NCBI GenBank assembly: GCA_947594595.1
Contig: CANQEE010000004.1
Coordinates: 1-38,868, forward strand
Length of the DNA: 38,868 nt
Direction of reading: 5' to 3'
From: an uncultured Bacilli bacterium
Lineage (GTDB): Bacteria > Bacillota_I > Bacilli_A > RF39 > UBA660
Part shown: positions 1-38,868 of the stretch, one piece after another
Position numbering within the stretch: the stretch's first letter is position 1
Layout: each line of letters starts with the position of its first letter
Translations under genes and position numbers: made by a program
Notes under the pieces: model-generated
Told to the model about the DNA's origin: nothing
Database searches by the model: none
What the model saw: only the letters and a program-made list of their open reading frames with translations

Positions 1-112
1 TTTTAATATCTACAAATATTTTTAAAAATGAAAAAAGTGGCAAAATTTCTTTCACCACTCCTTAATGTTTAAGAACCGAGATTTCCTTCTTTTTTTTGCA
101 AAGAAAAACAAG

Positions 113-118
113 TATAAT
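113..118 (+). promoter_or_regulatory. Probable -10 box for the SDR-rubredoxin pair
   Basis: TATAAT lies 20 bases before the SDR start. No convincing -35 box is found 17 bases upstream, where there is only a T-run, and no TGn extension is present. This is weaker evidence than for most other promoters here. Confidence 0.5.
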
Positions 119-138
119 AAAAGAAAGAGGTGGTTAAA

Positions 139-891
139 ATGAAATTAGAAGGAAAAGTGGCTATTGTAACAGGAGGAACAAGAGGCATTGGAAAGAGCAT
201 TGTAGAAAGATTTCTAGAAGAAGGGGCGATTGTTATTCTTGGTGGAAGCCGAGTTGAAACAGCAAAAAAGGCTGAAAAAGAGTGCCTAGAAAAATATCCA
301 AATGCACAAGTTGTAGGAGTAGAAATGGAACTTACTTCCACTGAAAAAGTAGAGATGCTTATTTCTAAAATTGAAAAAGAATATGGAAAAATTGATATTT
401 TGGTCAATAATGCAGGAATTACAACTACGCAATCTATTTTAGAACTAACAGATAGTGAATTTGATCAAGTCATGCAATTAGATGTTTATGGAATTATGAG
501 AATGACAAGGGCTGTTTCAAGAGTAATGGTCAAGCAAAAAAGTGGTGGAAGTATCATCAATACAGCTTCTATGGTAGGAATTTATGGTTCTCCAAGACAA
601 CCTGCATATTCTTGTGCAAAAGCTGCAGTTCTTGGTTTTACAAAAGCTTGTGCAAAAGAATTGGGACATCAAAATATTCGTGTCAATGCAGTTGCTCCAG
701 GAGTAGTTGGAACAGATATGGTTAAAGAAAATGTAAGTGATGAAATGCTAGAAAGCTTAAAAAAAATGATTCCTCTTGAGAAAATGGCAGATCCCAAAGA
801 ATTAGCGGGCATTTATGTATATTTAGCAAGTTCCGATGCTTCTTATACAACAGGTGCTGTTATTTCAGTAGATGGGGGGTTAGTCATGTGA
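139..891 (+). CDS. Short-chain dehydrogenase/reductase, FabG-like
   Basis: This is a 250-residue classical SDR that would carry out NAD(P)H-dependent reduction of a keto group in the cytoplasm; the substrate is not readable from the sequence. The Rossmann motif TGGTRGIG is at residues 11-18 and NNAG at 90-93. The catalytic triad is S144, Y157 and K161, with the same 13-residue Ser-Tyr spacing as FabG. The length is typical of the family. The ORF track begins at a GTG (130), but that codon lies inside the AGAGGTGG ribosome binding site, so ATG 139 is the start. The stop overlaps the next gene, a flavin reductase-rubredoxin protein, by four bases, so the pair is translationally coupled. That neighbour suggests a redox role rather than fatty acid synthesis, because no fab genes are nearby. 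A 3-oxoacyl-ACP reductase role is possible but not shown. Confidence 0.85.
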   Translation: MKLEGKVAIVTGGTRGIGKSIVERFLEEGAIVILGGSRVETAKKAEKECLEKYPNAQVVGVEMELTSTEKVEMLISKIEKEYGKIDILVNNAGITTTQSILELTDSEFDQVMQLDVYGIMRMTRAVSRVMVKQKSGGSIINTASMVGIYGSPRQPAYSCAKAAVLGFTKACAKELGHQNIRVNAVAPGVVGTDMVKENVSDEMLESLKKMIPLEKMADPKELAGIYVYLASSDASYTTGAVISVDGGLVM

Positions 892-1517
892 AAAATCGAG
901 AAGCACTTCATCAAATTAGTTATGGAATGTATATCATTACAACTGTAGATGAAAATAAGAGAAAATATGGATGTGTTATGAATACTTTAACACAAGTTAC
1001 AACCAAAGAGATCAAAATATGTTTTCATTTGAATAAAGAAAATGAAACAACCAAACAAATTTTAAAGACAAAAAAAATAGCTATTTCTATTTTGTCTACT
1101 GAAACAGATCCAAACATTATTTCTGAATTTGGATTTCAAAGTAGTAAAGAAAAAGACAAATTTAGAAATATTTCTACTTTAGAAAGTAAAGGACTCCCTG
1201 TTTTATTAGATGCTTCTTCTTATTTAATAGGAGAAATCATTGAAACTGTCGATATGGGAAGTCATATTTCCTTTTTTGCAAAAGTCATAGAAAGCAATCT
1301 TTTAAAAGAAAAAGAGCCAATGACTTATGAGTATTATCGAAATGTATTAAAAGGAAAAACTTCAAAAAAAGCACCAACTTATCTGGAAGAACAAGAAGAA
1401 GAGGGTTGGTATGTTTGTGATGTTTGTGGTTATAGAGTCAAAGGAAAGCCAAAGGAAGATTTCATATGTCCAATTTGTGGAAGAGATGCTTCACATTTTC
1501 AAGCATCAAAAAAATGA
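888..1517 (+). CDS. Flavin reductase domain fused to rubredoxin (high-molecular-weight rubredoxin type)
   Basis: This 209-residue protein has two domains. Residues 1 to about 150 resemble the FMN-binding flavin reductase-like split-barrel family. Residues 173-205 form a rubredoxin with Fe-binding cysteines C177, C180 (CDVC) and C194, C197 (CPIC). Proteins of this build (Hrb of acetogens) pass electrons from NAD(P)H through FMN to the Fe site and on to flavodiiron proteins or other oxygen/NO-reducing partners. No flavodiiron gene lies in this window, so the partner is unknown. The start is GTG 888, preceded by a G-run ribosome binding site (873-879) and overlapping the SDR stop by four bases (GTGA). 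The function of the pair is inferred; the domain calls are firm. Confidence 0.85.
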   Translation: MKNREALHQISYGMYIITTVDENKRKYGCVMNTLTQVTTKEIKICFHLNKENETTKQILKTKKIAISILSTETDPNIISEFGFQSSKEKDKFRNISTLESKGLPVLLDASSYLIGEIIETVDMGSHISFFAKVIESNLLKEKEPMTYEYYRNVLKGKTSKKAPTYLEEQEEEGWYVCDVCGYRVKGKPKEDFICPICGRDASHFQASKK

Positions 1518-1542
1518 AAAAAAAGATTAAATTTTTTTCATT
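1513..1542. terminator. Weak A/T-rich inverted repeat between convergent genes
   Basis: AATGAAAAAAA and TTTTTTTCATT form an 11-bp perfect inverted repeat spanning the stop codon of the rubredoxin gene and ending just short of the tail of the minus-strand gene. It has almost no G:C pairs, so as a terminator it would be weak. Its position between convergent genes is the main support. Confidence 0.35.
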
Positions 1543-2167
1543 CCATAATTCTTCCTATTCGATAGCGAATAGAATCTTTATCTATTTGTTTACTAGCTTC
1601 AAGTCCTCTATATTGAAAGAATTCAGAAGTTGAAGTCTCTTCCTTCTGATTTTCTGTTTTTTCAATATTGGATAAAATTTGTTCTATTTCATCTTGCCCT
1701 AAATTTTTATTATTTGCTTGAAAAAGACAGTAAAGTAAACTTTTCATTTCTTCTTGATTCTCATAATCCGTTGAAAAAAGAAGTGCTGACATTTGTAAGG
1801 TCTCTTTAGACTGACTAGCAAGTTTTTTGACAGGTTCTATATAAAGACGAATCTTATCATCCAACGTATAAATATAGGTATTAGACTGTCTTTGAAATTG
1901 TTTTTTTACTTGATAGGGAAGAGAGTGTTCTTTTAATATTTGATTAAATTGTTGTAGAAAAGATTCAATAGAAATTGGTTGAATGGTTTCTAAATTATCT
2001 AAAAGACTATGAGTTTGAGTTGAATTTGAATTTTTGTTACTCAAATCCATGATTTTGGTAGTTAGATAAGAAGTACCAAAATAAAGTGGGATTCCTAAAA
2101 GGATAATGAAAATAAGTCCCTTCCAAATTGTTTTTTTGGAAGTTTTTTCTTTCTTTTTATAAGACAT
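1538..2167 (-). CDS. Membrane-anchored protein of unknown function
   Basis: This is a 209-residue protein that I do not recognise. It has a lysine-rich cytoplasmic N-terminus (residues 1-13) and a single hydrophobic segment at about 14-35, then a long hydrophilic region that should face outside. That region is rich in Q, E, S and K, with predicted helical stretches and no obvious catalytic motif. The start ATG follows a good ribosome binding site (AGGTGAT, spacing about 5). Upstream on the minus strand a TGaTACACT extended -10 is visible. Its neighbour, also on the minus strand, is another small one-TM protein, but the two have separate promoters. It could be a wall-associated or sensor protein; no function can be assigned. 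Confidence 0.7.
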   Translation of the reverse strand: MSYKKKEKTSKKTIWKGLIFIILLGIPLYFGTSYLTTKIMDLSNKNSNSTQTHSLLDNLETIQPISIESFLQQFNQILKEHSLPYQVKKQFQRQSNTYIYTLDDKIRLYIEPVKKLASQSKETLQMSALLFSTDYENQEEMKSLLYCLFQANNKNLGQDEIEQILSNIEKTENQKEETSTSEFFQYRGLEASKQIDKDSIRYRIGRIME

Positions 2168-2247
2168 ATGATATCACCTGTAAGTAGTGTATCATGTTTT
2201 CTTTAAATACAAAAGAATGTTTTTGTGAAAGAGTAAAAAAAAGAGAT

Positions 2248-2634
2248 CTAGTCTCTTTCACTGAATGATTTTATAATGTGACCATCTTTTGCGTTAATAT
2301 AATACTCATAATCAAGATAGTTATAATCGAAATTTACTTCATATACATCGTCGTTATATTTTCTTTCCAATTCTACCTCTAAATCATAAACATCATTTTT
2401 TGTTAGACCAATATCCTTTAAGGCAATATCAATGGCTTCTTCTTTTGTGATAAACTGATTATTCAAAGAAGGACTAGAACTTTGCTCATTGCTTTCTAAA
2501 GAAGGACTTTTTTCATATTTTTCATCCAAATATTCATTTTTCATGAATAATACAATACAACAAAGAAGTAAAATTACAATGATACTAATCAACACAATTA
2601 TCAAGACATTTGTCTTCTTTTTTTCCATTTTCAA
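2248..2634 (-). CDS. Membrane-anchored PepSY-domain protein
   Basis: The 128-residue product has a Lys-rich start, one transmembrane helix (about residues 8-30), an acidic Ser-rich linker, and a C-terminal PepSY domain (about 60-128) with the typical ITKEEAIDIAL opening and a closing YYINAKDGHII stretch. PepSY domains are found in propeptides and regulators of extracellular proteases and in many small lipoproteins; here the domain would sit outside the membrane. The start is probably TTG (2634), because AGGAGG lies 7 bases before it; the first in-frame ATG is two codons later, with a poor 13-base spacing. A minus-strand -10 (TACAAT, with TGa before it) lies at 2653-2658. A peptidase-inhibiting or signalling role is possible but not shown. 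Confidence 0.75.
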   Translation of the reverse strand: MKMEKKKTNVLIIVLISIIVILLLCCIVLFMKNEYLDEKYEKSPSLESNEQSSSPSLNNQFITKEEAIDIALKDIGLTKNDVYDLEVELERKYNDDVYEVNFDYNYLDYEYYINAKDGHIIKSFSERD

Positions 2635-2719
2635 AATAGCGCCTCCTTTGTAATTGTATCATGTGTAGTAGGAGTTCGTAAATGGATTTAGAAAGAATAG
2701 AAAAAAATTTGTAGGAACA

Positions 2720-2728
2720 CATAAAATA
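2720..2728 (+). promoter_or_regulatory. CATAnnnTA box before the collagen-like gene
   Basis: CATAAAATA fits the -10 consensus of sporulation sigma E/K promoters and lies 19 bases before the ATG. No matching -35 is found at the expected distance, and TAAAAT inside it could equally be a weak sigma-A -10. It is noted because a SigE/SigK-like sigma factor is encoded at 11.56 kb. Confidence 0.3.
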
Positions 2729-2746
2729 TTCTAGGAGGTATTCTAG

Positions 2747-3622
2747 ATGGAATCATGTTATAAGAAGGAAGATTGTTTCAAAATGCAAAAGAACAATCAA
2801 CTGAATTGTATGAAGGTAGTACCAATTCCAGGTCCAACGGGTCCGAAAGGAAGTCCAGGAAGTACTATTTTAGGGAGTTATTCACAAGAAGAGGAGTTAA
2901 GAAAAGAACACCCTATAGGAAAAGAGGGGGATGCTTATCTTGTTGAAGGAAATCTTTATACTTGGCTTTCTAAAATTCAAGATTGGAAAAATGTTGGAAA
3001 TCTTCGTGGACCACAAGGAGAAAGGGGACCAACAGGCCTTCCTGGAGCTACGGGAAAACAAGGACCAACGGGTCTTCCTGGATCTCCTGGAAAACAAGGA
3101 CCGACAGGACCTAAAGGAGAGAATGGATCTTCTTCACTTTCTACTGCTTTTTTTCAGACAACTTCTATGGATTTAAAAGAGGAGAGTTATTTAGTAGAGT
3201 CTCTTTCTAATCTTCCCCTTGCTACAAAAGTAATCGATACACACTCTGATTTTTATATCAATAGTCAAAATAATACCATTACCTTTTTTAAGGCAGGAGT
3301 ATATCGAGTAGATTTTACAGCAGTAGTTCGTCCAGATCCATCTCTTGATTTGAAAGAGAAAAAGCTTCTTTCTATAGGCCTTAAAAAAGTAGGAGAAAAA
3401 ACAGTTTATATAACAACATCTACTTGGGTTTCTACCACAGATCCTATAGTTCTTGTAGGACAAGGAATTTTAAATTTTCCTCATGATAAAGAATGGATTG
3501 AACTATCAAATTTAGGAAAAGAATCTATTTTAGTTGAAAGTCCCAAGACTTCCCTTCTTGCGATCGAATCTTCTTGTCCTTCTTCTGTTGTTACCATTAT
3601 GATTCAAAAAATAAAGGAATGA
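2747..3622 (+). CDS. Collagen-like repeat protein
   Basis: This is a 291-residue protein with two Gly-X-Y blocks: four triplets around residues 30-42 and fourteen around 87-128. They are separated by a compact non-collagen module of about 43 residues containing GDAYLVEGNLYTW. That kind of module is common in bacterial and phage collagen-like fibres (family knowledge). The last 160 residues look like a beta-rich globular tip. There is no signal peptide. The N-terminus instead carries three cysteines (C4, C10, C21), as could suit crosslinking or attachment to a coat. The ribosome binding site AGGAGG is strong. BclA-like spore-surface filaments have the same plan (short head, triple helix, globular C-terminal domain), so a spore or cell-surface fibre is plausible; a phage tail role is less likely because no phage genes are near. 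Confidence 0.8.
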   Translation: MESCYKKEDCFKMQKNNQLNCMKVVPIPGPTGPKGSPGSTILGSYSQEEELRKEHPIGKEGDAYLVEGNLYTWLSKIQDWKNVGNLRGPQGERGPTGLPGATGKQGPTGLPGSPGKQGPTGPKGENGSSSLSTAFFQTTSMDLKEESYLVESLSNLPLATKVIDTHSDFYINSQNNTITFFKAGVYRVDFTAVVRPDPSLDLKEKKLLSIGLKKVGEKTVYITTSTWVSTTDPIVLVGQGILNFPHDKEWIELSNLGKESILVESPKTSLLAIESSCPSSVVTIMIQKIKE

Positions 3623-3669
3623 AAATCTTTTTTATCTTGTAATGTTTGGTTTAAAAGCCAAAAAAAATA

Positions 3670-3678
3670 TGATATAAT
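3670..3678 (+). promoter_or_regulatory. Extended -10 promoter of dnaG-rpoD-trmK
   Basis: TGaTATAAT lies 35 bases before the dnaG ATG. There is no good -35 at 17 bp (TTTAAA only), which fits an extended -10 promoter that depends on the TGn element. Confidence 0.65.
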
Positions 3679-3713
3679 CGTAGACAGATCAATTATTGCA
3701 GGGGAGGAGTCTT

Positions 3714-5453
3714 ATGGAAAATCAAAACATAATCAATGAGATTCGTAAAAAAGTTGATATTGTTGATATTATTGGAGAAAGAATTCCCCTTGTTGCTCGT
3801 GGAAAAAATTACTTTGGAGTCTGTCCTTTTCATGAAGATACCAATCCCTCTATGAGTGTTTCTCGTGAAAAACAAATTTTTACTTGTTTTTCTTGTCATG
3901 CGACAGGAAATGTTTTTACTTTCCTACAAAATTATGAGCATATCTCCTTTGGTGAAGCACTAAAGCTTCTTGCAGATAAAACAGGAATTGAATTAAAAGG
4001 ATATTCACATCCAAAACAAAAAGATCCTTATGAGAAATGGTATCAAATCTATGAATTTGCCAATAAATATTATCAAAATAATCTTCAGACTGTAATGGGG
4101 AAAGATGCAAGAGAATATCTTAGAAAACGAGGACTTAAAGAAGAAATTATTAAAGAGTTTGGAATTGGGCTTTCCCTAGATAAAAAAGATGATTTGACAA
4201 GCTTACTTCTTAAGAAAAAATATGATCTTTCCCTTTTAAATCAAGTTGGGCTTTCTCTATCTGAAAAGGATATTTATCACAATCGAATTATGTTTCCTAT
4301 TTTTGATCTTTCTGGAAGATGTGTTGCTTTTAGTGGACGTATTTATGATCAAAAGGAAGAAAGTAAGTATATCAATACCAAAGAGACTCCAATTTTCAAA
4401 AAAGGAACCATCCTCTATCACTATCATATAGCAAAAGAGGAAGCAAGAATAAAAAAACAAGTGATTTTGATGGAAGGTTTTATGGATGTGATTCGTGCAT
4501 CTACCATAGGATATCGAAATACAATTGCTTTAATGGGAACTGCTCTTACAAAAGATCACATTCAAGCTATAAAACGTCTTTCTAATCATGTTCTTCTATG
4601 TTTAGATGGAGATGGTCCTGGAAGAAAAGCAACTTTAACAATTGGTGAAATGTTAGAAGAAGCAGGGTTTCATGTCAAAGTAATTCTCTTAAAAGATGGA
4701 GAAGATCCAGATAGTTTTATTTTAAAATACGGGAAAGAATCTTTTGATTCTCTAATCAATCAAGCAGTTTATTTTCGAGATTTTAAAATTGATGTTTTAA
4801 AAGAGGGTGTTAATTTTGAAAGTGATTCTGAAACGGCAGAGTATATTCACTCAGTTTTAAAAGAGACGATTAAGATAGAGGATGAGATTCGAAGAGAGAT
4901 CATTTTAAAAAAACTTGCAAAAACGTGTGAAATAGGTTATAATACCCTAGAAAAAAGGTTTCAGGAGTTAGAGAAAGAAGAAGGAATCAAAGAAGAAAAG
5001 AAGATTTTGCCCGAAGAAAAGAAAACAGGGAAAAAAAATAAATATCAAAAAGCACAGGATGCAATTTTTTCCATTATGCTCGATGCAAACTGGACCATTG
5101 AGGAAGTAGAAAAAGCACATCTTGTCTTCCAAGATGTAGAAAGTAGAATGCTGCAGAGCGAATTGTTCTATTATTATAAAAAATATGGAGAAGTCAATTA
5201 TGCAGATTTCTATACTTACTTAGAAGACAAGAAAGATTTGTTAGCACTTTTTTCAAAACTCGATTTACAAACAGATTTTAAAAACATTACAAAGGAAGAA
5301 TTATATGATTATTTTACAGTGATGAAAGAATCTGTAACACAGCAAGAAATTAAGCGATTAAAAAAGAAAATGGCCGAAGAAAAAGATCCAAAAGTACAAG
5401 CAGCTATTGGCACAAAAATTTTAAATTTGAGAAGGGGAGAAGAAGAATGGTAG
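3714..5453 (+). CDS. dnaG: DNA primase
   Basis: This is a 579-residue DnaG, which makes RNA primers at the replication fork and works with the replicative helicase. The N-terminal CHC2 zinc finger has C37, H40, C58 and C61. The TOPRIM catalytic domain shows EGFMD at 254-258 and the metal-binding DGDG at 298-301. The C-terminal ~150 residues would be the helicase-interaction region and are, as usual, divergent and Lys/Glu-rich. The track start (TTG 3696) lies upstream of the GGGGAGG ribosome binding site, so ATG 3714 is used. The gene overlaps rpoD by seven bases, in the familiar dnaG-rpoD macromolecular-synthesis order. Confidence 0.97.
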
Positions 5454-6541
5454 AAGAGATCAAAACAATTGAAGAAAGAAAGAAAAGACTAATTACATTA
5501 GGAAAAAAACAAGGATTTATTACTTATGAACAATTGGCAGATGAATTAAAAGGTTTAGAAATTGATAGTGATACCTTAGATGAGTTATATAATAGTTTTG
5601 TTCAAGAAGGAATTGAAATTGTTAGTGAAGATGCTTCTGATGGAGAAGCTTCTGGAGAACAGATTACAGTTGATACAAAAGTAGAAGATTTAACACTTTC
5701 AAAAGATATTAAAATCAATGATCCCGTTCGTATGTATTTAAAAGAAATTGGACGAATCAATTTGCTTACAAGTGATGAAGAATTTGAATATGCTTGTCGT
5801 GCAGAAGAAGGGGATGAGGAAGCCAAAAGAATTTTAGCTGAGTCTAACCTTCGATTGGTAGTATCGATTGCAAAACGTTATGTAGGACGAGGAATGCTTT
5901 TCCTTGATCTTATTCAAGAAGGAAATATTGGATTGATGAAAGCAGTAGAAAAATTTGATCCAAGAAAAGGATATAAGTTTTCTACCTATGCGACTTGGTG
6001 GATAAGACAAGCCATTACAAGAGCAATTGCAGATCAAGCAAGAACGATTCGAGTTCCTGTTCATATGGTAGAAACAATCAATAAACTTGCTCGTGTTCAA
6101 AGACAATTAACTCAGGAGTTAAACAGGGAACCTACCGATGAAGAAATAGCAAAACGGTTAGGAATCACTGTTGAAAAAGTTCGTGAAGTTTATAAAATTA
6201 GTCAAGATCCTGTCTCTTTAGAAACTCCTATTGGAGAAGAAGATGACTCTCATTTAGGAGATTTTATCCGAGATGAGAGAACGATGGGACCAGAAGAGTA
6301 TGCTACTGTTGAAATGTTAAAAGAAGAATTAGCAGGTGTTTTGCTTACTTTAACAGATCGAGAAGAAAAAGTTCTTCGTCTTCGATTTGGACTTGATGAT
6401 GGACAATGTAGAACCCTAGAAGAAGTAGGACAAATTTTTGGAGTAACTAGGGAAAGAATTCGGCAAATCGAAGCAAAAGCTTTAAGAAAATTACGTCATC
6501 CATCTCGCTCTAGAAAGTTAAAGGACTTTTTGACAGACTAA
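5447..6541 (+). CDS. rpoD: Housekeeping RNA polymerase sigma factor (sigma-70/SigA)
   Basis: This is a 364-residue primary sigma factor that directs RNA polymerase to the -35/-10 promoters seen throughout the window. Region 1.1-like residues occupy 1-85. Region 1.2 begins at [11 protein letters not shown] (92-102). Region 2, with the -10 recognition helix ([10 protein letters not shown], 181-190), follows. Region 3 begins after 200, and region 4, with the helix-turn-helix [20 protein letters not shown], is at about 325-345. Region 1.1 is short, as in Bacilli SigA, compared with the roughly 600-residue proteobacterial RpoD. The start ATG overlaps the dnaG end and has a GGGGAG ribosome binding site inside dnaG. 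The stop shares one base with the trmK ATG (TAATG), so the three genes form one operon. Confidence 0.97.
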
Positions 6542-7209
6542 TGAACGAGCGATTAAAGAAAATGGCAGACCTCATTGATCGTGAGGCCTTTTCACTTGAT
6601 ATTGGTTGTGATCATGCAAAATTAGATATTTATCTTGTTCAAGTAAAAAAGCACAAAAAGGTTGCAGCTTCTGATAACAAAGAAGGACCTTTAGAAAAAG
6701 CTAGAGAAAATATCAAAGAAGCAAACTGCGAAGGAAAGATAAAACTCTTATTAGGCGATGGATTGGATGTATATCAAGAAGGAGTTGATACTTTAATTCT
6801 TTCTGGAATGGGAGGATATCAAATAATCAATATTTTGAAAAAAGGAAAGAAAGTTCTTCCCAAGATCAAAACACTCTTAATATCCCCTAATAACTTTCAT
6901 CCAAAGGTTCGAAAAGAAGTTTCTAAATTAGGATACAAAATAGTAGATGAATATTTAATTCAAGAGAAAAAAGTAATTTATACGATTTTAAAATTTGAAA
7001 AGGGAAAAAGAAAACTTTCTAAACAAGATCTTCTTTTTGGCCCTGTTTTGAGAGAAAAAAAAGAATCTATTTTTATAGAACAATTAAAAAGAGAACAAAA
7101 AGCAAGGGAAATTCTTTTGAATTTAATGCCTAAAAATTTGTATCAAAAAAGACAAAAAACAAAGAAAGAAATCAAATGGATTGCAAAAGAATTGAAAAAG
7201 TTCCAATAA
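6541..7209 (+). CDS. trmK: tRNA (adenine-22-N1)-methyltransferase
   Basis: This is a 222-residue class I SAM-dependent methyltransferase of the TrmK/YqfN family, which methylates N1 of A22 in the D-loop region of tRNA. The SAM-binding motif LDIGCDHAKLDI is at residues 19-30 and the family-typical LSGMGG at 87-92. The C-terminal ~75 residues are a Lys-rich helical region, as expected for the coiled-coil tail of the family. In Bacillus and relatives trmK follows rpoD (sigA) directly, and the same order is seen here with a one-base stop/start overlap. A strong hairpin terminator follows at once. Confidence 0.92.
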   Translation: MNERLKKMADLIDREAFSLDIGCDHAKLDIYLVQVKKHKKVAASDNKEGPLEKARENIKEANCEGKIKLLLGDGLDVYQEGVDTLILSGMGGYQIINILKKGKKVLPKIKTLLISPNNFHPKVRKEVSKLGYKIVDEYLIQEKKVIYTILKFEKGKRKLSKQDLLFGPVLREKKESIFIEQLKREQKAREILLNLMPKNLYQKRQKTKKEIKWIAKELKKFQ

Positions 7210-7239
7210 AAAAGTTCCAACTTTTCTTGGAACTTTTTT
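7208..7239. terminator. Bidirectional intrinsic terminator, trmK / LCP gene
   Basis: AAAAAAGTTCCAA and TTGGAACTTTTTT form a perfect 13-bp stem with a six-base loop (CTTTTC). The A-run on one side and T-run on the other let it work on both strands, ending the dnaG-rpoD-trmK operon and the convergent LCP gene, whose stop codon lies in it. Confidence 0.9.
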
Positions 7240-9193
7240 ATTCTGTTGGAAAACTTTCTTGATCTTCCACTTCTTCTTCAGGTTCTACTGGAATTTCTTC
7301 CTCTTCACTTTCTTCTTTTTTGCTTTCTTCCTCTTTGGTATCATTTTTATTTTCTTTTTCTTTCACAGAAGAATCTGTATCAGCACTTCCAATCGTTAAA
7401 GTTACTGAACCAATTAAATCTACCCGTTTTCCAGCCCCATAATTTTGACTACAAACAATTCCACTTTTACAAGAGCCTCCCTGTTTGAAGACTACTTTAA
7501 TTCCATGACTTGCTGCATAACTACTAGCAGTAGCTTGTGTATCTCCTGTGAAATCAGGAAGGAGAGTATAGGTATAACTTCTTTTATAAGGACCATATCC
7601 AATCGTTGGAATTTCGTAAGGCTCGTTAATAGAAAAGGAAAAAGTTTTATCAATTTCTATGTCTTCAATTTCTAGATTTTGTTTCATAGCAGTTACAACG
7701 TCATTACGACTTTCTTTATTAGGAACATAATTCCAAAGCATCATTGTTGTTGCAATATATTCATTTAAAATCGTCTGTCCTGTTCCTTGAAGATAGAGTT
7801 GTTGAATATTGATTAGGTTTCCATCTTCTCGGTCTAAATTTCTTTTTAATAGATCTTTTGCGATGTTATAGAATGATAAGATTTGATCGGTTGTAAAATT
7901 CGTATCAAAATTATTAGAGATCGTTTGAATAACATCCATTAGTTGACCTACATTTCGAAGAGATTTGATTTGATTGACAATTCCTTGTAAGACAACTTGT
8001 TGATTAAGACCACGATCCAAATCTCCATTTGCAAGTTGTTTTCTATTTCTTGCAAGAACAAGGGCTTGTTCTCCTGATAAATGTTGTAGTCCTTCTTGAA
8101 TACAAACTTGACCTTCACGATTAGAATTATCTGTACAAAGATTTGCAGGAACTTCTACATCAATTCCCCCTAAAGTATCTACTAAACTTACAATTCCTTT
8201 AAAGTTGATCTTTGCGTAATAGTCGATTGTTACATCAAAGTAATTTTCAATTGTCTTCATCATACAATCTGTTCCATAGGCAGCTGCATGTGTAATTTTA
8301 TTTTCTACTTTATTTGGAAAACAAGAAATTGGAACATAGCTATCTCTTGGAATAGAAAGCATAGTAGCATTTAAGGTTTTTGGATTAAAAGTAACAAGAA
8401 TTAAGGCATCTCCATTCGCAGCAACTCCTTCAATTCCTTCTTGTTCAGAATCAACTCCCATCAAAAGGACTGTAAAAGGATTTTCTAAAGATTTATTCGT
8501 AGAAGCAGTCTCATAACTAGAAGTTTCTTTCTTTAACATTTTTTTACTTTTTGAATAAATAATCTTTGTATCTGTTCCAATTTCTTCAAATCCTGTTGTA
8601 CTACGGAACATGTCTACATAATTTTTTGGAACAAATACAGCATCTACTTCTTTGATATAAAGACTTTGAAGAAGAGAAAGATAACTATCAGAAGAAAGAA
8701 TTTCATTTTTCTCCTCTAAATTTTGTTCTTGAATTATTTTTTTTGCAAGTTGATATCCTTCAATGGAATCTTTATCCTTTAACATTCCAATTTTTAAATT
8801 TTTTACATCTTGAATTTTTTCTACATTACTTTCTTTTAATACGACAAGACTCGATGTATAAGTAACAGTTTTTTTATTCATTCCACTAATGGTTCCATAA
8901 ACATACATGATTCCAAGAGAAAGTGCAAGATTCAAAAGAAAATAGAACAAAAGGAGCCCTGTTAATAATTTTGCTTTTCTATTTTTCTTTTTCATTTTTA
9001 GTCGAACTTTCAAAAGAAAAATTAGGTCGATTAAAACAAAAACAGCAATTAAAATCGCTCGAAGTCCTGTCTCAATAGGACCTAATAAAAGAATATTATA
9101 AATTAAAAATATATTGCTACAGATTGCAAGGAGGAAAAGTAGAAGGATTCCTATCATTTTCGTTCCTTTGGGATTTTCTTTCTGTTTACTCAT
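7238..9193 (-). CDS. LytR-CpsA-Psr (LCP) family protein with extra extracellular domains
   Basis: This is a 651-residue LCP phosphotransferase, of the class that attaches wall teichoic acid or capsule-like polymers to peptidoglycan at the outer face of the membrane. Three TM segments lie at about 13-37, 43-63 and 76-99. Residues 113-215 resemble a substrate-binding-protein-like domain (ligand-type solute binding lobe). The LCP domain starts near 239 (VLLMGVDSE) and shows the conserved SIPRDSYV and a later LARNRKQLANGDLDRGLNQQ stretch, with the Arg and Asp residues that bind lipid pyrophosphate. A PASTA-like segment (about 555-607) precedes an acidic low-complexity tail. Usual LCP proteins are 300-450 residues long, so this is enlarged. 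The divergent polymerase and GT2 genes fit a surface-glycan role. Confidence 0.88.
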   Translation of the reverse strand: MSKQKENPKGTKMIGILLLFLLAICSNIFLIYNILLLGPIETGLRAILIAVFVLIDLIFLLKVRLKMKKKNRKAKLLTGLLLFYFLLNLALSLGIMYVYGTISGMNKKTVTYTSSLVVLKESNVEKIQDVKNLKIGMLKDKDSIEGYQLAKKIIQEQNLEEKNEILSSDSYLSLLQSLYIKEVDAVFVPKNYVDMFRSTTGFEEIGTDTKIIYSKSKKMLKKETSSYETASTNKSLENPFTVLLMGVDSEQEGIEGVAANGDALILVTFNPKTLNATMLSIPRDSYVPISCFPNKVENKITHAAAYGTDCMMKTIENYFDVTIDYYAKINFKGIVSLVDTLGGIDVEVPANLCTDNSNREGQVCIQEGLQHLSGEQALVLARNRKQLANGDLDRGLNQQVVLQGIVNQIKSLRNVGQLMDVIQTISNNFDTNFTTDQILSFYNIAKDLLKRNLDREDGNLINIQQLYLQGTGQTILNEYIATTMMLWNYVPNKESRNDVVTAMKQNLEIEDIEIDKTFSFSINEPYEIPTIGYGPYKRSYTYTLLPDFTGDTQATASSYAASHGIKVVFKQGGSCKSGIVCSQNYGAGKRVDLIGSVTLTIGSADTDSSVKEKENKNDTKEEESKKEESEEEEIPVEPEEEVEDQESFPTE

Positions 9194-9219
9194 ATTTTGA
9201 CCTCCTCATATCTTTTATT

Positions 9220-9248
9220 ATTATATCTAAAAAGAAAGTATTTTACAA
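9220..9248 (-). promoter_or_regulatory. Promoter of the LCP gene
   Basis: Read on the minus strand: TTGTAA, 17 bases, TATAAT, with the -10 about 27 bases before the start codon and a GAGGAGG ribosome binding site between. Confidence 0.75.
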
Positions 9249-9324
9249 ATAAAATCCTAAGTTCTAAAAATCTTCGTCAAGTCGATGTCAATTAAAAAAG
9301 TAGGTAGGAAGTTTTGAAAATGTT

Positions 9325-9333
9325 TGTTATAAT
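9325..9333 (+). promoter_or_regulatory. Extended -10 promoter of the polysaccharide ligase/polymerase gene
   Basis: TGtTATAAT ends 17 bases before the ATG, so transcription would start within or next to the AGGAGGTG ribosome binding site and leave almost no leader. No good -35 is seen. Confidence 0.55.
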
Positions 9334-9350
9334 AAAAAGGAGGTGAAAAG

Positions 9351-10601
9351 ATGGAAAAGAAAACTCTTGAAAAGCTTTGTAACACCTTTTTATATATAGG
9401 ACCTTTTTTAGATATCCTTACTGCTTGGATGATCCATCAATTCCATCTTTCTTTTACGATTGGCATTTTTGTAAGATTTTTTTACTGTATCTTTCTAATT
9501 GGTTATCTATTGACAGTCAAAGAAGGCAAAAAAGAAAAGAAAAGAACTTTGGTGGGAATAGGAATTTTTTTCCTTTATTTTCTAATTTTTCTTTGGGTAA
9601 CTTGTAGAAATCAAGGATTTGAAGAAATTTTTATAGAAGCAAAATCTTGTTTAAGAAGTTTTTATTTTCCTCTTCTTTTATGGACTCTTTACAAAATTCA
9701 AAAAAATAAAAAGATTGCTCTTTCTAGAGAAAGTTTTTCAAAAATTTATTTTTTATATCTTCTTTTTATTTTTGTTCCTAATTTTTTAGGAATAGGATTC
9801 GATAGTTATGAGGTTACAAAGACAGGAAAAATAGGTTTTTTTAATAGCGCAAATGAAGTAAGTGCTATCTTATCTATTTTAATGCCATTTTATCTTACAA
9901 AATTATATCAAGATCATCAAGTTTGGAAAACTGTCCTTGGAGTTTTTTTACTTGTCTTTGTTCTTCTTACCATTGGAACAAAAGGTCCCTTCCTTAGTCT
10001 TGGAGTTTGTCTTTTCCTTTTCCTTCTAATAGGAATAAAAAAATGGATTCAGGAAAAAGCATATCGAAAAATAGGAATTTGTTTGATAGGACTTCTTTTC
10101 CTTTTTACTTTTCTTCCTCTTTTTCTTCCTAAAACGACCTTTTATAAAAATATTCAAGTTCATTTAGATTTTTTAAAGGTAGATTCTATTCCTGAAGTAT
10201 TAAAAGATCCTCATTTAATTGATCACTTTATCTTTAGTTCTAGAATTACTTTTTGGTATCGAACACAAAAAATCTATCAATCAAGCTCTTTTCAAGAAAA
10301 ATTATTTGGGTTAGGATATTCTTATAAGGAAGAAGAAAGCAAATTGATTGAAATGGATCCTATAGATGTATTTTATCGACATGGAATCATAGGATTTCTT
10401 CTTTACTTTGGATTTGTTTGGATCGTTTTAAAAAATATTTTTAAAGAAAAAAAAGGATCTTTTTCCTCCACTGAAAAGATAAGTTTTTTCCTAATTCTTC
10501 TTTTAAGTTTCTTTACAGGACATATCCTACTTGCCCCATCGGTTTCTATCTTTGTTGTTTATCTTTTTCTTTCTAGTTCTAAAAAAGAGGTGATTCTATG
10601 A
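9351..10601 (+). CDS. O-antigen ligase / Wzy-type polysaccharide polymerase family membrane protein
   Basis: This is a 416-residue protein with about ten hydrophobic helices and one large extracytoplasmic loop at about 260-345. NSANEVSAILSILMPFYL and the loop-end motif MDPIDVFYRHGIIGFLLY match the O-antigen ligase/polymerase (Wzy_C) pattern (family knowledge). Enzymes of this class polymerise or transfer undecaprenyl-linked glycans outside the membrane. In a monoderm host the product would be a capsule or wall glycan, not lipopolysaccharide. It overlaps the downstream GT2 gene by four bases (ATGA) and is divergent from the LCP gene, which could attach the finished polymer. The exact reaction (ligase or polymerase) cannot be decided. 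Confidence 0.8.
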   Translation: MEKKTLEKLCNTFLYIGPFLDILTAWMIHQFHLSFTIGIFVRFFYCIFLIGYLLTVKEGKKEKKRTLVGIGIFFLYFLIFLWVTCRNQGFEEIFIEAKSCLRSFYFPLLLWTLYKIQKNKKIALSRESFSKIYFLYLLFIFVPNFLGIGFDSYEVTKTGKIGFFNSANEVSAILSILMPFYLTKLYQDHQVWKTVLGVFLLVFVLLTIGTKGPFLSLGVCLFLFLLIGIKKWIQEKAYRKIGICLIGLLFLFTFLPLFLPKTTFYKNIQVHLDFLKVDSIPEVLKDPHLIDHFIFSSRITFWYRTQKIYQSSSFQEKLFGLGYSYKEEESKLIEMDPIDVFYRHGIIGFLLYFGFVWIVLKNIFKEKKGSFSSTEKISFFLILLLSFFTGHILLAPSVSIFVVYLFLSSSKKEVIL

Positions 10602-11455
10602 AAACTGCATTTGTAATCATTCATTATAATGATTATCCATCTACATCTAATTTACTTGAAAATATAAAGTCTTATAAATTTTTGGATCTTGTTGTTGTTG
10701 TTGATAATGGAAGTACAGATTCTTCCTATGAAAAATTAAAAAAATATGAGAATAAGAAAATTAAAATTCTTCGAGAAAAAGAAAACAAAGGTTTTGCTGC
10801 AGGACTTAACCGAGGAAGTTGTTATGCCATTGAAAAGTTGAAAGATTGTTTTTTAATTTTATCCAATGCAGATCTTTTAATAGGAAGTGAAGAAAACTTA
10901 ATAGAGTTAACAGATGCTTTTAAACAAAAAGATTTAGGAGTGGTTGCGCCTGTTGTTGTTCAACAAAATACGATATCAAGAGGATGGCGTCTTCCAACAA
11001 TACAAACAGAAATTTTAGGAAATCTTCCTATTCTAGGAAAGAAAATATATCAAAAAAGAATCTCTTATCAAGAAAAACACTATCAGACACCTTTTTCTAT
11101 AGTAGAAGCTGTCTCAGGATGCTTTTTTCTTGTTCGATCAAAGTTTCTAGAAGAAATTGGTTTCTTTGATGAAAATACATTTCTCTACTATGAAGAATAT
11201 ATACTTGGAATGAAAGCAAAGAAAACCAAGTTTAAAATAGCAGTTTGTAATGAAGTTACAGTCATTCATAATCATTCTGTTTCTGTTGATCGAAGTTTAA
11301 ATCGAATTCACAAATTTAAGAGATTAAAAGAAAGTCAAACCTATTTTTGTAAAGAATATTTACAAGGAAAAAGATGGGAATTATTTTTTCTTCATTTAAA
11401 TAAAAATTTAACCTTAGGACTTTTATATCTCCGAAACTTTTTTGGCATTCAATAA
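10598..11455 (+). CDS. Family 2 glycosyltransferase, rhamnosyltransferase-like
   Basis: This is a 285-residue cytoplasmic GT-A fold enzyme that would add a sugar from a nucleotide donor to a glycan or lipid carrier. The N-terminus (FVIIHYNDYPST) and VVVDNGSTD (about 34-42) are the GT2 nucleotide-binding signature. SNADLL (about 89-94) stands where the metal-binding DxD lies, in the N-x-D form common to rhamnosyltransferase-like GT2s. SGCFFLVRSKFLEEIGFFDE with a following YYEE is the acceptor/catalytic region. The C-terminus has no TM segment. It is translationally coupled to the O-antigen ligase-like gene, so the two probably build the same polymer. Confidence 0.85.
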   Translation: MKTAFVIIHYNDYPSTSNLLENIKSYKFLDLVVVVDNGSTDSSYEKLKKYENKKIKILREKENKGFAAGLNRGSCYAIEKLKDCFLILSNADLLIGSEENLIELTDAFKQKDLGVVAPVVVQQNTISRGWRLPTIQTEILGNLPILGKKIYQKRISYQEKHYQTPFSIVEAVSGCFFLVRSKFLEEIGFFDENTFLYYEEYILGMKAKKTKFKIAVCNEVTVIHNHSVSVDRSLNRIHKFKRLKESQTYFCKEYLQGKRWELFFLHLNKNLTLGLLYLRNFFGIQ

Positions 11456-11482
11456 TACTTCAATCTCTTTTTTCAAAAAGAG

Positions 11483-11511
11483 TTGTAAAAAGCAAGAAAA
11501 AGTGATATATT
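11483..11511 (+). promoter_or_regulatory. Sigma-A promoter of the alternative sigma factor gene
   Basis: TTGTAA, 17 bases, TATATT, with TGa before the -10. It lies 50 bases before the chosen ATG. An A/T hairpin (CTCTTTTT / AAAAAGAG) just upstream may end the GT2 transcript, though no U-run follows it. Confidence 0.75.
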
Positions 11512-11560
11512 ATAGAAGTTTTTTGAATGAAATCCAGATGGATGGAAAAGAGTGAAAGAT

Positions 11561-12253
11561 ATGGAATCGCATATGTTTTTTAAAAATGTTGACTTACCTG
11601 ATCCCCTAAACCAACAAGAGTTAGAAGAAAATTTTAAGAAGATGAAAAATGGAGACGATCAATCAAGAACAAAGATTATTGAACATAACATTCGTCTTGT
11701 TACAGACATTGTAATCAAATATTTTTCGAACAGCAATTTTGACTGTGAAGATCTGGTTTCAATCGGAATTATAGGTCTTATTAAGAGTGTTGATACTTTT
11801 GATCTAAGCAAAAAATTTGCTTTTTCGACATATGCTACTAAGACGATAAAAAATGAAATTTTATCTCATTTCAGGACAAACAAATCACGTGGAAAAAAAG
11901 AAGTAAGTTTTGAAAATATAGTACAAAACTCCTCTTCCACTCAAGAAGTAAGTTTATTAAATATACTCAAGGATGAAAAATCTGATTTTGAATCTGATTA
12001 TATAAAAAAGGAAAGTTGTGAGATTATTCGAAAGTTAGTCTCCGAATTGCCAGATTTACAAAAAGAAATTATAGAACAATATTTTGGATTTTCAGGAAAT
12101 GAACCAAGAAAGCAACGAGAAATTGCGATTTCTTTAGGCATTTCTAGATCTTCTGTTGCAATGACTACAGCAAAAGTATTAAATGAAATGACCTTTCAAC
12201 TTAAAAAAGAAGGAATTGTTGAAAAAGGTTCCTATAGAAAAGTGAAAAAATAA
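11561..12253 (+). CDS. Alternative sigma factor, SigE/SigK-like
   Basis: This is a 230-residue sigma-70 family protein without region 1.1. Region 2 is clear: DLVSIGIIGLIKSVDTFD, then FSTYATKTIKNEILSHFR, followed by KKEVSFENI. This resembles the sporulation sigma factors SigE and SigK (STYA.RCIENEIL...KEVS). Region 4, with a helix-turn-helix (QREIAISLGISRSSVAMTTAKVL), closes the protein. There is no long N-terminal pro-sequence like those of SigE/SigK. The start is uncertain: ATG 11561 has only a weak AAGAG ribosome binding site, GTG 11552 is possible behind GGATGGA, and ATG 11570 also exists. No anti-sigma or spo genes are adjacent. A sporulation or cell-differentiation role is inferred from similarity only; a stress or competence sigma is the alternative. 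Confidence 0.8.
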   Translation: MESHMFFKNVDLPDPLNQQELEENFKKMKNGDDQSRTKIIEHNIRLVTDIVIKYFSNSNFDCEDLVSIGIIGLIKSVDTFDLSKKFAFSTYATKTIKNEILSHFRTNKSRGKKEVSFENIVQNSSSTQEVSLLNILKDEKSDFESDYIKKESCEIIRKLVSELPDLQKEIIEQYFGFSGNEPRKQREIAISLGISRSSVAMTTAKVLNEMTFQLKKEGIVEKGSYRKVKK

Positions 12254-12263
12254 ATTCTAGGTT

Positions 12264-12626
12264 TTAATCTTTTTGGTTAATTCCAATCATACTTCCTAAG
12301 ATACTTACAAGAAGAAAAATTAGATAGAATAAACCCATTTTCCAAGAAAGTGTTTTATGAAAAACTACAATCGAGAAAAAAAGGTAAAAAAGAAGCACAC
12401 ATCCACCTAATTTAATTCCTTCTAAATATCCTAATTTAGAAGCTTTTTTTCCAAGAAAAAGACTAATAATAAATAAGAAGAGAAGAGGAAGTAGAAAAGA
12501 GAGAATTGATAAAATAGAATCGGATAAAAGATTAAAATAGTAAAGTGTATTTAAAAAGAATGCCAAAAGAATAGTGCTTCCAAGAAAAAGGAGAAAACTT
12601 TTTCCTAAATTTTTGACTGAATTCAT
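12264..12626 (-). CDS. TIGR04086/DUF3792-type four-TM membrane protein
   Basis: This is a 120-residue protein that is almost entirely hydrophobic, with four predicted helices (about 10-28, 35-57, 68-88 and 95-115). The pattern FLGKKASKLGYLEGIKLGG followed by a final LGSMIGIN matches the small TIGR04086 (DUF3792) family found across Firmicutes, which has no known function. It has an AGGTGAT ribosome binding site and a TATACT -10 just upstream on the minus strand. It is convergent with the alternative sigma factor gene with only ten bases between, and no clear terminator separates them. Confidence 0.75.
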   Translation of the reverse strand: MNSVKNLGKSFLLFLGSTILLAFFLNTLYYFNLLSDSILSILSFLLPLLFLFIISLFLGKKASKLGYLEGIKLGGCVLLFYLFFSIVVFHKTLSWKMGLFYLIFLLVSILGSMIGINQKD

Positions 12627-12690
12627 AGTATCACCTAGTATAAAGTATGTAAAAAATAAAGGGATATGTTAGAATTTCTAAGAAATTTGC

Positions 12691-12719
12691 TTGTCTTTAG
12701 AAAAAAGGTGTGCTACACT
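12691..12719 (+). promoter_or_regulatory. Promoter of the ileS T-box transcript
   Basis: TTGTCT, 17 bases, TACACT with TGc directly before the -10. The T-box stem I starts about 20 bases downstream, as expected. Confidence 0.8.
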
Positions 12720-12740
12720 AAACCTAGTTTTAAAACAAAT

Positions 12741-12940
12741 GCGAAAGACGGGAATAAATAGAGCTTTTAAGAGACCTCTTGGATGGTGAAAAAGAGGAAG
12801 TAAATTTATTTCGGATCACTTTCAAGTGTGCTTTATGGAAAAGATAAAGCCGTGCTCTACGTTATGGAGAATAAGATAGATATCTATGAATGAAGGTGGT
12901 ACCACGAACGAAACTCGTCCTTCAGACATAGATTTTTTTT
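12741..12940 (+). ncRNA. T-box riboswitch, Ile specifier (ATC), upstream of ileS
   Basis: This leader senses uncharged tRNA-Ile and lets transcription continue into ileS. Stem I is closed by GAAAG (12743-12747) and CTTTC (12819-12823). The specifier ATC (12815-12817) stands just before the A that precedes the closing strand. The distal-loop GGTG lies near 12784. The T-box motif GAAGGTGGTACCACG is at 12892-12906. The terminator arm pairs ATCTATG..TGAAGG (from 12884) with CCTTCA..CATAGAT, followed by eight T's (12933-12940). The ileS start follows after AGGAGG. Gene and specifier agree, which confirms the call. Confidence 0.93.
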
Positions 12941-12953
12941 GTAGGAGGTAATG

Positions 12954-15900
12954 ATGACAAAATTCAAATCATTAAAGAAAGGATCCATTCATGAATTAGA
13001 GATGGATGTACTCAAATATTGGGAAAGTGTTGATCTTTTAAAACGTTCGATTGAAACAAGAGAAGGATGTGAAAAGTTTGTTTTTTATGATGGACCTGCA
13101 ACTGCGAATGGACATCCTGGAATTCATCATATGATGGCAAAATTTCTAAAGGATACTTTTTGTAAGTATGAGACCATGAAAGGAAAGCAAGTTTTTCGAA
13201 AAGTAGGATGGGATACACATGGGCTTCCTGTAGAATTACAAGTTGAAAAAATGTTAGGTTTTCATAGCAAAAAAGACATTGAAAACTATGGAATTTTACC
13301 ATTCAACCAAAAATGTAAAGAAAGTGTTTGGGAGAACGAAGCTTCTTTTTCACGTCTTACAAAAGAAATGGGGCAAGTGATTGATCTTGCTAATCCCTAT
13401 GTAACCTATGATAATAATTATATTGAGACAGAATGGTGGATTTTAAAGAAATTTTATGAAGAAGGGTATTTCTATTTAGGACACAAGATTCTTCCCTTTT
13501 GTACTCGTTGTGGAACAGGACTTGCATCACACGAAGTAGCCCAAGGCTACAAAGAAATTACAGCCAATACTGTCATTGTTCCTATGAAGAAGAAAGGGGA
13601 AGATGTCTATTTCTTAGTATGGACAACAACGCCTTGGACATTGCTTAGTAATGTAGCACTTTGTGTAAATCCTAAAGAAGAATATGTGCTTGCAGAAAGC
13701 AAAGGGAATCAGTTTATTGTAGGAAAAGCTCTTGCTTCTAAAGTATTAGGAGAAGGATACAAAGTTTTAAAAACATATCTTGGAAAAGATTTGGAATATA
13801 TGGAATATGAACAGTTAATTCCAGAACTTTCTGTTTCCAAAAAGGCTTTTTATGTCACTTTAGCTGACTACGTTACAATGGAAGATGGAACTGGAATTGT
13901 TCATATTGCACCTGCTTTTGGTCAAGATGATTACAATGTAGGAAAAGAATATGATCTTCCTGTTTTAAATCCAGTATCAGAAGATGGAACGTATAACGAA
14001 GGTCCTTGGAAGGGAAAAAGTGTTTTTGAAGTTGATGTAGAGGTCATTCAATACTTAAAAGAAAATGGAAAGCTTTTTAAAAAAGAAAAACTACTTCATA
14101 ATTATCCACATTGTTGGAGATGTGATACACCCCTTCTTTATTATGCAAAACCAAGTTATTATCTTGCTGTTACAAAAATGAAAGATAAAGTGATTGCAAA
14201 TAATAAAACAGTCAATTGGTATCCTTCTTATGTTGGCGAAAAACGTTTTGGAAATTGGCTTGAAAATATGAATGATTGGGCAATCTCTAGAAACCGATAT
14301 TGGGGAACACCTCTTCCTTTATGGCAATGTAGTTGTGGACATGAGGAGATGATTGGAAGTAGAGAAGAGTTAGCACAAAAAGCAACTTGCAAAGTGGATG
14401 TAGAAACCATTGATTTGCATCGCCCATATGTGGATGAAATTTTCTTAAAATGTCCAAAGTGTGGAAAAGAAATGCACCGTGTTCAAGAAGTTATTGATTG
14501 TTGGTTTGATTCTGGTTCCATGCCTTTTGCACAATATCATTATCCTTTTGAAAATCAAGATTTTTTCGAACAACAATTTCCAGCAGACTTTATATGTGAA
14601 GGAATTGATCAAACAAGAGGTTGGTTTTATACGCTTTTATTGATTTCTACGTTTGTAAAAGGGGTAAGTCCATATAAGAATGTTTTAGTCAATGATTTAA
14701 TTCAGGATAAATATGGAAAGAAAATGAGTAAATCCAAAGGAAATATCGTAGAACCTTTTACAACAATGGAAAAGTATGGAGCAGACACTGTTCGTTTCTA
14801 TTTGGCCTATGCTTCTCCTGTTTGGACACCCCTTCGTTTCGATGAAGAAGGATTAAAAGAAGTGTATTCCAAGTATATTTCTACTTTTAAAAATGCATAT
14901 TCTTTCTTTGAAATGTATGCGAATGCAGATGCGATAGATCCAAGAGAGTATGACATTGCTTATGAAAAAAGAAATCTTATAGATCAATGGTTACTATCAA
15001 GACTTCATCAATTGATTCAAGAAGTACAAAATGCTTATGATAGTTATGATCTTACCAAAGCAACTCATGCTATTCTAGACTTTTTAAATGACGATTTCTC
15101 AAACTGGTATATTCGAATGAATCGTCGTCGTTTTTGGGCAAGTGAACTGACAGAAGATAAGAAATCTGTGTATCTAACAACCTATGAAACACTACTTACC
15201 CTGACCAAGTTAACAGCGCCAATCACACCATTTGTAAGCGAAGAAATTTATCGAAATTTAACAGAAAAAGAATCTGTTCATTTGGAAAATTTCCCAGAAA
15301 AAGAAAAGCGTTATATCCATCCTGAAATTGAAAAGAGAATGGAACTTGTTCGTGATGTTTGTAGTTTAGGTCGTTTTGCACGAGAAGAAGCAAAAATCAA
15401 AGTACGTCAGCCTCTTGCTAGTATTTTGCTTCCTAAAGAGAATGAAAAAGAAATTGGTATTTTGGAAACATTTATTAAGGAAGAACTCAATGTCAAAGAA
15501 ATTCATTATGAAGAAGATATGCATACATACATTGATTATCGCCTAAAACCAAATTTCAAAGTCGTTGGAAAACAGTTAGGAAGTAAAATTAAAAAATTCC
15601 AAGAAGCACTTTCTAGTCTTGGAATAGATGCTTTAGAACAAATTAAAAAAGGTACTTTCTCTGTTTCTTTAGAGGGAGAAGAATTAAAAGTCACAGAAGA
15701 GATGGTTGTGGCTACTTTGGATGTAAAAGAAGGTTATTTTGCTCAAAGTAATCAAAATACAACTGTCGTTCTAGATACAAATATTACAGAAGAATTATTA
15801 TTGGAAGGTTATGCTAGAGAATTTGTACGAAAAGTCCAAAGCCTCCGAAAAGAAAAAGATTTTGTTATTACAGATCATATTCGTATCTACTATCATGGGG

Positions 15901-16046
15901 ATGCTATGATTAGTAAAACGATTGATCAGTTTAAAGACTATATTCAAGGAGAAACTCTTGCAGAAGAAATGATAGAAATAGGAGAATACAATGTAGAATA
16001 TTTCTTAAATGACTTAAAGGTAAGTATAGAAGTTGAAAGATTATAA
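12954..16046 (+). CDS. ileS: Isoleucyl-tRNA synthetase, eukaryote-like type (IleRS2), with GIHH signature
   Basis: This is a class Ia synthetase of about 1030 residues that attaches isoleucine to tRNA-Ile. It has the features of the longer eukaryote-like IleRS2 group: WDTHGLPVELQVEK, HEVAQGYK, and a C-terminal domain beyond the anticodon-binding region. KMSKS is at 591-595 of the track protein, and several CxxC pairs (CTRC, CWRC, CPKC) are present. The HIGH motif is replaced by GIHH (track residues 57-60), the first and third positions being swapped. A connecting (editing) domain lies between. The track start ATG 12951 is only two bases from GGAGG; the next ATG, 12954, has five-base spacing and is preferred. 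IleRS2 enzymes are known for mupirocin resistance. The gene is controlled by the Ile T-box and followed by its own terminator. Confidence 0.96.
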   Translation: MTKFKSLKKGSIHELEMDVLKYWESVDLLKRSIETREGCEKFVFYDGPATANGHPGIHHMMAKFLKDTFCKYETMKGKQVFRKVGWDTHGLPVELQVEKMLGFHSKKDIENYGILPFNQKCKESVWENEASFSRLTKEMGQVIDLANPYVTYDNNYIETEWWILKKFYEEGYFYLGHKILPFCTRCGTGLASHEVAQGYKEITANTVIVPMKKKGEDVYFLVWTTTPWTLLSNVALCVNPKEEYVLAESKGNQFIVGKALASKVLGEGYKVLKTYLGKDLEYMEYEQLIPELSVSKKAFYVTLADYVTMEDGTGIVHIAPAFGQDDYNVGKEYDLPVLNPVSEDGTYNEGPWKGKSVFEVDVEVIQYLKENGKLFKKEKLLHNYPHCWRCDTPLLYYAKPSYYLAVTKMKDKVIANNKTVNWYPSYVGEKRFGNWLENMNDWAISRNRYWGTPLPLWQCSCGHEEMIGSREELAQKATCKVDVETIDLHRPYVDEIFLKCPKCGKEMHRVQEVIDCWFDSGSMPFAQYHYPFENQDFFEQQFPADFICEGIDQTRGWFYTLLLISTFVKGVSPYKNVLVNDLIQDKYGKKMSKSKGNIVEPFTTMEKYGADTVRFYLAYASPVWTPLRFDEEGLKEVYSKYISTFKNAYSFFEMYANADAIDPREYDIAYEKRNLIDQWLLSRLHQLIQEVQNAYDSYDLTKATHAILDFLNDDFSNWYIRMNRRRFWASELTEDKKSVYLTTYETLLTLTKLTAPITPFVSEEIYRNLTEKESVHLENFPEKEKRYIHPEIEKRMELVRDVCSLGRFAREEAKIKVRQPLASILLPKENEKEIGILETFIKEELNVKEIHYEEDMHTYIDYRLKPNFKVVGKQLGSKIKKFQEALSSLGIDALEQIKKGTFSVSLEGEELKVTEEMVVATLDVKEGYFAQSNQNTTVVLDTNITEELLLEGYAREFVRKVQSLRKEKDFVITDHIRIYYHGDAMISKTIDQFKDYIQGETLAEEMIEIGEYNVEYFLNDLKVSIEVERL

Positions 16047-16072
16047 AAAGAGGAGAAATTTCTCTTTTTTTT
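16045..16072 (+). terminator. Intrinsic terminator of ileS
   Basis: AAAGAG and CTCTTT arms surround the palindrome AGAAATTTCT, followed by a run of T's, directly after the ileS stop codon. Confidence 0.8.
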
Positions 16073-16162
16073 ATAAAGTATTTTAAGATTATGGAATTTC
16101 GAAATGTTTATTGTAAATTTTAAGGGAAATATAGAGAATTTCTTTCTTTCTAAATTGAAATT

Positions 16163-16171
16163 TGCTATAAT
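16163..16171 (+). promoter_or_regulatory. Extended -10 promoter of the Hpt-receiver gene
   Basis: TGcTATAAT lies 24 bases before the ATG. No clear -35 is seen at 17 bp. Confidence 0.65.
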
Positions 16172-16195
16172 GATAATAGTAAAGGATGGTTGAAA

Positions 16196-16975
16196 ATGAA
16201 CGATACGAATTTTTTAGTACAAAATGGAGTAGATGTAGCACATGGAATAGAGTTACTTGGAGATCTTACAATGTATAACTCTATTCTACAAGAGTTTTTA
16301 AATGGGTATGATACAAGAATGCAAAAACTTGCAAGTTGTAAAAATAATGGAGATTTATACAATTATTCAATTGAAGTACATGCTTTGAAGAGTGATTCAA
16401 AATATTTAGGATTTACTACTTTGGCAGATCTTGCTTATCAACAAGAAATGGCAAGTAAAAATAATGATATGAATACTGTCGCGACTGGATATGCTTCTTT
16501 AATATCAGAGGCAAATCGAATCATTCAACTGGTAAGAACTTATTTAGGTGTGACAGGAGGAACAACAACTCCTTCAACATCTACAGAAACTTTCAAAAAA
16601 GCAATATTAGTTGCAGATGATTCTAATATCATTCGTAGCTTTATTTATGATATTTTTAAAGAAAAATATGAAGTATTGATGGCCAATGATGGAAAAGAAG
16701 TTCTTGATTTAGTCAAAAATCGTTCTAATGATATTGTTGCTCTTTTACTTGATTTAAATATGCCTAATTTAGATGGTTTTCAAGTTTTAGAATACTTTCA
16801 ATATTATGATTTATTTAAAAAAATTCCAGTTTCTATTATTTCTGGATCTGATGATAAAGAAACAATTGATCGTGCATTTACATACCCAATTGTGGATATG
16901 TTAAATAAACCATTTGATCGAGAAAGTGTGCAAGCTTTTGTTGAAAAAACCATTGGAATTGGTGTTAAAAATTAG
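16196..16975 (+). CDS. Hpt domain-receiver domain phosphorelay protein
   Basis: This is a 259-residue cytoplasmic protein with two domains. Residues about 10-118 form a histidine phosphotransfer (Hpt) domain with the phosphorylatable H62 in EVHALKSDSKYLG. A Thr/Ser/Gly linker (about 120-133) leads to a receiver domain (about 135-259). The receiver has the acidic pair ADD, phosphoacceptor D186 in LLLDLNMP, a Ser in ISGSD and Lys in LNKPF. There is no DNA-binding or enzymatic output domain. ATG 16196 fits the AAAGGATGG ribosome binding site; the track start (TTG 16190) is too close to it. A hybrid kinase encoded two genes downstream is the natural phosphate donor, with an AMP-forming ligase between them. 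The output is therefore probably protein-protein contact. Confidence 0.9.
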   Translation: MNDTNFLVQNGVDVAHGIELLGDLTMYNSILQEFLNGYDTRMQKLASCKNNGDLYNYSIEVHALKSDSKYLGFTTLADLAYQQEMASKNNDMNTVATGYASLISEANRIIQLVRTYLGVTGGTTTPSTSTETFKKAILVADDSNIIRSFIYDIFKEKYEVLMANDGKEVLDLVKNRSNDIVALLLDLNMPNLDGFQVLEYFQYYDLFKKIPVSIISGSDDKETIDRAFTYPIVDMLNKPFDRESVQAFVEKTIGIGVKN

Positions 16976-16993
16976 AAAATATTAGAAAAATAA

Positions 16994-17022
16994 TTGACAA
17001 AATTTGGAAATTATAGTATTTT
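16994..17022 (+). promoter_or_regulatory. Promoter of the AMP-ligase gene
   Basis: A perfect TTGACA -35, 17 bases, then TATTTT. It is one of the few promoters here with a consensus -35. It shows that the ligase gene is not only transcribed from the Hpt-receiver gene. Confidence 0.75.
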
Positions 17023-17054
17023 AGAAAGCACTAGAAATAGGGGGAAGAAAAAAT

Positions 17055-18962
17055 ATGGAAAAAGAAGAAAAAAAAATACCAACACACAAATTGCAAAGAG
17101 AATTGCCATCTTGGGCAAAAGTTGTAAAAAGAATCAATGATATAGATATTTACAATATCAATGTGCTAGACAATATTTTATCTTGGACAAAAATGATTCC
17201 AGATGTACCTGCAATTGACTACTTTGGAAACATTATTACATTTGGTGAATTACCAGATAAAGTTCGTGAATATGTGAATGGATTAAAATCAATTGGAATT
17301 GCCAATGACGATGTTATTACTATTTGCTTGCCAGTTACTACAGAAAACATTTTAAGTTTGTTAGCGACTAATAACATGGGGCAGATTAATAACAGTCCAA
17401 ATTTTCTATTTTTAAGAAATGATTTTAAAACATATACTGAGGAAAAAGGATCTAAAACATTGATTATTTTGGATGCTTATTTGCCATTCGTTATTGATGA
17501 TTTAGAAAAATGCGGAATAAAAAATGTGGTAGTAACAAGTTTAACAGATTATTTAACAGAGGAAAAAAAGCATATCTTTGATGATTTATCTAAGCTTCCA
17601 AAAAAAATGCAGGAGATTTTTTGTGATTATGAAAAGCAAAAGGAATGTTTGAAAAAAATGGCACATATGAGAAATGTGAACTTTATAAAAATGCAAGAAG
17701 TCATCGAAGTAGGAAAAAAATCAAATGCTCCTCTTATATCCAAGCCAGTAGATGTAGACCGAGATGCTGGTTATTCTTATACCAGTGGGACAAGTACAGG
17801 AAAGCCAAAGTGCATTGTTTATAAAGAATATTCTTCAAATGCATTGATAGAATTACATCAAGGAGTTAATACAAAAGATTATGTAGGTGAAAGAGTTTTT
17901 GCAGTTATTCCATTAACCCATGCGACAGGAGAACGTTTCTGTGGATACTTGCAAATGGCACGTGGAAAGACTTTGGTACCACAACCTATTTATAATAAAA
18001 ATACTTTTGGTCAAGATTTGATGAACTCAAAGTGCAATTGGGTTACAGCAGCACCTAGTTTTTATTTAGCAGGTGTTGCACAAGGTTTAATTGCTCCAAA
18101 TGCTTTTGAAAACGTTACAAGACCAAGTTCTGGAGGAGAACCTGTTACCAAAAGTAATGTGCATCTCATCGATGAATGGTTGTTAAAAAATGGATGTAAA
18201 GTTCGGTTTTCTATTGGAGGAGGTGCAGCAGAAGATGGTTCTAGTACAATCTGTAGTTATTTTATGGATGAAGCCACCAAAACCAATGAAACAGGACATC
18301 CTGTAGAACCTGGAATTCGAGCAAAAATTGTGGATAAAGAAGGAAATAGAGTTTCACAAGGCCAAAGAGGTTTATTGGAAACAAGTAGTCCTGCCGCAGC
18401 AGATAGATATCTTAATGATGAAGAGGCAACGAAAAAGAGATGGTACTATGATGAAGATGGAATTCGTTGGGGAAGAACAGGAGATATTGCAATTCAAAAT
18501 CCAGATGGTTCCTATAATATTTTAGGAAGAGAAGAAGATTCTTGTACTGATAAAGAGGGAAATTTAACTTATTTATTTGATATAGAATATTCTTTGGAAG
18601 CTTCTGATCCAGTCATCGAATGGGAAATTACAACTCATCAGGATCGAGATGGAAACAATCATATTGTTGGTCAAATTGTTCCAAAGACTGAATATATAGG
18701 AAGAGAAGATGAAGTCATTGAAGAAATTTGTGCCAAATATCACCTGGAAGCAGTTAAAATATATGATGAATTTGAATCAAGTGAAGTGACAGGAAAAAGG
18801 GATTTTCAAGGATTAAAAGCAGATAAAGTTGGTTATTATGCTCCTTGTAATAATGAATATTTATGGAAAGTTGATTATCTTGAAGAAAGTTTACCAATCA
18901 AAACTCTTGTACCGAAGGAAGAAGTTACTAGGGAAAAACCAGTTGTAAAGAAAAAAGTATAG
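17055..18962 (+). CDS. Divergent AMP-binding (acyl-CoA synthetase-like) adenylate-forming enzyme
   Basis: This is a 635-residue protein of the ANL superfamily, which activates a carboxylate with ATP and usually passes it to CoA or a carrier thiol. The P-loop SYTSGTSTGKPK is clear (about residues 240-251). GRTGD with DGSYNILGREEDS represents the hinge region near 475-495, and TGKRDF near 580 may hold the catalytic C-terminal Lys. The usual YGxTE (A5) is not recognisable; IGGGAAEDGSS stands around that place. The conserved Lys-containing GRxxDxIK is altered to GREEDSCTD. Activity or substrate therefore cannot be assumed. The gene sits between phosphorelay genes, has its own promoter and terminator, and begins after AGGGGG. 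The N-terminal ~25 residues and the C-terminal Lys-rich tail are polar extensions. Confidence 0.8.
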   Translation: MEKEEKKIPTHKLQRELPSWAKVVKRINDIDIYNINVLDNILSWTKMIPDVPAIDYFGNIITFGELPDKVREYVNGLKSIGIANDDVITICLPVTTENILSLLATNNMGQINNSPNFLFLRNDFKTYTEEKGSKTLIILDAYLPFVIDDLEKCGIKNVVVTSLTDYLTEEKKHIFDDLSKLPKKMQEIFCDYEKQKECLKKMAHMRNVNFIKMQEVIEVGKKSNAPLISKPVDVDRDAGYSYTSGTSTGKPKCIVYKEYSSNALIELHQGVNTKDYVGERVFAVIPLTHATGERFCGYLQMARGKTLVPQPIYNKNTFGQDLMNSKCNWVTAAPSFYLAGVAQGLIAPNAFENVTRPSSGGEPVTKSNVHLIDEWLLKNGCKVRFSIGGGAAEDGSSTICSYFMDEATKTNETGHPVEPGIRAKIVDKEGNRVSQGQRGLLETSSPAAADRYLNDEEATKKRWYYDEDGIRWGRTGDIAIQNPDGSYNILGREEDSCTDKEGNLTYLFDIEYSLEASDPVIEWEITTHQDRDGNNHIVGQIVPKTEYIGREDEVIEEICAKYHLEAVKIYDEFESSEVTGKRDFQGLKADKVGYYAPCNNEYLWKVDYLEESLPIKTLVPKEEVTREKPVVKKKV

Positions 18963-18999
18963 AACAAATGTGGAGACATTGTTCTTTTTCTTTTTTTTT
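18961..18999 (+). terminator. Intrinsic terminator of the AMP-ligase gene
   Basis: AGAACAAATGT and ACATTGTTCT pair with one bulged A, around a GGAG loop, followed by a long T-rich run. The promoter of the next gene begins at the end of the T-run. Confidence 0.88.
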
Positions 19000-19007
19000 G
19001 TTATAAT
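18999..19007 (+). promoter_or_regulatory. Extended -10 promoter of the hybrid kinase gene
   Basis: TGtTATAAT abuts the T-run of the preceding terminator and lies 23 bases before the TTG start. Confidence 0.6.
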
Positions 19008-19030
19008 TTTTAAAGATAGTAGGTGATACT

Positions 19031-20884
19031 TTGGTTGTTAATATCGGTGTAGGAGTTTCATTTTTTATTGTTTTACTAATTATATTGGCAGTATTTTATT
19101 CTAAACCAAGATTAGATATTATTGAAAATAAGTATTTTAAAAAGTTAATCATAGTCACTTTATTTGGATTACTTATTGAAGTTGTCATATATAATTGTGT
19201 AATGGGTGCTATCTTTTCAAAAAAGATATATTATGATATTTTAATTAAAATTCTTTATTTATATTATTGCCTATGGATGTATTATTTTGTATGTTATGGT
19301 TTTGTTATTTTTTATCAAGTGAAAGATGCAACAGATTCAAAGTATAGATTATTCAAAAATTTAATTACTGGTTTTTATGTAATTGCTTTTCTTTGTAGCG
19401 TTCTCCTTCCAATTACGCTAACAATCAATGACGAATATATTTATCCATATGGAATTGGTACAACGGCCCAGTATATTATTTGTGCTTTGGGAATGAATAT
19501 CATTGGTTTTTTTGCTTTGAAAAATATTAAAATATTAAAGAAAAAGGAGGCTCTTCCTTTTATAGCTTGTACAGTGTTAGGAATTATAAGTACCATTATT
19601 CAAATTTTGTATCACCAATTTTTATTTATTGTTCCTTCTCATGCAATTGCAATTATACTGATGTACTTCACAATTGAAAATCCAGATATTAAAATGATAG
19701 AGCAACTAAATCTTGCCAAAAATATTGCTGAAAAAGCAAATCATGCTAAAAGTGATTTCTTATCTAGTATGTCTCATGAGATTAGAACCCCTTTAAATGC
19801 AATTGTGGGTCTATCAGAAGATATTAAAGATCATAAAGGACTTCCTAAAGATGTAGAAGATGAAGCCAAAGATATTGTTTCTGCATCACATACCTTGCTT
19901 GAGATTGTTGGAAATATTTTGGATATTAACAAAATTGAAAGTGAGAAAATGGAAATTATAGAAGTTCCATATCACTTCAAAGAAGAAATCTTAGAACTTG
20001 CTAAAATTGCAAGCACAAGAATTGGTGAAAAACCAATTGATTATCAAATCCATATTGCAGAAGATGTTCCTTATGAATTGTTGGGAGATCGCATTCATAT
20101 TAAACAGATTGTAAATAATCTTCTTACCAATGCAATTAAGTATACAGAACAAGGTTCAATAGCACTTACTGTAAAATGTATCAATCAAAATAATACAAGT
20201 CTTCTAATAATTACTTGCCAGGATACTGGACGTGGAATTAAAGCAGAAAATATAGAAAAACTGTTTACAAAATTTGAACGGCTTGGAGTTGAAAAAACAT
20301 CTACTGCAGAAGGGACAGGATTAGGACTTGCCATTACGAAAAAATTAGTTGAAATGATGGGCGGAACAATCAATGTTCAAAGTCAATATGGAAAAGGTTC
20401 TATCTTTGTAGTACAAGTGCCTCAAAAAATTAGTAAACTTGTAAATCCAAATCCAAATAAAAATGATGAGGATATAGAATTATTAAAAGTAGATGATCCA
20501 TATTCTGATAAGCGTGTTTTAATTGTTGATGATAATCAATTAAACATTAAAGTTGCAAAAGTTGCTTTAAAAGATTTCAATTTTATGTTAGAGGAATGTA
20601 CCAGTGGAAATGCCTGCCTTGAAAAGATAAAAGCAGGGAATCAGTATGATTTAATTTTAATGGATATTATGATGCCAGAAATGAGTGGTGAAACAACACT
20701 TTCTGAACTTCAAAAAATAGAAGGCTTTCATACACCAGTAATTGCTCTAACTGCCGATGCAATTCAAGGTGCTAAAGAAAAATACTTACAAGAAGGATTT
20801 AGTGATTACGTATCTAAACCATTTACAAAGGATGTTATCAAAGAAAAGATCGATAAAATAATTCTTCCTCGAAAAGAAAAGTAA
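19031..20884 (+). CDS. Seven-TM hybrid sensor histidine kinase with C-terminal receiver
   Basis: This is a 617-residue membrane kinase. Seven hydrophobic segments fill residues 4 to about 215 and form the sensor. A short coiled linker leads to the dimerisation/phosphoacceptor domain with H249 in MSHEIRTPLNAI. The ATP-binding domain shows NLLTNAIKYT (N box), DTGRGI (G1) and GTGLGL (G2). The C-terminal receiver (about 490-610) has VDDN, phosphoacceptor D545 in LILMDIMMP and the VSKPF Lys. The start is TTG 19031, supported by AGGTGAT. Phosphate would flow H249 to D545 to an Hpt His, and the Hpt-receiver protein encoded upstream supplies that His. No response regulator with a DNA-binding domain is nearby. 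The input signal is unknown. Confidence 0.93.
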   Translation: MVVNIGVGVSFFIVLLIILAVFYSKPRLDIIENKYFKKLIIVTLFGLLIEVVIYNCVMGAIFSKKIYYDILIKILYLYYCLWMYYFVCYGFVIFYQVKDATDSKYRLFKNLITGFYVIAFLCSVLLPITLTINDEYIYPYGIGTTAQYIICALGMNIIGFFALKNIKILKKKEALPFIACTVLGIISTIIQILYHQFLFIVPSHAIAIILMYFTIENPDIKMIEQLNLAKNIAEKANHAKSDFLSSMSHEIRTPLNAIVGLSEDIKDHKGLPKDVEDEAKDIVSASHTLLEIVGNILDINKIESEKMEIIEVPYHFKEEILELAKIASTRIGEKPIDYQIHIAEDVPYELLGDRIHIKQIVNNLLTNAIKYTEQGSIALTVKCINQNNTSLLIITCQDTGRGIKAENIEKLFTKFERLGVEKTSTAEGTGLGLAITKKLVEMMGGTINVQSQYGKGSIFVVQVPQKISKLVNPNPNKNDEDIELLKVDDPYSDKRVLIVDDNQLNIKVAKVALKDFNFMLEECTSGNACLEKIKAGNQYDLILMDIMMPEMSGETTLSELQKIEGFHTPVIALTADAIQGAKEKYLQEGFSDYVSKPFTKDVIKEKIDKIILPRKEK

Positions 20885-20907
20885 GAAGATAATTTAGTAA
20901 TCAAATA

Positions 20908-20946
20908 AGAAGATGATTTCAAATTTTATAGAAATCTTCTTTTTTT
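20908..20946 (+). terminator. Intrinsic terminator of the hybrid kinase gene
   Basis: AGAAGAT..TTC and GAA..ATCTTCT form an interrupted stem, followed by six T's. Confidence 0.75.
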
Positions 20947-20950
20947 CAAA

Positions 20951-20978
20951 CAAAAAGAAAGGCTTTTAAATCCTTTCT
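20951..20978 (-). terminator. Intrinsic terminator of the serpin gene
   Basis: On the minus strand AGAAAGG and CCTTTCT form the stem, followed by a T-run, 22 bases after the serpin stop codon. Confidence 0.75.
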
Positions 20979-20999
20979 AGTTTTATAAAAATAAAATTT

Positions 21000-22604
21000 T
21001 TATTGTACTTTTTCAGTGGGTTGAACAACTTTTCCCACAAACCAAACTTCACCACTTTCTTTTTCTCGAATTAAGAAAAGATAAGGTTTATCAAATGTTA
21101 AATCAATGGTTACGACGGGAACTTCATAAAGATGTTCAAACCCATATCCTGTCGAACCAAGTCCTCCTAATCCTGTTGCAGCAGCAGCTTTAATTCCTTC
21201 ATTTGAAAATTCTATATTTGCTTTATGCATGGCCTTATCAATATACATTTTTTCTTTGGAAACAATCTTAGATAAATCAGCCTCTTCTTTAGAAAAAGCA
21301 TCTTTAATTCCTAACATTTTTAAATCCTCTATTAAATTTAAATCATAATGATAATTGAAAAGTGGAATAGAACCAACAATTTTTGTTATTTTTCTATCTT
21401 CAAAATTTTCTAGTTTAATTTCTTTTAATTGATCTAGAATGCTTTGTATTTTCTTTGCATTCAAATTTTTAATATACAAATTTATATCTTGTGGCATAAT
21501 TCCTACATATTGTAGAGTTATTCCGTTATATTCCTTTAAATCTTTTGCAAAAGCTTTGACTTCATCATCTGTATAGAATGAAAAATCTGTTGATTCATCT
21601 ATACGATTATAATTTTCATTCAAATCTTCAATAAACTGATTCACATATTCATCCACTGGTGTTGCAGTTTTTTTGTAATCCTCCGTATTTTTATCTAGCC
21701 ACTTTGTATATTCATCCGTAATTGTGGTACGAATATTTTCTTCTCCTAACTCTTTGACAATATCATAACGATTGATAGAAGCACCGATTTCAACAGCTTT
21801 AGCCTGCATTGCATTTTCATTAAATGGCAAAGATTTATAAGAATCATCTCCACAAATTTTTTCGATAAAAGCAGAGTATTTTTCATGATTATAGGAAATA
21901 CTATATAACTTTCCTTGAGAACAAGTTGTTTGTATTAAATTTTTCCATTCCATATCAATTGCAAGAGCATTGATTAAAAGAAATTTATTCTCCTTTATAT
22001 GATCATCTACTAAATTATCAATATTTCCTAGTGTTTTCTCTTTTACCCAAGAATTGATATTGTTTGCATTTTCAAAAGAATCATAGAGAAGTTCTGCATT
22101 ATATTTTTGAACTAATTTATCAGTGTAGTCTAAGTTAATATTGTCTTGATAGGTATCTTTAATAAACATAGCATTGGCAAAAGACATATTTTGACTATTG
22201 GTATATTTTTTTGTCTGATACTCTCCAATAACACTTTCAATTTGTTTTTTCGTATTTCCTTTTGCACCTTCTTGTAACATTCCCAAAGCATATTTAATGG
22301 AAAGAGGACTATAGATAATATTCTTATCTCCATCTTCTAGTTGTAAAAAGTGTAAATCAAAGTCTTGCAAATTATTTCCAGACATTCTGTATTCAGAATA
22401 GACTTCTTTTTGTTCTGTTTTCACTTTTTTTGTTTTTTCATCTTTTTCTTCTAAAAGAATCGCTGTAGCAATTAAACCACAGGAAATGCCTATTAAAAGA
22501 ATCAGTACGAGAATAATTCCTTTCTTCCTTTTTTTCTTAGGTGAAATATTATTTGTATCACTTGAACTCATATCTTCTGAAACGCTTTTTTCTATTTCTT
22601 CCAT
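21000..22604 (-). CDS. Membrane-anchored serpin (serine/cysteine protease inhibitor)
   Basis: This is a 534-residue protein. A Lys/Arg cluster (23-28) and one TM helix (29-51) place the rest outside the cell. The serpin fold spans about 75-534. Near the C-terminus the hinge of the reactive centre loop reads NEGIKAAAATG, with the small residues needed for loop insertion in inhibitory serpins. After it come FDKPYLFLIREKESGEVWFVGKVVQP, matching the conserved end of serpins. The loop between hinge and FDKP is about 12 residues longer than in alpha-1-antitrypsin, so the P1 residue cannot be assigned. The middle also has a helical insertion of about 100 residues rich in D/E/K/N. Such proteins in gut bacteria inhibit host or competitor proteases. 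It has a TTTACT-17-TATAAT promoter and its own terminator. Confidence 0.9.
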   Translation of the reverse strand: MEEIEKSVSEDMSSSDTNNISPKKKRKKGIILVLILLIGISCGLIATAILLEEKDEKTKKVKTEQKEVYSEYRMSGNNLQDFDLHFLQLEDGDKNIIYSPLSIKYALGMLQEGAKGNTKKQIESVIGEYQTKKYTNSQNMSFANAMFIKDTYQDNINLDYTDKLVQKYNAELLYDSFENANNINSWVKEKTLGNIDNLVDDHIKENKFLLINALAIDMEWKNLIQTTCSQGKLYSISYNHEKYSAFIEKICGDDSYKSLPFNENAMQAKAVEIGASINRYDIVKELGEENIRTTITDEYTKWLDKNTEDYKKTATPVDEYVNQFIEDLNENYNRIDESTDFSFYTDDEVKAFAKDLKEYNGITLQYVGIMPQDINLYIKNLNAKKIQSILDQLKEIKLENFEDRKITKIVGSIPLFNYHYDLNLIEDLKMLGIKDAFSKEEADLSKIVSKEKMYIDKAMHKANIEFSNEGIKAAAATGLGGLGSTGYGFEHLYEVPVVTIDLTFDKPYLFLIREKESGEVWFVGKVVQPTEKVQ

Positions 22605-22631
22605 TTCATTCCTCCTAGCTTATCTATGCCA

Positions 22632-22660
22632 ATTATAGCAATCCAATTTAAAGAAGTAAA
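22632..22660 (-). promoter_or_regulatory. Promoter of the serpin gene
   Basis: On the minus strand: TTTACT, 17 bases, TATAAT with TGc before the -10. The sortase promoter has the same -35 and spacing. Confidence 0.75.
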
Positions 22661-22678
22661 TGAAATGATATGATACGC

Positions 22679-22707
22679 TTGTAAAATAAAGTAAAACCTA
22701 TTATATA
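22679..22707 (+). promoter_or_regulatory. Possible promoter upstream of the HAD gene
   Basis: TTGTAA, 17 bases, TATATA. It lies 189 bases before the HAD ATG and 35 bases before a small ORF. The leader in between shows no clear riboswitch. Confidence 0.45.
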
Positions 22708-22741
22708 AGCCTACTTTACATGACGGGATTATAGTATTATT

Positions 22742-22891
22742 GTGAAATCAGATGTTTTTAAATTTTATTTTAGTAGAATAAATAGAACTTATACAAGTAA
22801 ATATCATAAAAATTTGCATGCACTAAAAGTTGATAAAAATTATCTTGTGATTTCAATAGGATATCTATATAATAAACATCAAGGGGCGTGA
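22742..22891 (+). CDS. Possible 49-residue small protein upstream of the HAD gene
   Basis: A GTG-started open frame of 49 codons ends in TGA four bases before the HAD ATG. It fills most of an otherwise empty 290-base gap. The product would be basic and Tyr-rich, without a TM segment. There is no ribosome binding site before the GTG, which argues against it; ATT starts upstream are no better supported. I do not recognise it. It may be a chance frame or the leftover of a broken gene. Confidence 0.25.
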   Translation: MKSDVFKFYFSRINRTYTSKYHKNLHALKVDKNYLVISIGYLYNKHQGA

Positions 22892-22895
22892 ACTT

Positions 22896-23815
22896 ATGAA
22901 AAAAATATTATTTACAGATTTATGTGGAACGCTTATTCATAAAGATAAAAAAACATGAAACAGGAAATTGGAATGATTTCTTTCTACTTGAATGAATTCT
23001 TAAAAGAAGGGAATAAAGTAGTTATTGTATCGAGTCCTGAAGGGCATGGCACTTTCTCTAGTGTGTTTGAAGGTCCTATGAAAGGAATTCATGCGACAAT
23101 CGAAGCACCTTATCAAGCTCAAATGAAATATTACCTACAGGGAAGAGATAACTTTCAAGAAACTACGCAAGTTACAAAAAAGATGGTAGACGGGAAAGCA
23201 CACTATTATGGGGAAAATGGACTAGAAGGAATTCATATTGATGAAAAGAAAAAAGCCCTTGAAGATGTTTTAAAACAGGAAATGGGACCTTATCAAATTT
23301 ATGCCTTGGGTGATAGTTATTATGATATTCCTATGTTAATAAAAACACAAGAATTAGGAGGTCAAAGTGCACTCATTAGTCAAACACTTTACCGAGATGA
23401 ACTTACGCCTGAACAAGTGATTCAAAATGAATTGACAGTAGAATTTGGTTTTCCTCTTCGTGAACGAATGGAAGCTTTACGCCAAAAATATGATGCGAAG
23501 TTTGATTTTTTTCAGGATCCTATTTACTTTTCCTTGATAGAAAAACAAGAGGCAAGAAAACAAACGTTATATGAACAACTTTCCTTAGGAACTCTTGATT
23601 TAGATGAATGTAATCGAAAATACCATTGTTATTTAGAATACTATACCTATGAATGGTTAGCATTATCACTTCCATGGGATGGGTTTAATGGTCCTTTTAA
23701 GAAAGCCAATCAAAACAACCATTTAACTTCCGAAAAAGTAAATGAACTTTTAGAAACCATACCTTGTTATCCTACATTTACAGAATACTATAAAAAAGTA
23801 TTAAAAAGATTCTAA
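22896..23815 (+). pseudogene. HAD-superfamily hydrolase-like gene with a one-base frameshift
   Basis: A gene starting at ATG 22896 (ribosome binding site AAGGGGCG) encodes MKKILFTDLCGTLIHKDKK and then hits TGA after a run of seven A's (22947-22953). The 286-residue track ORF from ATG 22955 continues in another frame. It has no ribosome binding site of its own and carries the rest of a HAD fold, including VIVSSPEGHG (motif II region) and ALGDSYYDIPM (motif IV). Adding one A to the run joins both parts into one ~306-residue protein. In motif I the nucleophile D8 is present, but the usual second Asp is Cys (DLCGT). It could be a recent mutation, transcriptional slippage, a phase-variable tract or an assembly error. 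The substrate is unknown. Confidence 0.8.
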
Positions 23816-23893
23816 GTACACATCCTTGTTTTTATTTGAATAGGTTTTTAAGAGTTTCACAAACTATAAAAAGATGACTGAGATGTTAACTCA

Positions 23894-23923
23894 TTGACAA
23901 AAGAGGAAAAAGTATTGTAAAAT
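23894..23923 (+). promoter_or_regulatory. Promoter of the gatCAB-asnS-aspS T-box transcript
   Basis: TTGACA, 18 bases, TAAAAT, located 25 bases before stem I of the T-box. Confidence 0.7.
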
Positions 23924-23939
23924 AACATTTGAAAACGTG

Positions 23940-24137
23940 GAAGAAGAGAAGTAGTGATATTCCTATCTTGTAGAGAGTTTGCAAATGGGTGAAATGCAAA
24001 TAGATATATATCATGAATAACACTTCAGAGTGCTTAAAGAAATCAAAAAGAAAGTAGACTAAGTCGGGACCTAGGCCGTTATCCTAGAAAAAGTGATTTT
24101 CCAACTTTGGAGAATAAATTGGGTGGTACCACGGGTA
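23940..24137 (+). ncRNA. T-box riboswitch, Asn specifier (AAC), upstream of gatCAB-asnS-aspS
   Basis: Stem I closes through GAAG (23948-23951) and CTTC (24023-24026). The specifier AAC (24019-24021) stands just before the A that precedes the closing strand, the same register as ATC in the ileS leader. The distal loop GGGTG lies between TTTGCA and TGCAAA arms (about 23978-24000). A mid-leader hairpin CTAGG..TCCTAG follows. The T-box motif GGGTGGTACCACG is at 24121-24133. The leader would let the operon be transcribed when tRNA-Asn is uncharged, which fits an operon with gatCAB, asnS and aspS. Confidence 0.9.
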
Positions 24138-24177
24138 GAAGTTCTCGTCCCTTTGAGGGATTAGGACTTCTTTTTTT
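24138..24177 (+). terminator. Regulated terminator of the Asn T-box
   Basis: GAAGTTCTCGTCCCT and AGGGATTAGGACTTC pair over 15 positions with a single mismatch and two wobbles around a TTG loop, followed by seven T's. It lies just after the T-box motif and is the default structure when tRNA-Asn is charged. Confidence 0.9.
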
Positions 24178-24196
24178 CGGACGAGAAGGAGGATTT

Positions 24197-24493
24197 ATGA
24201 TTTCAAAAGAAAAATTAAAAGAATATGCAGCAAAATTGATGTTTGATATGGAAGAGTCTGAATATGAAACTTTACAAAAAGAATTTGAAGTGATCTTAAA
24301 ACAGATGGATCTTATTGAAAAAATTCCCAATATAAAGGAAGTAGAACCTATGCATTTTCCGTATCTTAACGATGAAGCAAAATTAAGAGAAGATGTTGTT
24401 GATGAGAGAGAAACACTTACAACCCAAGAAGTTCTTGCAAATTGTTTTCATCAAGTAAAAGATCAAGTAAAAGTTCCAAAGGTGGTGGAATAA
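24197..24493 (+). CDS. gatC: Asp/Glu-tRNA amidotransferase subunit C
   Basis: This is a 98-residue GatC, the small subunit that wraps around GatA and GatB and holds the tRNA-dependent amidotransferase together. The sequence shows the family pattern: a helical first half, then EPMHFPY and LREDVV near residues 54-71. The track start (24107) runs through the T-box and terminator; the real start is ATG 24197, behind AGAAGGAGG. It is followed by gatA with no gap (stop ends at 24493, ATG at 24494). Length and order are normal for the family. Confidence 0.92.
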   Translation: MISKEKLKEYAAKLMFDMEESEYETLQKEFEVILKQMDLIEKIPNIKEVEPMHFPYLNDEAKLREDVVDERETLTTQEVLANCFHQVKDQVKVPKVVE

Positions 24494-25945
24494 ATGGAAT
24501 ATAGAAAAAGTGGAATTCAAGAGTTAAGAAAGGCTCTTGATGAGGGAAAAGTAACCAGTGAAGAATTATTTGAGACTGCTAAAAAATTAGCAAAAGCCTC
24601 TCAAGAAGTATATAATCCTTTTGTAACGATTTTAGAAAAGTTCAAACAAAAAAGAAAAGCAGAGAGTATTCTTACAGGAATACCTTATGCTTTAAAAGAT
24701 AATTTATCAACCTCCAACATTTTAACGACAGCTTCTAGTAATATTTTAAAAAACTATATTCCTGTATATGACGCAACAGTGTATAAAAAATTAAAAGAAA
24801 GTGGAGCCGTTTTGGTTGGAAAAACAGTACTTGATGAACTTGCCATGGGAGGAACAGGAACAACAGGAAATACAGGTATTGTTAGAAATCCATGGGATCC
24901 TCAACGTGAAATCGGAGGTTCGAGTGCAGGAAGTGCTTGTGCAGTTGCACTTGGAATAGTTCCATTTTCTCTTGCTAGTGATACAGGTGACTCTATTCGA
25001 AAGCCAGCTGCCTTTGGTGGAATTGTAGGGTATAAACCAACTTATGGACTTCTTTCCCGTTATGGTCTTTTTGCTTTCGCATCCAGCCTAGATCATGTAG
25101 GATGTTTTACAAGAAGTGTTGAAGATGCTGCCATTGTAACTAATCTTATTAAAGGTAAAGATCCACATGATATGACTACTTTTAATAGTGAAAAAATGGA
25201 TTTAATCAGTCATTTGAAAGAGGATATTCAAGGAAGAAAACTTTTCTATATTAAAGAAATTGTTGAAGAAGAATATGAAGATGAAACTAGTAAAGCCATT
25301 TTAGAGAACTTTTTTGAAACCATAGAAATCATAAAGAAAGCAGGATTTATAGTAGAAGGAGTTTCAATAGACAAGTATTTACTTGAAGCTATCTATCCTA
25401 CTTATATGGCAATTTCTTGTGCAGAAGCTACGAGTAATAATGCCAACTTAACAGGAATTCAATTTGGTGTTCGTGGGGAAGGGAAAACAGTTGATGAAAT
25501 TATGTTTTCTGCAAGGACCAAAGGTTTTTCAGAATTGATTAAACGTCGTTTTGTTTTAGGAAGTTATATTCTTCAAAAAGAAAATCAAGAAAAATTATAT
25601 TTAAATGCTTGTAGAATTAGAAGACTTTTAGTAGAACGTCTTACAGAATTATTTCAAAAATATGATGGACTTCTTCTTCCTTGTAGTGGAGGAATTGCTC
25701 CTACTTTTGATGAGGCAACAGATCAATTATCAGATCGCTATCTTTTATTAGAAAATCATATGGCTCTTGGAAACTTTGGAGGATTTCCTAGTATTACACT
25801 GCCTTGTGGATTGATAAAAGGCTGTCCAATTGGAATCAATTTAACCAGTGCAGTTAAAGCAGATGAACTTCTTTTAAATATGGCCTATAAAATAGAAGAG
25901 CAACTTCCATATAAAGGACAAATAGGAGGGGATTTAGATGTATAA
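24494..25945 (+). CDS. gatA: Asp/Glu-tRNA amidotransferase subunit A (glutamine amidase)
   Basis: This is a 483-residue amidase-signature protein that releases ammonia from glutamine for transfer to misacylated Asp-tRNA-Asn or Glu-tRNA-Gln. The Ser-cisSer-Lys triad is recognisable: Lys in YALKDNL (about residue 68), GGSSAGSACAVA with the cis-Ser (about 138-149), and the nucleophile Ser in DTGDSIRKPA (about 162-171). The canonical string is DTGGSIRQPA; here G is replaced by D and Q by K around the nucleophile. The gene overlaps gatB by eight bases. In this operon its product serves with GatB and GatC. Confidence 0.93.
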   Translation: MEYRKSGIQELRKALDEGKVTSEELFETAKKLAKASQEVYNPFVTILEKFKQKRKAESILTGIPYALKDNLSTSNILTTASSNILKNYIPVYDATVYKKLKESGAVLVGKTVLDELAMGGTGTTGNTGIVRNPWDPQREIGGSSAGSACAVALGIVPFSLASDTGDSIRKPAAFGGIVGYKPTYGLLSRYGLFAFASSLDHVGCFTRSVEDAAIVTNLIKGKDPHDMTTFNSEKMDLISHLKEDIQGRKLFYIKEIVEEEYEDETSKAILENFFETIEIIKKAGFIVEGVSIDKYLLEAIYPTYMAISCAEATSNNANLTGIQFGVRGEGKTVDEIMFSARTKGFSELIKRRFVLGSYILQKENQEKLYLNACRIRRLLVERLTELFQKYDGLLLPCSGGIAPTFDEATDQLSDRYLLLENHMALGNFGGFPSITLPCGLIKGCPIGINLTSAVKADELLLNMAYKIEEQLPYKGQIGGDLDV

Positions 25946-27377
25946 AGTTGTCATTGGATTAGAAGTACACTGTGAAATAGAAACTCATTCGAAAAATTTT
26001 TCTTCGGCTTGTAATACTTATACACAACTTCCTAATATCCATGTTGCACCTGTTGATTTAGGACTTCCTGGAATCTTACCAGTAGTCAATAAAGAAGCTT
26101 GTAAAAAAGCTTTAAAAACAGCGATGGCCTTATCTTGTTCTATTCCAGATGAAATCATGTTTGATCGAAAAAACTATTTTTATCCAGATTTACCAAAAGG
26201 GTATCAAATTACACAAGTTACAAAACCAATGGGAAAAAATGGATACTTAGATATTGAAGTAGGAGGAAAAGAAAAAAGAATTTATATTCATCAACTTCAT
26301 CTAGAAGAAGATACTGCTAGTCTAGATCATGCAGATCAGTATTCCTTGATTGATTACAACCGTAGTGGAATTCCTTTGATGGAGATTGTAACAGAACCTT
26401 GTATAGAAAGTGCAGAAGAAGCTGTTATTTTCCTAGAAGATTTACGAGATGTTTTTTTGTTTTGTGAAGTGAGTGAAGCAAGAAGTAATAAAGGACAAAT
26501 GAGATGTGATGTCAATATTTCTTTAATGGAAGAAGGAAGTTCTACTTTAGGAACGAAGGTTGAAATGAAAAACATCAATGCTTTCAATAGTGTAAAAGCA
26601 GCCATTGAATATGAGATTCAAAGACAAAGTGCTCTTCTAGATCGAGGAGAGAAAGTGATTCAAGAAACGAGAAGAATTGATGAAGATGGAAAAACTTATT
26701 CTATGCGTGAAAAAGTAGATGCAGTGGATTATAAATACTATATAGAACCAAATCTTCCCCCTGTACGTTTAAAAGAGGAAGAAAAGGAAGAAATTAGAAA
26801 AAGTGTTCCCTTATTAAAGCTTGCAAGAAAGAAAAAATATATCGAAGAGTATGGATTAAGTGAATATGATGCAGCAGTCCTTTCTAAAAACAAACAAATT
26901 GCAGATTATTTTGAAAAAATCATTGCTCTTGGAAGTAACATTCCACTGACTGTAAATTTTGTAACAACAAGTGTTTTAAGTTCATTGAAGAAATTAGAAA
27001 TTGACTTGAAAGATTTCTTTATTACAGCAGAAATGTTAAGTGGTGTAATTGATTTGGTTGCGAAAGAAAAAATTTCTTTAGATCATGGAAAAAAGATCTT
27101 ATATCAAGCTCTTCAAAAGAAAAAGGATCCAAGAGAAATTATTCAAGAATCTCATCTAGAACAAATTCATGATGAAAAGATCTTATTAACTTATATCCAA
27201 GAAGCTCTTTTAGAAAATGAGGAGCAAGTAAGACAATATGTAGAAGAAGGAAATACTTATGTAATTAACTTTTTTATTGGAAAAGTTATGCAAAAAAGTA
27301 ATCGACAAGCGAATCCCAATAAAACTTTAGAACTTATTCAACAAGAACTAGAAAGGAGAAAGCAAAATGGATGTTAA
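25938..27377 (+). CDS. gatB: Asp/Glu-tRNA amidotransferase subunit B
   Basis: This is a 479-residue GatB, the subunit that binds the misacylated tRNA, phosphorylates the side-chain carboxylate with ATP and accepts ammonia from GatA. The N-terminus has the signature VIGLEVHCEI, then PGILPVVN and DRKNYFYPDLPKGYQIT, and further on DYNRSGIPLMEIVTEP. A C-terminal YqeY-like helical tail (about 330-479) binds tRNA. The four-Cys zinc site of some GatBs is only partly visible in the N-terminal region. Its end overlaps asnS by eleven bases, so the operon is tightly coupled. Confidence 0.95.
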   Translation: MYKVVIGLEVHCEIETHSKNFSSACNTYTQLPNIHVAPVDLGLPGILPVVNKEACKKALKTAMALSCSIPDEIMFDRKNYFYPDLPKGYQITQVTKPMGKNGYLDIEVGGKEKRIYIHQLHLEEDTASLDHADQYSLIDYNRSGIPLMEIVTEPCIESAEEAVIFLEDLRDVFLFCEVSEARSNKGQMRCDVNISLMEEGSSTLGTKVEMKNINAFNSVKAAIEYEIQRQSALLDRGEKVIQETRRIDEDGKTYSMREKVDAVDYKYYIEPNLPPVRLKEEEKEEIRKSVPLLKLARKKKYIEEYGLSEYDAAVLSKNKQIADYFEKIIALGSNIPLTVNFVTTSVLSSLKKLEIDLKDFFITAEMLSGVIDLVAKEKISLDHGKKILYQALQKKKDPREIIQESHLEQIHDEKILLTYIQEALLENEEQVRQYVEEGNTYVINFFIGKVMQKSNRQANPNKTLELIQQELERRKQNGC

Positions 27378-28737
27378 AGACCTTTATGAAAACAAAGAAA
27401 AATACATGGGGAAAGTAGTAACTTTACAAGGATGGATTCGAAATCATAGAAAACAAAAAGAATTTGGATTTATCGATTTCCATGATGGAACTTATTTCAA
27501 AAGTTGTCAGCTTGTCTATACCAAAGAGCTTTCTTCTTTCGAAGCAATTACTCATCTACATATTGGGAGTGCTATTACAGTAAAAGGAGTTGTGATTTCA
27601 TCTCCTAAAGAAGGACAGTCTTTTGAAATTGAAGTGAAAGAGATTTTATTAGAAGGAGATTCTCCTAATGATTATCCAATTCAACCCAAAAGACATACAA
27701 GAGAATTTTTAAGAGAAGTAGCTTATCTTCGCCCAAGAACGAACTTATTTCAAGCTGTTTTTCGGATTCGAAGTATTGCCTCTTTTGCGATCCATGAATA
27801 TTTTCAAAAGAATGGATATCTTTATTTTCATGCTCCTATTTTAACGGGAAGTGATTGTGAAGGAGCAGGAGAAATGTTTCAAGTGACAACTCTTGATTTA
27901 GCAAAACCTCATAAGAATGAAGATTTTCAACAAGATTTTTTTGGTAAAAAGGCGAATCTAACTGTTTCAGGACAATTGCAAGCAGAAACTTTTGCTCTTG
28001 CTTTTAAAAAAGTCTACACATTTGGTCCGACTTTTCGTGCTGAAAATTCGAATACCAAAACACATGCGGCAGAATTTTGGATGATTGAACCAGAAATTGC
28101 TTTTTGTGATTTATCTTCTTTAATGGATATAGAAGAGGATATGTTAAAATATATTATTTCTTATGTGATGGAGCATGCCAAAGAAGAACTTACTTTTTGT
28201 GAAAAATTTGTAGAACCAGGTCTTTTTGAAAAACTAAATTTAACACTTTCTAAGAAAGCTGTTCGAATCACTCATCAAGAAGCAGTAGATCTTTTAAAAA
28301 AGGCAAAGAAATCCTTTGAAAATGAGCCAGATTACCTCAGTGATTTGGCAACAGAACATGAAAAATATTTAACTTCAGAATATTTTCATGCCCCTGTTTT
28401 TGTCTATAATTGGCCAAAAGATATCAAAGCCTTTTATATGAGACAAAATGAGGATGGAAAAACAGTTGCTGCTGTAGATTTGTTAGTTCCAGGAGCAGGA
28501 GAGTTAATGGGTGGATCTCAAAGAGAAGAGAGAATGGATGTTTTAGAAGAGCGAATGGGTGCGATGAATGTATCGAAAGAAGATCTTTGGTGGTATCTTA
28601 ATTTAAGAAAATATGGAGGATGTTATCATTCCGGATTTGGAATGGGTTTTGAACGTCTTTTAATTTATCTAACGGGAGTTGAAAATATACGAGATGTGAT
28701 TCCCTATCCAAGAACCCCAAATCATTTAGAATTTTAA
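27367..28737 (+). CDS. asnS: Asparaginyl-tRNA synthetase
   Basis: This is a 456-residue class IIb synthetase that charges tRNA-Asn directly with asparagine. An N-terminal OB-fold anticodon-binding domain (residues 1-110, VTLQGWIRNHR) leads into the catalytic core. The AsnRS-type features are VSGQLQAE, motif 2 FRAENSNTKTHAAEFWMIEPE (a Lys replaces the more usual Arg), and motif 3 GMGFERLLIYLTGVENIRDVIPYPR. These distinguish it from AspRS. It starts inside the end of gatB, behind GAAAGGAG. Its presence beside gatCAB means the cell can make Asn-tRNA directly, so the amidotransferase is probably needed mainly for Gln-tRNA. Confidence 0.92.
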   Translation: MDVKDLYENKEKYMGKVVTLQGWIRNHRKQKEFGFIDFHDGTYFKSCQLVYTKELSSFEAITHLHIGSAITVKGVVISSPKEGQSFEIEVKEILLEGDSPNDYPIQPKRHTREFLREVAYLRPRTNLFQAVFRIRSIASFAIHEYFQKNGYLYFHAPILTGSDCEGAGEMFQVTTLDLAKPHKNEDFQQDFFGKKANLTVSGQLQAETFALAFKKVYTFGPTFRAENSNTKTHAAEFWMIEPEIAFCDLSSLMDIEEDMLKYIISYVMEHAKEELTFCEKFVEPGLFEKLNLTLSKKAVRITHQEAVDLLKKAKKSFENEPDYLSDLATEHEKYLTSEYFHAPVFVYNWPKDIKAFYMRQNEDGKTVAAVDLLVPGAGELMGGSQREERMDVLEERMGAMNVSKEDLWWYLNLRKYGGCYHSGFGMGFERLLIYLTGVENIRDVIPYPRTPNHLEF

Positions 28738-28747
28738 GGAGGAAAAA

Positions 28748-30493
28748 ATGAAAGCAAATCAATATCGAGATCATTTTGGAGGAAATTTAACTGAAAAAGA
28801 AATTGGAAAAACAGTGAAAATAGCAGGATTTGTTGAAAATATACGAGATCATGGAGGAGTTATTTTTGTAGATGTAAGAGACCAATATGGAACACTTCAA
28901 TTAGTCAGCAATGATGATCATCTTTTCGATCATCTAACAAGAGAGTCTTCTATTCAAGCAAGTGGAGTTATTAGAAAAAGAGAAGAAGAAGATTATAACC
29001 CAAGAATTACGACAGGAAAAATTGAACTTTTGGTAGAAGAAGTGAAAGTGCTTGGAAAAAGTAAAAATGTTCTTCCTTTTGAAATTATGACTAGTAAAGA
29101 AGTTCAAGAAGAAGTACGATTAAAATATAGATATTTAGATTTACGCAATCCAAAAGTAAAGGAAACTATTTTCTTTCGGAGTCGTGTTATTCGTTTTTTA
29201 AGAGATTGGATGGAAAAGGAAGGATTTATAGAAATTCAAACCCCAATTTTAACAGCATCTTCTCCAGAAGGTGCTAGAGACTTTATTGTTCCAAGTAGAA
29301 AAGTGAAAGGAAAATTTTATGCACTTCCTCAAGCTCCCCAGCAATTTAAGCAACTTCTCATGTGTGCAGGATTTGATAAATATTTTCAAATTGCTCCTTG
29401 TTTTCGAGATGAAGATGCAAGAAGTGATCGTGTTTATGGAGAATTCTATCAATTAGATTTTGAGATGTCTTTTGTAGAAGAAGAGGATGTGTTAGAAATA
29501 GGAGAAAAGTTATTTAGAGATACTTTTACGCATTTTAGTAAAAAAAAGGTAACTTCTCTTCCTTTTCCACGTATTTCTTATCAAGAAGCAATGGAAAAGT
29601 ATGGAACGGATAAACCAGATCTACGAAATCCTCTTGAAATTATTGATTTAACAGAAATCTTTGAAGAAACAGATTTTCGTCCTTTTCGTGGAGTCCCTGT
29701 AAAAGGAATTAAAGTAGAAAACATTGCTGATCGATCAAATTCATGGTTCAATGAATTGGTAGAATATGCAAAAACAATAGGAATGCCTGGAATAGGATAT
29801 TTCAAAGTGAATGAAGATCTTTCTTTAGCAGGTCCTATTGATAAATTTTTAAAAGAAGAAGAGCGAGAAGATTTAATTGATCTTGCCGAGTTAAAAAAAG
29901 GAGATGTTCTTTTCTTTATTGCTGACCGAAAAAAAGCTTTATCTCTAGCAGGACAAATTCGAGAAGAATTAGGAAGAAAGTTAAATTTACTTGATCAGGA
30001 TGAGTTTTCTTTCTGTATTATCAATGATTTTCCAATGTATGAATGGAGTGAAGAAGAAGAAAAATATCAATTTTCTCACAATCCTTTCAGTATGCCTCAA
30101 GGAGGAATTTCTGCTTTAGAAAAGGAAAAGAAAGAAGAAATTTTAGCTTATCAATATGATTTTGTTTGTAATGGAATAGAACTTGCAAGTGGAGCTGTTC
30201 GAAATCATGATTTAGAGATCATGCGAAGAGCTTTTGAAATTGCAGGATATCAAGAAGAGGAGATCAAGCATCGCTTTAAAGCTCTTTATGAAGCTTTTCA
30301 ATATGGAGCGCCTCCTCATGCAGGAATGGCTCCTGGAATTGATCGAATGTTAATGCTTTTACTAGAAGAGTCTTCTATTCGAGAGACCATTGCTTTCCCA
30401 ATGAGTGCCAGTGGAGTTGATAATCTAATGGAAGCACCTTCTTCTGTTTCTGAACTTCAGTTAAGAGAAGCCCATATTAAATTGCGCGATTAA
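28748..30493 (+). CDS. aspS: Aspartyl-tRNA synthetase, bacterial type
   Basis: This is a 581-residue class IIb synthetase. The order is an OB-fold anticodon-binding domain (1-110), the catalytic core with motif 2 FRDEDARSDR, the bacterial GAD insertion (about 280-410), and motif 3 with GMAPGIDRMLML near 536-547. The length is normal for bacterial AspRS (about 580-600). The ribosome binding site AAGGAGG is ten bases after asnS. It is the last gene of the T-box operon, and a terminator overlaps its stop codon. Whether it is discriminating or also charges tRNA-Asn cannot be decided by eye. Confidence 0.95.
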   Translation: MKANQYRDHFGGNLTEKEIGKTVKIAGFVENIRDHGGVIFVDVRDQYGTLQLVSNDDHLFDHLTRESSIQASGVIRKREEEDYNPRITTGKIELLVEEVKVLGKSKNVLPFEIMTSKEVQEEVRLKYRYLDLRNPKVKETIFFRSRVIRFLRDWMEKEGFIEIQTPILTASSPEGARDFIVPSRKVKGKFYALPQAPQQFKQLLMCAGFDKYFQIAPCFRDEDARSDRVYGEFYQLDFEMSFVEEEDVLEIGEKLFRDTFTHFSKKKVTSLPFPRISYQEAMEKYGTDKPDLRNPLEIIDLTEIFEETDFRPFRGVPVKGIKVENIADRSNSWFNELVEYAKTIGMPGIGYFKVNEDLSLAGPIDKFLKEEEREDLIDLAELKKGDVLFFIADRKKALSLAGQIREELGRKLNLLDQDEFSFCIINDFPMYEWSEEEEKYQFSHNPFSMPQGGISALEKEKKEEILAYQYDFVCNGIELASGAVRNHDLEIMRRAFEIAGYQEEEIKHRFKALYEAFQYGAPPHAGMAPGIDRMLMLLLEESSIRETIAFPMSASGVDNLMEAPSSVSELQLREAHIKLRD

Positions 30494-30507
30494 ATGGGCT
30501 TTTTTTC
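30468..30507 (+). terminator. Intrinsic terminator of the gatCAB-asnS-aspS operon
   Basis: AAGCCCATATTAA and TTAAATGGGCTT pair with one bulge, followed by a T-run. The 5' arm lies within the last codons of aspS. Confidence 0.88.
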
Positions 30508-30557
30508 TATCAAAAGGATGTCAACCAATGTCTATTTTTTTAAAGAGAAGACAAAAC

Positions 30558-30568
30558 TGTTATATAAT
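30558..30568 (+). promoter_or_regulatory. Promoter -10 region of murE-(unknown)-tex
   Basis: TGtTATATAAT can be read as TGt plus TATATA, or as TATAAT two bases later. It lies about 60 bases before murE. No good -35 is seen. Confidence 0.5.
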
Positions 30569-30627
30569 AAGGGTGTAGAAAAAGCACTGAATTTTTTCTT
30601 TTGTATAAACTAAAGTAGGTGAGATGA

Positions 30628-32052
30628 ATGAAAAAATTATGTGAACTTTATGAAGGAGAAGATTCTCGTTTGATTAAAGCGATTAAAATCAATTCAAAAG
30701 AAGTAGAACCAGGAGATCTTTTTCTTTGTACAAAGGGAGTCACAAAAGATCGTCATGATTTTATTGATGAAGCGATTCAAAGAGGAGCTAGTGCTGTGGT
30801 TGTAAGTAGAGAAGTTGGAAAAAAAACGGTTCCTATTATCCGTGTTCCAGATACCAATCAAGAGCTTCCTCTTTTAGCACGTCGGTTCTATGATTTTCCA
30901 GATCAAAAATTAAAAATGATTGGAGTAACTGGAACCAATGGAAAAACCACTGTTGCAGAAATGGTTGCCCAACTCTTTGGATCTTCTTGTGCATACTTAG
31001 GAACCAATGGAATCCGTTGTTCTAAATTTCATGAGAAAATTCGAAATACAACTCCTGATGCAGATCGTCTTTACTCTTATATGGATCGCTTTGTAAAGGC
31101 AGGTTGTGATACCCTTTGTATGGAAGCTTCTAGTGAAGCCTTTTTTCGCCATCGACTTGATTTGATTTCTTATGATATTGCTGTTTTAACTCAAATTACA
31201 CAAGATCATCTAAATATTCATAAAACTCTTGAAAATTATATAGATTGTAAATGTCAACTCTTTCGTCAAGTAAAAAAAGAAGGTGTTGCAATTTTAAACA
31301 GCAAAGATGTTCATTTTGAACAAGTAAAAGCTTGTTGTAATTGTAGAGTTCTTACATATGGATATAAAAAAGAAGATGATCTTTGTATTACATCGATCCA
31401 AGAACAACAAGAAGGTCTTGTGATGGAATTTCTCTATCAAGGAAAGTCTTATTCTTTAAAAAGTCCATTTGGAGGAGCTTTCAATGCAGAAAACTTAGCT
31501 GCAGCAATTCTTGTCTTAATAGCATCTTCTTATTCAATGGAATCCCTTCTTCAAAAAATTCCAAAAATGAATGTGATAGAAGGTAGAATGGAACATTTGG
31601 ATTTTGGACAAAATTTTACAATTCTTCTTGATTATGCACATACAAAAGATGCATTAGATTCTATTTTAACTTATTTAAATCAGATTCAGTTAGGACGTAT
31701 TTTAACTGTAACAGGAAGTGCAGGCGGAAGAGAAAAAGAAAAACGAAGTGCCATGGGAAAAGTTGTTTTAGAAAAATCCGATTTTGTCTTTTTTACGATG
31801 GATGATCCAAGGTGGGAAGATGTAGATGAGATTATCAATCAAATGATTGGGACTTCAAAAAGAAAAAATTATATGAAAATCATTGATCGAAAAGAAGCAA
31901 TTAGAACGGCCTTAAAAAATGCAAAAGAAAATGATATTGTTCTTATTGCTGGAAAAGGTAGAGATACTTATATGGCAGTGAAAGAAGAATATCTTCCTTA
32001 TTGTGATTATGATGTTGTTCGAGAATATTTTGAAAAAGAAAAGGAAAAATAA
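30628..32052 (+). CDS. murE: UDP-N-acetylmuramyl-tripeptide synthetase (MurE-type Mur ligase)
   Basis: This is a 474-residue cytoplasmic Mur ligase that adds the third residue of the peptidoglycan stem peptide. The N-terminal substrate domain has INSKEVEPGDLF. The ATP P-loop is GVTGTNGKTT (about 100-109). NTTPDA and EASSEA, and the later LDYAHTKDALDSIL, are MurE family features. The amino-acid-selecting motif reads DDPR (392-395) where diaminopimelate enzymes have DNPR; the Arg is kept, so diaminopimelate is possible, but Lys or another diamino acid cannot be ruled out. A wall-building gene shows the organism is not a wall-less mollicute. The downstream unknown gene starts two bases after the stop. 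Confidence 0.88.
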   Translation: MKKLCELYEGEDSRLIKAIKINSKEVEPGDLFLCTKGVTKDRHDFIDEAIQRGASAVVVSREVGKKTVPIIRVPDTNQELPLLARRFYDFPDQKLKMIGVTGTNGKTTVAEMVAQLFGSSCAYLGTNGIRCSKFHEKIRNTTPDADRLYSYMDRFVKAGCDTLCMEASSEAFFRHRLDLISYDIAVLTQITQDHLNIHKTLENYIDCKCQLFRQVKKEGVAILNSKDVHFEQVKACCNCRVLTYGYKKEDDLCITSIQEQQEGLVMEFLYQGKSYSLKSPFGGAFNAENLAAAILVLIASSYSMESLLQKIPKMNVIEGRMEHLDFGQNFTILLDYAHTKDALDSILTYLNQIQLGRILTVTGSAGGREKEKRSAMGKVVLEKSDFVFFTMDDPRWEDVDEIINQMIGTSKRKNYMKIIDRKEAIRTALKNAKENDIVLIAGKGRDTYMAVKEEYLPYCDYDVVREYFEKEKEK

Positions 32053-32053
32053 A

Positions 32054-32557
32054 ATGAATTATTTAATGAAATTACTAGCTCAAGATGGAAGCATAAAAAC
32101 AGCAGGAGTTTGGGTTCTTAACGAGAAAAGAAATTCTAACAATCCCCAACATTATCATAGTACAGCTTTCTATGATAGTATTTATCCAAGCAAATGGTGG
32201 AAAATGCAAGGAATTGAACTTCAAAAAGAAAAGACACTGGAAAGTCAACTTGGAATCATTTCAGAAAAAGGAATGATTCTTCTACAAAATCTAAAAGAAG
32301 GTAGGGCATCTGATGGTATGATTTTACATCAAGCTTGGATGACTACACCAGCAATCGAGAAAATTAGTGAAGAACAAAAACAAGCACTTTCTTCTCTTTA
32401 TGAAGAAATCAAACAACTTGGAAAAGACTATATTACAATCAATTGTATTCGTGACTATGAATCTATGGATGTTCTTTATTTTTATACAGTAGATGAATTT
32501 TATGATGCAGCCCAAATCAAAAAAGGAAAAGAAAGTGGAAAGGGAAAAGAAAGATGA
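32054..32557 (+). CDS. Hypothetical protein between murE and tex
   Basis: This is a 167-residue soluble protein that I do not recognise. The track start (32003) lies inside murE; ATG 32054, behind AAGGAAA, is better. It has no TM segment or signal peptide. Visible features are a Trp-rich early part (AGVWVL, SKWWKM, ALHQAW-like QAWM), a charged helical middle and a Lys-rich tail. It overlaps the tex start by four bases (ATGA), so it is translated with tex and probably with murE. It may be a small enzyme or binding protein; no function is suggested. Confidence 0.75.
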   Translation: MNYLMKLLAQDGSIKTAGVWVLNEKRNSNNPQHYHSTAFYDSIYPSKWWKMQGIELQKEKTLESQLGIISEKGMILLQNLKEGRASDGMILHQAWMTTPAIEKISEEQKQALSSLYEEIKQLGKDYITINCIRDYESMDVLYFYTVDEFYDAAQIKKGKESGKGKER

Positions 32558-34707
32558 ATGAAAGATTGATTGAACAAGTTGCCAATACATTGTCGATTAC
32601 AAAAAAACAAGTAAAAATTGTTCTTTCTCTTTTTGAAGAAGGAAATACCATTCCTTTTATTGCAAGATATCGTAAAGAAATGACGAATGGATTGGAAGAA
32701 GAAGTTCTTCGTTCTATTGAAGAGGTTTATTCTTATGAGAAAAATTTATTACAACGCAAAGAAAATGTTCTTCGTTTAATCGAAGAAAAAGGAATGCTTA
32801 CAGAAGAATTAAAACAAAAAATTTTGAATGCTTCTAAATTAGTAGAAGTAGAAGATCTTTATAGACCTTATAAAGAAAAAAAGAAAACAAAAGCACAAGA
32901 AGCCATTCAAAAAGGATTAGAACCTTTGGCAAAACTTTATTTGTCATATCCTGTTCAAGGAAGTTTAGAACAAATTGCTACTAGATTTTTAAATAAAGAG
33001 GTCAAGACAGTAGAAGAGGCTATTTTAGGAGCTAAATTTATTGTTGCAGAGTGGATTAGTGATCATGCAGGTTATAGAAAGTGGATTCGAAGATGGATTT
33101 ATCAACAAGGTTTTATAACTTCTAAGAAAAAGAAAACAGCAATGGATGAGTCAAAAACTTATGAGATGTATTATCAATATGAAGAACCAATAAAAGAGAT
33201 AAAACCGCATCGAATTCTTGCTATAAATCGAGGAGAAAAAGAAGAAATTCTTTCTGTTTCAATTGTTGTTGATATCAATCAAATTCACGCTTATTTAAAG
33301 AAAAAACTAATTAAAAATGAAAAATCTTTTGTAGTTCCTTTTGTAGAAGATGCGATTGAAGACAGTTTAAAACGATTGATTTTACCAAGTGTAGAACGAG
33401 AAGTTCGCTCAGAGTTAAAAGAAAAAGCAGAAGAAGTTGCTATTTTTAATTTTTCCTCTAATTTAGAACAATTGTTGTTAACACCACCTATTAAAGGAAA
33501 AGTTGTTTTAGGATTAGATCCTGCTTTTCGAACAGGGTGTAAGCTTGCTGTTTTAGATAAAACAGGAAAAGTTTTAGAAATTGCAGTTATTTATCCAACA
33601 GAACCTCGCTGTGAAGTGGAAGCTTCTAAGAAAAAAATATTAGAATTGATTCAAAAATATAATATCGAGCTAATAGCAATAGGAAATGGAACAGCTTCTC
33701 GTGAAAGTGAAGCATTCATTGCAGAAACACTAAAAGAAGTTTCTTCTAAAGTCTCTTATTTACTCGTCAGTGAAGCAGGTGCTTCTGTCTATTCTGCAAG
33801 TCCTCTTGCAATTGAAGAATTTCCAGAGTTAACTGTTGAAAAAAGAAGTGCAATTAGTATTGGAAGAAGAGTACAAGATGCGCTTGCTGAACTAGTTAAA
33901 ATTGATCCTAAAAGTATAGGTGTAGGACTTTATCAACATGACGTTTCTTCTAAAAAATTAGAAGAGTCTCTTTCGTTTGTTGTTAGTAAAACAGTCAATC
34001 GAGTGGGTGTTAATATCAATACAGCTTCTTCTTCCTTACTTTCATATGTATCAGGACTTTCTAAGAAAGTAATTCAAGAAATTTTAAAGAGAAGGGATGA
34101 AAAAGGAAATTTCAAAAATCGAGAAGAACTTTTAAAAATAAAAGGAATGACTCCTAAGATTTATGAGCAATCTATAGGTTTTTTAAGAATTTTAGAAGGA
34201 GATAATCCTCTAGATAAAACTTCGATTCATCCAGAAAGCTATGAGAAAGTAGAAAAGCTATGTCAATTTATGGGAATTGAACCCAAAGAAATAGGAAGTC
34301 CTCTTATGAAGGAAAAAATTTCACAAATATCTATTGAAGAAGGAAGAGAAGTTTGTGAAATAGATGCTTATACGTTAGAAGATATTTTAAAAATATTAGA
34401 AAATCCAGGAAGAGATCCAAGAGATGATTTACCAAAACCTCTTTTGAAAAAAGATGTATTAAAAATAGAAGATTTAAAGATGGGAGAAGAGTTACAAGGA
34501 ACGATTCGAAACGTTGTTGATTTTGGACTTTTCATTGATATTGGATTAAAAAATGATGGATTAGCACATATTTCAAAATTATCCAATTCTTATTTAAAAC
34601 ATCCAAGTGAGCAATTTAAAGTAGGGCAGATTGTAACTTGTTATGTGGATGATATTTCTCTTGAAAAGAAAAAGGTAAGTTTGTCTCTTCTTCCTCAATC
34701 AAAGTAG
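32554..34707 (+). CDS. tex: Tex family S1 RNA-binding protein
   Basis: This is a 717-residue Tex/YdcI homologue, a nucleic-acid-binding factor linked to transcription. The order matches the family: an N-terminal helical region with NTIPFIARYRKEMTNGL (about 29-45), a YqgF/RNase H-like domain starting near GLDPAFRTGCKLAV (about 323), helix-hairpin-helix segments (NINTASSSLLSYVSGL and the following KIKGMTPKIYEQS), and a C-terminal S1 domain (about 645-715, GTIRNVVDFGLFIDIG). The length is typical. The start overlaps the preceding gene by four bases. Its exact role in the cell is not well defined even in model species. Confidence 0.95.
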   Translation: MNERLIEQVANTLSITKKQVKIVLSLFEEGNTIPFIARYRKEMTNGLEEEVLRSIEEVYSYEKNLLQRKENVLRLIEEKGMLTEELKQKILNASKLVEVEDLYRPYKEKKKTKAQEAIQKGLEPLAKLYLSYPVQGSLEQIATRFLNKEVKTVEEAILGAKFIVAEWISDHAGYRKWIRRWIYQQGFITSKKKKTAMDESKTYEMYYQYEEPIKEIKPHRILAINRGEKEEILSVSIVVDINQIHAYLKKKLIKNEKSFVVPFVEDAIEDSLKRLILPSVEREVRSELKEKAEEVAIFNFSSNLEQLLLTPPIKGKVVLGLDPAFRTGCKLAVLDKTGKVLEIAVIYPTEPRCEVEASKKKILELIQKYNIELIAIGNGTASRESEAFIAETLKEVSSKVSYLLVSEAGASVYSASPLAIEEFPELTVEKRSAISIGRRVQDALAELVKIDPKSIGVGLYQHDVSSKKLEESLSFVVSKTVNRVGVNINTASSSLLSYVSGLSKKVIQEILKRRDEKGNFKNREELLKIKGMTPKIYEQSIGFLRILEGDNPLDKTSIHPESYEKVEKLCQFMGIEPKEIGSPLMKEKISQISIEEGREVCEIDAYTLEDILKILENPGRDPRDDLPKPLLKKDVLKIEDLKMGEELQGTIRNVVDFGLFIDIGLKNDGLAHISKLSNSYLKHPSEQFKVGQIVTCYVDDISLEKKKVSLSLLPQSK

Positions 34708-34784
34708 AAATAAGACTAAAATTAGGATGTTTTTCTCCACAAAAAGTTCCTCTTTTTGCATAGAATAAAAGAAGAGATCTTCCT

Positions 34785-34821
34785 CTGTCAATTTGACAGG
34801 TTGCTTTCTCTATGATAAAAT
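34785..34821 (+). promoter_or_regulatory. Promoter of the lysozyme-like gene with a palindrome on the -35
   Basis: TTGACA (34793-34798), 17 bases, TAAAAT (34816-34821), with TGa before the -10: a near-consensus promoter. The perfect 15-base palindrome CTGTCAATTTGACAG (34785-34799) covers the -35, where a repressor could block RNA polymerase. No candidate regulator is adjacent. Confidence 0.75.
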
Positions 34822-34849
34822 AAAGACGTTCACTTTTAAAGGAGGAACT

Positions 34850-35563
34850 ATGAAAAAAGCAAAAAAGAGAAGCATATTCCTTACTTTTCTTGGTGTTTTC
34901 ATGTTTGGAAGTGCTTGTATTCTTGAGTTTGTTATCCTTAAAAAAAATGTGGCTCCCCAAAAAACATATTATGAGAAAGTTGCTCTAAGAGCTACGACCG
35001 TAATTGAAACAGGGATTAAATCAACTGAAATAAATAAAGAAGAAACTTCTCTAGAAGAAGAAAAAGGAAAAGAAGAAGAGGAAGATAAAACCACACTCCA
35101 AGAACAAGAAAAAGTTTATGATCTTGTTCTCCCGATTACAGAACCTGTTGTTTTTGAAAAGATGACATTGAAAGAATTAGGAGAAAAATTAGAACGATCT
35201 CTCAATTCAGATCTTGTTGGATATGGAAATCTTATTGCAACGCACACAATAGAATTAGGACTAGATCCTTATTTAGCTCTTGCAATTATTTTACATGAGA
35301 CAGGATGTAAGTGGAATTGTAGTACTTTAGTAAAATCTTGTAACAATGTAGGTGGACAAAAGGGTGGTCCATCTTGTAATGGAGGATCATACAAGGCTTA
35401 TAATACTTTAGAAGAAGGAATTATTGGATATTTAGATAACCTTTATACCAATTATTATGCAAAAGGGTATACAACCCCAGAAACGATAGGACCAAGATAT
35501 GCAGGAAGTAGTACATGGGTCAGTCAAGTTCAAAGTTATATTGCAGAGATTCGTGCTGCTTAA
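34850..35563 (+). CDS. Membrane-anchored lysozyme-like/glucosaminidase peptidoglycan hydrolase
   Basis: This is a 237-residue protein that starts at ATG 34850, behind AAAGGAGG; the track start lies in the promoter. A Lys-rich N-terminus and one TM helix (about 8-31) anchor it, with a Glu/Lys-rich stalk up to about 90. The C-terminal domain (about 115-237) has ILHETG, with the likely catalytic Glu, and CNNVGGQKGGPSC, then a conserved YNTLEEGI..YLDNLY and final Trp. This is the pattern of the glucosaminidase (GH73-like)/lysozyme superfamily that cuts wall glycan. Two Cys pairs may form disulfides outside. It is convergent with a sortase gene. GH73 versus another lysozyme-like family is not certain. 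Confidence 0.8.
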   Translation: MKKAKKRSIFLTFLGVFMFGSACILEFVILKKNVAPQKTYYEKVALRATTVIETGIKSTEINKEETSLEEEKGKEEEEDKTTLQEQEKVYDLVLPITEPVVFEKMTLKELGEKLERSLNSDLVGYGNLIATHTIELGLDPYLALAIILHETGCKWNCSTLVKSCNNVGGQKGGPSCNGGSYKAYNTLEEGIIGYLDNLYTNYYAKGYTTPETIGPRYAGSSTWVSQVQSYIAEIRAA

Positions 35564-35568
35564 ATAAT

Positions 35569-35600
35569 AAAAAAGCTGTGGAAATTTTCTACAGCTTTTA
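35569..35600. terminator. Bidirectional terminator, hydrolase / sortase genes
   Basis: AAAAAGCTGT and ACAGCTTTTA arms, with an inner GAAA/TTTC extension, lie between convergent genes. A-runs and T-runs on both sides allow termination in both directions; the sortase stop codon lies in the T-run. Confidence 0.85.
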
Positions 35601-36476
35601 TCGTAGTTGTCTTTTAATTAGTTTCGCATGAATAACAATTCTACCTCCTGAATTGTTTTCACAAGTTGATAAAGTTAAGATATGATCTTGTGCAGTAACA
35701 GTAGTATCCGTAGAAGAGATATTTCTCTGCTTTAAAGTTGTAACCCAATTTTCTTTTTCTTGTTCACTGGAAAAATTTTGTCTTAAATAATATCCTTCTG
35801 TCTGAATGGTATAAATTGAAAAAATTTGGTAAAGAAAGTTTTCATTTTCTGTCGAAAGCCAAATCACATAATTGTCTTTATTTTGCTGCCAATTTTTAGA
35901 AAGTGCGTTTTTTAAAGATCCAAAAACAGTTTTGTTGAGTCTTCCATGTCCATAAATAATAACATGCTCTGATAATGGATTTAATTGACTACGATAATCC
36001 ATAAAAACCCAACCTGCTTCATTGACACTTTTATCATAAGCATGTGTTAAATAATAGTCATTATCTGTTGTTTGTACAACGGGATAATTTACATTGGTAT
36101 TGTTCATATGAATGAATGCAATAGTATCTTTGTTTTTTGCTTTAAGTGAATCAAAATTCACTTCATAAAAAGGCATTTTTACATAGTACCAATAATCGCT
36201 GTCTTGCTCAGTTGGAGGATTGACAAGTTCTCCTTCTTCCTTTTTTTTCTTTGGATCTATCTCTTTTTTAATCTCTTTCTCTAGTTCTTTAATATGGTGA
36301 TTATCTTTTTGCCAAAGAAAAATTCGAAAAATGGAAAAAAGAAGAAGCGATGAGAGAAAAACAAGAACTATACAGAAAGCCCAAGGTCGTAGTCTTCTAC
36401 GTTTTAAAGGTTCTTTGGAATCTCTTTTTTTCTTTTGAAAACGTCTATACTTTTCTCGTGTCATTCTTCTTTCCAT
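35598..36476 (-). CDS. Class B-like sortase
   Basis: This is a 292-residue transpeptidase that would cut a sorting signal and attach surface proteins. An Arg/Lys-rich N-terminus and one TM helix (about 33-55) are followed by a charged linker and the sortase domain (about 105-292). The catalytic triad is visible: His in IIYGHG, Cys in LTLSTC, Arg in GGRIVIHAKL. The phrase NTNVNYPVVQTTDNDYYLTHAYD with the conserved GWVFMDYRS is class B-like. The track start (36518) lies within the promoter; ATG at 36476, behind GAGGTGA, is correct. No LPxTG-like substrate gene is visible in this window. Class assignment is by eye. Confidence 0.88.
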   Translation of the reverse strand: MERRMTREKYRRFQKKKRDSKEPLKRRRLRPWAFCIVLVFLSSLLLFSIFRIFLWQKDNHHIKELEKEIKKEIDPKKKKEEGELVNPPTEQDSDYWYYVKMPFYEVNFDSLKAKNKDTIAFIHMNNTNVNYPVVQTTDNDYYLTHAYDKSVNEAGWVFMDYRSQLNPLSEHVIIYGHGRLNKTVFGSLKNALSKNWQQNKDNYVIWLSTENENFLYQIFSIYTIQTEGYYLRQNFSSEQEKENWVTTLKQRNISSTDTTVTAQDHILTLSTCENNSGGRIVIHAKLIKRQLR

Positions 36477-36498
36477 CTTGTTCACCTCATTGTTTCTC

Positions 36499-36527
36499 AT
36501 TGTAGCACTTCTTTTCAAAAAAGTAAA
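36499..36527 (-). promoter_or_regulatory. Promoter of the sortase gene
   Basis: On the minus strand: TTTACT, 17 bases, TACAAT with TGc before it. It ends 23 bases before the chosen start and thus rules out the upstream ORF-track start codon. Confidence 0.75.
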
Positions 36528-36615
36528 ATGAAAACCCTCTCTATTTTTTTGTAAAGTATTCTGCTTTTGAATTCAAAAAAGAAGATAGTTTTTTCTTCCC
36601 AAAAAGAAGAAAAAG

Positions 36616-36624
36616 TGTTATAAT
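36616..36624 (+). promoter_or_regulatory. Extended -10 promoter of recG
   Basis: TGtTATAAT, 25 bases before the recG ATG, with no clear -35. Confidence 0.6.
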
Positions 36625-36649
36625 ATGGAACGAAGAAAGAGGTGGAGAA

Positions 36650-38641
36650 ATGGCACTCAAAGATATCAAAGGAATAGGACCAAGAGCGCTTGCTCTCCTT
36701 TCTAAAATGGGAATTTTAAATGTTGAAGATTTGGTCACCCATTATCCTTTTCGATATGAAGTTTTAACCAGAGGAAATTTACAAGAAACAGAAGATCAAG
36801 CACATATTATTATTGATGGAAGAATTGAAAGTAGTCCTATTTTAATGCGTTTTAAAGCAGGTCTTAATAAAATGAATTTCCGACTTGTAACAGCAAGTGG
36901 AGTTGTTGGAGTCTCTATTTTTAACAGAGCCTTTTTAAAAAGTCAATTGACAGTAGGAACTGGAATTACTGTTCTTGGAAAATATGATAAAAAGAAAAAT
37001 GTTATTACTGCTTCTGAGATTAAAATGGAAACCCTTTCTAATAAAGCAAAGATTGAACCAATTTATCATCTTACCAATGGACTTTCTCAAAAACAGATGG
37101 CAACATTTATTAACATGGCACTTCTTATGCATGGAAATGAAATTCCAGATTATATTCCATCTTCTTTTGCTAAAAGTTATAATTTTTCAAATAAAAAAAC
37201 TGCTCTTAATATTTTGCATAATCCACCAAGTGAGGAAAAACTAAAACAAGCAACGATTCGCCTTAAATATGAAGAACTTTTTGCTTTTATGTTTAAGATC
37301 AATTATTTAAAGCAGCAGAATAAAAAGAAAAATAGTGGAATTGCAAGGACAATTCCAAAAGATAAAATTGAAAAATTTATTCAATCTCTCCCTTTTGTTT
37401 TAACAGAAGATCAAAAAATGGCTGTAGATGAAATTTTAAAAGATTTAGAAAGCGATGGGAGAATGAATCGTCTCTTACAAGGAGATGTAGGAAGTGGAAA
37501 AACAATTCTTTCCTTTATTGCTATGTATGCAAATGCCTTATGTGGATATCAAAGTGCTCTGATGGCTCCAACAGAAATTTTGGCAACACAGCATTATCAT
37601 AATATGCAATCTTTTTTTGAAAAGATAGATTTAAATATTGTTTTGTTAACAGGATCTACTCCTAAAAAAGAAAAACAAGAAATTTATAAAGAATTAAAAG
37701 AAGGAAAAATTGATATTGTAATAGGAACGCATGCTTTAATTCAAGAAGACGTAGAATATGCAAACTTGGGTCTTGTAATTACAGATGAACAGCATCGTTT
37801 TGGAGTAAATCAACGTGCAAATTTGGAAAATAAAGGGAAAAAACCAGACACATTGTATATGAGTGCAACTCCTATTCCAAGAACTTATGCACTTACGATT
37901 TATGGAGATATGGATGTTTCTACTATTAAAACAAGACCAGAAGGAAGAGAAAAGATTCAAACCATTTTGAAAAAAAATACAGAAATTAAAGAAGTACTTT
38001 CTATGATGTTAGAAGAGTTGAAGAAAGGACATCAAATTTATGTAATTGCTCCTTTGATTGAGGAAAGTGAAAATAGTGATTTAACAACAGTTTGTCAATT
38101 AAAAGATCAAATGAAACTCGCTTTTGGTTCTCTTTTCCAAATTGATATCATCCATGGAAAAATGCGTAGTGAAGCAAAAGAGTTGATTATGCAAGAATTT
38201 CTTCAGAAAAAAATTCAAATTTTAATTAGTACAACAGTCATTGAAGTAGGAGTAGATGTCCCTAATGCTACAATGATGGTTATTTTTGATGCCAATCGCT
38301 TTGGATTATCTACACTTCATCAATTACGTGGTCGAGTAGGAAGAAGTAATTTAAAATCTACTTGTATTTTAATAAGTGATAGTGATACCAAACGTCTTTC
38401 CATTATGGAATCTTGTGAAGATGGTTTTGTAATCAGTGAAGAAGATTTTAAATTAAGAGGTCATGGTGATTTGTTTGGTACGAAACAAAGTGGAGATATG
38501 ACTTTTAAAATTGCAAATTTAAAACAAGATTATAAAATTTTATTGCAAGCAAAAAAAGACTCTGAAGTTTATTTGAAGTCTAAAGAAACAGATCAAGAAA
38601 TCTTAAAAAAAGAACTCATTGCTTCTGTTCAAAGTGCTTAA
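36650..38641 (+). CDS. recG: ATP-dependent DNA helicase RecG
   Basis: This is a 663-residue superfamily 2 helicase that reverses stalled forks and moves Holliday junctions. The N-terminal part (1-60, GIGPRALALLSKMGI) is a helix-hairpin-helix-like start leading into the wedge OB domain that splits the fork. The helicase core has Walker A GDVGSGKT near residue 281, motif II DEQHRFG near 379, SATPIPRT (motif III) and the C-terminal helicase lobe with QLRGRVGRS (motif VI). The end GDLFGTKQSGDMTFKIANL is typical of RecG. The ribosome binding site is GAGGTGG. It is transcribed alone, with a terminator-like hairpin after the stop. Confidence 0.96.
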   Translation: MALKDIKGIGPRALALLSKMGILNVEDLVTHYPFRYEVLTRGNLQETEDQAHIIIDGRIESSPILMRFKAGLNKMNFRLVTASGVVGVSIFNRAFLKSQLTVGTGITVLGKYDKKKNVITASEIKMETLSNKAKIEPIYHLTNGLSQKQMATFINMALLMHGNEIPDYIPSSFAKSYNFSNKKTALNILHNPPSEEKLKQATIRLKYEELFAFMFKINYLKQQNKKKNSGIARTIPKDKIEKFIQSLPFVLTEDQKMAVDEILKDLESDGRMNRLLQGDVGSGKTILSFIAMYANALCGYQSALMAPTEILATQHYHNMQSFFEKIDLNIVLLTGSTPKKEKQEIYKELKEGKIDIVIGTHALIQEDVEYANLGLVITDEQHRFGVNQRANLENKGKKPDTLYMSATPIPRTYALTIYGDMDVSTIKTRPEGREKIQTILKKNTEIKEVLSMMLEELKKGHQIYVIAPLIEESENSDLTTVCQLKDQMKLAFGSLFQIDIIHGKMRSEAKELIMQEFLQKKIQILISTTVIEVGVDVPNATMMVIFDANRFGLSTLHQLRGRVGRSNLKSTCILISDSDTKRLSIMESCEDGFVISEEDFKLRGHGDLFGTKQSGDMTFKIANLKQDYKILLQAKKDSEVYLKSKETDQEILKKELIASVQSA

Positions 38642-38656
38642 AATTATTTTGTCGTA

Positions 38657-38707
38657 AAAAATTGTCACTCTTTTTCAAATCTTTTTGAACTGGCATTGAC
38701 AATTTTT
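38657..38707 (+). terminator. Terminator-like long hairpin after recG, overlapping the next promoter
   Basis: AAAAATTGTCA and TGACAATTTTT form an 11-bp perfect outer stem, with an inner TTCAA/TTGAA stem, ending in T's. Its 3' arm contains the TTGACA -35 of the downstream RNA gene promoter. Confidence 0.65.
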
Positions 38708-38724
38708 CTAAATTCCTTTATGAT
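38696..38724 (+). promoter_or_regulatory. Strong promoter of the small RNA gene
   Basis: Perfect TTGACA, 17 bases, TATGAT. The predicted start of transcription (about 38731) coincides with the first base of a hairpin. Confidence 0.85.
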
Positions 38725-38730
38725 TAAGTT

Positions 38731-38832
38731 GCATGATAGAAATGTCATGCAGGTGTTTCTCACGATTTAGAATGTGAGAACATCCAACCGAACCCCCTGA
38801 AGGAGCACGATACAATGTGCTCCACTTTTTTT
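38731..38832 (+). ncRNA. Unidentified three-hairpin small RNA of about 100 nt
   Basis: No open frame with a start and ribosome binding site is visible here, but the sequence is highly structured. Hairpin 1 (38731-38750): GCATGA/TCATGC. Hairpin 2 (38752-38785): GGTGTTTCTCAC/GTGAGAACATCC with single-base bulges. Hairpin 3 (38802-38823): GGAGCAC/GTGCTCC, followed by AC and seven T's, a classical terminator. Hairpins 2 and 3 both have a CAC-GAT...AAT-GTG tip. The linker between them (38786-38801) is single-stranded and C-rich (AACCCCCT). It does not look like 6S RNA, SRP RNA, tmRNA or RNase P. C-rich unpaired seeds are typical of Gram-positive sRNAs that bind ribosome binding sites, so a trans-acting sRNA is the best guess. 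Confidence 0.7.
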
Positions 38833-38868
38833 GCCCTTTATTTATAAGGGTTTGTAGCATTTCATATT

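Follow-up and report, generated by a model that had tools for sequence, protein, structure and literature searches.

The class I signature HxGH of isoleucyl-tRNA synthetase (IleRS) has a described non-canonical counterpart, in which the first and third positions are swapped. In the set analysed by Brkic et al. (2023, PMC10485003), this G/AxHH motif, whose first residue is Gly and rarely Ala, occurs in 86 of 163 type 2 enzymes (IleRS2) and never in type 1 (IleRS1), and at least two origins of GxHH were reported. In class I synthetases, the first His of HxGH has an important role in catalysis, and the swap kills IleRS1 but is tolerated by IleRS2 (PMC10485003). The GxHH IleRS2 enzymes are active and have millimolar Ki values for mupirocin; in three IleRS2 enzymes, exchanging the motif in either direction moved the Ki some two to three orders of magnitude, and IleRS2 with GxHH showed a Ki raised roughly 200-800 fold with activity kept (PMC10485003). 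The D. radiodurans ALHH enzyme has a Ki of 6.6 mM at normal activity (PMC10485003), and the S. griseus enzyme, which bears the same non-canonical GxHH motif (PMC10485003), has a Ki of 10 mM and is reported to have lost the EG motif (PMC4861432). An earlier note on the DNA described here had pointed to active type 2 enzymes with GxHH that are extremely resistant to mupirocin, and this literature bears it out. Firmicutes, Mollicutes and Tenericutes are not named in the main text of PMC10485003.

We analysed a window of 38,868 nucleotides (the whole stretch of DNA under study) that encodes an enzyme of this kind in a family of uncultured gut Bacilli. The gene and its first signature are:

12951..16046, + strand: ileS, encoding a type 2 isoleucyl-tRNA synthetase of 1031 amino acids (P0001), assigned from TIGR00392 and the best solved relatives
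13119..13130, + strand: non-canonical class I signature GIHH, residues 57-60, placed by alignments and by the helix start in the structure model

The protein matches TIGR00392, an equivalog model, with 945.9 bits against a cut-off of 621.4. Its best solved relatives are the Priestia IleRS2 structures 8c8u, 8c8v and 8c8w, together with 8c9d, and phmmer gave 957 bits to Priestia IleRS2 as opposed to approximately 392 to Priestia IleRS1. The alignment with 8c8w extends to residue 1004 of P0001 and residue 1002 of 8c8w, and P0001, at 1031 residues, has the long C-terminal domain found in type 2 enzymes, which total about 1030 residues. An AlphaFold model (mean pLDDT 89.0, pTM 0.78) retrieved the Priestia IleRS2 structures as top Foldseek matches, including the hyper-resistant GVHH mutant 8c8w. 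The phmmer scores, the tree and Foldseek all place P0001 among the type 2, eukaryote-like enzymes, as the earlier note had proposed. PDB 8wnd, considered as a GxHH enzyme, was rejected because it is yeast IleRS.

The codons GGA ATT CAT CAT read Gly-Ile-His-His, within the sequence PATANGHP-GIHH-MMAKFLKD. GIHH aligns without gaps with the HVGH (wild type) or GVHH (8c8w) site of the Priestia IleRS2 structures 8c8u-8c8w, and also with the HxGH of relatives of both types; in these alignments, no HxGH lies elsewhere at the HIGH position of P0001. In the model, the motif follows strand 42-46 and begins helix 58-76, where class I enzymes have HIGH, so that G/A-x-H-H stands at the start of helix alpha-1 in place of H-x-G-H. 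The swapped signature is thereby confirmed, including against the GxHH enzyme 8c8w; the span first given for it, 13117-13130, began within the preceding Pro codon and is corrected here to 13119-13130. All five same-genus genomes searched encode an IleRS with GIHH or GLHH, 82-93% identical to P0001, so that neither sequencing error nor chance accounts for the motif.

The gene is the sole ileS found in a search of the assembly containing the window (1.04 Mb, 70 contigs, 97.45% complete); weaker matches are related class I synthetases on contigs C14, C5 and C1 and short fragments. Upstream of it lie the elements of an Ile-type T-box:

12730..12925, + strand: T-box leader (RF00230; cmscan 84.9 bits, E 3.7e-19, full model 1-219)
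12815..12817, + strand: specifier codon AUC (Ile), followed by AC, from its position in the Rfam alignment
12882..12940, + strand: terminator, an ATCTATG..CATAGAT stem around the T-box UGGU (12897-12900) followed by eight T, read from the sequence, with the stem present in the predicted fold
12943..12948, + strand: ribosome-binding site AGGAGG, read from the sequence

The leader score is slightly under the Rfam gathering score of 93, though the match is full-length. Homologous leaders precede ileS in six relatives (69.8-90.4 bits), and leaders over the Rfam threshold were found at locus L059 (108.5 bits) and in Acetoanaerobium (139.7 bits). The string AUCAC is kept in all eight aligned family leaders, with AUC assigned as the specifier by alignment, and the antiterminator bulge UGGU, read from the alignment, fits a discriminator A. 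With leader, Ile specifier and UGGN element all in place, the normal T-box control described in the earlier note is supported. The spacing of AGGAGG favours the second ATG (12954) as the probable start of ileS, and many relatives align from residue 2 onward only. The GC content of ileS (0.32-0.35) is inside the range of its surroundings, and we saw nothing in the neighbourhood pointing to a resistance island. Elsewhere in the window, a serpin-family protein (PF00079; 21000-22604, - strand) is encoded in this gut bacterium, whose genome is of 1 Mb, and another strong T-box leader (129.4 bits; 23929-24155, + strand) lies just upstream of gatC and the genes that follow it.

P0001 is thus one more member of the published GxHH IleRS2 kind, and the trait is not special to the source organism. 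It shares the type 2 architecture, the swapped first and third positions, the presence of KMSKS and the status of sole chromosomal ileS with the S. griseus GxHH, D. radiodurans ALHH and Priestia GVHH (8c8w) enzymes of that set (PMC10485003); it differs in belonging to an uncultured gut Bacilli family and in having Asp582-Leu583 beside the active site. Two further active-site features enter this comparison:

14691..14699, + strand: Asn581-Asp582-Leu583, on the adenine and mupirocin side, at the position of HGF in type 1 and LGH in most HxGH type 2 enzymes (alignment columns)
14721..14735, + strand: canonical second signature KMSKS, residues 591-595 (alignment)

The sequence of P0001, its type, single copy, leader and conservation are direct observations; by homology to solved and assayed enzymes, this sole housekeeping IleRS2 is very probably also active and hyper-resistant to mupirocin. 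Under this explanation, His59, at the third motif position, would stand in for the absent first His in catalysing the formation of Ile-AMP, while its bulk beside the adenine and nonanoate site would clash with mupirocin and push the Ki towards millimolar; expression would be set by the Ile-specific T-box leader. This is presumably the published mechanism, and the GIHH finding in itself probably adds little that is new. The published values for GxHH and AxHH were obtained with distant enzymes (Deinococcus, Streptomyces) and with engineered mutants, and the true Ki of P0001 could differ from them because other determinants vary among type 2 enzymes: P0001 keeps the EG motif (residues 550-551) and has Asp582 where type 1 and canonical type 2 enzymes conserve Gly. 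Position 583 corresponds to the Phe of type 1 HGF and, in Priestia IleRS2, to the reoriented His582. It is Leu or Met in every GxHH row with a letter there and Phe or Trp in type 1; among the HxGH type 2 rows, 11 have His and 4 have Leu. Asn119 and Asp631 almost completely split the GxHH enzymes (family, Acetoanaerobium and Bacteroidota) from HxGH type 2. Leu/Met583, Asn119 and Asp631 are therefore candidate accommodating residues for GxHH, drawn from few independent lineages.

The nearest named relatives of P0001 come from metagenome-assembled genomes (MAGs) of uncultured gut Bacilli, in keeping with the gut-type organism that the earlier note had supposed. The closest belong to the 'Lapin' series, a name that suggests a rabbit source; others are poultry and ruminant MAGs and Candidatus Onthousia. 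Counted from alignment columns, all 124 family rows classed as the type 2 kind of P0001 have G[ILV]HH, these rows being partly redundant between collections. Over the family as a whole, GxHH is carried by nearly all type 2 enzymes, and the motif is under strong conservation. In the same class but outside the family (f8, f16 and f20), type 2 enzymes have HxGH where readable, with the exception of one f16 enzyme (L157, genome G196), a type 2 IleRS with GMHH and RFSKT. A phylum-wide DNA pattern for P-G-x-H-H was not used for counting; it gave unconfirmed matches outside the family, many of them in f7, and some of its matches resemble what we take to be the GLHHLV motif of GyrB. GIHH also occurs in plasmid-filed records of Riemerella, Bacteroides and Prevotella. 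The IleRS2 of Acetoanaerobium noterae (NZ_CP154629.1, L161) resembles P0001 in GIHH, KMSKS, Asn581-Asp582-Leu583 and a T-box leader, but is only 55% identical and belongs to the class Clostridia; on the tree it is sister to the family's type 2 clade. Since GxHH is found throughout the family, in Acetoanaerobium and in the Bacteroidota records, it is evidently not rare in gut bacteria.

This distribution bears on the origin of the motif. GIHH could be a neutral lineage trait, inherited from a GxHH ancestor common to Clostridia such as Acetoanaerobium and giving an active, incidentally resistant enzyme without ever having been selected for mupirocin resistance, which gut anaerobes need not meet. 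We regard this account of the origin as evenly balanced between true and false, and it is compatible with the above explanation of how the enzyme works. It agrees with the fixation of GxHH across a whole gut family, with its occurrence in Bacteroidota and Acetoanaerobium, and with an inherited gene in a neighbourhood that gives no hint of a resistance island; it leaves unexplained the two or more reported origins of GxHH (PMC10485003) and the alternation of enzyme types within the family. At least eight family genomes (G007, G010, G020, G040, G087, G133, G147 and G372) have type 1, and the IleRS type changes at least five times when mapped on an rpoB tree that covers 26 members of the family. 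On the IleRS tree, the family's type 1 enzymes group together (SH-aLRT 100), separately from the class relatives sampled, and its GxHH enzymes make up another clade. Genomes sampled from the rest of the class mostly matched at type 1 level only; together with the alternation within the family, this indicates that displacement or differential loss has happened.

The alternation is often seen in a single gene slot. Directly after genes for two short proteins that we read as SepF and DivIVA, type 1 occupies the slot at L178 and L179, a KIHH type 2 enzyme at L183, and GxHH enzymes at L059, L061, L063, L109, L112 and others; the Acetoanaerobium ileS has a sepF/divIVA neighbourhood, and the ileS of the window and of its 93% identical neighbour lie outside the slot. 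Because both types occur in the same slot, the pattern suggests either differential loss of two ancestral copies or in-place replacement. The impression in the earlier note of no recent transfer stands at the genus level, where inheritance is vertical and GC content is like that of the surroundings; at the family level, where type 1 and GxHH type 2 alternate, it needs qualification. One f8 genome carries both ileS types; its type 2 copy (L150; G076:C1:1037884-1040946) contains an internal TGA and is possibly a decaying second ileS.

It is highly improbable that the window's gene is a recently transferred resistance determinant of the MupA kind. MupA, the staphylococcal plasmid ileS2, is likewise a type 2 IleRS and confers mupirocin resistance; the 143 staphylococcal plasmid records that match, of which those listed are annotated MupA, show that type 2 IleRS can move on plasmids, and the type switching at family level would also fit. 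However, MupA has a canonical HTGH, is a plasmid-borne second copy and is only about 43% identical to P0001. P0001 scores 937 bits against the NCBIfam MupA cut-off of 1900 and is the single ileS of its genome, which rules out its being MupA itself; moreover, the gene has a native T-box, ordinary GC content and orthologues in all genus mates, and no plasmid record is more than 55% identical to it, the top one being an Acetoanaerobium record of 2.6 Mb that is filed under plasmids. Just as implausible is a synthetase that is catalytically impaired or a pseudogene, its host relying on another enzyme for Ile-tRNA: the importance of the first His and the loss of IleRS1 activity on swapping would allow it, but the genome search found no other ileS, the 1031-residue frame is intact, GxHH and the other catalytic residues are conserved, and IleRS2 tolerates the swap (PMC10485003).

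Thus, P0001 is best read as an active, probably hyper-resistant housekeeping enzyme, and the statement in the earlier note that the organism carries resistance overstates what is a family-wide housekeeping state. This case suggests that a single-copy housekeeping gene can have target-based hyper-resistance to mupirocin as its ordinary state throughout a family of gut bacteria, and ileS resistome calls should therefore read the HIGH motif rather than only seek MupA. The family also offers natural near-neighbour pairs (type 1/type 2 and KMSKS/KMHKS) for testing the rearrangement of class I signatures.

The second of these pairs arises because KMHKS replaces KMSKS in 52 of 123 GxHH IleRS2 sequences (about 40%; 122 from the family plus Acetoanaerobium). 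Examples from family f1 are L016, L018, L019, L021, L063, L065, L069, L071, L077 and L093, among others; P0001 itself combines GIHH with KMSKS and Ile599. L059 and L065 are natural near-neighbours, the former with KMSKS and Ile599 and the latter with KMHKS and Ala599. The codons involved, AGT/AGC/TCT and CAT/CAC, are two base changes apart, and at least nine KMSKS/KMHKS changes occurred on a gene tree built without those columns. KMHKS was paired with Ala599 (in place of Ile, six residues further on) in about seven of eight independent pairs and almost never the reverse (sign test, median p 0.016, an optimistic value since residue 599 was chosen after a scan of all positions), and it also goes in step with loss of K590; short-tract recombination of the loop could mimic the coupling with Ala599. 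A search for KMHKS in the paper collection consulted returned no relevant paper. It is conceivable, albeit doubtful, that the KMHKS His cooperates with the displaced His of GxHH, either in activating ATP or in keeping out mupirocin-like inhibitors, and that both signatures were remodelled as a coupled unit. Other signature variants were seen as well. Two g46 genomes (G279 and G165; L155, L156, L182 and L183) have as their only ileS match a diverged type 2 IleRS with KIHH and KFSKT, in which the initial Lys lies outside the published G/AxHH range, and further type 2 variants of KMSKS are KMSKH in two f8 genomes (L145 and L150) and KMSKR in three Bacteroidota (L164-L166).
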